Source: Bacillota bacterium
GTDB lineage: Bacteria; Bacillota; Sulfobacillia; Sulfobacillales; JAIMBI01
Length of the DNA: 49,176 nt
Direction: 5' to 3'
NCBI GenBank assembly: GCA_021797815.1
Contig: JAJZYZ010000004.1
Location: forward strand, 65,487 to 114,662
Positions 1-49,176 of the stretch are shown piece after piece. Each line of letters opens with the position of its first letter. The stretch's first letter is position 1. The position numbers and the translations under genes are program-made. Under the pieces are notes generated by a model. It was given only the letters and a program-made list of their open reading frames with translations, did no database searches and had not been told where the DNA came from.

Positions 1-454
1 GAAGCGACGCCGCGGAGCCGTTTATCCGCTGCCCCTGGCAAGAGAGACTCGATACCCGTCTCCTGAACACTCTCACGGACCCCGTCGGGCGCCCTCGCGT
101 TCGATGGTCGCGGTGCCCTCACACCGCAAGAAGGATCCGGGGAGGCGAGGAGAGACTTTGACGGCGCTCCGGGCTAATTCTACCTGTGAGAACCTGAGGA
201 CTTGACGCGGGCTCTCGGAGAGGCCGGGGTTTCCGTCCGCTGCCTTGGACGCGATGAAGACGCACGGTTCATCCGCCGGATCGCCCTCGTGGTGCAGAGG
301 CTCCTTCATGAGCGAGGCCAGCGGCGGCGGCGCCGCTCTTGTGCGCGTCGATTCCCTCTCAAAAGTCGGTCTCGGGACCAATGGTCGGGGGCCGACGGAT
401 GGACGATAATCGAGGAACCTGCGCAGGACGGAGAACCGAGTTGAGAGGAGCGCT
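1..454. other. Intergenic or unassigned left edge
   Basis: I see no convincing gene here. The open frames on both strands are arginine- and proline-rich, lack a ribosome binding site and resemble nothing I know, as expected for chance frames in GC-rich DNA. The last 15 bases carry the ribosome binding site (GAGAGGAG) of the ABC ATPase that follows. Confidence 0.5.
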
Positions 455-1450
455 ATGGGTATGGACCAGCATTCAAGCGGCGTGCGTCCCGTCATCTATG
501 CAGAAGGCCTGGTCAAGCGGTTCGGTCACGTGACCGCCCTCGCGGGCGTCAGCCTGGCAGCCGAGGCCGGCACGGTGCTGGGACTTCTCGGCCCCAACGG
601 GGCCGGCAAGACCACCGCCGTCCGCATCCTGACTACCCTCCTCATTCCGGATGCCGGCCACGCGGAAGTGGCCGGGTTTGACGTCGTCCGCCATCCTCAA
701 GACGTCCGCGAGCGAATCGGGCTTGCGGGTCAGCAGGCGTCGGTCGACGAATACCTGACCGGGCGCGACAACCTGGTCATGGTGGGTCGTCTCTATCACC
801 TCCCCTCCCGCCAGGCGCGGGCACGGGCGGACGAACTTCTGTCACACTTCGGCCTCGAGGATGCGGCGAGCCGCCTCGTCAAGACCTATTCCGGCGGCAT
901 GCGCCGACGGCTCGACCTGGCGGCGAGCCTTGTCGTCGCTCCGCCGGTCCTCCTGCTTGATGAACCCACCACGGGACTTGATCCGCGTAGCCGCACCGAC
1001 ATGTGGGCCGTCATCGAAGGTCTGGTGCGCGACGGCACGACCCTTCTGCTCACGACGCAGTATCTGGAAGAGGCGGACCGTCTGGCCGACCACATCGCCG
1101 TTGTCGACCATGGCCGGGTGGTGGCCTCCGGGTCTCCCGACAGTTTGAAGAAAAGTATCGGCGGTGAGCGGATTGACGTCGCGGTGCCGGATCCGAAGGC
1201 GATGGCGGTCGTGAAGGCGGCCATCATGCGGGCCGTGGGCCGGGAACCGGACCTGGATGACGAGCAGAACCGCCTCACGGTGCCGGTCGACCAGGGTGTC
1301 CGCGACCTGACAGCCGTGGTGCGGGAGCTTGATCAGGCGGGGATCGTCGTGGAGGACATCGGCCTCAGGCGTCCGACGCTCGACGAGGTGTTTATGACGC
1401 TGACCGGAAATGACGCGCCCGCGCCCGGCCAGAAAGAGGAGGTGTCCTAA
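455..1450 (+). CDS. DrrA-type ABC transporter ATP-binding protein
   Basis: Cytoplasmic ATPase of an ABC-2 type exporter. The 331-residue protein has Walker A (GPNGAGKTT, about residue 46), the ABC signature YSGGMRRRLDLAA, Walker B with catalytic Glu (LLLDEPTTGLDP) and a switch His replaced by Gln in the LLTTQYLEEADRLAD stretch. That TTQYLEEAD form is typical of the daunorubicin-resistance (DrrA) family. A C-terminal extension of about 100 residues, ending in RRPTLDEVFMTLTG, is the family's regulatory tail. The ATG is set by GAGAGGAG seven bases upstream. The permease gene starts one base after the stop, so the two are co-transcribed and almost certainly form one transporter. Function as an exporter is well supported by family; the substrate cannot be told. 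Confidence 0.93.
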   Translation: MGMDQHSSGVRPVIYAEGLVKRFGHVTALAGVSLAAEAGTVLGLLGPNGAGKTTAVRILTTLLIPDAGHAEVAGFDVVRHPQDVRERIGLAGQQASVDEYLTGRDNLVMVGRLYHLPSRQARARADELLSHFGLEDAASRLVKTYSGGMRRRLDLAASLVVAPPVLLLDEPTTGLDPRSRTDMWAVIEGLVRDGTTLLLTTQYLEEADRLADHIAVVDHGRVVASGSPDSLKKSIGGERIDVAVPDPKAMAVVKAAIMRAVGREPDLDDEQNRLTVPVDQGVRDLTAVVRELDQAGIVVEDIGLRRPTLDEVFMTLTGNDAPAPGQKEEVS

Positions 1451-1451
1451 G

Positions 1452-2294
1452 ATGGCAACCCTCACCGCGGAGCCGACCAGCCGCCCGTTTATCACTCGTC
1501 TCGGCTGGGCAGTCAGCGATTCGTGGACCGTGGTGCGCCGACACCTCACCCACATCCGCTATATGCCGGACAAACTTCTTGATGTCACGATTCAGCCCAT
1601 CATGTTCGTGGTGCTGTTCGCCTATGTATTCGGCAGCGCCATCAAAGTGCCCGGCGGCGACTACCGGTCGTTTCTGATGCCGGGCATCTACGCCCAGAAC
1701 ATGATGTTCGCGTCTATGCCCATCATGGCGGCCCTGGTCCAGGACATGCAGCGCGGCGTCATCGACCGCTTCCGGTCCCTTCCGATGTCACGGGCGGCGG
1801 TCCTCGTCGGGCACGCCGGGGCGAGCTTTATCGAGAGCATGCTCGGCCTTGTCATCATGCTCCTGTGCGGACTCTTCGTCGGGTGGCGTCCGGAACTGGG
1901 CGTGGGCTCGACGCTGGGCGGCATCGGACTCCTGATGCTGTTTGCGTTCGCGATGACGTCGGTGGGCACGTTTCTGGGGCTCATCGTGAAAAGTGTGGAA
2001 GCCGCTCAGAGCTTCGGCTTCATTGTCATGTTTCCCCTCACCTTCATCGCCAACACCTTCGTCCCGACGGCCGGCATGCCGGTCTGGCTCAGGACCGTAG
2101 CCAATTGGAACCCGGTGAGCGCTGTGGTGCAGGCAACGCGGATGCTTTTTGGGAACCTCCCGCCGGGGACGGCCGGAGGGCCCACGTGGACGCTCTCCCA
2201 CCCTGTGCTGAGCACGCTCATCTTCGCCTGTCTTCTGATTGCCATCTTTATGCCGCTTGCGGTGTGGCGTTTTCGGCGGATGCTTCTCGAGTAG
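1452..2294 (+). CDS. DrrB-type ABC-2 permease
   Basis: Integral membrane partner of the ATPase just upstream. It has 280 residues with about six hydrophobic segments in the ABC-2 membrane (PF01061-like) pattern: a cytoplasmic start, a first helix in the LDVTIQPIMFVVLFAYVFG region, and a last helix before the basic tail RFRRMLLE. The motif around LPTSR-type loops (here DRFRSLPMSRAAVLVGHA) is characteristic of DrrB and related drug exporters. I chose the ATG at 1452 rather than an earlier in-frame ATG inside the ATPase gene, because AGAGGAGGTG lies just upstream of it. The pair probably pumps a hydrophobic compound out of the cell; the substrate is unknown. Confidence 0.9.
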   Translation: MATLTAEPTSRPFITRLGWAVSDSWTVVRRHLTHIRYMPDKLLDVTIQPIMFVVLFAYVFGSAIKVPGGDYRSFLMPGIYAQNMMFASMPIMAALVQDMQRGVIDRFRSLPMSRAAVLVGHAGASFIESMLGLVIMLLCGLFVGWRPELGVGSTLGGIGLLMLFAFAMTSVGTFLGLIVKSVEAAQSFGFIVMFPLTFIANTFVPTAGMPVWLRTVANWNPVSAVVQATRMLFGNLPPGTAGGPTWTLSHPVLSTLIFACLLIAIFMPLAVWRFRRMLLE

Positions 2295-2399
2295 CTGCCG
2301 GCGGATGGCGGCCGAGGAAGATACCCGCCGCTCACCGGCAAGACGCCGGTGTGAACCTGGAGGCGCTGTCAGGAGTTAGGAGCAGGGAGGGGGTAGACC

Positions 2400-2804
2400 A
2401 TGGGCCTCTCGCCACACGCGGAAGCCCTGGTGTCCGCGTACCAGACTCGCGACTTAACCGCTTTGGCGGACCTTCTTCACGAGGATGTGTTCTGGGGCGA
2501 TCCCGCGTTTCCCGACGCTCCGCGTGCCTGCCACAGCCGGTCCGAAGTCCTTGCCCAGTACCGGCTGCTCATGGGAACGGGAACCGGTGTCCGCGCGACC
2601 ATTGTGGATGTTGTTCAGTCAGACACGGCGGTCGCGCTGGGCCTGTCGGTTGAATGGCCGCCCGAGAGTCACCGCGAAACGCCCGACGTTCGCTATCAGG
2701 TCTTCACGTTTCGTGGCGGCCGCATAAGTCAGATTGTCGGGGCCGATGACCGGCGGGCCGTCGTCGAGATGCTGAGCGGGGCCCGGTCGAGCGAGACTCC
2801 ATGA
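2400..2804 (+). CDS. SnoaL-like (NTF2 fold) small protein
   Basis: A 134-residue soluble protein with the pattern of the SnoaL/NTF2-like fold: an N-terminal helix (AEALVSAYQTRDLTALADLL), then HEDVFWGDPAF and strands ending in YQVFTFRGGRISQIVGADDR. Such proteins form cone-shaped dimers with a pocket; some are cyclases or isomerases and many have no known role. The start is supported by AGGGAGGGGG about eight bases before the ATG. The stop overlaps the start of the next gene by four bases (ATGA), so the two are translationally coupled. It lies 105 bases after the drug exporter genes and may belong to the same transcript. A specific reaction cannot be assigned. Confidence 0.75.
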   Translation: MGLSPHAEALVSAYQTRDLTALADLLHEDVFWGDPAFPDAPRACHSRSEVLAQYRLLMGTGTGVRATIVDVVQSDTAVALGLSVEWPPESHRETPDVRYQVFTFRGGRISQIVGADDRRAVVEMLSGARSSETP

Positions 2805-3439
2805 CCGCCATGGCGTCCGACGGGTCGTCAGCCATGCATATCCGTCCGGTGACACCGGACTTGTGGCCCTCTCTGGAGGATCTGTTTGGCCGTCAGGGCG
2901 CGTCGAGCGGCTGCTGGTGCATGTACTGGCGGATCGGGCCGGCATATAGCCGGCGGCCCCGAAGCGAGAATCGCGACGCCTTTCGGGCATTGGTGGAAGA
3001 GGGTCCCCCGCCCGGCCTTATCGCGTTTTCGGGCGACCGGCCGGTGGGATGGTGCCAGCTGACGCCGCGAACTGATCTTCTTTGGCTCGACCGGGGGCCG
3101 CGTGCGCCCCGCATCGACGACACGCCCGTGTGGTCGATTTCCTGCTTTTATGTACGCGGCAGCCATCGACGGCAGGGTGTGGCCCTGGCGCTTATCCAAG
3201 AAGCCGTGCGTGTCGCCCGGCGCCGCGGCATCGCCGTGTTGGAAGCCTACCCCATCGACCTGGACGCTCCGCGCGGCACGACGAATCCGTTCACCGGGAT
3301 GGCATCCTCGTTCAGAAAGGCAGGGTTCGTCGAGGTGGGCCGACAACCCCCGGCCCGCGTCATCATGCGGCTTGACGTTTCCCCCCCGGACGATGGGGAC
3401 ATCAGCGGTCCGAAAGGCGAAGCCATTCCTCGCGGGTGA
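2801..3439 (+). CDS. GNAT family N-acetyltransferase
   Basis: Predicted acetyl-CoA dependent acyltransferase of 212 residues. The core GNAT motif A is visible as SCFYVRGSHRRQGVALALI (about residues 112-130) with the acetyl-CoA pyrophosphate-binding R-R-Q-G-V-A loop. An unusual cysteine-rich patch, CWCMYWR, sits at residues 38-44 and is shared by one GNAT subfamily. I took the start that overlaps the previous stop as ATGA; an internal ATG at 2834 is a weaker alternative. Its 3' end overlaps the convergent GNAT gene by 38 bases, so antisense pairing of the two transcripts is possible. Substrate unknown; small-molecule or antibiotic acetylation is common for such genes. Confidence 0.85.
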   Translation: MTAMASDGSSAMHIRPVTPDLWPSLEDLFGRQGASSGCWCMYWRIGPAYSRRPRSENRDAFRALVEEGPPPGLIAFSGDRPVGWCQLTPRTDLLWLDRGPRAPRIDDTPVWSISCFYVRGSHRRQGVALALIQEAVRVARRRGIAVLEAYPIDLDAPRGTTNPFTGMASSFRKAGFVEVGRQPPARVIMRLDVSPPDDGDISGPKGEAIPRG

Positions 3440-3941
3440 TGGCGTAGACGCGATGGGGAACCCCGGTCGGCTTATTGATCTCGGCGATGGGGCTCATCCC
3501 GTTCCGCTCCGCCACCCGGATCGAGGGCTCGTTGTAGATGCTGATGATGGAAAGGAGGCGAGGCGCCGCGAGATGGGCGAAGCCCCAATCCCGGCAGGCC
3601 CGGGCCGCCTCGGTCGCATATCCCTGGCCCCAGTGCCGGCGTACGAAGAGATAGGCGATTTCGGGCTCGGGAGGAGCGTCATCTCCCACGGTCTGGGGGA
3701 TGAAGCCGCACTGGCCAAGAAACTCCCCATCAGCCTTCCGTTCCACCATCAAGAGGCCGTATCCGAATCGTTCGTAGTTGGTCGTCACCCGCTGAATCCA
3801 GCTGAGCGTCCCCGGCCGGTCAATCAGGCTCGGGTAGTGGCGCATCGCGACCGGATCCTGAAAAATGAGCGCCAGACGATCGACGTCGTCAAACGTCATC
3901 GGGCGTAATTGAAGCCTCGTTGTGCCCATGCCGAGCTTCAT
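3402..3941 (-). CDS. RimJ/RimL-type GNAT acetyltransferase
   Basis: Predicted N-acetyltransferase of the RimJ/RimL-like group (Acetyltransf_3), 179 residues from the chosen start. The N-terminus TTRLQLRPMTFDDVDRLALIF, the GFIPQ strand, the cofactor loop RRHWGQGYATEAA and the closing helix NEPSIRVAERNGM are the standard landmarks. Members acetylate protein N-termini, amino acids or antibiotics; the target here is unknown. The ATG at 3941 has GAGGGAGGG just upstream. A longer reading frame to 3983 adds a basic, unrelated stretch and lacks a ribosome site. The gene converges on another GNAT gene with a 38-base overlap of coding ends. Confidence 0.87.
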   Translation of the reverse strand: MKLGMGTTRLQLRPMTFDDVDRLALIFQDPVAMRHYPSLIDRPGTLSWIQRVTTNYERFGYGLLMVERKADGEFLGQCGFIPQTVGDDAPPEPEIAYLFVRRHWGQGYATEAARACRDWGFAHLAAPRLLSIISIYNEPSIRVAERNGMSPIAEINKPTGVPHRVYAITREEWLRLSDR

Positions 3942-4303
3942 GCGGCCCTCCCTCGACCCCCGCCAGGACGCGGGGGCGTCCACAATGATTCGTCATCAGC
4001 GGCGCTGCACCTTCTGACGCAAAACGTGACGGGCGTCTGGCCTTATACCAGTTCCATGGCCTCCCCCACACGCGTCTCGGCCTGTCTTCTCGATAGTGAT
4101 GGGCGCAACACCGCCTTCCCCGGCCCGAAGAGCGCAGCCCGGCCGGATCTTTTCCGCGAACGGCTCTCGGGTGGCGGCTCGCCGTGACGCTGGCGTAAGG
4201 TCCCGGGCGACTCCGTCCATTCTCCTGCGCGGCTTCGGTCCGGAGTCGACCACTCATATTCGGTACACGGGGCGGGGGGGCGATCGCGAGGCCGGGTCCT
4301 TGG
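3942..4303. other. Non-coding gap between GNAT genes
   Basis: About 360 bases with no supportable gene. It must contain the promoter of the leftward RimJ/RimL-type gene. Open frames here are basic, proline-rich and lack ribosome sites. It runs into the decayed acetyltransferase gene described next, and its right part may hold the lost N-terminus of that gene. Confidence 0.4.
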
Positions 4304-4902
4304 CTGCAGCTTCAGACGCTCTTTCGCTTCGACGCGGGGGCCGGGTGGTTGGCACCAATGAACCGGACGGCCAGCATGGCCCCCGGTTCGTGACGATTCG
4401 TGGCCGCCATGAGGTGACATGGGGGTCCATACTGCCGTGCCGAGCCGGACCACGCGGCGCGGTACCAAGCCCTTACGGGATCATCCGTCCGTTATTTTGG
4501 ACCCGGCTTTCACTTCCGCCGGGCAGTTCTACCCCAAAACGCTGCGAGCGTCGTTCCTATCACAGATGAGCGGCTTCTAGAGACGCATTTCCCGGGCGGA
4601 GGGCAGGCGAGATCGACGCCGGCCGCTCGCCGGTTCTGGCCGCCGCCGATAGCACGACGCCGGTGAGCATCGCCGTCTCCGCCCGCTGGGGGGATCACGC
4701 GGCCGAGGCGGGGGTGGAAACCGCCGAAGCCTATCCCGGGCAGAAACTGGCTCCTCGAGTGGTCGCGGCCTGGGCGAGAGCCGTCGCCGATCGAGGATGC
4801 ATCCCGCTTTACAGCACGAGTTGGGACAACGAGATCTCCCGGGCGGTGGCGCGAAAGCTTGGCCTCACACTCTGCGCCGTAGAGTGGGCACTCTATTTGT
4901 GA
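4304..4902 (+). pseudogene. Frameshifted GNAT acetyltransferase remnant
   Basis: Pieces of one GNAT protein can be read in order, but only by switching frame three times. They run: LQLQTLFRFDAG (from 4304), then GRVVGTNEPDGQHGPRF to RGRHEVTW (about 4339-4422), then DHAARYQALTG to DERLLETHFP (about 4442-4594), then GEIDAGRSPVLAA through HEAGVET-like EAGVETAEAY, IPLYSTSWDN and RAVARKLGL (about 4600-4902). The last block is the acetyl-CoA binding half, in which a usual YRGKGYA loop is changed to YPGQKLA. Successive shifts fall near 4335, 4425-4440 and 4595. Either the gene is dead, or the sequence carries indel errors in G/C runs. The start is lost. Confidence 0.7.
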
Positions 4903-5025
4903 AGTCGTCGGGCGCGCGCGGGGCGTCGGGTGGGCATCGAAGGGCGAGAGCGGCGTCCCACGCGGGCGGCGCGCGCCTGCCCATGCGGGTCCGGTCGGGA
5001 AGCGAGGGTCCGAGCGATTAGAGTC

Positions 5026-5928
5026 TCAGCGGGGCCCGCGCCGCTCTTCCAGTTCCGCCAGCGTGCGCGGCCAGTCCTCTTTCAAGAGACGGGAGAGTCC
5101 TCGATCAGCCAGAATGCGCCCGTCGGTCTGGCAGCCCGGGCAGTAGTTGGCCTCGTTGTCTGCATAAACAATGCGCTGGACGGGAGCGCCACAGCTGGGA
5201 CATGGCTCCCCAAATTTGCCGTGAACGGCCATCTCCTTATGAAACGCCGTCACCTTGTTCAGGAACCCGTCCCCGGCTTGCAGGCGAAGACGCCCCACCC
5301 ACTCCTCCAGCACCTGCCGTGCGCTGCTAAAGAGCCGTGCCACCTCGTCGTCGGTCATGGCCTCTGTCTGCCGAAAGGGAGACAGGCGGGCCCGATGGAG
5401 GATCTCATCAGAGTAAGCGTTTCCCACGCCGTCGATGACATCCGGATCCGTAAGCGCACGCTTGAGCGTCCGGTTGTGCCGCCGGAGTGCCGCGCCGAGA
5501 TCGTCCGGGGTCCCCGCGAACACGTCCACCCCCTCGCGCGCGAAAGCCGCGAGTCCGCTCTCTCCCCGAACGAGATGGAGGGAGGCCCGGCGCTTGGTGC
5601 CCGCCTCGGTGAGCACAAGGCTTCCCGATGGGAAATCAAAGGCGCCGAGCGACATCTTCCCGGCCAGTACGGCGCCTGGCGCGCGCCAGTGAAGCCGCCC
5701 CGCGATCATGAGGTGGAGCACCATGAAGTGCTGGTCCGTAAAGACCAGAACAATCCGCTTGCCGATGCGGCGTGCGCCAAGAAGAGGCCGGCCGGCAAAC
5801 GCGGCCGGCTCCGGATCCACCGACCGGAGCAGGAACGGGCTCTTCACCCGCAACCCCTCTAACGGCTGGCCTCCCGCAAGCGCCTGCACCCGTTCGACAT
5901 ACACCGTCACGTCGGGAAGTTCTGGCAC
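5026..5928 (-). CDS. Fpg/Nei family DNA glycosylase (base excision repair)
   Basis: Bifunctional DNA glycosylase/AP lyase that would remove oxidised bases. The protein has 300 residues. Its start MPELPD gives the catalytic Pro2 and Glu3. K57 sits in the conserved GKRIVL loop, and DGVGNAYSDEILHRARLSP (about 166-184) is the helix-two-turn-helix signature. A C-terminal zinc finger uses Cys243, Cys246, Cys263 and Cys266. The finger reads NEANYCPGCQTDGR rather than the usual R-S-T-x-x-C, so the conserved hairpin Arg of classical Fpg is missing. This suggests a distinct subfamily with altered damage preference (inference). Translation starts at a GTG preceded by AAGGA; an overlapping ATG upstream is out of frame. 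Confidence 0.9.
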   Translation of the reverse strand: MPELPDVTVYVERVQALAGGQPLEGLRVKSPFLLRSVDPEPAAFAGRPLLGARRIGKRIVLVFTDQHFMVLHLMIAGRLHWRAPGAVLAGKMSLGAFDFPSGSLVLTEAGTKRRASLHLVRGESGLAAFAREGVDVFAGTPDDLGAALRRHNRTLKRALTDPDVIDGVGNAYSDEILHRARLSPFRQTEAMTDDEVARLFSSARQVLEEWVGRLRLQAGDGFLNKVTAFHKEMAVHGKFGEPCPSCGAPVQRIVYADNEANYCPGCQTDGRILADRGLSRLLKEDWPRTLAELEERRGPR

Positions 5929-6256
5929 GTCCCATCCTTCTTTATGCCTGCCGCCTTCGTCACTCGCTTATTCGACAGCGTACCGCACGGCTCGCGCTCA
6001 CGCTGTCGTGCCCGCAACGATCTTGGCTCCCTTTATTCCCATCTGACACTCTTTGTCTCTGACCAAGCGGATGGAGCCGGAACGTCGCGGCCGGCAGCGG
6101 CAGGAGCCGTTCCGCGCCGGGCGAATCTTTCCGGAGAGCAAGGGGGGTGAGCGTCACGGCCGTATCCGGATGGCGCGCACTCCCTCTCCCTGTCTCTCCG
6201 CAGCCAACGGTCAGGCGCCGGCCAGCCATGTTGGGACAAGGTGGGGGCCAGAATTG

Positions 6257-6772
6257 ATGAGCGGCGGGACGTATACGGCGCGCCTCATGGTAGTGGCGTT
6301 TTTGGAGTCGTCAGCAGGGCTCCTCCTCATGCGCCGAAGCCCCGGCGCCCGTCTTCTTCCTGGCATGTGGGCCGGGATCGGCGGTCATGTAGAACCTGAT
6401 GAAAGTTCGGCGCCGGCGTGCGCCATGGTGCGGGAAATCGCCGAGGAGACGACTCTTTGCCCCCAAGAGCTCTTGAATCTCCGACTGACAGCCATCGTGC
6501 TGCGACTTCGCGGCCGGGAGGTCCGCCAACAATACGTCTATTGGGGACAGGCGCCGGTTCGGGACATGCCCGAGACCCGCGAAGGCAGGCCCGCCTGGGT
6601 CCCTTGGACCGAGGTTCCGACCCTGGCGATGTCGGCGTCGACCCGCTTTATCCTGGAGCGGCAGGCATCTGGCCTCTTTACCGACGCCCTGCAGGTGGGT
6701 GTCCTCACGGATGGCGGTGACGGCGAGCCCCGGGTGGCGTGGAACGATCTGGCGGACTGGGAATCGCTGTAG
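6257..6772 (+). CDS. NUDIX hydrolase
   Basis: Predicted nucleoside-diphosphate-X pyrophosphatase of 171 residues. The Nudix box is clear at GGHVEPDESSAPACAMVREI followed by AEETTL, with the metal-binding REIAEE helix. There are nine residues between the first Glu and the RE pair instead of the canonical seven. This spacing occurs in a known group with GGHxEPxE boxes, so it is not a defect. The ATG at 6257 starts just before the first strand (TARLMVVAFLE); an upstream in-frame start would add about 68 basic residues that look non-coding. Its ribosome site is weak (AAGGTGGGGG, about ten bases away). The gene stands alone and converges on the ABC exporter operon. Substrate unknown. Confidence 0.85.
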   Translation: MSGGTYTARLMVVAFLESSAGLLLMRRSPGARLLPGMWAGIGGHVEPDESSAPACAMVREIAEETTLCPQELLNLRLTAIVLRLRGREVRQQYVYWGQAPVRDMPETREGRPAWVPWTEVPTLAMSASTRFILERQASGLFTDALQVGVLTDGGDGEPRVAWNDLADWESL

Positions 6773-6841
6773 TCTCATGGCTCTCATCGGTGGTTGGTGG
6801 AATCGGCCCCAACCGCGAGGACCGGTGACGTGTCCTGGCGG

Positions 6842-7807
6842 TTAGGAGGCGCCCAGGGTCTCGTACAACGCCCGCATGATAGACTCGAGCCGCGGTTCCT
6901 CCATCCGGAAGTCGTCAATCTCTCCCACGAGGCGCATGGCCATCAGGATTTCGGCCGGCGACAGCTTGTCACGGTTGTACTGAAGAAACGCCCCGTGCCC
7001 TCCGTCGAGAGTAGCGCGCTCCACGCCCTCGGGAAGTTCCGACCGGCTCCAATCTGGCAGTCCTCGGAACATGACCTGTAAGGCGCTCTGCGCCCCCACA
7101 CGCGCCTCGAGGTCCGCCACCGATCCGTCAAACATCTTCGTGCCCTCGTGGATGACCAGAAGCCGCGAGCAGAGTTCTTCCACATCGGCCATGTCGTGGG
7201 TGGTGAGGACGACGGTGGTGCCCTCCCGCGCATTTTCTTCCCGCAGAAACGTCCGCACCTCGGCCTTGGCGGTGACGTCGAGTCCGATCGTTGGCTCGTC
7301 CAGCACCAGGATGCGGGGTCGGTGCAGCAGGGCTGCCGCAAGCTCTCCCCGCATCCGCTGACCCAAGGACAGCTGCCGGACTGGCGTGGACCAGAACGCC
7401 GGGAGGTCCAAGAGCTCCGCCATTCGCTGTAGGCGGGCCGCGTAGTCAGCCTGTGTCACCCGATACATGACGCGCAGGAGCCGATAGGACTCGATGAGCG
7501 GGAGGTCCCACCAAAGTTGTGTGCGCTGACCGAAGACCACGCCCAGGCGCAGGGCCAGCGCCACGCGGTCCCTCTGCGGGGAGAGGCCGTCCACTTCGAT
7601 GGAGCCGCCGGACGGGTGCAGGATGCCCGTCATCATCTTGATGGTGGTGGACTTGCCCGCTCCGTTGGGCCCTAAGAGGCCGATAAATTCTCCTTCCTCG
7701 ACAGCAAATGAGAGGGGGTGAACCGCCTGGGTGACCCGGGCGCGAAGCCCCCTTCCCCTCCTGAACGTCTTTTCGAGACCGTCCGCGGCAATGATCGGGC
7801 GTGTCAT
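6842..7807 (-). CDS. ABC-2 type exporter ATP-binding protein
   Basis: ATPase of a three-gene ABC transporter, 321 residues. Walker A is GPNGAGKST (about residue 45), the Q-loop region GQRTQLWWDLPLIES, the signature LSLGQRMRGELAAALL, Walker B ILVLDEPTIGLD and the switch HDMADVEEL. The GQRTQLWWDLP and LSLGQRMR forms mark the group that pairs with two PF06182-type permeases, as in the actinobacterial viologen exporter VexABC. Both permease genes sit directly upstream on the same strand, and the ATPase is the last gene of the operon (about 25 bases after the preceding stop). Export of a toxic or lipophilic compound is the likely role; substrate unknown. Confidence 0.92.
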   Translation of the reverse strand: MTRPIIAADGLEKTFRRGRGLRARVTQAVHPLSFAVEEGEFIGLLGPNGAGKSTTIKMMTGILHPSGGSIEVDGLSPQRDRVALALRLGVVFGQRTQLWWDLPLIESYRLLRVMYRVTQADYAARLQRMAELLDLPAFWSTPVRQLSLGQRMRGELAAALLHRPRILVLDEPTIGLDVTAKAEVRTFLREENAREGTTVVLTTHDMADVEELCSRLLVIHEGTKMFDGSVADLEARVGAQSALQVMFRGLPDWSRSELPEGVERATLDGGHGAFLQYNRDKLSPAEILMAMRLVGEIDDFRMEEPRLESIMRALYETLGAS

Positions 7808-7831
7808 GGACTCTCCTTTCTTCCCGTGGCG

Positions 7832-8641
7832 TTAGGTCCCGGTACTGGTGTAGTGGCGCACCCCGTACTGCCAGAACCAGAGCGCCAGGGCCAGGGCCAG
7901 AAGTCCCGCACCGAGGCACAGCATCAGCGCGCCCGGACCCGGTCCCTTGTGCAGCACAACCAGGGCGGGCACATAACTTCCAAACGCAACCGGCAGCACG
8001 GTATAGAACAATGTCCGGAGTGTCGTCGGATAGGCGGACAGCGGAAAGGTGGCGGCCGTCTGCGGCCCGTACAGCACCATAGGCTGCATCTCATCGACAC
8101 GGGTGGTGAAGAAACCAAGCGCGGCCACCGCCGTCACCAGCGCCATCCACACGAGGCTTCCCGCCAGCACCCCCATGGCAAGCTCGGCCCCCGCAATGAG
8201 CGCGTGGTGGCGAAAGAGGCCCAAAATACTCCCCGCCACCGCCATGATGGCCACGCCCTCGATGACCCACCCCATCTGGTCGAGGTCCACGGACCGGCTC
8301 ACCACCGTGATCCAGGTGTGCGCCGGCCGGGTCAGGATGGCGTCGAACTCCCCGTTCACAAGATACCGGTCGAAATCGTGCAGCTCTGACAAGAAGACCC
8401 GAAACACGCCACCCGAGGCAGCGGTGAGTCCGTAGAGCAGCATGACCTGATACGTGGTCCAGCCGAGGATGCCGTGCACACGGTGCACGATAAGCAGGGT
8501 CACGGCCAGCTCACCGGTCACCATGATGAGGTTGAAGAACAGGCTCAGCCAGAAGTTCGCGCGATAGCTGGTCCTCGCCATAAGCGTCATGCGTGCCATA
8601 GCCGAATAGAGGCGCCACCCGTCCAGCATTCGCCTCCTCAC
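7832..8641 (-). CDS. ABC-2 family permease (second of pair)
   Basis: A 269-residue membrane protein with about six helices, matching the PF06182-type ABC-2 family. It has an N-terminal amphipathic stretch (YSAMARMTLMARTSYRANF), a motif LLIVHRVHGILGWTTYQVML, and the family hallmark FDRYLVNGEFDAILTRPAH. That loop, placed before the third or fourth helix, contacts the ATPase. The GTG start overlaps the previous stop (GTGA). An internal ATG at 8629 is close to AGGAGG and is a possible alternative start. It would pair with the preceding permease as a heterodimer and with the ATPase that follows. Confidence 0.88.
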   Translation of the reverse strand: MRRRMLDGWRLYSAMARMTLMARTSYRANFWLSLFFNLIMVTGELAVTLLIVHRVHGILGWTTYQVMLLYGLTAASGGVFRVFLSELHDFDRYLVNGEFDAILTRPAHTWITVVSRSVDLDQMGWVIEGVAIMAVAGSILGLFRHHALIAGAELAMGVLAGSLVWMALVTAVAALGFFTTRVDEMQPMVLYGPQTAATFPLSAYPTTLRTLFYTVLPVAFGSYVPALVVLHKGPGPGALMLCLGAGLLALALALWFWQYGVRHYTSTGT

Positions 8642-9447
8642 CCGCCCTGCACCTCAAGCCGTCTCTGGGCACGGCGGGTGAGCCCATAGGCGCCAAGATA
8701 GAGGAGAAGGACCCACAGGGCTCCCGCCACCCAGGCGGAGGGCCGCTCCGCCCCAAGCCATGTGGACACCGGCAGACTCACAAGCGTCTGAAAGGGGGAC
8801 CAGGTGAGCACCTGTTCCAGTCCGTGGGGCATGAGCGGAATGGGAAGAAGCTGCCCGCTCATAAAGACGCTGAGTCCTAGGAACAGCCGGCGCGCCCAGC
8901 GCGTCTCCACCGTCCAGAAGGCCGAAAGCCCGATCAGGTACTGAAACAGCACCCCGGTCAGGACCGCCATCACGAGCGCGACCGCCACCATGAGTCCTTT
9001 TCCCATGGCGAAGGCTGCCCAAGGGAAAACCCCGAGCAGGGTGAACGCCACCACCAGCGGGCCGCTCCGGAACACGAGGTTGTAGAACGCCTCCCCCACT
9101 CCCGCCGCGAGCATCCGGGGGACGTAGGGCACCGGCCGCGCCATCTCCATCGCAACCGAGCCGGTCCGGATCTGCTGGGCCATGTCGAGGCCCGAGGGCA
9201 GGAAGACGCTCACCCACAAGACGGCCTGACTGAGCGCGATGTAGTTGACAAGCTCGTGGGCGTGAAAGGGCCCGAGCGTGCGCCCGCGGGCGGCCGCATG
9301 CCACAGAGCGATATAGATGAGCCCGAACAGGAAGCTTCCGGCATTGTTCGCCATGTGGGCTCCCACATAGGCCAGGTTCTTCCGGAAAGACGCGCGGGCC
9401 ACAAAGAAAAAGACGCCCGTCGTTCTCCCTCCCCGGGGAAGCGTCAC
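8638..9447 (-). CDS. ABC-2 family permease (first of pair)
   Basis: First gene of the exporter operon; about 269 residues from the chosen GTG, six predicted membrane helices. Landmarks are ARASFRKNLAYVGAHMANNA near the start, the helix SFLFGLIYIALW, and the coupling loop QQIRTGSVAMEMARPVPY, homologous to the GEFDAILTRP loop of its partner. Family members work as permease heterodimers. The reading frame could extend to 9498, but those 17 residues look non-coding. The GTG at 9447 matches homologous N-termini, has no good ribosome site, and lies nine bases after a TACAAT box, so leaderless translation is possible. Start uncertain; identity secure. Confidence 0.85.
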   Translation of the reverse strand: MTLPRGGRTTGVFFFVARASFRKNLAYVGAHMANNAGSFLFGLIYIALWHAAARGRTLGPFHAHELVNYIALSQAVLWVSVFLPSGLDMAQQIRTGSVAMEMARPVPYVPRMLAAGVGEAFYNLVFRSGPLVVAFTLLGVFPWAAFAMGKGLMVAVALVMAVLTGVLFQYLIGLSAFWTVETRWARRLFLGLSVFMSGQLLPIPLMPHGLEQVLTWSPFQTLVSLPVSTWLGAERPSAWVAGALWVLLLYLGAYGLTRRAQRRLEVQGG

Positions 9448-9456
9448 GGACCCCGA

Positions 9457-9462
9457 ATTGTA
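9457..9462 (-). promoter_or_regulatory. Possible -10 box (TACAAT) of the exporter operon
   Basis: On the minus strand TACAAT lies nine bases before the GTG of the first permease gene. It matches the sigma-70 -10 consensus at five of six positions. No convincing -35 box is seen. If it is used, transcription would begin at or just before the start codon, giving a leaderless message. Confidence 0.25.
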
Positions 9463-10483
9463 CCAGATGGAGGGCCGTCTGCGGTGGGTGCGGAACATAA
9501 GCTTCTGGCAGAGAGATTCCCGACGGGCCCGTCACGGGGTCCGGCCGGCTCCCGCGACTCTTTCGCCCACCGTCGGCGCCGTGCACTTTGCCCCGACGAA
9601 GGCGCTGTCGGCTTCCGAGACTCTTTGGACTGAAGCGCTATGCGCATCGAACCGCATGCAAATGCCGCCTGCATCTTCGCGCCCGAGTGCCCCTCGCCGT
9701 TATTCTGCGGGCGGGCGGGACACCCTCTGGTCTGGTGCCGTGGGATCTTGCGCCGTTCCGGTGGTGGCTTCAAGCCCAGCCGTGGGAAGAAAAGTGTGTG
9801 GGCATGTCGGGAATCCGACTTTCCCCATCGGATGATCCCGGGACGGATCACCCGTTCGCCCCCTGGACCCTCACCATCACTCAGTCGGTCGCGGTGACGG
9901 TGGTCGTACTCCTCGGCATCCTGCCGTCAGGTCCTCGGGCCCCGCTCGTCCCAACGGTTCTTCACCACGGTGAGCCCCTCCCGCCGGAGCTTTGGACCCG
10001 CCTGACGAGCATCCCCTCCTATTCGATGCCGGAAGGCCCTCTCTTCATCGTCCGGCCAGTGGACAGCCGTCCGTCGGCGCACGGCGCGCGCCCCCGCGGC
10101 ATGTCGAGGCGCATGTGGGTGACAATCCGACAGAGCCGGGAGCGGAGCCTCTCACGGCCCTCGAAAACACCAAGGACCCAGCAGGCCCCCATTAATTTAT
10201 GTTCCAAGGCATTCTAGGCATCGTTGGGAGATGCCATCATCCGGCGGCATCAGACCATCAGGCCGGGTCGACAGGAGGCGAGGCAAGCCGCTTGCCGGGG
10301 GGTCGTGTCCCTCATCCGAGAGGATCTCTGAGGCTTTTCCCGTGCGTGCACGAAGGGGACCGCCCTTTCGGTGGAGGGAGAGCCCGGTCCCTCCGCCGTG
10401 CCTGTGGGCGTGGCGCGTAACGCGTTGGCTGGATGCCCCGCGCCGCGGAGTTCCTGGAATCTCAAATCCTGCCCCGTACGAAG
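9463..10483. other. About 1 kb without a supportable gene
   Basis: Open frames on both strands are rich in Arg, Pro and Ser and lack ribosome sites and recognisable motifs. One frame from 9804 encodes a single hydrophobic segment (TLTITQSVAVTVVVLLGIL), but its start has no convincing Shine-Dalgarno site. No RNA gene was recognised. The left edge includes the promoter region of the exporter operon. Confidence 0.4.
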
Positions 10484-10516
10484 GGACCGGGCGCGCCCGA
10501 TTGACGCGCCCGGTCC
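10484..10516 (-). terminator. Hairpin after the S53 peptidase gene
   Basis: A perfect 12-base inverted repeat (GGACCGGGCGCG at 10484-10495 and its complement at 10505-10516) with a nine-base loop, starting 15 bases after the peptidase stop. There is no clear U-run on the minus strand, so it may be a weak intrinsic terminator or an mRNA 3'-end stabiliser. Confidence 0.6.
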
Positions 10517-10531
10517 ACTATTTAGGGTCCT

Positions 10532-12427
10532 CTACGACTTGTTGTACGCCGCGATGGTTGCCGCGAGACTCGCCACGTCGGGTACGCCGAGGCCCGTGGT
10601 CGCGTCCCACCCGGCTCCTGCGCTGTAGTGCCAGTTGTTGCCGGCGGTGATATCGCGGAATCCCCCGCCATTGGCCACGCTGTACAGGGTCGGCGGCAAA
10701 AAGCCGAGCGAGCCGCCGTTGGCCTGATCGAGAAGCGCCGCGATCCCGGCCCAGTTGGGCGACGCGAACGACGTCCCGCCCCATCCATCTGTCCATCCCG
10801 CGGTGGACGTGGTGTAGGCCGACGACGAGTCATAGATGGAGTAGCCGGTGAAGGGGTCGGCATTCAGTGCCACGTCGGGGACGCCCTTGCCCCCGGCATT
10901 GGCGAGCGCTCCCCCATAAGCGGCCTGCCAGCTTGGCTTCGGGAAGTACATGCTGAATCCGCCTCCCGAGCCCACAGGCTTCAGGGCTCGTGCGGCCTGG
11001 GCCGCGCTGTGAAAGCCGAGACTGCCGGCGCAGGGCAGGAAGTAGTTCCATCCCCAGGCCTGCTCGTTCGTCGGCATGCAGCTAATCTGACTCTGACTCG
11101 GGATCCCGATGGTGCCGGTCGGGATCTGGCTCGAGCCGAGCGTGGTGCCGCCGACCGCCGTGCTGTACGTGAGGTCGGCCGGGGTGATGACAGACAGGGT
11201 CTTGTTGTACCCGAGAACGCCGTAGGCGCCGTAAGCACCGGAGTCTCCGGAGGCGTCGAACATGCTGATGCCCTCGGCCGCGCCCTGCTCCCACTGCTGG
11301 TTCATGACGGTCGCGTATCCGGCCGTCTCGAACTGCTCCGCTTCGCCCCACGACACGGACATGACGTTCGGCACGGTGCCGTTGTACCCGTTCACGACCG
11401 CGTTGAAGACGTCGATGAAGCCGTTATTGGTGTTGGGGGCGGCGTACACCTCGATGTTGGCGCCGGGCGCCATGGAACCAGACTGTTCCACGTCGAGGCT
11501 GGTCTCGGAACCTCCCTGGCCCTTCCCCGACGCTCCCTTGGCCGGGAGAGTCTGGTCCACGCCGATCTCTGTCAGGCTGCCCGTCCGCTTGATGCCGTAG
11601 TACTTCCAGAAGTTAGGGGGGTCAGCCGTCAGGAACGGCGCCAGGGTCGCGATGGCGATGGTTTCACCGGCTCCGGTGATGTTCTGGTTAATGAGTGGCG
11701 TGGCACCATAGATGCTCTGGGTGTCCTGTGGGGTGAGCCCCGTCGGCGCCGTACAGTCGCCGAACCCCTGGTACGCGCATGTGTTCAGAGAGACGTTCGG
11801 CGCCACGCTCTGGTTGGCGGTCATGGGGTGAAACGCCGAGTAGGTGAGCATGCCGGAGATGCCGGATACCATTGAAGCCAGATTGTAGCCTTGATAGCTT
11901 GTGGGCAGAACGGGGTTCTGCGCATTGGCAAGAAAGCTCCGCCCCTGCAGCGTGTAGTGGTTGATCCTCACCTGAAAGGCGTGCTCTACCTCGCTCACGG
12001 TGCCGCTCACGTAGAGATAGTTGTTGGACACGTAATTCGTGCCCGGCTCGGTGGTGCTGGCCATGAGGCCAAAGCTCGTGAGATAGCTCTCGAGCGCCGA
12101 CACGGCGGCCGCCGGCTGATCATAGTTCGCCTGAAACTCTGCCGGGGTCAGGTAGTGATGAAAGTGCTTGTTCCCGGGGGTGACGGTGTCCAGTATGTAC
12201 TGCGACAGGGACGGAAAGTTGGTCGGATTCACGAAGTTCATCCCCACCAGCAGGTTTATCTGCTCGCCGTTGGGGGCCGCCCCGGCTTTGGAAGACTGCC
12301 GAATCAGAGCCGTAGCCGTATTGCCGGGAAGCGCTTGATAATTGCTGGCATGCGCGGGGCCGGCCAGCGTCGTGGCAAGAAGCAGGATCCCAGCCGAACC
12401 GATCCCGGCTGGCCATCGGATATTCAT
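10532..12427 (-). CDS. Secreted S53 family peptidase (sedolisin/kumamolisin-like)
   Basis: Acid-type serine-carboxyl endopeptidase, 631 residues, made as a secreted pro-enzyme. A signal peptide (residues 1-28, ending AHA-SN) is followed by a pro-domain (about 50-205, including NKHFHHYLTPAEFQANYD) and the catalytic domain. The catalytic residues are visible: Glu308 and Asp312 (SETSLDVEQ), oxyanion Asp395 (ASGDSGA) and nucleophile Ser553 (GGTSFASP). The calcium site is Asp592-Ile593 with Gly604, Gly606 and Asp608. The start at 12427 follows GGGAGGG; a longer frame upstream lacks a signal peptide at its end. It is divergent from a T-box controlled peptide-binding lipoprotein, which suggests that the peptidase releases peptides for uptake. 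Family enzymes act at low pH. Confidence 0.94.
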   Translation of the reverse strand: MNIRWPAGIGSAGILLLATTLAGPAHASNYQALPGNTATALIRQSSKAGAAPNGEQINLLVGMNFVNPTNFPSLSQYILDTVTPGNKHFHHYLTPAEFQANYDQPAAAVSALESYLTSFGLMASTTEPGTNYVSNNYLYVSGTVSEVEHAFQVRINHYTLQGRSFLANAQNPVLPTSYQGYNLASMVSGISGMLTYSAFHPMTANQSVAPNVSLNTCAYQGFGDCTAPTGLTPQDTQSIYGATPLINQNITGAGETIAIATLAPFLTADPPNFWKYYGIKRTGSLTEIGVDQTLPAKGASGKGQGGSETSLDVEQSGSMAPGANIEVYAAPNTNNGFIDVFNAVVNGYNGTVPNVMSVSWGEAEQFETAGYATVMNQQWEQGAAEGISMFDASGDSGAYGAYGVLGYNKTLSVITPADLTYSTAVGGTTLGSSQIPTGTIGIPSQSQISCMPTNEQAWGWNYFLPCAGSLGFHSAAQAARALKPVGSGGGFSMYFPKPSWQAAYGGALANAGGKGVPDVALNADPFTGYSIYDSSSAYTTSTAGWTDGWGGTSFASPNWAGIAALLDQANGGSLGFLPPTLYSVANGGGFRDITAGNNWHYSAGAGWDATTGLGVPDVASLAATIAAYNKS

Positions 12428-12779
12428 CGCATTCCCTCCCAGAAACGACATTCGATCGATAAGAAGATATTTACCTGAGGGGCCCTGATTTCCTGCTTTT
12501 CCCACACCAGCCGTTATCGACATTTCGAAACATTCCCGGTGGGGCCGATAACAGCGCGTGGGAGAGGGCCGCCGCCTTCCCCACACCGAACGAGCCGGGA
12601 CTGACTCCGTCAACTCTCCCGAGCGGGCGCCCGCCGCGGTCTGTGAGAGCCGAGCCTCGTCTCCCCTGACCGTTACCGACTCGCGATCTGTCCGGGGCCG
12701 TCCCCCCTCTTCCAGTGTTCAGGCGTGCATGATACGCGAAACTTTTCCGCCGACAGTTGCCGCGAGGCCGGCTGGGCGG
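12428..12779. other. Intergenic region between divergent peptidase and T-box transcripts
   Basis: About 350 bases that must hold the promoters for the leftward peptidase gene and the rightward T-box transcript. I see no protein gene. The DNA next to the peptidase start is locally AT-richer (around 12455-12475, including AAGAAGATATTT on the plus strand). Confidence 0.4.
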
Positions 12780-13041
12780 ATATGATGGGACGCGTACAGG
12801 CGATGAAGGGAACAATGCCTCGTATCCTTGGTCCAAGAGAGCCGACACGATGGTGCAAGTCGGTGTCCGGGATATGATGATCTCCTCCCAGAGCTGGTCG
12901 GGCCAAAGGACAATGGGTCCCGGTAGTCCGATCCGGCCGCTGCAAGCGGGACCGTTATCCTTATAGAGGCCCGAAATCGGGCGAACCAGGGTGGTACCAC
13001 GGGCCAGGACCCGTCCCTTGCGGGGGCGGGTGTTTTGTTTT
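12780..13041 (+). promoter_or_regulatory. T-box riboswitch (tRNA-sensing leader)
   Basis: The T-box sequence AGGGTGGTACCACGGG lies at 12988-13003. A terminator follows: ACCCGTCCC at 13009-13017 pairs with GGGGCGGGT at 13023-13031, then TGTTTTGTTTT. Stem I is recognisable by the AAGAGAG bulge (about 12834-12841) and the distal loop GATGGTGCAAGTC. GTATCC before it pairs with GGGATAT after it. A further stem is GGTCCCG (12916-12922) with CGGGACC (12947-12953). The antiterminator bulge reads TGGT, which pairs with tRNAs having discriminator A, so Ser and Gly are unlikely. The specifier lies in GATGATCTCC; AUC (Ile) or CUC (Leu) are candidates, not settled. The next gene is the peptide-binding lipoprotein about 350 bases on. 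Confidence 0.88.
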
Positions 13042-13390
13042 GCGGACACAAAGAGACCGAGTGACTGGCCGCGCGATCGTCGGAGGCACGAAGAACTCCT
13101 CTGCCGACGCACGGCTGGTGACGGCGATACCCGAAAAGGCCCGGTCCGTTTGGCCGGGGCCCAGCGGTTATCTACGGCGCCAAGACAGGATGGGGAGTGG
13201 TGGAGGCGGCGTCCATGGATGAAAGAGCGGCGCACGGCGGGGCGCGTGCGGGGAGGCGGCGAATCGAGGCTCCAACTCCTATCCGGCATGGTTTGTCGTC
13301 CGCACGCCGTCCCGAATGTCCGACGTCCCGCGTTCGGTCGGCGATGCTCGCGCATAGTCGCCGCCGACCTCATATCAGAAGGAGATGACC
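13042..13390 (+). other. Untranslated stretch between T-box terminator and lipoprotein gene
   Basis: About 350 bases without a convincing gene. Open frames are arginine-rich and have no ribosome site. It is likely 5' untranslated RNA of the peptide-binding protein gene, and ends with the strong ribosome site GAAGGAG. Confidence 0.45.
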
Positions 13391-15091
13391 ATGACGTTCT
13401 ATCGTCGAGCCGGTTTCGTTGCGGCAGCGGCCGCGATGGTCGGCTTCATCGCGGCCTGCGGCGCGGCTCCCGTCAGTGCCCCCGTATCTCATTCGGTGAC
13501 ACTGGTCGGCGGTATCCAGTCCAACATCAACTGGTGGTTCCCGGTCTCGTCCAGCGCCGGCTGCTCCACCACCAACGCGACCACGGCCGCCCTGCTATAT
13601 CGGCCGCTTATCTACATCTCCAACACCGACGGCATCGACTTCAAGAATTCCATCGCCTCCAGCATCGACGTCAGCAACCATGACCAGACGTTCACCGTGC
13701 ACTTGAATCCCAAATGGCACTGGTCGAACGGCACCCCCGTCACGTCTCAGGACGCCGCGTATTCATTTGCCATCATCAAGGCCGCCAACAACCCGAAAGC
13801 GCCATGGAGCGACTGCTTTTCAGCGGTCGGCGGCATGCCGGCGCTGTGGAAGAGCGTCAGCACCCCCAACTCCCATACGCTGGTCGTAACGACCACCAAG
13901 CCGGTCGGACCGAGCTGGTTTGAGCACAACGGGATCGCGCAGCTGATTCCTATTCCGAAAGCGCTCTGGGATCGGTCGTCCAACATGACGAAGGAACTGG
14001 CCTTCATCCTCCAAGTGGGAGCGCAGCCCGCGAACCCGGTGTACCGTGTCGTTGACGGGCCCTACCACATCGGCAAGGTCGTGAACAACGAGTACTGGAC
14101 ACTGGTGGCGAATCCTCACTACGACGGGCACAAGGCATCGGTCACGAAGCTCGTGTTTGAGTACGAGACCTCAACCAGCAGCGAATACCTGGGTCTCCGG
14201 AAGGGCGAATTTGCCACCGCCACGCTCCCGAACTCGTACTACAAAGACCGTGCGACCCTGACCCGTTCGGGATATCAGGTGACCGTGGCGCCTTACAGCT
14301 ACTGCGAGAACAGCATCTTTCTAAATATGTTCCCGCAGGCTCCCGGAGGGGGCGTGCTGTCCCACCTGTACGTGCGGCAGGCGTTGGAGATGGGCATCAA
14401 CCAGGAGGCCCTCATCGCGCACTTCGCACTGGGACTCGGACAGCCCGAGTACGGGCCGATCCCTCCGAAACCGACGAACCAGTTCTACGACCCGCATCTG
14501 AAGCACTATCCGTTCAGCATCCAGAAGGGCACGCGCCTCTTGGAGTCTCATGGCTGGCGCATGCAAAACGGCGTCTTGACGAAAAACGGACAGCCGCTGC
14601 AACTGAACTACCTCATTCAGTCAGGCAGCATCACTCAGACCAACATGGCCCAGTACCTGCAGTCGGAATGGGCGAAAGAGGGTATCAAGGTTACCCTCAC
14701 CACCGAGCCCTTCAACCAGGAAGTGAGTACGGTGGCCAGCCCATCCACCCGGAACAAGTGGGACATGTTCTACGTGGGCTACTGCTACTACCCGAACTAC
14801 TATCCGTCCGGCACCGACCTGTACACGCCGGGTGGCGGAGTTAACTTCGGGGGGTATTCCGACCCTGCCATGACCCAGCTGCTGGACAGCCTGAGGGTCG
14901 CGCCAACGGCGGCGCGGGGACAGCAGCTGCTGGACCGCTACCAGCAGATGGCGGCAACGGAGCTTCCCGCCCTGTATATGCCCCAGACCACCACCCACGA
15001 GGTGACGTTAAAAACCGTCCATGGGGTGCCGCAGTCGTTCGACCCCATCACGGAAGACCAGTGGTTCAACCGGCTGACGCTAAGCCCCTGA
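13391..15091 (+). CDS. Peptide ABC transporter substrate-binding lipoprotein (family 5)
   Basis: Extracytoplasmic solute-binding protein (SBP_bac_5, OppA/DppA-like), 566 residues, anchored as a lipoprotein: the signal MTFYRRAGFVAAAAAMVGF is followed by IAAC with Cys23 as the lipid site. Typical landmarks are HLNPKWHWSNGTPVTSQDAAYSF (about 97-119), YVRQALEMGINQEAL and the FGGYSDPAMTQLLDSLR region near the end. It binds peptides outside the cell for import. I use the ATG at 13391 because GAAGGAG is six bases away; the ATG at 13385 touches the ribosome site. No permease or ATPase gene is nearby. A T-box leader upstream implies induction by shortage of one amino acid. Paralogue of the gene at 30144-31874. 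Confidence 0.92.
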   Translation: MTFYRRAGFVAAAAAMVGFIAACGAAPVSAPVSHSVTLVGGIQSNINWWFPVSSSAGCSTTNATTAALLYRPLIYISNTDGIDFKNSIASSIDVSNHDQTFTVHLNPKWHWSNGTPVTSQDAAYSFAIIKAANNPKAPWSDCFSAVGGMPALWKSVSTPNSHTLVVTTTKPVGPSWFEHNGIAQLIPIPKALWDRSSNMTKELAFILQVGAQPANPVYRVVDGPYHIGKVVNNEYWTLVANPHYDGHKASVTKLVFEYETSTSSEYLGLRKGEFATATLPNSYYKDRATLTRSGYQVTVAPYSYCENSIFLNMFPQAPGGGVLSHLYVRQALEMGINQEALIAHFALGLGQPEYGPIPPKPTNQFYDPHLKHYPFSIQKGTRLLESHGWRMQNGVLTKNGQPLQLNYLIQSGSITQTNMAQYLQSEWAKEGIKVTLTTEPFNQEVSTVASPSTRNKWDMFYVGYCYYPNYYPSGTDLYTPGGGVNFGGYSDPAMTQLLDSLRVAPTAARGQQLLDRYQQMAATELPALYMPQTTTHEVTLKTVHGVPQSFDPITEDQWFNRLTLSP

Positions 15092-15140
15092 GCGGCATGC
15101 CCGCGGCTCATGCCCGCCACGGTCCCGATCCGAGGGCTGG

Positions 15141-15177
15141 AGGGAGGCCAGGACTTAAAGTCCTGGCCTCCCTCTTT
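15141..15177 (+). terminator. Strong intrinsic terminator
   Basis: A 16-base perfect inverted repeat around an A (AGGGAGGCCAGGACTT and its complement, 15141-15173) is followed by CTTT. It sits 50 bases after the peptide-binding protein stop, between convergent genes. It can end the rightward transcript and perhaps also the leftward one. Confidence 0.85.
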
Positions 15178-15314
15178 CGATACGGTGGACAAAGTCGGGT
15201 AATTTCGCCCGAACGGCGGCCGGCGCATCTCTGTCCCACGGATCGCCGGGTCGGTGTTCCCATCGCCTTCTTTAACCGGTGCTGGAGTTCGAGGCGGACC
15301 AAGAGGCGCCCCGG

Positions 15315-17738
15315 TCAGGAGGTAGCGGGCGCGCTCGAGTGGTCCTCTGGGACCGCACCGGGGACCGAGCCTACTCGGCGGATTGCCTCCAGCGTTTCCT
15401 CGAGTTGCACGGCCTGTGCCTCCACGATGTTGGGGACGAGAGGAATTCGCGGATCCGACACCCTGACGCCCGGTGTCCAATGGTCGCCGCCGAGGCGGAT
15501 GACCCCCCGCCGTGCCATGCGGGCCAGCACGGGGCGGAGATGGCGGAGAACCATCCGGGTGTCGTCCGTGAGCGGCAACTCTCCACTCGCCGCCCACCCG
15601 CGTGCGGCGCGGAACAGGTCCGGGAGCGCACCCCCTTCGGAGTGCTGCAGGACATACTGGCTCAGCAGTTGGCCCGCCGTGACAGGACGCTGGAGCAGGA
15701 TCTGGTCACGGATCCCCCCTTCAGGCGCCAAGCGGCTCACAGACACATACAGGGAAAGTCGCCGTGACGCCCAGGGATCGTACGCCGTCCCCATCACGGC
15801 GACATCGCGCGCAGCCGGCAACAGCCAATCGAGGGCGGCCCGGAACCGTCCCAGCGCCCCCGTCTCGGTCATGTGCCCCTCGGGTGTGAGGTAGAGCGTT
15901 GCCCCCCGCCGGAGCGCGTGCACCAGTTCCTGCAGATCGGTTACCACCTCGTTCCGGACCGTCTTGCGCGATTCTTCCCGGTACGGTGAGAGAAGAACGC
16001 GGTGAGAGACCGGCCGCTCCTCCTGCGGATGGTGCCCTATATGCCACAGCCATGACAGGCGCACGCCGGCGGGATAACGATCGCCAAGAAACTGCGGCGT
16101 GAAGACGTCGGCGAGCAAGAGGTCCCCGTGGCGCCGGTAAATGCCATATGCCCAGCTGACAGGAGGGCGGAGGAGCGGCTCGTTTTCGATCGGATGCACG
16201 CCGACCGTTCGAAGAACCCGGCCCAAATTGATGGGGGTGAGCCACCGCCCTAGCCACCGGGGACTGCGGGTGGCGAGAAATCCCGGTTCAAAGAGACGGC
16301 GTGACCCAGCCGAGTCCACGGCGCCGCCCCCCGGGTCTCTCCAGAACAGGCCGGACGGGATTGCCATGCCCTCCAGGTCATGGATGTGGTTTGCCACTAC
16401 CAGGAGCCCCTGTCGATCCTTGGGCAGTGCGCCAGACCAGCGCACCCGGTAGGCAATAGTGACGTACACCTTAAGAATGCCCGCGATGAGAAAGACGAAG
16501 ATCCATGCTCCCGCCGACATGCGCGGCGCAGTTTCCCGTACGCGCAGCACCACGAGGGATCCTGCCAGAAAGGCCGCCCCCGCGGTCAGAAACAACACCC
16601 GGTATCCTACGTCCGCGTTTACAGACCGGGCCAGGATGTAACCGCCCAGGAGCGGGGCCACCACCGCCGGGAGATTGGAGGCGATGCCCCAGACACCGAG
16701 ATCCCGTGCCACGTTGGCAAGATCCGGAATCGAATCCAGCGCGAGGGCCCAGTCTACCGACAGAAACGCTCCGTACCCGAGGCCCCACAGGATGGCGAGG
16801 GCAAATATCGCACGGGGATTAGGCCACAGTGCGAACCCGGTCACCGCGGCTGCCATAGGGATGCCGGCCCACGCCACCACGAGTGCCCGGTCGCGCCGAT
16901 CTGACACCCGGCCCATCGAGAAGGCCGACACGCCCGCACCGACCAACGCTAACCCGGCCACCAATGCGGTCCCGCCGGCAGCGCGGCGGACGTGCAGCAC
17001 CTCTTCAAAGAAATAAAGGACAAAGGTCATCAGCAGGGTCTGGGCCAGGATCACCATGAATCGGGCTGCAAACACCCACCGGAAGCGGTGCCAGTCGCGC
17101 ACAGTCACCCGACCCTGTACATCCACCACCCGTGCGGGCTCCCGTACCGTGACAGTCGTATACAGCGCGCCTAGCCCCGCCGCGCCCACCATGCCCCAGT
17201 ACGCCGTTTCGACGCTTCCGAGCCCGGCTGTAGCCAGACCTGCCACCGTGCCGGCCAGGCTCGCGACCGCCATATACCCTGAGGCGGATCCCCAATGCTC
17301 GCGCGGCACCACCTCCGGCAGCATCGCCTGGTAGGAGGCGGTCGCGGCACTCTGTCCCACCAGGGCAACCACGATGAGACCGGCCAGCGCTTCCACGGAG
17401 GTTGCCTGCGAGGCGGCGACGAGCCCGCACACATTGACCGCGGTCCCCGCGACCAACAGAGTCCGGCGATTTGTGCCCCGCGCGCGCAGCCGGTCTGACA
17501 CGATGCCAATGAGCGGAGGGACCACCATGGTGACGAACGCCGCCAGCGCGGCAAGGCGGGCCAGTTCAGTCGTTCTGCCCACTTTGTTGATGCGGGAGAT
17601 CATCTCGGGGACCACGATTGCGATGAGCGCGGCTCCCTGGAAATTCAGCGAGAACCAGTAAGCAGCGAGCCCCCACTGACGGACGGGCCCCTGCGAGGCG
17701 CTCCGACTCGTACGCGGTGAAACCGCTGTCGTCTCCAT
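15315..17738 (-). CDS. MFS transporter fused to PlsC-like acyltransferase
   Basis: An 807-residue fusion. Residues 1-430 are a 12-helix major facilitator with the loop IGIVSDRLRARGTNRR (about 77-92) and its repeat MGRVSDRRDRA (275-285), the RxSDRxxxR form seen in sugar-type (SLC45/GPH-like) carriers. Residues 435-807 resemble 1-acyl-glycerol-3-phosphate acyltransferases: VVANHIHDLEG (448-457) and YLTPEGHMTETG (616-627) correspond to motifs NHxxxxD and FPEGTxS. In the first, Glu456 replaces the usual Asp. By analogy with LplT-Aas fusions it could move a lysolipid across the membrane and re-acylate it; that is inference, and the transporter half is not LplT-like. ATG start with a weak ribosome site (CTGGCGG). 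Confidence 0.82.
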   Translation of the reverse strand: METTAVSPRTSRSASQGPVRQWGLAAYWFSLNFQGAALIAIVVPEMISRINKVGRTTELARLAALAAFVTMVVPPLIGIVSDRLRARGTNRRTLLVAGTAVNVCGLVAASQATSVEALAGLIVVALVGQSAATASYQAMLPEVVPREHWGSASGYMAVASLAGTVAGLATAGLGSVETAYWGMVGAAGLGALYTTVTVREPARVVDVQGRVTVRDWHRFRWVFAARFMVILAQTLLMTFVLYFFEEVLHVRRAAGGTALVAGLALVGAGVSAFSMGRVSDRRDRALVVAWAGIPMAAAVTGFALWPNPRAIFALAILWGLGYGAFLSVDWALALDSIPDLANVARDLGVWGIASNLPAVVAPLLGGYILARSVNADVGYRVLFLTAGAAFLAGSLVVLRVRETAPRMSAGAWIFVFLIAGILKVYVTIAYRVRWSGALPKDRQGLLVVANHIHDLEGMAIPSGLFWRDPGGGAVDSAGSRRLFEPGFLATRSPRWLGRWLTPINLGRVLRTVGVHPIENEPLLRPPVSWAYGIYRRHGDLLLADVFTPQFLGDRYPAGVRLSWLWHIGHHPQEERPVSHRVLLSPYREESRKTVRNEVVTDLQELVHALRRGATLYLTPEGHMTETGALGRFRAALDWLLPAARDVAVMGTAYDPWASRRLSLYVSVSRLAPEGGIRDQILLQRPVTAGQLLSQYVLQHSEGGALPDLFRAARGWAASGELPLTDDTRMVLRHLRPVLARMARRGVIRLGGDHWTPGVRVSDPRIPLVPNIVEAQAVQLEETLEAIRRVGSVPGAVPEDHSSAPATS

Positions 17739-17843
17739 CGCCGCCAGGGTATGTGGGTGGGCTGTAGCCTGGCACGGTCCTTCGACCGCAAACCCCAGGA
17801 TCTATAAGCCCTATTTACCTTATGGCCTCGCGGCGGCCGGCAG

Positions 17844-20800
17844 CTACACGTCCCGGGTCCACCATGCCGGGCGATTCCGCGACGCCCGGCCCCCGTGCGG
17901 GGCAAACGTGAACCGTACACCCCAACTGCCAAGAGGGCTCAGGACGCTTCCCAGATCGGCGCCGCCCAACACCCAGATAGCCCCGCCGCTGGCACCGTTA
18001 TCGATGACTTCGAGATGCCTCAGCTTCAGAAACTCCCGGACATCGATTCGCGTCAGGGGCGTCCCGGAGTCTGATGACCCGTCGGGGCCGCGCACGTCCT
18101 CTCCGCTCGCGTGCTGTCCGCCGCCGCCCGCGAGAAAATCGGGACGCGTCGCCAAGATCGGTTCGGAACCCCGACGCGCGCGGCGGGAGACCTCCGCCTC
18201 GGGCTTCAAGATCGTCTGCAGCCGCCGGTGGATCCGCTCCACTTCCCGGTCCGCGTGCGTCATCCAGTCGAGTGACCACACCCGCTCCAACTCCCAGCCG
18301 AGCCCCTCCAGCACGCTTTGATGGAGGCGGTCCCGATCGCGGGCAGAGGGCAGCGCGAGATAGCTGTCACCATCACTCTCGACGCCCAGAATAAAGTGGG
18401 CGGGGTCCCTTGGATCGACCACCCCAACATCCACACGGTGACCCGAGGCGCCAATACGGCCCTGGCACACGTATCCCCGCGCTTCGAGCCGGGTGCGGAT
18501 GCCTTCCTCGATCGGGTGGGCCTGCCGGCGCGCGCTCGCATCCTCCGCCGCACCCGCCATGCGCCCGTGCTGCGCGTAGTGGAGGTAGTCCTTCAAATCG
18601 GCAACCCCGCGTGCCCGCGTGCGGCCCAGATCGATATCATCCGCCGTGATGGTGGAGAAAATGACCACCCCCAGCCGCGCACGGGTGATGGCGACGTTCA
18701 GCCGCCTCTCCCCGCCATTTTGATTCAGGGGCCCCATATTGAGGGCCATCAGGCCATTTGCATCGCGCCCATAAGTGACCGAGAAATAGATGATGTCGCG
18801 CTCGTCGCCCTGCACGTTCTCCAGGTTCTTGATGAAGAGCCGCTCCCGGGCCTGGTTGATCCGATCCTCCACCTCGGGCATCGCCCGCAGCTTCCGGTCG
18901 AGCATTTCCTCGATGAGCAGCTGCTGGTTCTGATTAAACGTCACCACACCCAGCGAAGGCGCCGCCTCCGCCCCTGCCTGAAAATGGCCGAGGACGGCCT
19001 CTACCACCGCCGCGGCCTCTTCAGGGTTCGTCCGGGTGCGGCCGCGATCGTAGACGCCATCCACCGGCTGAAGCCGCACGGCGTGGTCCGTTGTGACCGG
19101 AGATGGAAACGTGACGAGATGCGATTCGTAGTATCGATAATTGGAGAACGCGATGAGACTTTCGTGCCGGCTCCGGTAGTGCCATTCGAGCCGGAGCGTC
19201 GGCAGCGAGGAGGCCAGACATTCATCGAGAATGCTCTCAAGATCTTCTAACGGCCCCTCATCGACCGGATCGTCGGATCCCTGGCGATCAAAGAAGTTGG
19301 TGGGCGGAAGCTGCTTCGGGTCTCCGACGACAATCACCTGGGCGCCGCGCGCGATGACGCCCACGGCATCCCATACGGGAATCTGAGACGCCTCGTCGAA
19401 GATCACCACATCGAAGCGGGCGTCCAGATCGAGATATTGAGACACGGAGAGGGGACTCATCAAGAGGCAGGGCTTCAGTTGGGTCAGCAGCGTGGGCATC
19501 GCCTGGATAAGCTTGCGGACGGGCCAGTGGGCCCGTTTTTTGTTGAGCTCATGCTGCAAGACCCGCATCTGGGGGCCTGGCGGGTTCCCCGGCTGAACCC
19601 GGGGAACCCGGGACGCCAGCGTCGCGACCAGATACCGGGCGGTCGCATCTTGGAAGGATCGATCGAGGGCCCGGAATTCCGCAATTTTTCGCTCGCGATC
19701 CGTCCGTGAGAAGTTCCGCAAAGGAGCTTCGCCGTCCATCACGGCGCGGAACCACCCGTACTGATAAGAGTAGTCCCAGTAGGCCTCGAGGTCTTCGGGC
19801 AAGACCCTTCGCTCGTCCAAACGCGTGATGATGGGCCCGAGGCCCGCGTCGGCCATTTGATGACGCAGTTCCATGAAGCGGGCCCAAAGGTGCCATTCAG
19901 AGCGCGCCTCGCCCCAGCGCCTGAGCGTCTGACCCAGGGCCGAAAACCCGTCCGGGAGGCTTTGAGGCTCCGAGCCCTGAGTAAGGCGGGTAAGCGTGAC
20001 CCGGAATGCGTGGTACTCCTGCCATGCCTGGCGGTATTCTTCCAGGGCGGGCCGGGCCTTTTCGTGCCCTCGTGCTTTCGTCCATCTGGTACAGGTGTGC
20101 CGCGCCAACGGGCCGTCAGTCTGGGTAAGCGCCCATCGCCAGAGGGCTTCCCTAAACTGGTCCGCCCAGTCGGCCATACTGTTGACCGCATCCCAGTCGG
20201 TATCGGTGCCCCGATACACGGTGCTGCCGAGCGTGCGGGCGGCCTCGTCCGCGAACTCCGCAATGTGCCCATCTTCATGGTTGATCTGGCTCAGAGCATG
20301 AAGGGCGGTATCTAAAGATGAGCCCGCAGGAAGCTTCACGGCGTACGGGCGGAGCTGCGCCACAATCCGTCGGCGCACAAGCCAGCGCGTGAGTCCCCCC
20401 CGCGCGAGGGCGGCGGTCCACTCGGCCAGGAGCGGCTCCCCCTGCACCACCGACACCTCCGCTCGAAACCACTCGCCAAGCGTGCGCCCTGCCTCGCTGC
20501 GGGCGCTGCCATGCCGCGCCCATTCGTGGAGTCGCTCGCCTGGGTTGTCGTCGAGGCGCTCTAAAATACCGGAGGGAACACCTTGTTCCCGGGTCAGCAC
20601 CTCACACAGCGTGTCGAAGGCCTCAAGACTCTCGGTGGCGTCCGAGAGCCCGCCCGGACCGACCGCGCTCGCGACGGCGGCCGCGGCCACCTTTATTCGC
20701 TTGAGAATGCGGCCGCTCTCTGAGAGTGTGGCAGCAAGCTCGTCTTCCCAGGCGAACGTGGCCGTCTCGTAAGTCATTCCCACGAGGGGGTGGCTCGCCA

Positions 20801-23372
20801 CGGGATGTTCCAGGTCCGCGATGACGCCGGCGAGGGACCGCACCATCTCCCGTTGGTCGTTGAGCTCCCGCGCCGTGACCTGCTCGTCGCCACGGGACGC
20901 CCCGATCCTCGCCGGATCCCAGTCGGCGTGACGGTAGATGACGCCCATGGCATCGCGCAGAGTGAGGCCGTTTTCGTGCGGGCGGTGCAAGGTCTCCACC
21001 CAGGCATTCAGATCGGCCCGCAACGCCTGAAGGCGCTGCCCTTCGTCGAGCCAGTCGGCCTCGGAATAGGACTCCGCCGCCGTGAGCGCCTGCCGGAACT
21101 GGTCTAGCACTTCCGTCTTCTTGGCCTTGGCGGAATGAAGCTCGAGACAAAACGGGCCAAGCCCTACCGCCGACAGCCGGTCCGACACCACGTCCAGCGC
21201 CGCCATCTTGGCCGACACGAACAGCACCCGCTTGCCGGCTCCCAAGAAGTGGGCGATGAGGTTCGTAATCGTCTGGGACTTGCCCGTTCCCGGCGGCCCC
21301 TCGAGCACGAGATCGTAACCCGCGGCCGCCCGGCTCAGTGCGTTCATTTGAGAAGAATCCGCGTCAAGCGGGGTGAGAAGATCCCACGGTGCGTGTCGCG
21401 CGTCGATGTCACGCCGGTCAGCGAAGGCGTCTGGCGCCCCCACGGCGGCCTCGCCCTGATCCGGGTCGATAAGGCGGGCGACCACCCGATTCTTGCGCAC
21501 ATCCTCGGCCCGGTCCTCGAGATCCTTCCACATTAGATACTTGGCGTACGAGAGAAGGCTCAGAAACGCCTCGTCTCGCACCTCCCAGCCAGCGAGGTCG
21601 CCGACGGCCAGTCGAAAAATCTGGAGAATCTTGCCGACATCGACGCCCGCCTTGTCCGCGGGCAGGGGGTCAAGCCCCTTCAGATTCAGCTGAAATCGGT
21701 CGCGCAAGAGCTGAACCAAGGTGGGATTGACGACGGTGTCGTCATCGTGGCGGGTGATTTCAAACCCGCTTCGGGTCGTGCGCCGCGAGATTGTGACCGG
21801 CATGAGCACGATCGGCGCCGGCATGAGCTTGGGCTTGCTCTCGTCACGCCAGTACAGCATCCCCATGGACAAAAAGAGCGTATTGGCTCCGCTCTCTTCG
21901 AAGCTTGTCCGACTGGCCCGGAGGATGTTGACCAGCCGAGTGGTCAGATCCTGCGGCGGAAGCGCGGACAGGAGCTCCCGATTTTCCATGACGCCACGGG
22001 CCAGCGCATCGTAGGGGTTCTCACCTGTCCGCCGGATCGCAATAGCCACCGATCGGGGATCCTCATCGGGCAGAAACTCGAAGAGCGAGCGAAACTTCCA
22101 CCCCCTCCCGCCCGCCAGCGCATCCTCGAGCTGGTCGAGGTCAGGAACCAGCAGCGGAATCGTTGTCCGTGAGATACGGAAGTTCAGAAGGCGGTTGGTC
22201 CCGGTGAGGTCGAGAAGCTTCCCTTTCCAATGGGCAATCCTCCCCTCGGACGCTGAAGGGCCCGCACCATCGCCGAGAGACGCCTCGTCATCCAGGGGAG
22301 GGAACTCGGGCGCCGGCTCAATTTCGGGCACCCGCACGGGACTCGAAGGGGGTGGTTCGCTCCCGACCCATCGGGAAGGCAGCGGCAGGATGTTTTCCAT
22401 CCGCGCACGGCGAATGTCGAGTCCGAAGAGGAACGCGGCGTCATCGTCCAGATGGCTCGCACCGACCCGTACGGCCGTGGAGAGATCCATGGGAGCCGCT
22501 CCGGTGAGACCCGTCGTCTCGAACACCACCATTTCGCCGCTCCGCACACGTTTGCGGATGCTCTGGCCATCGTCTGTCACGGCGGTGGGGAGTATGCTGT
22601 CCACCAACCAGCATCCGACCCAGGAGTGCCCCTCTTTCACCAGCACGACGGGGTGGAGGCTGGCCTGCTCCAGGCACGACGTGACCAGCATGGTGAGGTC
22701 GAGGCAGGTTCCGAGGCGCCCCGACAAGATCCGTTCTGCAAGCCGGATCTTCTGTCCGTCCACGCCGAACGAGGCGGGCGGGGTGCTGTACACCAGATGC
22801 TCGGCCGCAATAGCGCTGTAGATGCCCGCAACCTGATACCAGACATCTTCGCGACTTCCGGTCTGGTATCCCCGGATTGCGGCCCCGGGCCTCGCCTTCT
22901 CCAAAATCCGGCTGGCCGCGGACAGCAGACCATCAATCGAAGGAGTATTAGGCTGGGAGAAGGCGGCCAGCAGTTCGGGCAGCGACCGCATGCCCGCCCA
23001 CTGATCGTACGCCAGGATCTCCATAGGCACGATCGCGCGAAACAGTTCTTCCGCGTCGGAGGTTGCCACGATGGTCAGATCCCGGTACTCCCGCTCCGAG
23101 CAACCGGCCAGATAGTCATGGGACAGGGGAAGGTCGACAACATCGAAGGTGCGGCTCTCGCCGGGACCCAGCTCATCAATGTGCAGGGCGAAATCGGTGC
23201 TGAGGGGGCGGCCGCTTATCACCACCTGCACACGACGCTCCGCCGCCTCCGACAGGCTCTGGACATTCAGTCGCGAGACCACCGGTACGCTGTTCACGTA
23301 AGACGCAGCACTGACCGGAAGCCGCAGGTCAAGCTCGACCAGAAGGCGATTCGAAGAAGAATTCACCGGCAC
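17844..23372 (-). CDS. DUF4011-helicase-Vsr protein (Hhe-like anti-phage candidate)
   Basis: A giant 1842-residue protein. N-terminal transglutaminase-like segment with a possible Cys223 (GTCLDLTML), His249 (GHSWVGCWL) and Asp258. DUF4011 region about 379-450 (HWKGKLLDLTGTNRLLNFR). SF1 helicase core: Walker A GPPGTGKSQT with Lys698, Walker B FDEASQ (Asp1326, Glu1327), GDPKQLPP (1350-1357), ENVQGDERD and NVAITRAR (1559-1566). Vsr/MTES_1575-type nuclease about 1620-1720 with Asp1648 (GHRVDVGV) and Glu1665 (LGVESDGD). A DUF3320-like end follows. This is the order described for Hhe, a single-gene phage defence found by defence-island surveys. GTG start, weak ribosome site. It stands alone; gene spacing from the MFS fusion downstream is 105 bases. 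No modification gene accompanies it. Confidence 0.88.
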   Translation of the reverse strand: MPVNSSSNRLLVELDLRLPVSAASYVNSVPVVSRLNVQSLSEAAERRVQVVISGRPLSTDFALHIDELGPGESRTFDVVDLPLSHDYLAGCSEREYRDLTIVATSDAEELFRAIVPMEILAYDQWAGMRSLPELLAAFSQPNTPSIDGLLSAASRILEKARPGAAIRGYQTGSREDVWYQVAGIYSAIAAEHLVYSTPPASFGVDGQKIRLAERILSGRLGTCLDLTMLVTSCLEQASLHPVVLVKEGHSWVGCWLVDSILPTAVTDDGQSIRKRVRSGEMVVFETTGLTGAAPMDLSTAVRVGASHLDDDAAFLFGLDIRRARMENILPLPSRWVGSEPPPSSPVRVPEIEPAPEFPPLDDEASLGDGAGPSASEGRIAHWKGKLLDLTGTNRLLNFRISRTTIPLLVPDLDQLEDALAGGRGWKFRSLFEFLPDEDPRSVAIAIRRTGENPYDALARGVMENRELLSALPPQDLTTRLVNILRASRTSFEESGANTLFLSMGMLYWRDESKPKLMPAPIVLMPVTISRRTTRSGFEITRHDDDTVVNPTLVQLLRDRFQLNLKGLDPLPADKAGVDVGKILQIFRLAVGDLAGWEVRDEAFLSLLSYAKYLMWKDLEDRAEDVRKNRVVARLIDPDQGEAAVGAPDAFADRRDIDARHAPWDLLTPLDADSSQMNALSRAAAGYDLVLEGPPGTGKSQTITNLIAHFLGAGKRVLFVSAKMAALDVVSDRLSAVGLGPFCLELHSAKAKKTEVLDQFRQALTAAESYSEADWLDEGQRLQALRADLNAWVETLHRPHENGLTLRDAMGVIYRHADWDPARIGASRGDEQVTARELNDQREMVRSLAGVIADLEHPVASHPLVGMTYETATFAWEDELAATLSESGRILKRIKVAAAAVASAVGPGGLSDATESLEAFDTLCEVLTREQGVPSGILERLDDNPGERLHEWARHGSARSEAGRTLGEWFRAEVSVVQGEPLLAEWTAALARGGLTRWLVRRRIVAQLRPYAVKLPAGSSLDTALHALSQINHEDGHIAEFADEAARTLGSTVYRGTDTDWDAVNSMADWADQFREALWRWALTQTDGPLARHTCTRWTKARGHEKARPALEEYRQAWQEYHAFRVTLTRLTQGSEPQSLPDGFSALGQTLRRWGEARSEWHLWARFMELRHQMADAGLGPIITRLDERRVLPEDLEAYWDYSYQYGWFRAVMDGEAPLRNFSRTDRERKIAEFRALDRSFQDATARYLVATLASRVPRVQPGNPPGPQMRVLQHELNKKRAHWPVRKLIQAMPTLLTQLKPCLLMSPLSVSQYLDLDARFDVVIFDEASQIPVWDAVGVIARGAQVIVVGDPKQLPPTNFFDRQGSDDPVDEGPLEDLESILDECLASSLPTLRLEWHYRSRHESLIAFSNYRYYESHLVTFPSPVTTDHAVRLQPVDGVYDRGRTRTNPEEAAAVVEAVLGHFQAGAEAAPSLGVVTFNQNQQLLIEEMLDRKLRAMPEVEDRINQARERLFIKNLENVQGDERDIIYFSVTYGRDANGLMALNMGPLNQNGGERRLNVAITRARLGVVIFSTITADDIDLGRTRARGVADLKDYLHYAQHGRMAGAAEDASARRQAHPIEEGIRTRLEARGYVCQGRIGASGHRVDVGVVDPRDPAHFILGVESDGDSYLALPSARDRDRLHQSVLEGLGWELERVWSLDWMTHADREVERIHRRLQTILKPEAEVSRRARRGSEPILATRPDFLAGGGGQHASGEDVRGPDGSSDSGTPLTRIDVREFLKLRHLEVIDNGASGGAIWVLGGADLGSVLSPLGSWGVRFTFAPHGGRASRNRPAWWTRDV

Positions 23373-23615
23373 TCACGCTCGTTTCGCATTAACCGGAAGC
23401 CCCGTCGAAAATGAATGGGCGCGGCCGGGAGCGCCCGACGTCCACATCCCTCAGAGACGCCTTTGCCCACCACGAATCGTTCGTGGGGCCCCACGGCCAT
23501 TCCTGCCCCAAAGCGTCGGCGGCCTCCCGTGGCCCGCCAGCATCCGGTGGCGCGGCATGGCGGGGAAACCAGAGCAGGCTCGACCGAGGCGGCGATCCAG
23601 AGATTCGCAGACGAA
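23373..23615. other. Non-coding gap before defence gene
   Basis: About 240 bases plus the hairpin that follows. It separates the start of the large helicase gene from the end of the cytochrome operon and should hold the helicase promoter. No gene recognised. Confidence 0.4.
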
Positions 23616-23647
23616 GCGTCGGCACCGAATTCCGACGGTGCCGACGC
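23616..23647 (-). terminator. Hairpin after the cytochrome b operon
   Basis: A perfect 12-base stem (GCGTCGGCACCG at 23616-23627 and its complement at 23636-23647) with an eight-base loop, about 80 bases after the last operon gene. The T-richer side is on the plus strand (CATCGTTTCTT), so minus-strand termination is likely but not strong. Confidence 0.6.
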
Positions 23648-23726
23648 CTCATCGTTTCTTGCCGACCGGGCCATCATTCACCACGGTTGCGGCTGGCCGC
23701 CCGGCGGCGGCCTCCCGCGCTGTCTC

Positions 23727-23936
23727 CTACCTCTGGTGCGACGAGCCGGGCGCACGCCGCAAGGGCACCAGGACCCCGAGAGCGATGAACGTCCCGGCGG
23801 CAATGGCAGCCGCCCCGAGCAGGAGACTCGACAGCCTCAAGTCAACGAAGCCTGCGCTGAGCGTGCCGAATCCTGCCACGCCCAAGGCGCACCCCACCAC
23901 CATTCGCAGGATGGCGAGGCCGCGTCCGTTACGCAT
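23727..23936 (-). CDS. Small membrane protein of cytochrome b operon
   Basis: A 69-residue protein with two predicted membrane helices (AILRMVVGCALGVAGFGTL and SSLLLGAAAIAAGTFIALGV) and a basic tail. The ATG overlaps the end of the preceding gene by eight bases and has AGGAGA ten bases upstream, so it is translated with the cytochrome genes. I do not recognise a family. By position it may be a minor subunit or assembly factor of the cytochrome b complex (inference). Confidence 0.7.
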   Translation of the reverse strand: MRNGRGLAILRMVVGCALGVAGFGTLSAGFVDLRLSSLLLGAAAIAAGTFIALGVLVPLRRAPGSSHQR

Positions 23937-24909
23937 TGTGGATCTCCTCCCGCCGCAGGGCTCCGGTGGGGCTTGCCGGATGATCGTGGTAGTAGTCCTG
24001 CCAGATCAGCCGATGCACGCCGACATACTGGGGGATCCGCCTCCATCCCGGAATCCAGGGCGTGGCCGCGAGGAAGGCCCAGAACAGGAACCCGATGACG
24101 AGCGCAAGTGCGTCGGGAGCCGCCGAGTTGGCGACCACCGGCCATTGATAGATCCAGGTGGGAATCGTCATCCACCAGGCGCCCGGATATCCGTTGACCG
24201 CTGGATGGATGATGCCCCAGGCGGCCCCCTGCAGACTCTGCGTCGCCGGTAACGTCTGCAGCGGCGTGCCTTGCAGGAACAGGAGCGCGTTTTGGTTGTC
24301 AAGCCGGTCGACCACCGCCGGGTTCCGGGTCAGCGATCCGTACATAAGTCCGCTGCGGCCGAGATTCAGTACCGCTGTCATCAGTGCCCGCACAGGTCCG
24401 TAAGAGCCCGACGGCCACACGACGGTCCCGTGGCGATAGACGGCGTGACCGAGGGCCGTCGTCGCTGCCTGCTCCCACCGCTTCTGCTGGGCGGCGGGGG
24501 CGTTGGTGAAGGCCTTGAGGGCCGGGCGAATGGCCGGGTTTATGGACGCTGCCATCGCCAACGGCTTCAGGATGAAGTCCTGGGCCGCGTTTATCGGATG
24601 CAGCACCCCCACCGCGGACTGGATTCCGGTCTGAACGCTTCCCGTGCCCTGGTTGTACGGGGGGCCGTAGTTGGCGAGCTGCCCCTGACCGTCGAGCGCA
24701 CGGAGCGCGACCTGCTCAAAGATTACCGGGTGCCCGGTCGCGTACCCCTTGATGGTAAGCGGAGGCTGTTCCGGCAACCCGAACAGGGCAGACGCTATCA
24801 GCACGACGACGGCGACAATGGCCAACGTCAGCAGGAGATGCTTCACGAAATCTTCCGGCACGAGCCGATACTCGCCCGCTACGTCACGCGCGTCGCTCAC
24901 CCGATTCAC
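23929..24909 (-). CDS. Cytochrome b C-terminal-like membrane subunit
   Basis: A 326-residue membrane protein following the b6-type cytochrome gene. A helix at about 23-44 (HLLLTLAIVAVVVLIASALFG) is followed by a long extracytoplasmic domain of about 200 residues and one or two helices near the end (ALALVIGFLFWAFLAATPW). The closing PGWRRIPQYVGVHRLIWQDYY resembles the C-terminus of Firmicutes cytochrome b/subunit IV. I cannot find a PEWY-type quinol-site motif, and the large soluble insert is unlike subunit IV. GTG start overlapping the upstream gene by 26 bases; another GTG at 24900 is possible. It likely pairs with the cytochrome b6-like protein in a non-standard bc complex; exact role uncertain. 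Confidence 0.65.
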   Translation of the reverse strand: MNRVSDARDVAGEYRLVPEDFVKHLLLTLAIVAVVVLIASALFGLPEQPPLTIKGYATGHPVIFEQVALRALDGQGQLANYGPPYNQGTGSVQTGIQSAVGVLHPINAAQDFILKPLAMAASINPAIRPALKAFTNAPAAQQKRWEQAATTALGHAVYRHGTVVWPSGSYGPVRALMTAVLNLGRSGLMYGSLTRNPAVVDRLDNQNALLFLQGTPLQTLPATQSLQGAAWGIIHPAVNGYPGAWWMTIPTWIYQWPVVANSAAPDALALVIGFLFWAFLAATPWIPGWRRIPQYVGVHRLIWQDYYHDHPASPTGALRREEIHNA

Positions 24910-25519
24910 CTACCCTTTCCGGTTGTGTTGCGTGAGTGGGATATGGAGGCACCACGCTCTTCACCCGCACCAGCGCCAGGTGCAGCCCGATAATGACGGT
25001 CAGCACCAGCGGCATTACCACCACGTGCATGCCAAACATCTGACCCGCGTTGGTGAGGTTGACCCAGCCGAGCCCGAGCGCGTTCAGTCCATCCTTGGCC
25101 TGCACCGCGTTCCACTGCGAATAAAGATCTCCGTTGATAAGGAACCCCGTGAATGCCGTCGGGATCGCGACCAGAAAGGCGATGGCGCCCAACAGCCAGG
25201 TCAATCCCCGGCCGCCGCGCCAGGCCCCCGAGAAGAACACTCGCCACAGATGCAGCATCATAAAGAAGAAGAACGCCTGCACACCCCAGAAATGGGTGGC
25301 CGCCACGAAGCGCATGGCTCCGTTGTACGACCACGTGTCTGCTCCGTTCATGGCCAGCAGGAGGCCGGAGACAACCAGCACCACGAAGCTCGAGGCCGTC
25401 AGGGACCCCAGCATGTACATGAATCCGCGGGCGTATTCCGGAAGCTCCGTCGGCAGCCAGGTATCGGCCGACATCACCGTGCGCAGCGATTGCCGTGAGG
25501 CCACAGTCCAGTTGCTCAT
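24884..25519 (-). CDS. Cytochrome b6-like protein (N-terminal cytochrome b)
   Basis: Four-helix di-heme cytochrome b of 211 residues, the quinol-oxidising core of a bc-type complex. Heme ligands are visible: His76 (AATHFWGV) and His90 (MMLHLWRVFF), then His165 (FGMHVVVMP) and His180 (IIGLHLALVRVK). The second pair is 15 apart, as in b6-type rather than bc1-type proteins. The protein contains no Cys, so the thioether-linked heme c(i) of b6f and Bacillus complexes cannot form. A strong AAGGAGGGAGGTG precedes the ATG. It is the second gene of the operon, after a 30-residue microprotein. No Rieske or cytochrome c gene is in the window, so the electron acceptor is unknown. Confidence 0.88.
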   Translation of the reverse strand: MSNWTVASRQSLRTVMSADTWLPTELPEYARGFMYMLGSLTASSFVVLVVSGLLLAMNGADTWSYNGAMRFVAATHFWGVQAFFFFMMLHLWRVFFSGAWRGGRGLTWLLGAIAFLVAIPTAFTGFLINGDLYSQWNAVQAKDGLNALGLGWVNLTNAGQMFGMHVVVMPLVLTVIIGLHLALVRVKSVVPPYPTHATQPERVGESGERRA

Positions 25520-25546
25520 TCCGATGTCACCTCCCTCCTTGACGGC

Positions 25547-25639
25547 CTATCGGCCGTGCGTAATCGGCCAGATGAGCCCTATGACAAACGTGAGCAGGAA
25601 GAGTCCCTCAACAATGAAATTGCCCGACCCGGGAGACAT
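25547..25639 (-). CDS. 30-residue membrane microprotein leading the cytochrome b operon
   Basis: An ATG preceded by GGGGAGGAATCTCC opens a 30-codon frame ending in TAG. The peptide begins MSPGSGNFIVEG, has one hydrophobic helix (LFLLTFVIGLIWPI) and ends THGR. It lies 27 bases before the cytochrome b6-like gene on the same strand. Single-helix subunits such as PetG/PetL/PetN of b6f complexes are of similar size, so a small structural subunit is plausible, but no sequence match is claimed. The ribosome site and spacing make it a likely real gene. Confidence 0.6.
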   Translation of the reverse strand: MSPGSGNFIVEGLFLLTFVIGLIWPITHGR

Positions 25640-26308
25640 GGAGATTCCTCCCCCCTTGGGCTTGTTGTCCGTAGGCTAACCCTCGCAGCATGCCGGGGAA
25701 ACGGACCCATGCCGGAAACTGCGAGGTGCAAAAGGTTCGTGGATGGGTTGCCAGGAGACGCCCGGCAGGTGGCCTGTCGGGCATGTAAACATGGGGCCCC
25801 CCGGCCTGTCCACTTGTCGCGGGAGTCCCTCCGGACCGGGGCCTGCCACGGCCGCCACGACACGGCGGTGATAAGGAGCGGCCAAACGCCCCCTGCCCAA
25901 GCCGGAACGGAAGCGACGCGGCTGGCTTGACTCTGCTGCGAAGCCCAAGCGCGGAGCGCCAGAACACCGCAGTAGGAAGCCCGGGCTGGGCGGGCCGTGC
26001 GCGCTTTGGCTCACGCGTTGCGCGGGACCGTTCACGGCGTGAGACTCCCCACACGCCCGGACGACCATGAAAGAGGGAGCGCCGGCGAGAGGACCTCCCT
26101 GTGGCTCCATGTGGCCGTCCTACAAATAAAACGAGCCCATCCCAGGGTCTCGGGGAGATGAATCCCCGGCCCGCGCAGTCAGCCGACACCGGCCAAAACC
26201 CCCGCCCCCGAGCGTCCGCGGCCTGTACGACCCCACACTCCACGGCCACCTGCCTTCGGCATTGGCGAGCGACCCCGCACGGCCGGGGCGAATCCCCATC
26301 TCGGCGGT
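25640..26308. other. Non-coding region between divergent operons
   Basis: About 670 bases with no defensible gene. A long minus-strand open frame exists but has a basic, Gly/Arg/Pro-rich product, no ribosome site at its start, and overlaps the microprotein. The region should contain the promoter of the cytochrome operon. Confidence 0.4.
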
Positions 26309-26420
26309 AAAAGGAGGTGCCTCGGTCACTCCCGGCAAACCGGGTCACGACCCGGCGCACGATGGCAAGTCGGCGTCGCAACACAATGCCGGCCCGCCGG
26401 GTTGAGAGCGGCGGGCCGGC
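26309..26420 (+). promoter_or_regulatory. Structured leader candidate upstream of acyl-CoA ligase
   Basis: An AAAGGAGGTG box at 26310-26318 is not followed by a usable start. CCCGG-CAAA-CCGGG (26331-26344) and CCGGGT-CACG-ACCCGG (26340-26355) share five bases, so only one of the two hairpins can form at a time. A 12-base perfect hairpin (26388-26399 with 26409-26420) follows, without a U-run. The layout could be an attenuator or a hidden leader peptide, but no known riboswitch class fits. It lies about 220 bases before the beta-oxidation operon. Confidence 0.35.
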
Positions 26421-26636
26421 CACGCTGCCGGATTCGCCGCATCGCGCTTCGTCCCGCGAGGCCGCCGCGTGCTCTGGTGTCGCGCAAGGGTCAGCGGACG
26501 CACACTGCTTGCGACATCCGGCCCTCTTGCCTACCTCTTCATCCTCCTACGCTACGCGTGTGCTGGGAGTCCAGCGTCTAATGGCGCCGCCCGTCTTCGA
26601 GGGACCACGAGACGTTTGAAAGGAGTGTCGACACGC

Positions 26637-28223
26637 GTGTCCGACGACAATGGGGTGCCCGCCGGTGTGAACGATTGGTCTCTTGCCAGTCTCCTGCGCC
26701 GTTCGGCCAGTCTCTTTGCCGCGGACACGGCGGTTGTGTGGCCGGGCGGGGAATTGTCGTACCAGCAGTTAAACGAGCACGCCAACGGCTTCGCCCACGG
26801 GCTTGTCGCGCTTGGTCTACATCGAGGCGATCGCCTGGCCGTCGTCAGCGAAAACCGCGTCGAGTACATTGTTGCGTATCTCGGCTCGGCCAAGCTCGGC
26901 GTCACCGTAGTCGGGGTCAACATCCGGTGGCACCCGGAAGAGGCGCTCCGGAGTCTCACCGACACCGACCCGAAGGCACTGTTGATTTCCCGGGCATACG
27001 ACCCTCTACTGCAACAGCTGAGGGGCATCCTGCCCCGCGATCTCCACATCATTCACCTGGATGCCCCTGAAGGGGAGCGCCCCCAGGGCGACGTCGACTA
27101 CGCGGCCATGATGGCGGCGGCCGACGCGGGTGAACCGGACTGGCCGATCAGCGGTTCCGACATCCATAACATCCTCTATACGAGCGGGACCACAGGCTTT
27201 CCCAAAGGCGCCATGATCTCGCAGCGGGCCGCTGCCTTTCGCGCCCTCGGCATAGCCCAGTGGTTTTCCCTGTGTGAACAGGACGGGTATGTGGGGTGGC
27301 TCCCTCTCTATCATGTCGCCGGGGATGAGTCGCTTTACGCCACCTTATTGAGCGGAGGCCGCTACGCGGTCCTGCCCGGCAGCGATCCCGAGCCAATGTA
27401 TCGGATGATTGATCGCCATCGGCTCACATGGACGATCCTGGTGCCGGGAACGGTCACCGCATTCGCCCGCCACCGGGCGCGGCCTTCTTACGACCTGAGC
27501 TCGATGCGATTCGCTGCCGGCTATGGCGACCTCCTCACGACCGCCGTACTGCAGGAGTTCTCCGACACGGTCGGCATCCCGTACTATGACGCCTACGGGC
27601 TTACGGAGACGAGCTACCTGGTCGCGTGGCACAACACGCCCCGCGGCACCCTGCCCTCCCTGCGAAAGCGGCCGGCCCCCCTGCTGACGCTGCGGGTCGT
27701 GGACCAAGAGATGCGAGATGTCCCCGAGGGAACCGTGGGCGAGCTGGTGGCGCGGGGCCCCACCTTGATGAGTGGATACTGGCGGAACGCGCAGGCCACG
27801 GCCGATGTCTTCCGCGGGGGATGGCTCCACACCGGAGACCTCCTGCGGAAGAACGAGGATGGCACGCTTACTTTCGCAGACCGCGGGAAAGCTCTCATCA
27901 AGACCGGCGGCGAGAACGTGTACCCGGCGGAAGTCGAACGCGTTCTGGCGGCCTTGCCGGGGGTGCTTGAAGTCTGTGTCGTGGGTGTCCCTGACCCGGA
28001 GTGGGGCGAACGGGTCCACGCCGTGATCGTGCTTGAGCACGGAGCCGCGCTTTCCTACGAGGATGTAGAGGCGGCGAGCCTCAGTCACCTGGCGCGTTAC
28101 AAGCGGCCCCGCGGTGTGACGTTTCTCCGCGAGACCGCGCTCCCGCGGAGCACCACCGGGAAAGTGCAGCGCGACGCCGTGCGGGACGAGGTCCTGCGCG
28201 CGGAGGAGGCGCGGCATGACTGA
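26637..28223 (+). CDS. Acyl-CoA ligase (fatty acid type, ANL superfamily)
   Basis: ATP-dependent activation of a carboxylic acid to its CoA ester. The protein has 528 residues. Adenylation motifs are present: YTSGTTGFPKG (181-191), YGLTE (320-324), LHTGD (397-401), the hinge DRGKALIKTGGENVYP (415-430) and the C-terminal catalytic Lys509 in TTGKVQR. The GTG at 26637 is chosen because AAAGGAG lies about 11 bases upstream and the upstream reading-frame extension looks non-coding. The stop overlaps the SDR gene by eight bases, and an enoyl-CoA hydratase gene follows, which points to a fatty acid or aromatic acid degradation operon. Chain-length preference cannot be told. Confidence 0.92.
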   Translation: MSDDNGVPAGVNDWSLASLLRRSASLFAADTAVVWPGGELSYQQLNEHANGFAHGLVALGLHRGDRLAVVSENRVEYIVAYLGSAKLGVTVVGVNIRWHPEEALRSLTDTDPKALLISRAYDPLLQQLRGILPRDLHIIHLDAPEGERPQGDVDYAAMMAAADAGEPDWPISGSDIHNILYTSGTTGFPKGAMISQRAAAFRALGIAQWFSLCEQDGYVGWLPLYHVAGDESLYATLLSGGRYAVLPGSDPEPMYRMIDRHRLTWTILVPGTVTAFARHRARPSYDLSSMRFAAGYGDLLTTAVLQEFSDTVGIPYYDAYGLTETSYLVAWHNTPRGTLPSLRKRPAPLLTLRVVDQEMRDVPEGTVGELVARGPTLMSGYWRNAQATADVFRGGWLHTGDLLRKNEDGTLTFADRGKALIKTGGENVYPAEVERVLAALPGVLEVCVVGVPDPEWGERVHAVIVLEHGAALSYEDVEAASLSHLARYKRPRGVTFLRETALPRSTTGKVQRDAVRDEVLRAEEARHD

Positions 28224-29055
28224 ACCGGAGGGCTCCGCGGAGCCGTCCCTGAGGCCTTTTCATCCGGAGCTCCTCCGGGATGCTGTGGCTATCGTGACCG
28301 GCGGCGGTACCGGTCTCGGCCGGGCCATCGCCCGCGAGTTGGGACGGGCGGGCGCCATCGTGGTGCTGGCCGCCCGTCGCCCGGGTCCGCTGGACGACGC
28401 CGTCCGTGACTTCGCTGCCGAGGGCATCGAGGCCTGGGCCCGGCCCACCGACATTCGAAATACGGCCCAGGTGGATGCCCTGGTAGCCGGCACGCTGGAG
28501 CGGTTCGGCCATTTGGACATCCTGGTGAACAATGCGGGCGGCCAGTTTCCGGGTCGTGCGGAAGCGCTTACCGATCGCGGGTGGAACGCGGTCATCGAGA
28601 CCAATCTTAACGGCACATTTCGGGTCACGCGCGCCGTCGGACAGGTGTTCTTGCGGCAGGGCCGCGGCGGTGCCATTACCAACATCCTGATCCCGTCCCT
28701 CTCCCGCGGCATTCCCGGCATCGCGCACTCGGTGGCGGCGCGCGCCGGGGTGTACGGTCTGACCAAGACCCTGGCGCGTGAGTGGGCCCCGGCCGGCATC
28801 CGCGTCAATGCCGTCGGTCCCGGTCTGTTTGTGACCGAAGGATTCCAGGGGCACATGGCTCCGGCCGTTGGTCAGGAGATCACCCGCCGTCTGGCCGATA
28901 CCATCCTGCTCGGTCGGACCGGGCGACCAGAGGAACTTGGCTGGCTCGCGGTCTATCTTTCAAGTCCGCTCGCCGCCTTCATGACCGGAGAGTACATCAT
29001 GATTGACGGCGGGCAGTCGCTGGGCGCCGGCCTGAGTCTCCTTCCCGAAGCGTAA
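28216..29055 (+). CDS. Short-chain dehydrogenase, 2,4-dienoyl-CoA reductase-like
   Basis: NADP(H)- or NAD(H)-dependent SDR of 279 residues. The nucleotide site TGGGTGLG is at 28-35, NNAGG at 105-109, and the catalytic YxxxK is Tyr180/Lys184 in GVYGLTKTLA. The ending MTGEYIMIDGGQSL is standard. The N-terminal FHPELLRDAVAIVTGGGTG pattern and the GRAIARELGRAGA helix resemble peroxisomal/bacterial 2,4-dienoyl-CoA reductases. The placement between acyl-CoA ligase and enoyl-CoA hydratase genes supports a role in breakdown of unsaturated fatty acids (inference). The usual catalytic Ser before Tyr is not in the common spot; Ser161 or Ser163 may serve. Its start overlaps the previous stop by eight bases. 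Confidence 0.88.
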   Translation: MTEPEGSAEPSLRPFHPELLRDAVAIVTGGGTGLGRAIARELGRAGAIVVLAARRPGPLDDAVRDFAAEGIEAWARPTDIRNTAQVDALVAGTLERFGHLDILVNNAGGQFPGRAEALTDRGWNAVIETNLNGTFRVTRAVGQVFLRQGRGGAITNILIPSLSRGIPGIAHSVAARAGVYGLTKTLAREWAPAGIRVNAVGPGLFVTEGFQGHMAPAVGQEITRRLADTILLGRTGRPEELGWLAVYLSSPLAAFMTGEYIMIDGGQSLGAGLSLLPEA

Positions 29056-29119
29056 GCAAGGCCGGCAGGGGACAGGACCAAAACGACCAAAACGATCAAA
29101 AGGACGAACGGAGGACCCG
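29056..29119 (+). repeat. Short repeat in operon spacer
   Basis: The spacer carries a degenerate direct repeat: ACCAAAACG, ACCAAAACG and a shortened ATCAAAAGG (29080-29103), just before the ribosome site GGAGG of the next gene. The A-rich, unstructured stretch may help ribosome loading. Confidence 0.4.
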
Positions 29120-29908
29120 ATGGCCGATATCGAAGTGTCGGTGGGCGACGGCGTCGCACTTGTGCGTTTAAACCGCCCGCAGGCACTCAATGCGCTCACC
29201 ATGCCAATGGCCGAGGAACTGCGGGCCCAGCTGGCTTCGTTGGCCACATCCCCCGCCATCGGCGCCCTCGTGCTGGCCGGAGCGGGACGGGCATTCTGCG
29301 CGGGGGCCGATGTGCGCGAACTGGAGGCCAGAGGCGGGCAGCGTTCCCAATACGTGGCCGAGTTGGCCGCCCTGATGCACGAAAGTCTCATGGTGCTCCA
29401 GAGCCTTCCGTTCCCGGTCCTGGCGGCCGTCAAGGGTCCGGCCGTCGGGGGCGGGTTCGGCCTCGTGTTGACCTGTGACCTCGTGGTGGCGGGATCATCG
29501 AGTCGTTTCGCCGCCGGCTACCACCGGGTCGGCCTGACTCCAGACGGCGGAGCCACCTACTGGCTCCCGCGCATGGTCGGTGCGCGCCGCGCTCAGGAGA
29601 TCTTGATGGGAGGGCGAACGCTCGGGGCGGACGACGCCCTCCAGTGGGGACTCATCAATCGGGTGGTCCCCGATGACGAAGTGGAGAAGGTCACGGAGCG
29701 CTGGGCGTGGGATCTCGCCCGCGGACCCCATATGGCCCAACGCGAGACCAAGCGGCTGCTGGCGACGAGCGGGCAGCGGGACCATGCGGGTCAGCTGGCA
29801 GCCGAACAGGAGGCCGTCACGCTCCAGGCCGGAAACGCCGAGGCTTCAGAGGGCCTTCGTTCCTTTCTGGAAGGCCGCGCGCCGAACTACGGACCCGCCC
29901 CCGGATAA
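29120..29908 (+). CDS. Enoyl-CoA hydratase/isomerase family protein
   Basis: Crotonase-fold enzyme of 262 residues, third gene of the beta-oxidation operon. The CoA-binding AFCAGADVREL (59-69) and the oxyanion-hole GGGFG (110-114) are clear. The Glu of classical hydratases (E144 in rat) is replaced by Tyr134. An Asp at 142 in TPDGGATYWLPR matches the acid of PaaG-type isomerases. It is therefore more likely a delta3-delta2 enoyl-CoA or ring 1,2-epoxyphenylacetyl-CoA isomerase-like enzyme than a plain hydratase (inference). ATG preceded by GGAGGACC. The ending LRSFLEGRAPNY is typical of the family. Confidence 0.9.
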   Translation: MADIEVSVGDGVALVRLNRPQALNALTMPMAEELRAQLASLATSPAIGALVLAGAGRAFCAGADVRELEARGGQRSQYVAELAALMHESLMVLQSLPFPVLAAVKGPAVGGGFGLVLTCDLVVAGSSSRFAAGYHRVGLTPDGGATYWLPRMVGARRAQEILMGGRTLGADDALQWGLINRVVPDDEVEKVTERWAWDLARGPHMAQRETKRLLATSGQRDHAGQLAAEQEAVTLQAGNAEASEGLRSFLEGRAPNYGPAPG

Positions 29909-30089
29909 AGCAGTGACAGCCGCCTTCCTGAACGGGGCACGTCGCCGCCCAATTTAAGGGGCCGCACTCAACCGGAGCCCGTGTCCGGTGGACAATGGCG
30001 GAATGATTCCCTTCCCTGAACCGCCCGCGCCAGAAATTGGACTCCGCAGCACGATGCGGCGTTGGCCACGTTCAGCACGATCGCAAACG

Positions 30090-30124
30090 GCCCGGGGGAT
30101 GGTGGTGGTCACCATCCCCCGGGC
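30090..30124 (-). terminator. Hairpin between convergent genes
   Basis: A 14-base perfect inverted repeat (GCCCGGGGGATGGT at 30090-30103 and its complement at 30111-30124) lies 20 bases after the stop of the leftward peptide-binding protein gene. It also stands about 180 bases after the rightward enoyl-CoA gene and may end both transcripts. Only a short T-run (GTTTG) follows on the minus strand. Confidence 0.65.
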
Positions 30125-30143
30125 TGTTGACTGGTGCGGCGCG

Positions 30144-31874
30144 CTACTTGTTGGAGCCCACCGTCCAGTAGTTGTATTCGACGTATCCCGAGATGTCGTT
30201 CGTGTACCGGTTGACTCCGTGGAGCCCGGTCTTCACCACCTGAATGCCTGACAGGTTCGGCAGGAAGATAACGGGCAGGTTCTTTGCCGTGAACTGCTGA
30301 TACGCGTCCAGCGCTTGCTGAGCGTGTGCCGGCGACTGGGGGGCGATCGACTGCGCGATGAGCGTGTTCATCGTCGCGTTGTTGTACCCGCTCGTGTTCG
30401 CGGCGGAGGTGGCAGAGAACAGCTGGTCACCGGTTGGGTCGGTGGCTCCGTAGCACCAGCCTCCGCCCCACCACTCAAACTGGAAGTTGGTGTCATTGGT
30501 GGCGATGACCTGGTTGAACGGCTCCTCCTTGATGGTGGCCTTGATGCCTTCCTTAGCCCAGTCGGCCTGGATCAGTTCGGCGATGTTGGTGTTGGTCGTC
30601 GAACCTGACGCCACGAGGAACTGGAATGCCAGCTGCTGGCCGTTCTTCACCATGACGCCGTTCTGCAGGTGCCATCCGTCCGCCTCCAGGACTTTGATGC
30701 CCCGCTGGATGTTGTACGGGTACGGATTCTGGAGGCTCTGGTCATAGAACGGGTTGTTTGGCAGCTTGGGCACCGGGCTATAGCCGGGTGTGGCCAGCTT
30801 CGCTCCGCCCATCAACTGGACGATCGCGGGCTGATCGATCCCGAGCTGCAACGCCTCACGAACGGCGTGCTGCGCGAAGACCTTGCCGATAGCGGCCTCC
30901 GGTCCTGTCGTAACGACATTCGGGAGCATGTAGTTGAAGCAGAACGAGTACGGCGCGCTCTGCACCTGGTAGTACTTGGGCAGCTGCTTGACGTCCTTGT
31001 CATAGGACGTGGGGATGGTCGCATAGGCGAATTGCCCTTTGCGGAGCCCCGCAAACAGGTTCGAGTTTGAGGTTTCGTACTCGAACAGCAGTTCCTTGAT
31101 GGTTGCCTTCTTGAGGGTGAACTTCGGATTGGCCACCAGCGTCCAGTACTCGTTGTTGACGTACGTGCCGAACGAGTACGGTCCGTCCACCACCTTGTAG
31201 ACGGGGTTGGACGGCGAGTTGGCGATGTTGTTGATGAACTTCAGTTCCTGCATCATGTTCGGGTACCGGTCCCAGGTGGCCTTGGGGATGGGAACCAGGT
31301 TCGCGGCAATCCCGTTGTATTCAAACCAGACCGGGTTGGTCGGCTTGTTGATGGTTACGACCACGGTGTAGGGCCCCTTGGCGACTACGCTGGTCCACAG
31401 CGTGGGGACGCCGCCGCTGCCATCACCGCAGGTCTGCCAGGGAGCACCCTTGGCCGTAGACCCTTTGACAATGTCCCACGAGTACACCACGTCCTGAGCG
31501 GTAACGGGCTGCCCGTTGCTCCACTTCCAGTTGTGGTGAAGGCTGATGGTGTACACGGTGTCGTTGTGGGACGCGACGATGCCCGAGGCGATTGACTTCG
31601 AATAATCGATCTGGTCTTTCGTGTTGGTGAACAGGAGGGGGTAATACATTTGGGATGCGATGCTGTAGTTGATGACGCTGCAGGCTGCCGCGGAGACTAC
31701 CGGGAAGTACCAGTTGGGCTCGACCTGGACGCCGCCCACCATGGTGACCGACTTGCTGTTGAGCCCGGGGGCGATGCCCCCGCTCGTGGACGCGGCCGCC
31801 CCGCAGCCCGCCAGCACCAGCGCCCCCGCACCCAACAGGGCCGCCGCCCATCCCCGCCATCGGCGAGATTTCAC
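30144..31874 (-). CDS. Peptide ABC transporter substrate-binding lipoprotein, second copy
   Basis: SBP_bac_5 family lipoprotein of 576 residues. The signal peptide ends LVLAGC with Cys24 as the lipid-modified residue. HLNPKW-like HHNWKWSNGQPVTAQDVVYSW and NPVYKVVDGPYSFGTYVNNEYWTL match the paralogue at 13391-15091 almost segment for segment (NPVYRVVDGPYHIGKVVNNEYWTL there), so the two came from one duplication. It would bind peptides or related solutes outside the cell. GTG start, GAGAGGAG seven bases upstream. As with its paralogue no permease or ATPase genes adjoin. Unlike it, no T-box precedes it, so the copies are probably controlled differently. Confidence 0.92.
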   Translation of the reverse strand: MKSRRWRGWAAALLGAGALVLAGCGAAASTSGGIAPGLNSKSVTMVGGVQVEPNWYFPVVSAAACSVINYSIASQMYYPLLFTNTKDQIDYSKSIASGIVASHNDTVYTISLHHNWKWSNGQPVTAQDVVYSWDIVKGSTAKGAPWQTCGDGSGGVPTLWTSVVAKGPYTVVVTINKPTNPVWFEYNGIAANLVPIPKATWDRYPNMMQELKFINNIANSPSNPVYKVVDGPYSFGTYVNNEYWTLVANPKFTLKKATIKELLFEYETSNSNLFAGLRKGQFAYATIPTSYDKDVKQLPKYYQVQSAPYSFCFNYMLPNVVTTGPEAAIGKVFAQHAVREALQLGIDQPAIVQLMGGAKLATPGYSPVPKLPNNPFYDQSLQNPYPYNIQRGIKVLEADGWHLQNGVMVKNGQQLAFQFLVASGSTTNTNIAELIQADWAKEGIKATIKEEPFNQVIATNDTNFQFEWWGGGWCYGATDPTGDQLFSATSAANTSGYNNATMNTLIAQSIAPQSPAHAQQALDAYQQFTAKNLPVIFLPNLSGIQVVKTGLHGVNRYTNDISGYVEYNYWTVGSNK

Positions 31875-32339
31875 GTTGTCGCTCCTCTCTTCTCACACGC
31901 TGCCGTTCTTGACCTCAGGGTCAGTTCTCACGTCTCATGGAAAATTACTCAGGGTATCCGGGTGTCAGCCTAAACTGGGCAGGAAAAGGCTTCCGACAAC
32001 GGTGCATTCCACGCAACGATTGACAACTCCTTTATCGATCGTGTTCCACGCACACTTCACATCCGGCCGGCTCCGCCCCCATTTGGGCCGCGTCGGCAGG
32101 CGGCTGCACACGGCTTTCCCGGGGGTGCGGGGTCATCCTGAGAATGCCGCCGCCATCCGCGCCGGGCAGGCGCGTCGTACGGTTATGGTCTGGGACAATG
32201 AAGAACGACGGGGGAGAGGACACCCGAGCTCGCAGTCTGCTGGGTCACACGGCATGCGTGCGCCGGCCAGGCGACAGGGCCGGCCGCGCGATGTGACGGG
32301 ACGTCGGCATCATGTCGCCGACACCCGCCGAACGTCTCA
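31875..32339. other. Non-coding region upstream of second lipoprotein gene
   Basis: About 465 bases with no gene I can support. The part nearest the lipoprotein gene is relatively AT-rich (31920-31990, with CTGACA and TAATTT on the minus strand, too irregular to name a promoter). No T-box motif is seen on the minus strand. Confidence 0.4.
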
Positions 32340-32843
32340 TCAAAAAACCAGGAGTCGGCCCTGCTCCGCCTCATCAATGAATGAACCGATCCCCACCACA
32401 TCTTCGACGAGGGGATCGAGGTCATCGAGCGTCAGATCAAACAGGTCCAAGGTGAAGGCGCACGCACGCACCCGTAGCGAGCCGCCCTGGGCCTGACGCA
32501 TGACATCCATCCAGGATGCCCCGACCCGTTCGTGCAGAAGCTCAAGGAACGCCTCGCCCTGGGTCCCGTAGTCGCGGCTCACACGGTTCGCAAACGCGGC
32601 CGGCGTCTTCAGTGCCGCCATCAAGGCCCAGAACGTAAGCAGGACGTCCACCGACTCGCCTCGCTCGAGGGCGCGGGCCGCCAGAAGTCCCGCCGGGTAC
32701 AGGCGGTCGGCGGTTCCCGCGTAGACGATGAGGAAAAGCTGTGCGGAGGAGCTCCGGCCCGGCGCGGCGCGTGAACGTTCGGACAGACCACGCGTCCTAA
32801 CCCGTGCGGCCGGCTCCGTATCAGACAACCAGGAGGGCCCCAT
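32340..32843 (-). CDS. DsrE2-like protein with conserved Cys
   Basis: Soluble DsrE/DsrF-like fold protein, 167 residues. The pattern AQLFLIVYAGTADRLYPAGLLAARAL then SVDVLLTFWALMAALK is the DsrE2 signature (the FTFWG-type strand). VRACAFTLDLFDL places Cys128 at the site used to carry sulfur in Tus/DsrE proteins. DsrE2 proteins pass sulfane sulfur in thiol and thiosulfate oxidation, often together with TusA and heterodisulfide-reductase-like genes; none of these is in the window. The start overlaps the previous DsrE-like gene by 23 bases, suggesting co-translation and perhaps a hetero-oligomer. The first 33 residues are not typical, so the true start may lie further in. Confidence 0.72.
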   Translation of the reverse strand: MGPSWLSDTEPAARVRTRGLSERSRAAPGRSSSAQLFLIVYAGTADRLYPAGLLAARALERGESVDVLLTFWALMAALKTPAAFANRVSRDYGTQGEAFLELLHERVGASWMDVMRQAQGGSLRVRACAFTLDLFDLTLDDLDPLVEDVVGIGSFIDEAEQGRLLVF

Positions 32844-33267
32844 CGCCGGCCTCCTCTAAAAATTGACCCACGTCGTCCACCCCTTCGACAACCCCATCCA
32901 GTTCCGCCAGCGTGAGGCCCAGCAGATGCAGCATGTCGGCGGAGGCCCGCACCCGAACCGCCCCGTTCTTGGCCGCCCAGGCCAAGAGGGCGGTCCACGA
33001 AGGGAGCACGCCAACGCCCAGCAGATCCCGCAATGTGTCTTCTGCCCGGTCGAAGGCCACCGTCCCCGCGGAGGCATAATCGGGACTCACCGGCAGCAGG
33101 TATGAGGTCGAGGGGCGCCGCGCGGCCAGGACCGTTCCGCCATCCAGCAATACGTCCACCTGCAGACCGTCGGCGGACGCGGCCGCGCTCAGCACGGCGA
33201 TCGCATACAGGCGGTCGACCGTGGCCGCCACCGACAGGATGGAAAGGTGAGCCGCCCGTACCGCCAT
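32821..33267 (-). CDS. DsrE2-like protein lacking Cys
   Basis: A 148-residue sister of the next gene: AAHLSILSVAATVDRLYAIAVLSAAA and QVDVLLDGGTVLAA align with it, as does AVRVRASADMLHLLGLTLAELDGVV near the end. At the position of the functional Cys it has Ser109, and the protein has no Cys at all. It therefore cannot carry sulfur covalently and may be a structural or regulatory partner. ATG at 33267 with GGGGGAG upstream. First gene of a two-gene unit, divergent from the succinate dehydrogenase operon 316 bases away. Confidence 0.7.
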   Translation of the reverse strand: MAVRAAHLSILSVAATVDRLYAIAVLSAAASADGLQVDVLLDGGTVLAARRPSTSYLLPVSPDYASAGTVAFDRAEDTLRDLLGVGVLPSWTALLAWAAKNGAVRVRASADMLHLLGLTLAELDGVVEGVDDVGQFLEEAGDGALLVV

Positions 33268-33583
33268 GCATTCTCCCCCTCATCCGGGTCTTGGTGATCC
33301 GACCGTACGGCGAACCTCTCTTGGCGGACACGGCCGACAGCCGCGAGATCCCATGCTGAAGGGCCAAGCCCGTCCGGCGAAAGGGACCCGGCGCCGGGTA
33401 TGGTCGACCCCGTTGGAATGGAGCCACTCTCCCCGCCCAGTCGGGCAGAACGAGCCAAAAACGCCCTCCTCCCGGCCGTAGAGAGGATGCGGCCGGCGAC
33501 GTAGCCTGACAGGTGGGAAGGTCCGGCGCAAGACGACAACCCGCCGACGGCCGCCTTAGGATGCAGGACGGAGGGATGAGGAC
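33268..33583. other. Divergent promoter region
   Basis: About 316 bases between the leftward DsrE-like pair and the rightward succinate dehydrogenase operon; both promoters should be here. No clear -35/-10 pair could be named. The ribosome site of the anchor gene (GGAGGGATGAGGAC) is at the right end. Confidence 0.4.
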
Positions 33584-34354
33584 GTGGCGCACATCGTGGC
33601 CTCGGAAGTCCGGTCACGGCAAGAGGGGCGGTGGCCGGCCTGGGCGGAGCCCTGGATGACGGTCGTGGCGTTTTCGGCGTTCGTCGTCTATGCGATGGTC
33701 GTGGTTTTGTTCACCCACACCGGCCAGTACGGCAACTATCTCTCTCCTTTCTATTCTCCGCCCCTTGGCCGCTGGCTCGGGATGCCGATAGCGCCCGCGG
33801 TCCTGGTGGCGTGGATTCCGCTGCTTTTTCGCGGCACCTGTTACTACTACCGCCGCGAGTACTACCATGCCTTTGCGGCCGACCCGTTCGTGTGTGCCCG
33901 CCCCGAGCGGCCGCGGCTCGGAAAGCAGTATACGGGGGAGAAAAAGGCGCCCTGGGTCTGGAACCAGTGGCACCGTTACTGGTGGTTTCTGGCCGCCATC
34001 GTCCTCGTTTTCTTGTGGAAGGACACCGTGATGGCGTTCATCTTCCACGGACATTTCGGAATCGGGATCGGATCCCTGATCCTATTGGTCAACGTGGTGC
34101 TGCTGACCGCCTACACGCTGTCCTGCCACGCGTTTCGCCATCTCGTCGGCGGCCGCCTGGACTGCTTTTCGTGTCCGCAGGCGATGCGTCCGGCCCGGCC
34201 GCCCCTTCGCTACCAGGTGTGGCGACGGGTTTCGGAGTGGAACCGCCATCATGGCTCGTACGCCTGGGCTTCCATGGCTTCGGTCTTGGCCGCTGACGTG
34301 TACATTCGCCTGTTGCTGGCCGGTGTCATTCCCGACGTGAGGCTCATCAAATGA
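33584..34354 (+). CDS. Succinate dehydrogenase membrane anchor (actinobacterial type)
   Basis: Membrane anchor of 256 residues with about five helices. The motif YGNYLSPFYSPPLGRWLGMP and the following LLFRGTCYYYRREYYHAFAADP are the signature of the single-anchor subunit found with SdhA/SdhB in mycobacteria, Frankia and some Firmicutes. It would bind heme or quinone and hold the catalytic subunits to the membrane; candidate heme ligands include the His residues in HGHFGIG and YTLSCHAFRHL. The GTG at 33584 has GGAGGGATGAGG just before it. Its stop overlaps the flavoprotein gene (ATGA), giving a tightly coupled three-gene operon. Confidence 0.88.
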   Translation: MAHIVASEVRSRQEGRWPAWAEPWMTVVAFSAFVVYAMVVVLFTHTGQYGNYLSPFYSPPLGRWLGMPIAPAVLVAWIPLLFRGTCYYYRREYYHAFAADPFVCARPERPRLGKQYTGEKKAPWVWNQWHRYWWFLAAIVLVFLWKDTVMAFIFHGHFGIGIGSLILLVNVVLLTAYTLSCHAFRHLVGGRLDCFSCPQAMRPARPPLRYQVWRRVSEWNRHHGSYAWASMASVLAADVYIRLLLAGVIPDVRLIK

Positions 34355-36177
34355 GTGCAGGAGCCGGCGTGCCGTACGAAGTGGTCCACCAGGATGTGCT
34401 CGTGATCGGTGCGGGCGGGGCCGGACTGCGGGCTGCGGTGGCTGCGGCCGAGACCGGCGTACAGGTGGGCGTGGTCACGAAGAGCCTCCTCGGCAAAGCG
34501 CACACGGTCATGGCCGAAGGAGGGGTGGCCGCGGCTTTCGGTCATATGGACGGTCAGGACACCTGGCAGGTGCACTTCCAGGACACCATGAAGAGCGGCC
34601 ACTTCCTGAACAACGCCCACATGGTGGAGCTCTTAACTCGGGAGGCTCCCGATCGCGTGCTGGAGTTGGAAGGCTGGGGCGCGCTCTTCGACCGCACCGA
34701 GACGGGTGAGATCCTGCAGCGCGCGTTCGGAGCCCACTCGTTTCGCCGACTAGCCCACGTAGGCGACCGAACCGGCAAAGAGCTTATCCGCACGCTGCAG
34801 AACCGGGCGGTCCACCAAGGAGTGGCCGTGTACCCGGAAATCATCATCACGCGCCTCTTCCGCGACGCACGCCGGATAGCGGGCGCTCTCGGCTATCGGC
34901 GCGCCGACGGCCGCTTCATTCTCTTTAGGACACCGACCGTGATTGTAGCCACGGGCGGATGGGGGCGCCTGTACTCGGTGACTTCCAACTCCTGGGAGAC
35001 AACCGGCGATGGCGCGAACCTGGCATTCTCCGTGGGAGCGGAATTGGTGGACATGGAGATGGTGCAGTTCCACCCCACTGGCATGCTCTGGCCCCCCGGC
35101 GTCCGCGGGCTCCTGGTTACCGAAGGCGTGCGCGGCGAGGGCGGGCTTCTTTATAACGCCGACCATGAGAGGTTCATGACCCGGTACGACCCGGAGCGGA
35201 TGGAACTTTCGACGCGCGATGTGGTGGCCCGCGCCATCTCGAGCGAGGTGGCCGCCGGCCGGGGGACGCCCCACGGGGGCGCCTGGCTTGACATCAGCCA
35301 TCGCGGGGCGCCGTTCATCCTGCGAAAACTGCCCGGCATGCGTGATCAGTTCCTGCAGCTGGCGGACGTGGACATCACGCGGCAGCCGATGGAGATCGCT
35401 CCGACCGTTCACTACATGATGGGTGGGGTGCGCGTCGATCCTGATACGTGCGCCACCGCAGTGGTCGGCCTCTATGCGGCCGGCGAAGTGGCCGCGGGCG
35501 TCCACGGGGCTAACCGTCTCGGTGGCAACTCCCTGGCCGACCTCCTGGTTTTCGGGCGGCGCGCGGGGCTCGCGGCAGCCGCTGAAGTTCGGGACGACCC
35601 CCAGCTGTCGGAGATCGCCGAGACAGAGGTGCAGCTCGCCATCGCCGAGGCGCTGGCGCCGCTCGGCCGGACGGCGGGGGCCAATCCATACGCCATCCAG
35701 GCGGACCTTCGTCGGACTATGAGCCAGTATGCGGGTCTCATCCGGACTGGCACCGGGCTCACCCAGGGCCTGGAACGGGTCCGGGCCCTCCAGCGGCAGG
35801 CGGTGTCCCTTCAGGTTACCGGGGGCCCCGCCTTCAACCCCGGCTGGAATCTGGCCTTAGATCTGCAAGCCATGCTGGTGCTCGCCGAGGCGATTTTCGT
35901 GAGTGCTATCGAACGTACGGAAAGCCGCGGCGCCCATTTTCGAGAGGACTTCCCGCGTGAGGATCCCGCGTGGGGTCGATTCAATCTCATCACCACCCGG
36001 GGCGGTGAAGGCGGATTGCGCGTGCGGCGGGAACCGGTGGTCGGGGCGGAGCCGGCGGCGGCCCGGACCGAGCGGCCCGCCACCGCCAGTTCTGGCGGTC
36101 CCGGCCGTCCTGGTGGTTCGGGTGGTTCGGGTGGTTCGGGTGGTTCGGGTGGTTCTAAGGAGGCGGACCAGACATGA
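34351..36177 (+). CDS. sdhA: Succinate dehydrogenase flavoprotein subunit
   Basis: FAD-binding catalytic subunit that oxidises succinate to fumarate, 608 residues. The dinucleotide site GAGGAGLRAA is at about 20-29. AHTVMAEGGVAAAFG holds the His expected to bind FAD covalently. Active-site landmarks are FHPTGM, the Arg of TEGVRGEGG, HYMMGGV and HGANRLGGNSLADLL. The C-terminus is odd: after the normal end comes a tail with tandem GGS repeats, encoded by about five copies of GGTGGTTCG at 36112-36156. ATGA overlaps couple it to genes on both sides. Quinone is the likely electron acceptor through the anchor. Confidence 0.94.
   Translation: MSAGAGVPYEVVHQDVLVIGAGGAGLRAAVAAAETGVQVGVVTKSLLGKAHTVMAEGGVAAAFGHMDGQDTWQVHFQDTMKSGHFLNNAHMVELLTREAPDRVLELEGWGALFDRTETGEILQRAFGAHSFRRLAHVGDRTGKELIRTLQNRAVHQGVAVYPEIIITRLFRDARRIAGALGYRRADGRFILFRTPTVIVATGGWGRLYSVTSNSWETTGDGANLAFSVGAELVDMEMVQFHPTGMLWPPGVRGLLVTEGVRGEGGLLYNADHERFMTRYDPERMELSTRDVVARAISSEVAAGRGTPHGGAWLDISHRGAPFILRKLPGMRDQFLQLADVDITRQPMEIAPTVHYMMGGVRVDPDTCATAVVGLYAAGEVAAGVHGANRLGGNSLADLLVFGRRAGLAAAAEVRDDPQLSEIAETEVQLAIAEALAPLGRTAGANPYAIQADLRRTMSQYAGLIRTGTGLTQGLERVRALQRQAVSLQVTGGPAFNPGWNLALDLQAMLVLAEAIFVSAIERTESRGAHFREDFPREDPAWGRFNLITTRGGEGGLRVRREPVVGAEPAAARTERPATASSGGPGRPGGSGGSGGSGGSGGSKEADQT
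36112..36156 (+). repeat. Tandem 9-base repeat in sdhA tail
   Basis: Five near-perfect copies of GGTGGTTCG encode a run of Gly-Gly-Ser at the flavoprotein C-terminus. The last copy reads GGTGGTTCT. Copy number may vary by slippage. The repeat lies just before the AAGGAGG ribosome site of the next gene. Confidence 0.85.
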
Positions 36178-36953
36178 CGGAGGCAGCACAGCGAGCGCAC
36201 ATGGTTACGCTCCACATCTATCGCGGAGATCAGCGCGGCGGCGTGGAGGTCGCGTACGATGTGCCGGTCGAACCCGGCCAGGTGGTGCTGGACGCGCTCG
36301 AGTACGTCCAGGAGTACATGGCGCCCGACCTTGCGGTCCGATGGAACTGCAAGGCCGCGCACTGCGGGTCTTGTGCCGCCGAGGTGAATGGACAGCCACG
36401 CCTTCTGTGCAAGACCCGGGTGGATGCGTATGGCGGCGCCGACATCCATGTCCGGCCGCTGCAGACATTTCCCCTGATCCGCGACCTGGTGACCGATGTT
36501 TCCTGGAACTTCGATCGCGCGCGTGACCTGGACCCGGCGTTCCGACCCAACGAGCCGCCTCCGTTTGATCTGCCCCAGTGGGAGGTGGACCGGGTTCAGG
36601 AATTTCACCGCTGCATCGAGTGTTTTCTGTGCCAGGATGTCTGTCATGTGCTGCGGGAGCACGGAGGCACCGACCGGTACTGGGGTCCACAGCTCATGGT
36701 CCGATTTGCGGAACTTGAACTGCACCCGAGCGATGCGGGCGACCGTCTGGATCTGCTCGAAAACGAGGCGGGGATAGGCTATTGCAACATCACGCACTGC
36801 TGCTCCGACGTCTGCCCGGAGAATATCGAGATTACCCACGATGCCATCATCCCGCTCAAGGAGCGCGTAGCCGACCGGTATCACGACCCGATCGGCGCGT
36901 GGCTGCGCAAGCTGACCCGACGCCCGGCCGCCTCGACGGGCTCCGGCGAATGA
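36174..36953 (+). CDS. sdhB: Succinate dehydrogenase iron-sulfur subunit
   Basis: Electron-transfer subunit of 259 residues. The 2Fe-2S domain has CKAAHCGSCAAEV with a fourth Cys in RLLCK (about 59-80). The 4Fe-4S motif CIECFLCQDVC and the last CNITHCCSDVCPE motif supply the 4Fe-4S and 3Fe-4S ligands. The short segment ENIEITHDAIIPLKE closes the fold. Translation starts at an ATG overlapping the sdhA stop; AAGGAGG lies within the end of sdhA. It passes electrons from FAD to quinone at the anchor. The second cluster motif has paired Cys (HCCSDVC), as in succinate:quinone reductases. Confidence 0.93.
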   Translation: MTEAAQRAHMVTLHIYRGDQRGGVEVAYDVPVEPGQVVLDALEYVQEYMAPDLAVRWNCKAAHCGSCAAEVNGQPRLLCKTRVDAYGGADIHVRPLQTFPLIRDLVTDVSWNFDRARDLDPAFRPNEPPPFDLPQWEVDRVQEFHRCIECFLCQDVCHVLREHGGTDRYWGPQLMVRFAELELHPSDAGDRLDLLENEAGIGYCNITHCCSDVCPENIEITHDAIIPLKERVADRYHDPIGAWLRKLTRRPAASTGSGE

Positions 36954-37240
36954 GGCCTCGGCTCCGATCTGCCAAAAGGCACAAAAGACCCTGCCACCCA
37001 CGCCAATCGGGGAACCGGACGCGAAAACACTCTCGCGAAGCTCCCCATGCTGCTTCCCGAGAGCCGTCCTCGCGCCCCGTCGGCGGATCGAGGAGCGCCG
37101 ATACCGTCTTCTGACAGCGCACTATCGTGCCTGAAGCAGCAGAACAGGCCCCCGCCGACCGAGACCCGTGATCTTGGCCCTCGACATGTCTCGCGGGTTC
37201 CTTGAGTGGGCTGGCGGTCACGCCTGCCTGAACCCCGTGT

Positions 37241-38014
37241 CTATTCCATCGGACCGTGCGGCCGCAGCTCCTCCCCGCGGGCAAGCATCATGCCGTCGCT
37301 TACCTGTGAGCCCCGCGCCGACGCCACACGTCCGCCGCCTGACGCCCGTCCGAGTCGCTCCGCCGCCACCAGCAGCACGAGATCTCCGAGCCATCGGTGC
37401 TGGATGACGAGCGACACGCCCTGTGCGGCAAGCAGGGTCTCGACTTCCTCCACCGTGGGAGCGCGTTTCACGGACCGGGCGAGCCACCGGTAGCCGGGCC
37501 ATCCACTCTCCGCCAGCGCCCACGTGCCAATGCCGAGGGCTCGGGCAGCCATCATCCCCCGGGTGCTCACCGGCTGCACCAGGTCGAGAACGACGACCTT
37601 GCCGCCCGGCCTTGTCACTCGCACCATTTCCTTGATCCCGTCTCGCCACGACCCCATGTTTCGGAGGGAAAACTGGGCCGTCACGCCGTCAAAGGTCCTG
37701 TCGGCGAAAGGAAGGTGCTCCCCGCGCCCCCTGACCCACTGCACGTGGGCTGAGGGCTCGCGGGCCGCGAGTCTCAACATGCTCGGCGACGGGTCGAGTC
37801 CTACTACATGCCCGCCGGGACCCACTCGCGCCGCTATCTGCCGGGTGACCCAGCCGGGTCCGCATCCCACATCCAGGATCGCCTGGCCGGCCTCTATCTC
37901 AAGTGCCCTGACGGCCGCGTGGTGCCAGGCGTTGATGCCGCCTACCGATAAGATTTCGCTCCAGCGAGCGTAACCGGGCGCAATCGAGTCGAACAGGTCC
38001 GCTATCCGTTCCAT
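37241..38014 (-). CDS. UbiE/COQ5-like class I methyltransferase
   Basis: SAM-dependent methyltransferase of about 257 residues. The N-terminus ERIADLFDSIAPGYARWSEILSVGG is the UbiE/MenG form (FDSIAPxYD). Motif I is LDVGCGPGWVTRQIA, then VVGLDPSPSML and LPFADRTFDGVTAQFSLRNM; the post-motif RPGGKVVVLDL follows. It could methylate demethylmenaquinone, fitting the nearby respiratory genes, or another small molecule. The usual family motifs NLPF and FGLRN are partly present (FSLRNM). I prefer the ATG at 38014, which has GGGGTGG just upstream; another ATG at 38029 is in frame. A 35-residue C-terminal extension is not typical. Confidence 0.8.
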   Translation of the reverse strand: MERIADLFDSIAPGYARWSEILSVGGINAWHHAAVRALEIEAGQAILDVGCGPGWVTRQIAARVGPGGHVVGLDPSPSMLRLAAREPSAHVQWVRGRGEHLPFADRTFDGVTAQFSLRNMGSWRDGIKEMVRVTRPGGKVVVLDLVQPVSTRGMMAARALGIGTWALAESGWPGYRWLARSVKRAPTVEEVETLLAAQGVSLVIQHRWLGDLVLLVAAERLGRASGGGRVASARGSQVSDGMMLARGEELRPHGPME

Positions 38015-38184
38015 GTCCAACCACCCCATCCCAACGCCGCCGGCGCCGTGGGCCGCCTGTCGCGCCGGACCACGCGGCGCCCGGCCAAGACACCCGACCG
38101 GGCCCGCTGACCATGCCGACGAGGACCGACCGCCGGACCGGCCCGAGTTATCGGCCAGCAGTCCGACGGCTCTTCGATGCTCAG

Positions 38185-38209
38185 GAGGGAGCGGCGGATC
38201 CGCTCCCTC
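38185..38209 (-). terminator. Hairpin after DUF981 gene
   Basis: A 10-base perfect inverted repeat (GAGGGAGCGG at 38185-38194 and its complement at 38200-38209) around CGGAT, 12 bases after the stop of the DUF981 gene on the minus strand. No U-run follows, as with other hairpins in this window. Confidence 0.55.
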
Positions 38210-38220
38210 GCATGTCCCGC

Positions 38221-38784
38221 TTACTTAGGCACGTACTTCGCGAAGTCAAGCACGTGCCCCCAGCCCGCCGTGTAGCCGGTATACAGCCACAAGATGGCGG
38301 CCAGACCCAGTACCACCGAGGTCACGATGGTAAGGGTCCGGTTGTCGTGCCACTGCAGGGCCGGCAGCACGAGCATGCCGCCAAGACCGGCCAGGAGGAA
38401 CCCCACGAACGCCACCAGCGGGTGGGAGCTGAGATGCAGGGCCTCCATCCGGATGCCGATGACGATGGAGTAGATGGCTCCAAAGAATCCGTAGATGGCG
38501 GGAATCAGGGGCTCCCATTGAAACGTCAGCGTCACGGCCGCGGCGAGAAAGAGGATGCTGATAAGCAGGGCCGGCTCGCCATACGCCACGTTGTACCCAC
38601 CGGGCAGAGGCCACGTGAGCACCATCGGCACCGACGTAACCAGACCGAGGAGGCCGACTGCGAAGAAGCCGGAGGCCCAGCTCCGCCGAGCCTCCGGGGC
38701 CGGCTTCACATAGAGGTAGTGCGCCAGAAGTGCGAGCCCGGCGCCCACGTTGATCAACATTACGGCCAGGTAGTCAATAAACAT
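38221..38784 (-). CDS. DUF981 family membrane protein
   Basis: A 187-residue protein with about six membrane helices. LPGGYNVAYGEPALLISILFLAAA is the region typical of the DUF981 family, known from acidophilic archaea and bacteria, with no established function. The ATG at 38784 is preceded by AAGGAG at a good distance. A longer frame upstream encodes Arg/Ser-rich sequence without hydrophobic character and is not used. It ends before a hairpin and is probably a single-gene unit. Confidence 0.78.
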   Translation of the reverse strand: MFIDYLAVMLINVGAGLALLAHYLYVKPAPEARRSWASGFFAVGLLGLVTSVPMVLTWPLPGGYNVAYGEPALLISILFLAAAVTLTFQWEPLIPAIYGFFGAIYSIVIGIRMEALHLSSHPLVAFVGFLLAGLGGMLVLPALQWHDNRTLTIVTSVVLGLAAILWLYTGYTAGWGHVLDFAKYVPK

Positions 38785-39235
38785 CAGGACACGCTCCTTC
38801 GTGAAATCCTCGCGATTGACACGGGATGCACGTTCTCGAGCCGATGCGGAAGGACGGTCGGAACCACAGCCTGTCTCCCCTGGAGCGAGCGGTTTGACAT
38901 CCCGATGCCTCCGATCCGTGTCTCGGTGGCTCCGACCGTCTGCGATTCGACTGTACGAGGACCAGGAAACCGTTCCCAGGGTCTCCGGGCCCCAATTTGC
39001 CAATGCGCTGGGCGGTTCGTCCGGGGCCGGTCAGACAGGGCATCGTGGCTGACCGACAATGGCCCTGCGGCCTTGTGGCCACCGATTCCGGTTCACGAGT
39101 CCCGGAACTTCCCCGGCGGCAGTGGAGAAGCGATGCATTCGCGGCGGTCATCCCCCGCGGATGGCCCCGACGAAAGCATTCTTCGCTTCCGCTGTCCGTT
39201 ACACTCACGTAAGACCCCGCAAGGAGACGACGGAT
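38785..39235. other. Non-coding region between DUF981 and AbrB-like genes
   Basis: About 450 bases between divergent genes. Both promoters should lie here. No gene or RNA recognised; frames on both strands are basic and unstructured. Confidence 0.4.
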
Positions 39236-39547
39236 ATGGACTCGGCACCAGTCATGCGCCGTGTGGATCGTTTGGGCCGCGTGGCACTTCCGAACCGGAT
39301 ACGGCGTCAGTTGGGGATTGCGGGTCATGACCCCCTGGAGATCTGGGTGAACGGCGAGGCGATAATCCTACAGCGCCTGACCGTTCGTTGCCTGTTCTGC
39401 GGACGCGGAGCGGGAGTCCGACAGCAGGAGGGCGTGGTCCTCGGCGGCAAATTCGTGTGCCGCTCCTGTATCGAACAGGCCAGGCGGGAGTCCGGCGGTG
39501 GCAGGCCCCGCGCGGAGATCGGGGTGCGCCGTCGCGATGGCGAGTAA
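39236..39547 (+). CDS. AbrB-like transcription regulator with zinc-ribbon tail
   Basis: A 103-residue DNA-binding protein of the AbrB/SpoVT swapped-hairpin family. MRRVDRLGRVALPNRIRRQLGI and DPLEIWVNGEAIILQRL match the AbrB N-terminal domain (Arg-Val-Asp-x-Leu-Gly-Arg-Val). The C-terminal part holds CLFCG and CRSC about 30 residues apart, a likely zinc ribbon, where the Bacillus protein has only a dimerisation region. AbrB proteins control the shift into stationary phase. ATG preceded by AAGGAGA at a good distance. The neighbours give no target. It supports a Firmicutes origin of the DNA. Confidence 0.87.
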   Translation: MDSAPVMRRVDRLGRVALPNRIRRQLGIAGHDPLEIWVNGEAIILQRLTVRCLFCGRGAGVRQQEGVVLGGKFVCRSCIEQARRESGGGRPRAEIGVRRRDGE

Positions 39548-40499
39548 CTCCGGCGGATGACAGGCCAGCGGTGATCTGCCGTGGAGTTTTGGCCTAATAT
39601 GCGGGAGACGGCACCAGGAGCCGCTCTCGTGTACACGCGGGGCGGGGTCGGCGAGCGTTCTAGCTCCAGCCGACCGAAGAACCGCGTCGGGGGTCGACGC
39701 CCGCGGCTCACGCCGGCGGGTTTCGGACCAAGCCTCCTCGGTGCTGTGCCGTTCCCGGCGCCTCCCTCGACGAGCCGGCCTACGCCGGAGGACGCACCCG
39801 GCGGGACGGACCCGCCGCGGACAACCCGTCCGTCAGTGGATCCCAGACGCCGCGTGCGGGCGCATGAACGATGCCCATGTCGCGGTGTGAGTTGCCGACA
39901 CGTGGGCCATGCTTTCAGTCGTCTCGGTCCGCGCAAGGAGAGCGCAGCCGGGGAGGTCCCGGCAGGACCGCGGCGGTACGACATCGGCCGCCGGCATCTC
40001 AATTATCGTAACCTCTCGCAAGGCATCACCGCTGTAGGCCCGTGCATCGGACGCCTCGTCCTGCGCTCCGCTCTCGTCGACGAGCGCCCGATCTTCGGGC
40101 ATTGTGTTTCCGTTCGGCCCGTGTACGCGGCAATCCCCATCCGCTGCCAGGGGCATACCACTTTCCCGCCCCGCGGCGCAGTAACGTTTCATCACGGGAC
40201 GGCAGAGACGGGAGCGGCATCCCCCCACCTCCCCTTCGACAATTCCCCGGTGATGCATTGGACCTCCATGAGGAAGGTCACGGGGGCCAGCCTTAACCAA
40301 GCGACATCGGCGCCAAGACCTCGTAGGCCCTGGCGCGGATGCCCGACGCGCTGCATTTGATCACCGAGGCCGGAGAACCCCGGGCGAACGCGAGATCCGT
40401 GCCTCCCACCGCACGCGGCGATGGCCGTGTGCATGGCCCGCCCGACGAGGCGGAGACGGCGGCTAACACGGTCGGCCCCAGTCGCCCCAACTCACCGGG
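39548..40499. other. About 950 bases without a gene
   Basis: Nothing I can support on either strand. Open frames here have low-complexity, basic or proline-rich products and no ribosome sites. Between the AbrB-like gene and the end of the leftward collagen-like gene it could hold an unrecognised small RNA. Confidence 0.4.
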
Positions 40500-41360
40500 T
40501 TACGGTAACGTCACCGCCGAGATCTGGGTCACCACGTCCACTTCCCCGGTGATGGAGTATGGGAACTCCACGTACACGGGGGTGTCGCTGGGTATGGTTA
40601 TTGGCGAGGGCGGGGTGAGGGTGCACGGAACGTTCGGCGGTCCGAGAAGGCATTCCCCTTCGAGGTGGCCCCCGACCATCAGCCAGACAGAGACCACCTG
40701 CTGGGATTGGGGGCTGGAGACCGCCACCTGATCCAGGGTGATCGTCGCCGGAAAGGTTCCCCCAGGCGGGGAGGAGCCCAGGGCGGGGGTACAGCTGGTC
40801 GAGACGAACAGGCTGCAGTCTCCCAAGGGCAGTGTGCTGCCATTAAAGAAATCGACCGTAAAGTAGTCGCTGGGGCCAGCAGGGCCGGTCGCTCCCTGAA
40901 CCCCCTGGGGGCCGGCAATCCCTGTGGCGCCGGTCGCCCCGGCGGCCCCTGTCGGACCCGTCAGCCCCATCGGCCCCATTGGGCCCGTCAGCCCCATCGG
41001 GCCGGCGGATCCGGTTGCCCCCGTCGGGCCGGCGGATCCGGTTGCCCCCGTCGGGCCGGCGAGTCCCGTGGCCCCTATGGGTCCCCTAAGCCCGGTGGCG
41101 CCGGTCTGTCCCCTGACGCCTTGCGGGCCGGCGGGGCCGACGGCGCCCATGGCCCCCCGCGGGCCAGTGGGACCGAGCGAGCCCCTTGCACCCTGTGAAC
41201 CGCGGGGTCCGATCGGGCCCTCAGCTCCGCGGGCTCCGTGCGCGGCTCCGGGAGTCGCGCCGAGGCTGCATCCACTCAAGCCGGCGGCCAACAGACCGGC
41301 GGCCACCAATCCCACGATCATCTGTCTACGCACAAGATGCGCCTCCGATTTTAAGGACAT
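40500..41360 (-). CDS. Collagen-like lipoprotein
   Basis: A 286-residue predicted surface protein. A signal peptide ends LLAAGLSGC with the lipid Cys at about residue 31. From about 43 to 166 come Gly-X-Y triplets, rich in Pro, Ala and Thr at X and Y, with subrepeats GATGSAGPT and GPMGLT. That is the pattern of a bacterial collagen-like triple helix. A globular C-terminal domain of about 118 residues ([15 protein letters not shown] onwards) has four Cys and a beta-rich look; I do not recognise it. The ATG at 41360 follows AGGGGGGGACC. Such proteins form fibrous, surface-bound trimers and may mediate adhesion or shape biofilm. Confidence 0.85.
40938..41066 (-). repeat. Short tandem repeats in collagen-like coding region
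   Basis: The Gly-X-Y region contains direct DNA repeats, for example two 27-base units around GGCCGGCGGATCCGGTTGCC (41001-41060), encoding GATGSAGPT. They are prone to length change. Confidence 0.6.
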
Positions 41361-43281
41361 GGTCCCCCCCTGGGGGAGAAGGCGGGGTGGGATTGCGCTC
41401 ATGCTGACATCCGGAGGACAAGGAGTCGAGTCTATAGAGCGAATTTTGTTACGAAAACGTCCCGGCGAGGTGGCTCCCACGCCCGAGGCGCCGGCTCACT
41501 CGCTGTGAGGAGTCCCCCGTTCGAAACCTGTGCGGGTCCCCACGGGTGAGGGCGGGAACTGACTCTCCCGCCAGGCGGGTGCCGACTTGACCGCCTCTCC
41601 GCCCTGCCTGTCTTCCCGGCTGACATTCGACAGTGCCTCAGGGAGGCCCGAGGGCCAATGACTCGTGATCAGTCAAAGCGTCCTCCCTCAGATTGATGTC
41701 GAATCGGGAAAGCGAAACCCTCGGGCGGTCACTGCTGAGTCCAGAAGAAATGGTGTCAGCAAGCCGTGCTGACCGTCGATACCTCACTTCGGCTGGGACC
41801 CTTGACTGGAATGGCCGTAGTCACGATTCTTGAGAACCCGCTTCAACGTCGGTCCTGCATTCTCTCAGGCGTGGGTGGAGGTCGCAAAAATCTGCTCCGT
41901 TCTGGCGGACTTGTCCAATGCGGCAAGGCGGCGATCCCGCAGCGTGGTGGTGAACACTTCGCGAGCCCGAGTATGTAGGTCGATCAGAGGTCCTATCCTA
42001 TGTCCCCCTTGAAATGCTCAGGTGAGGCTCCGCTCCCGACATCTCGCTCGCCACTGGCCGTACGGCGTCGAAACCGCAAATAGCGCGACAAGTCGCGTGG
42101 CGACAAAATCGAGCGCCCACAATCATTAATTCTCTGGTATTATCCTGTAATAGTAACGGCTGGACGCAGACTGATTCTGAACCACCCCATATCTATCACG
42201 GATTTTGGCGCCACCGATTGGCGCGGGCGCAAGACCGCACGCGCGGCGAAAGTCGGTCCGCCGTGCATGGGTGAAGCTCCCGCGGAACTTTCTGGGTCGG
42301 CGAGCGCTGCGGGACACGATTGGGGGCGCGATCACGTGGAGGCGGTTTTGGCTGTCTTCTGGCCGACGGTGGGCGGCGGCGATACGATCGTAGGTGCCCG
42401 GCCCCCTGATGGCATTTGGGGATTGCCGCTGACAGTTCCCGACGCTCGGGCTGGGCAGCTCCATTGGGTTCGGGAGTCGAAAGATGCCGCAGGCTGGCCG
42501 CTAACAGACAAGGCGGTAAGGGCGAATCCCTTCACGAGGACGCTCGCGTAGCGTGGAGGCCCTCCGCCGGGCCATGCTGGTCCGGTGGTCCATTTTCTTA
42601 CGGTGCGCCGGGAGAGCAACTCGTGGGCTACGATCGCTGACGGCTGGTCCGAACACTCCTCGTCGCGATAGATCATTGGTGCCTGGCACACCGTCGCCCG
42701 AACGTGACGGGGCGGTCGTCAGTCAACCGGCTGGGTTGCCAGTCTAGGGACTACGGAAGCCAGACAGGCGGAGCCCTCTGGCGGTGACCGATAGGGCTGA
42801 CCGGAGTTCGGAGCAGCAAAGGCGGATGACTACCACAAGCTCGTATGGCCCGGCACCACGCTAGCGCGGCGAGATCCACCGATTGTCTCGCACGGCCAGG
42901 GACGTCGGCACCCAAACATCAGAACCCGTTGGGAAGAAGGTCGTCACAGGTGCCCGGACTCGCTTGTTTGCCGCCGACCGTAGATACACGGGACGCAGTG
43001 GCTTCCGAACCGACTCTGGTTCGCCAATGGCAGCTCGGAAGCCCACGCCGGGCCGGATTTGTAGGCGCACACCCGTCAGGCGGATGCCGTCCCATAGGGT
43101 TATAGGGCCGCAGGCGCATGGTCAAGGCGAGTTGGGGCGGGGCGCCAACGCCACTCGGATACAAGAAGCGGCGATACTGTTTTCTCCATAAGGACGGAGG
43201 TGAAGCTCGTCAAGCACAACGGCCGCTCCAGTTCGCACGGCTGTGTTCGTGTTTCGACAGAAGAAAGCGGAGGGAACACAG
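41361..43281. other. 1.9 kb gene-poor region
   Basis: No gene can be supported. Part of it (42120-42200) is clearly AT-richer than its surroundings. One frame (about 42267-42551) has somewhat coding-like codon use and ends TDKAVRANPFTRTL, but has no ribosome site or known family. Inverted repeats such as CGCGAC-AA-GTCGCG (about 42084-42097) occur. It may be decayed foreign DNA. Confidence 0.35.
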
Positions 43282-43896
43282 ATGACACCGACAGAGATTG
43301 TCATGATCACGGATCGCAGTGGTTCGATGTCGTCGGTCGCGGACGACGCAATTGGTGGTTTCAACCGATTCCTCGCCGACCAGCAGGCTATGCCGGGCAG
43401 CGCGAATCTGACCCTGGTTCTCTTCGACGACGAATACCTCGAACCGCACTTCCGTGTGCCCCTGGCGGGAGTCCCACCGCTGACACCTGAGACGTATCGG
43501 CCCCGGGGAACAACCGCGCTCTACGACGCGATCGGGCGAGCAGTCACCCATCTACAGCAATCAATACCGGCCGAGGCAAAGGTTATCGTCTGCATCATCA
43601 CCGACGGGTACGAGAATGCCAGCAAAGAGTGGACATGGAGCAGTGTCAAACAACTCGTCGACCAGAAGACAAATCACGGCTGGGAATTCGTATTCGTTGC
43701 GGGCAACATCGACGCCGAAGTCGCCGGGGGGCAAATCGGAATCCACCATACCCTTTCCTTTGCAATGATGACCGCAGACACGACGCCATTGGCATACCAG
43801 GCGCTCTCCCAGGCGGCGGATAGCTTCCGGCGAACCGGCGCCATCGACCAGACGTGGGCAGTGGACCCGGACAGCCGGGACAAGTCGGGTTCGTAA
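43282..43896 (+). CDS. VWA domain protein
   Basis: A 204-residue soluble protein that is almost entirely one von Willebrand factor A domain. The MIDAS metal site is complete: Asp11, Ser13 and Ser15 (TDRSGSM), the Thr of PRGTTALYDAIG and the Asp of IITDGYENAS. Such stand-alone VWA proteins bind partner proteins through a Mg ion; cellular role unknown. The ATG has GGAGGG upstream; an earlier in-frame ATG at 43243 lacks one. It stands alone next to the gene-poor region, close to the island boundary. Confidence 0.82.
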   Translation: MTPTEIVMITDRSGSMSSVADDAIGGFNRFLADQQAMPGSANLTLVLFDDEYLEPHFRVPLAGVPPLTPETYRPRGTTALYDAIGRAVTHLQQSIPAEAKVIVCIITDGYENASKEWTWSSVKQLVDQKTNHGWEFVFVAGNIDAEVAGGQIGIHHTLSFAMMTADTTPLAYQALSQAADSFRRTGAIDQTWAVDPDSRDKSGS

Positions 43897-44360
43897 AGGC
43901 CTGGTAGCGCGGCTCCAGTCGTGGTTGCGGTCACAGGGTCCCCATGAGTTGTGGAAGTGTCCGGCCGCATACGCGTCCGCCATGGTGGAGCTGTCCCAGA
44001 CGGCGACGTGGTCTGGCTTGTATCGCCGTGGCACGAAGACACCGAACCCAGGGCGCGGGGCCGATTGGGCGGTCGAGTCCGTCGGCGCCGCCGCCCGGGC
44101 ATTTCGAGCCCATGTCGGCCCCCTCCCTGCGGGCCCCGCGGATATTCCAACGGACAATTGGATGTAGATGCTTTCTGCAGGGTCTTTGTCTTTTGGGCAA
44201 GGTGAAAGGCACCTATGTGACGGACCGGGAGCAACACGCGACCGAGGATTCGCCCGATCGATCGTCGGCGTGGCAACGGATGCCCATTTGGAAACACCGT
44301 CTTTTGACATGGGCTCCAAACACAAAACCCGCACTCCCCAATCGGATGCGGCTTGAAACT
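43897..44360. other. Non-coding region up to the tRNA fragment
   Basis: About 460 bases without a supportable gene. It is probably native chromosome flanking the attachment site that follows. Its right end is AT-rich (AAACACAAAACC). Confidence 0.4.
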
Positions 44361-44411
44361 TGGTGCGCCCGGTAGGATTTGAACCTACGGCCTTCTGATT
44401 CGTAGTCAGAC
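44361..44411 (-). tRNA. 3' fragment of tRNA-Arg (ACG), integration scar
   Basis: Read on the minus strand, the segment gives the anticodon arm TCTGACTACGAATCAGA (anticodon ACG), the variable loop AGG, the T arm GTAGGTTCAAATCCTAC and the 3' acceptor strand CGGGCGCACCA with the encoded CCA. Upstream of 44411 the sequence is unrelated, so the D arm and the 5' acceptor strand (expected GCGCCCG) are missing. A truncated 3' half like this is what an integrated element leaves when it uses a tRNA gene as its attachment site. The intact gene should lie at the far end of the element, at higher coordinates. Confidence 0.85.
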
Positions 44412-44417
44412 AACACG

Positions 44418-44533
44418 GGCAGTTGACCCCAGTGCGACCGGGTTGGCTGGACTCTCTCCGAATTGCCTCTAGATCGCGTTCTCAAGCGCTTTTCCGTAAC
44501 TTCCGAGTGGACCCCGGTGCGCGGCAGTTGACC
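44418..44533 (+). repeat. Direct 11-mer repeat beside the attachment core
   Basis: GGCAGTTGACC occurs at 44418-44428 and again at 44523-44533, 105 bases apart, both on the island side of the tRNA fragment. The position suits arm-type integrase-binding sites, but only two copies are seen and function is inferred. Confidence 0.45.
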
Positions 44534-44596
44534 TCACTTCGGTCACGTTGCCCCGCATTGTGGCCCCATAAATGGCCCCATAGAGAACGGTCACCT

Positions 44597-44722
44597 CTAC
44601 TCGTTGGGGGGTGTCCGTGGGTCCAGGGTTTTCAGGGCGCGTCGTAGCCCCTGAACGTGCCGCCGGAACGCCGCCTCATCCCCCAGGTCGTGGCTCCGCT
44701 CCGCGGCGTCGAGAAGCGCCAC
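44597..44722 (-). CDS. Small ORF downstream of HicB-like gene
   Basis: A 41-residue frame starting at GTG (44722) with TGAGGA a few bases upstream and ending in TAG. It has high third-position GC and a helical, charged product with ALLDAAERSHDLGDEAAF and HVQGLRRALKTLD. I do not recognise it. It is not HicA. It follows the HicB-like gene by about 70 bases on the same strand. Confidence 0.45.
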   Translation of the reverse strand: MALLDAAERSHDLGDEAAFRRHVQGLRRALKTLDPRTPPNE

Positions 44723-44793
44723 CAAATCCTCAGGTGTTGTCGAGACGGGTTATGGTATCGCACCCTGTGTCCCCGGTGCGCGCGCCGCCAAGG

Positions 44794-45075
44794 TTACGCA
44801 CCGGTCCCGGCATCGGAATGAGGGGCCGGCGGGGGCGAACGCCGCGGGCGGCGCTGGGGGCGCCGCGCGGGGACCTCCACCTCGAGCGGGGCAAGGATCG
44901 GCGATGGCGGCACTTCCTGGAGTGAGGCGTCCTCCAAGTAGAGTGCGGGGGCCTCCCGGAGATGCGCCACGGCCGACTCCACGGTGCGTCCTTGACTGGT
45001 GACCTCCACCTCCAGACAGCGCGCGACGTACCAATCATCCTCCTGGGTCACGGCGGCCGTGAACCGGACCCGCAT
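44794..45075 (-). CDS. Orphan HicB-like antitoxin
   Basis: A 93-residue protein. Residues 1-50 match the partial RNase H-like fold of HicB antitoxins: VRFTAAVTQEDDWYVARCLE, then VTSQGRTVESAVAHLREAPA and LYLED. The rest (PRRRPQRRP-type, ending PAPHSDAGTGA) is Arg- and Pro-rich and not typical, and the usual C-terminal DNA-binding domain is absent. No HicA-like toxin gene lies beside it, so it is an orphan, or a domesticated or decaying remnant in the island. The ATG has no strong ribosome site nearby. Function as an antitoxin is unproven. Confidence 0.65.
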   Translation of the reverse strand: MRVRFTAAVTQEDDWYVARCLEVEVTSQGRTVESAVAHLREAPALYLEDASLQEVPPSPILAPLEVEVPARRPQRRPRRSPPPAPHSDAGTGA

Positions 45076-45407
45076 CGCAGGGTGTGCGTGCGCGGTCGTC
45101 CCCCTTCCAGCTCGCCGGCCTCAGCCCTTCTCGATGTACGTCTGGAAGCTTGGCGGCAAGGGGTCCTGCATCGGCGTCCGGCGCGGACGGCGTTCGGGTC
45201 GCTCCTCCGATCCATCACAAGAGTACCTGACGGTCCGATACCCCGGTAACATGCGGACCAATTGGCATTATGCTTGCGCGAACGAGATGATCGCTGGCGT
45301 GTTCGACCCCGCCCGGTTGGCCGGACTGTGACACATGGGTCGGTGCCACGAAGCCCACTGAATCCGCCGCCACTCCACCCTTCGGGCCTGGCTTCACGGC
45401 CGAGGAG
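45076..45407. other. Island gap, no supported gene
   Basis: About 330 bases. A stretch before 45331 reads FDPARLAGL in one frame and DTWVGATKPTESAA in another just after it. That looks like a shifted reading frame of a lost gene, but nothing is identifiable. Confidence 0.3.
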
Positions 45408-45530
45408 ATGGCCGAGGCCGATACCCTGGAGGTGTGGGTCACATCGCTCGATGACGTTGCGGATACGACCGTGTGGCGCCTGCTCCGGGCCGGCCGAGTG
45501 GTGTCCCGGGCTCAAGGGGGTGGGTACTAA
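45408..45530 (+). CDS. Possible small or truncated ORF in island
   Basis: A 40-residue frame (MAEADTLEVWVTSLDDVADT onwards, ending RAQGGGY) with high third-position GC throughout. The codon pattern continues upstream in frame to about 45303 without any start codon, so this may be the tail of a frameshifted gene rather than an intact one. No family is recognised. AAGGAGGTG begins at its stop codon, as if another gene had followed. Confidence 0.35.
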   Translation: MAEADTLEVWVTSLDDVADTTVWRLLRAGRVVSRAQGGGY

Positions 45531-46292
45531 GGAGGTGTCACGAGCCAGGGGCGACGATGACAGGGCCTGGCGGATGATTAATGGGATCCAGTAAGGCCGA
45601 CTACATCACCATGGCCAATCCGGGGCGCGACCGTGAAACGGGGCAGGTGAACCTCCGCCCTCATCCCTACCGCCATGATGCCCGTGCAGAGGCGCTACGG
45701 CTCCTACACCCGCGCGAGGACCGCTGGCCGGACGCGGTGCTCATCTGGCGTCCGAGCTTCAAGCACAAAAACATGATGAACTTGCGTCGGCGACCCTCTT
45801 TCACGCTCGACACCGATCGGGGGTCGATGGGGGTGTGCGATGGCTCCCCAGGCGGATGCTGTTCTCTGATGCCCCGACCACGAAGCAACGGCGGTTCCCT
45901 ATGTGACCGCCGCCATCCAGCCCGCGCGGCAGTTCGCCGCCGCGGCCGAACAGGTCTCGGCAGTTTCCCGCCCGCGGCGGCACCCCTATGCGGCCGAAAT
46001 GTTAGCCCGTTCGCTGGCCGTCGCTCTCCTGGGCCCCCAGATCTTACTTCAAAACTCCCAACCCGCTTGGAAGCAGTCCATGTGCGCAACGAGGATGTTC
46101 CCACAGTGATCAAGTGGCGCAGGCGCGGATGGGGACCCGGCTCCGGCTCGGTCGGAGAACCGCCCCCGTATTCGCCCGTTCATAGGCGACCACAGCAAAG
46201 GGGGGAGCACTCGACAGCGAGGACAGCTCACACCCTTCGCGGGTACAAGCCGGCGAAAAGACGGTTCGAGGCGCGGGGTAGAACCATGACCG
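45531..46292. other. Gene debris in the island
   Basis: About 760 bases. A plus-strand frame from 45611 is coding-like for about 55 codons (MANPGRDRETGQVNL to VLIWRPSFKHK) and then dissolves into low-complexity sequence. Another frame from 45903 reads VTAAIQPARQFAAAAEQVSA. Neither has a good ribosome site nor a known family. I read it as decayed or rearranged DNA. Confidence 0.35.
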
Positions 46293-47207
46293 TTACCAGA
46301 TTTGCTCCAGCCACGTCCGAAAGTCTGCGTCGCTATTCGGCCAACCTTTGGCCGTCTTCCAAAAGGTCCTTAAGAGCGTGACCGAACGGCCTTTCCAAGT
46401 TCCCAGGGCATACTGCGGCGTGGTTTTGTCGATCACCAACGCAGGCCCCAGTTGCGCTCGAAGCGCCGCGACCGCGTCGGCACCGTTGGCAACGATCCAT
46501 CCCTTGGGGGCCACAACCTGTTCCATGAGGGCCACCAACTGCTGGTGATACGCGTGATACCCGAGTGCTTGGAGTGTGGCGGGATTCTGCTTGGTCACCG
46601 CAATCGTTCGGGGTGAGTGGAACGGGATAAATTCCAGGGTCATCACCCCGAAGTCGTGGGCCATGGTCCAGAATGCCGCCGCATTCTTCATGGCGGGCGT
46701 CTGGGCAACCGCGTGCGCGCCAAGGTAGTCGTGCAGTTTTCGGACCACGTGTCCCGTTGGGGTTGTGGGTCCGGTCACCGGGTCCTTCAGCGTGGCCATG
46801 ACCATGGCCAGTGTCGGGTAATAGTGGCCGTGCCCGCTAAAGGCGTACTGGAAAAACGCCGGGGCTTGGTGGGTCCCGATGTAAAACGCAGCGTAGTCAG
46901 TCCAGGTCCCCCCGGTTGCGACCTGTTTTTCCGACGCCGTGTCCTCGGAGAATCGGGGATTCAGCCCCCAGAGAACCACGTGCACCGGCCATCCTACGAT
47001 GGTTAAGGGAATGGGGGCGACCGGCACCCCTTTCGAGATGAACTGGAACTGGGCTTGGCCGCGGAGTCCAAACCCCCTGTTGGCATTAAAAAGGGCTCGC
47101 TGAAAGTCCACGGGCTGCACCGCCTGCTGCCGGTGGGCATGAACGTTGAGTGGGCGGAGAACCGCGCAAAAGGCATCGGCGAGCTGTGATTCGGTTATGC
47201 CATCCAT
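46293..47207 (-). CDS. Unknown protein, possibly UDG-fold
   Basis: A 304-residue protein with an excellent start (AAGGAGGACGGAAGGGA before the ATG). I do not recognise the family with certainty. Features: VVLWGLNPRFSED (about 78-90), which resembles the GxNPG-type loop of uracil-DNA glycosylases; MTLEFIPFHSPRT (about 200-212); and WIVANGADAVAALRAQL (about 243-259), in the place of a later strand-loop. These could mark a degenerate UDG-like active site, but no catalytic residues can be fixed. It lies among mobile remnants, so a phage-related or defence role is possible. Unlike its neighbours it is intact and has normal high-GC codon use. Confidence 0.7.
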   Translation of the reverse strand: MDGITESQLADAFCAVLRPLNVHAHRQQAVQPVDFQRALFNANRGFGLRGQAQFQFISKGVPVAPIPLTIVGWPVHVVLWGLNPRFSEDTASEKQVATGGTWTDYAAFYIGTHQAPAFFQYAFSGHGHYYPTLAMVMATLKDPVTGPTTPTGHVVRKLHDYLGAHAVAQTPAMKNAAAFWTMAHDFGVMTLEFIPFHSPRTIAVTKQNPATLQALGYHAYHQQLVALMEQVVAPKGWIVANGADAVAALRAQLGPALVIDKTTPQYALGTWKGRSVTLLRTFWKTAKGWPNSDADFRTWLEQIW

Positions 47208-47428
47208 TCCCTTCCGTCCTCCTTATGTGCGCGAGTATCCGCGCTCTCTCAAATCGTGCGCCAATCGAGCCACGAACGATAGGCAGCGTCCGGTTTTTCG
47301 CTTCGGATTGCATGCCTTGGTAGCCGGTCGGTCGATTGGACCCCGTCGTCCGGGTGTGATCGAATCCAACATCCTCACCGACCTAAGGGCTCGTTCATTA
47401 CTGATACAGGTTGGGGGCTGATGGTGTC
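47208..47428. other. Spacer in the island
   Basis: About 220 bases with the likely promoter of the leftward unknown protein gene. No other feature recognised. Confidence 0.35.
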
Positions 47429-47587
47429 GTGCCGCTGGGGCCGAAAGATATCCGCGCCCAGCCGCAGCCCCCAGATTGCCCCCTGTGCCGCCACGTCTGG
47501 ATCCGGCGCGCCCGTTTACCGCAGCACGACTTCCCGCCGTCGCGTGACCCCGGCTCCCAGCCCCAACGTACCCGTCAGAACCCGTAG
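47429..47587 (+). CDS. Doubtful small CxxC protein
   Basis: A 52-codon frame from GTG with strongly coding-like third positions. The product VPLGPKDIRAQPQPP is followed by DCPLCRHVWIRRARLPQHD, with one CxxC pair. There is no second pair to complete a zinc site, and no clear ribosome site, so it may be a fragment of a larger lost gene. Confidence 0.25.
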   Translation: MPLGPKDIRAQPQPPDCPLCRHVWIRRARLPQHDFPPSRDPGSQPQRTRQNP

Positions 47588-47709
47588 TCATCGGGCTCCT
47601 ACCCTCGACGACCCCTGACCACACGTCCGTGGGCGTATAGTCGTAGGGGGCACGGTAGGCCAGGGTCTCTACATTGCCATGCGCCTCCCGAACTACGAAC
47701 CCATCGGAT

Positions 47710-48060
47710 GCAACCCCCATTGATGACCATCTCCATCAGCGCCAGCGCTTGCTCACTGCGCTGGTAGCGGGCAAATAGGTCCGTGGAGAATTGGCCCTCG
47801 CGGACCTGGGGAATGCGCAGCGTGAGCGTGCCCACCCAGGTGGCGAGTTTCCGGGACCGGGTGCCGTTGCGGTACCCCTGGCGCTCCGCCGTGCGCTCAT
47901 ACGGGCCGGCCTGCAACTGCTCCCCGGCTTGTGCCTGGAGCACCTGGTTGAGCACCTTCTCCCCCAAGATCTTCACCCCGTCATCGCCCTGAAACAGCTC
48001 CTGCAGATCGGCGCCGTCGATGGGACACCTGATAGTCAGCCATTGCCGCGGTCCCCTCAC
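47710..48060 (-). pseudogene. IS256 family transposase, 5' remnant
   Basis: The N-terminal third of an IS256-type (Mutator-like) transposase is legible: GADLQELFQGDDGVKILGEK, VLNQVLQAQAGEQLQAGPYE, RQGYRNGTRSRKL, TLTLRIPQVREGQFSTDLFA, YQRSEQALALMEMVINGG. It stops matching at about 47710 and the DDE catalytic domain is gone. The natural start is also damaged: ATGGCTGACTATCAG, which should open the protein, is out of frame with IDGADLQ by a shift near codon 8. It is on the opposite strand from the intact-start copy at 48246. Confidence 0.85.
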
Positions 48061-48245
48061 GTCGGTGGGTTGCGCAACCCGATTGTGACGAGCGGAGGGC
48101 TAGGGGAATGGCTGTTATGTGTGAGCGAGTTAGTCAACGAGCGCGAGTCCGCCCCCGATGACGTCTGAGGGCGGATGTAAAAGTAAAGAGGCCTGAGCGA
48201 CGATGGATTCACCACAAACCCCATCGAGGAGGCTCAGACCCCTAT

Positions 48246-49050
48246 ATGACCAAGATACCACCCTCCCAGCAGCTGCAGCAGCAGATCGAGCAGTTGTGGC
48301 GTCAAGGTAGCGACGGAACCGCGTCGATCCTGTCCACCGTGCTCCGGCTCGGCGCCCAGCGCGTGGTCCAGGAGCTCTTGGAGCACGAAGTGACGGACTT
48401 TCTCGGGCGGGACCACTACCGCCGCGGCCCGCGTCGGATCACGGGGTACCGCAATGGGTACAAGCCGAAGACACTCCCGACTGTGGCCGGCCGGCTGCCG
48501 GTTCAGGTCCCCCAGGTCCGCGAGACCGCCGAGCCGTTTCAGTCCCGGCTGTTAGGGTTTCTCGCGGATCCAGCCCAGCAGGACGTGCTGCAGCGTCTGG
48601 TGACCGAGATGTATGCCCGCGGGCCCTCCACCCGGGACATCGAAGACGCCTTCACCGACGCGACGGGGACGCGGGTGCTGACCAAATCCCAGCTGAGCCA
48701 ACTTACGGAGACGCTGTGGACCGACTTTGAGGCCTTCCAGGCGCGGGACCTGAGCGAGTTCGGGGTGGAGTCCCTGTTTCTCGACGCGGCGTTCGAGCCG
48801 ATGCGCCGCACCGGCCAGACCCGGGAAGGCGTCCTGGCCGCCTGGGGCATTTGTCGGGGCGGTCACCGGGTACTGTTGCATCGGGCGCTCGGCAACACGG
48901 AGAGGGCCGACCACGGGCTCGAGTGTCTGCGGGACCTGGTGCGACGGGGCCTCCGCCCACCGACCACCATCACCAGCGACGGCGCCCCGGGGCTCCTCCG
49001 GGCGATTGCGCAGGTCTGGCCCCAGAGTCTGCGCATCCGGTGCTGGGCCC
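48246..49050 (+). pseudogene. IS256 family transposase, interrupted
   Basis: A second, divergent IS256-type transposase. About 268 residues read well: FLGRDHYRRGPRRITGYRNG, VPQVRETAEPFQSRLLG, EMYARGPSTRDIEDAF, then the first catalytic Asp in SLFLDAAFEPMR and the second in TSDGAPGLLRAI. After RIRCWAH the sequence leaves the family at about 49050, where an ATTATGCCGAG repeat begins, so the third catalytic acid (Glu) is lost or lies beyond an insertion. The open frame runs on to 49133 as meaningless residues. ATG preceded by GAGGAGG about 13 bases away. The upstream 60 bases (from about 48170) probably include the left end of the element. Confidence 0.87.
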
Positions 49051-49134
49051 ATTATGCCGAGGGCCGGATTATGCCGAGACGGCTTCGGCCCCGTACCCAC
49101 GCGGCGGGCTGCGACAGGCGGCGCTCGGCATAAT
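49051..49134. repeat. ATTATGCCGAG repeats (two direct, one inverted)
   Basis: ATTATGCCGAG occurs at 49051-49061 and 49068-49078, and its complement CTCGGCATAAT at 49124-49134. The set starts exactly where the transposase reading breaks off, so it marks the edge of an inserted element. Similar short inverted sites flank some tyrosine-recombinase elements; which one this is cannot be told from here. Confidence 0.65.
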
Positions 49135-49176
49135 CAGAGCGCTTCCAAGAAGGCCAGCAAGGCGTCAGGGGGGCGG
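49134..49176 (-). CDS. 3' end of a gene running off the window
   Basis: On the minus strand a frame enters from the window edge and ends RPPDALLAFLEAL followed by TGA at 49134-49136, overlapping the inverted ATTATGCCGAG copy. A leucine-rich end of this kind next to such repeats would suit a tyrosine-type recombinase, but only 13 residues are visible. Identity is a guess. Confidence 0.35.
   Translation of the reverse strand, partial: RPPDALLAFLEAL

Follow-up and report, generated by a model that had tools for sequence, protein, structure and literature searches.

The closest described system is the leucine T-box of the ilv-leu operon of B. subtilis, where a CUC triplet reportedly makes regulation leucine dependent (Marta 1996, cited in PMC2494555). 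Other described T-boxes stand before uptake genes. The trpX T-box of Streptococcus suis precedes the gene for the substrate-binding component of an ABC importer in an auxotrophic organism, and provides a tested precedent for such an arrangement (PMC9382623). In B. subtilis, the APC permease gene yvbW likewise follows a leucine T-box, with a counterpart in B. licheniformis (PMC2494555).

We analyzed a window of 49,176 nucleotides, meaning the whole stretch of DNA under study, from a Sulfobacillus-related Bacillota bacterium. The leader at positions 12794 to 13021 of the forward strand is a real T-box riboswitch, a secure member of its family with an ordinary mechanism. It is of the same RNA class as the ilv-leu leucine T-boxes, including that of ilvE in its own genome, and shares with them the CUC triplet, the UGGU bulge, and the terminator mechanism. 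However, those T-boxes control biosynthesis, whereas this leader is followed, after a long gap, by a gene for a transport binding protein. Like the trpX T-box, it lies 5' of an uptake binding-protein gene, but trpX concerns Trp, and its product binds the free amino acid and is encoded together with permease and ATPase in one operon, whereas here we find Leu and a stand-alone family-5 protein of the peptide type. As with yvbW, a Leu T-box has been recruited within one lineage to a gene for transport, although the transporter families differ. The parts of this T-box are thus all of known kinds; their pairing with a gene for a peptide-binding lipoprotein, seen here in a relative of Sulfobacillus, is uncommon. 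Among openly accessible papers, which do not take in key reviews of T-box regulons, none was found that describes a Leu T-box preceding an OppA-like gene. In our preferred reading, which we consider quite probable, a transcription-attenuating leucine T-box, copied from the ilvE leader, controls the peptide-binding lipoprotein gene. The features of the locus are as follows, with positions counted in the window.

10532-12427, reverse strand: S53-type (kumamolisin-like) secreted peptidase gene, divergent; context only
12757-12786, forward strand: sigma-70-like promoter (TTGCCG-18-TATGAT), directly upstream of the leader and the only one in 12400-13450
12794-13021, forward strand: T-box leader (RF00230), one of 11 in the genome
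12808-12811, forward strand: GGGA, 5' arm of the stem I helix that lies below the specifier loop, with UCCC at 12886-12889 as its partner
12836-12840, forward strand: AGAGA element of stem I, from sequence reading and the Rfam alignment
12852-12858, forward strand: distal loop of stem I, GGUGCAA, from sequence reading and the Rfam alignment
12882-12884, forward strand: specifier triplet, CUC (Leu); a single spacer base separates it from the helix arm UCCC
12952-12957, forward strand: CCGUUA element of the stem IIA/B region, from the Rfam alignment; conserved in six of six leaders
12969-12982, forward strand: stem III, GCCCG/CGGGC, from the Rfam alignment
12988-13003, forward strand: T-box sequence AGGGUGGUACCACGGG, containing UGGU at 12992-12995
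12988-13018, forward strand: antiterminator helix, AGGG/CCCU plus ACGGG/CCCGU, -10.0 kcal/mol, found in unconstrained folding
13009-13041, forward strand: intrinsic terminator with U-run, -18.2 kcal/mol
13046-13390, forward strand: unconserved spacer from terminator to gene, with no conserved ORF
13391-15091, forward strand: gene for an OppA-like family-5 solute-binding lipoprotein (PF00496)
15140-15175, forward strand: inverted repeat with T-rich tail, a likely terminator 3' of the lipoprotein gene, from sequence reading

A T-box leader had been proposed here by a sequence-only reading, which also named the Rfam search that would check it. With reporting by E value, RF00230 matched 12794-13021 on the forward strand over its full length (model positions 1 to 219), with 80.9 bits and an E value of 7.8e-18. 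This is below the gathering score of the family, 93 bits, and when the window was scanned with Rfam at the gathering threshold, a tRNA-like match alone was reported and not the T-box. That threshold is strict for this lineage, since the genome's 11 T-boxes include 8 that fall short of it, this leader and those 5' of serS, valS, and pheS among them. The core AGGGTGGTACCACG is exact at 12988-13001, and the sole other match to it in the window has two mismatches, which is chance level. The stem I landmarks that the sequence-only reading had noticed are in place as the AGAGA and GGUG elements and the specifier loop, and the antiterminator helix holds the T-box sequence with its UGGN bulge. The terminator with a U-run, previously read as a 9-base helix, has 10 pairs (13009-13031), then GTTTTGTTTT. 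Strand 13010-13018 is common to antiterminator and terminator, so that the two structures are mutually exclusive, as a switch needs. In single-sequence folding, the energy of the whole leader was no better than that of shuffled sequence (z of 0.07); because folding energy gives no signal, the T-box assignment rests on the covariance-model score and on conservation.

The first gene downstream encodes, as had been suggested, an OppA-type binding protein: its SBP_bac_5 domain matches PF00496 with an E value of 2.5e-49, and a lipobox-like FIAAC is read near the N terminus. The ORF as listed starts at 13385, but the ATG at 13391 is the better start, as it fits both the ribosome-binding site and a sister species of the same genus (G001; the window's own genome is G000). 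There, TTG takes the place of the first ATG, and the second is still properly spaced from the ribosome-binding site. The ligands of family-5 binding proteins also include nickel, heme, opines, and others, and so the substrate here is only presumed to be a peptide. The nearest solved relative is the L. lactis OppA; nickel-binding (NikA-type) models also match the protein, and no NCBIfam equivalog cut-off was reached. The genome gives 12 family-5 binding-protein matches. Genes for OppC-type permeases are found on other contigs, which makes this binding protein an orphan, and the gene is probably transcribed alone, because the inverted repeat comes after its stop codon. The window contains a second family-5 gene (30144-31874, reverse strand), whose product is 47% identical to the T-box-linked protein; no exact T-box core was found near it.

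The gap before the lipoprotein gene is the main uncertainty over which gene the T-box controls, and control across it is presumed. Taking the ATG at 13391, about 345 bases separate the terminator from the start codon (387 in the sister species by the listed start), compared with roughly 10 to 140 bases between the other T-boxes of the genome and their genes; the remark in the sequence-only reading that the gap is unusually long is borne out. Such a distance, together with the closeness of the other T-boxes to their genes, would fit a T-box that works but does not act on the binding protein, a stand-alone attenuated leader with the promoter of the gene inside the gap. So would the poor conservation of the gap, which aligns with that of the sister species no better than shuffled sequence does under the same settings, one short patch excepted. 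We nevertheless judge this arrangement unlikely. The gap was searched for a conserved ORF, a mobile-element remnant, a second genomic copy, and a sigma-70-like promoter, and none was found; the leader would have no conserved ORF within the gap to control, and the only sigma-70-like promoter precedes the leader. Moreover, promoter, T-box, gap, and binding-protein gene follow one another in the sister species just as they do here. Control of the lipoprotein gene by the T-box is the reading that we favor.

As to the amino acid sensed, the sequence-only reading had left the choice between Ile (AUC) and Leu (CUC), and leucine is the half that stands. The specifier loop reads AUGAU-CUC-C-UCCC, in which UCCC pairs with GGGA at 12808-12811. 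According to TBDB, the specifier occupies bases 2 to 4 counted back from the end of the bulge (PMC7778990), and this is where CUC is found. The same layout is seen in other T-boxes of the genome, namely, those of trpE (GAA-UGG-A-UCCG), ileS (GAG-AUC-G-CCC), serS (UCC-A-CCCC), and ilvN (CUC-U-UCCC). CUC is invariant in six leaders, those of the two binding-protein genes and those of ilvE in G000, G003, G004, and G005, and among the leucine specifiers of TBDB it is the most frequent, at 0.77 (PMC7778990). The genome encodes a tRNA-Leu(GAG) that matches both CUC and UGGU, with an encoded 3' end ACCA and with the discriminator A that had been predicted from the TGGT bulge; UGGU at 12992-12995 would pair with the ACCA end of the tRNA. 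The specifier is CUC, and an uncharged leucine tRNA is most likely what is sensed. That the leader is instead an isoleucine T-box is very improbable. AUC is present at 12880-12882 and the predicted discriminator A is compatible with Ile, but the same place reads UUC in the sister species and CUC in the ilvE leaders, and AUC lies three bases from the helix, not one, where TBDB considers bases 1 to 5 only (PMC7778990).

The divergent secreted peptidase had likewise been tied to the binding protein by the sequence-only reading, a link that our comparisons leave unsupported, as the T-box and the binding protein are kept in the sister species but a close ortholog of the S53 peptidase is absent. The corresponding arrangement would be a divergent peptide-foraging unit, in which peptidase and binding protein obey one starvation signal. 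The kumamolisin-like peptidase gene does lie within about 400 bases in the opposite direction, but the T-box faces the binding protein only, and the peptidase orthologs in G004 to G006 (74%) are on contigs other than those with the matching T-boxes. Sequence upstream of the promoter region in the sister species is unrelated to this locus. We hold such a unit to be most improbable.

The promoter and T-box together are 89% identical to those of the sister species (257 of 288 aligned bases), whose promoter, TTGCCT-18-TATGAT, has hexamer positions and spacing unchanged. The coding sequence of the binding protein is 84.6% identical, and its third codon positions are 65% identical. The helix above the specifier loop stays paired despite base changes, with CGUAUC/GAUAUG in the window and CACAUC/GAUGUG in the sister species. 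Since the leader is more conserved than third codon positions and the gap, and pairing is kept through base changes, we conclude that it is under selection. That it is a decaying, functionless duplicate, as its score below the Rfam cut-off and the absence of a leader from the G006 ortholog might suggest, is hardly credible for an element so much better conserved than third codon positions and the adjoining gap, and with its helices kept.

The sole other close DNA match to the leader in its own genome is the T-box before ilvE (G000:C38), with 71 to 72% identity. By gene names taken from reading the translated sequences, the operon that follows is ilvE-[second T-box]-ilvN-like-ilvC-leuA-leuC-leuD-leuB-ilvB-ilvD. 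The second T-box, between ilvE and the ilvN-like gene, has a CUC specifier as well (L049, 6504-6740). DNA matches in G003 to G005 are ilvE leaders too. A tree built from 30 T-boxes places the leaders of the two binding-protein genes as the sister group of the four ilvE leaders, with support of 0.94 for the joint clade and 0.97 for the binding-protein pair. The binding-protein leader most likely descends from the T-box of ilvE in the ilv-leu operon and has since diverged; it would have arisen by the copying of that element to the lipoprotein locus, which fits the model of T-box acquisition by duplication of Wels et al. (PMC2494555). A more distant ortholog of the binding protein in G006 (62% identity) has no T-box, and no core motif was found at best-hit family-5 genes in the flanks retrieved from 24 other genomes (L014 to L037); the leader was thus either acquired in the genus or lost in G006. 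One core-like match within a coding sequence (L086) was taken as chance, and a T-box adjoining a binding-protein gene in G003 (C73) belongs to the ileS that follows. The locus would clearly exemplify the copying of a biosynthetic operon's T-box to a scavenging gene, with the specifier left unchanged.

In the proposed mechanism, RNA polymerase would start at the promoter at 12757-12786 and make the leader. When tRNA-Leu is charged, the terminator at 13009-13041 would form and transcription would stop. An uncharged tRNA-Leu(GAG) would pair through its anticodon with CUC at 12882-12884 and through its ACCA end with UGGU at 12992-12995, and by stabilizing the antiterminator would let transcription run on for about 345 bases into the binding-protein gene. 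The lipoprotein would then capture peptides and deliver them to a shared permease of the Opp/Dpp type whose genes lie elsewhere, and so supply leucine. As a Leu T-box precedes a peptide-binding lipoprotein gene, leucine shortage probably switches on peptide uptake. One of the dozen similar family-5 binding proteins of this uncultured bacterium would then have a likely nutritional role, that of providing leucine.

No match to leuA was found at 1e-10 in the sister species (assembly 95% complete) or in G006 (96%), and operon-type ilvC and ilvE are missing from both assemblies. An 18-kb query around the ilv-leu operon found in the sister species only the binding-protein T-box and weak pieces, and the flanks of the operon had no counterpart either. 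Both organisms may be leucine auxotrophs, with the proviso that these are draft assemblies from which contigs could be missing. Because its assembly lacks leuA and the ilv-leu operon, the data suggest that the sister species obtains leucine from peptides. The correlation between T-box and auxotrophy is imperfect, as G006 has no T-box although it also has no leuA. We offer only tentatively, as somewhat doubtful, the further idea that the copied Leu T-box was kept where some members of the lineage lost leucine synthesis, such that charging of tRNA-Leu would control peptide scavenging and not biosynthesis. If the sister species is truly a leucine auxotroph, the locus would show regulation moving from the making of an amino acid to its import.

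Elsewhere in the window, a tRNA-like sequence at 44364-44422 on the reverse strand (RF00005, 37.5 bits) has most of its D arm missing and is followed by CCA; it was not called by ARAGORN and is possibly a remnant or an odd tRNA. The reverse strand also encodes, at 17844-23372, an 1842-amino-acid protein with DUF4011, AAA helicase, and MTES_1575 nuclease regions, which strongly matches the PADLOC candidate defense model PDC-S37 with 1140 bits and Hhe with 540 bits, and, at 40500-41480, a protein with collagen triple-helix repeats (PF01391).
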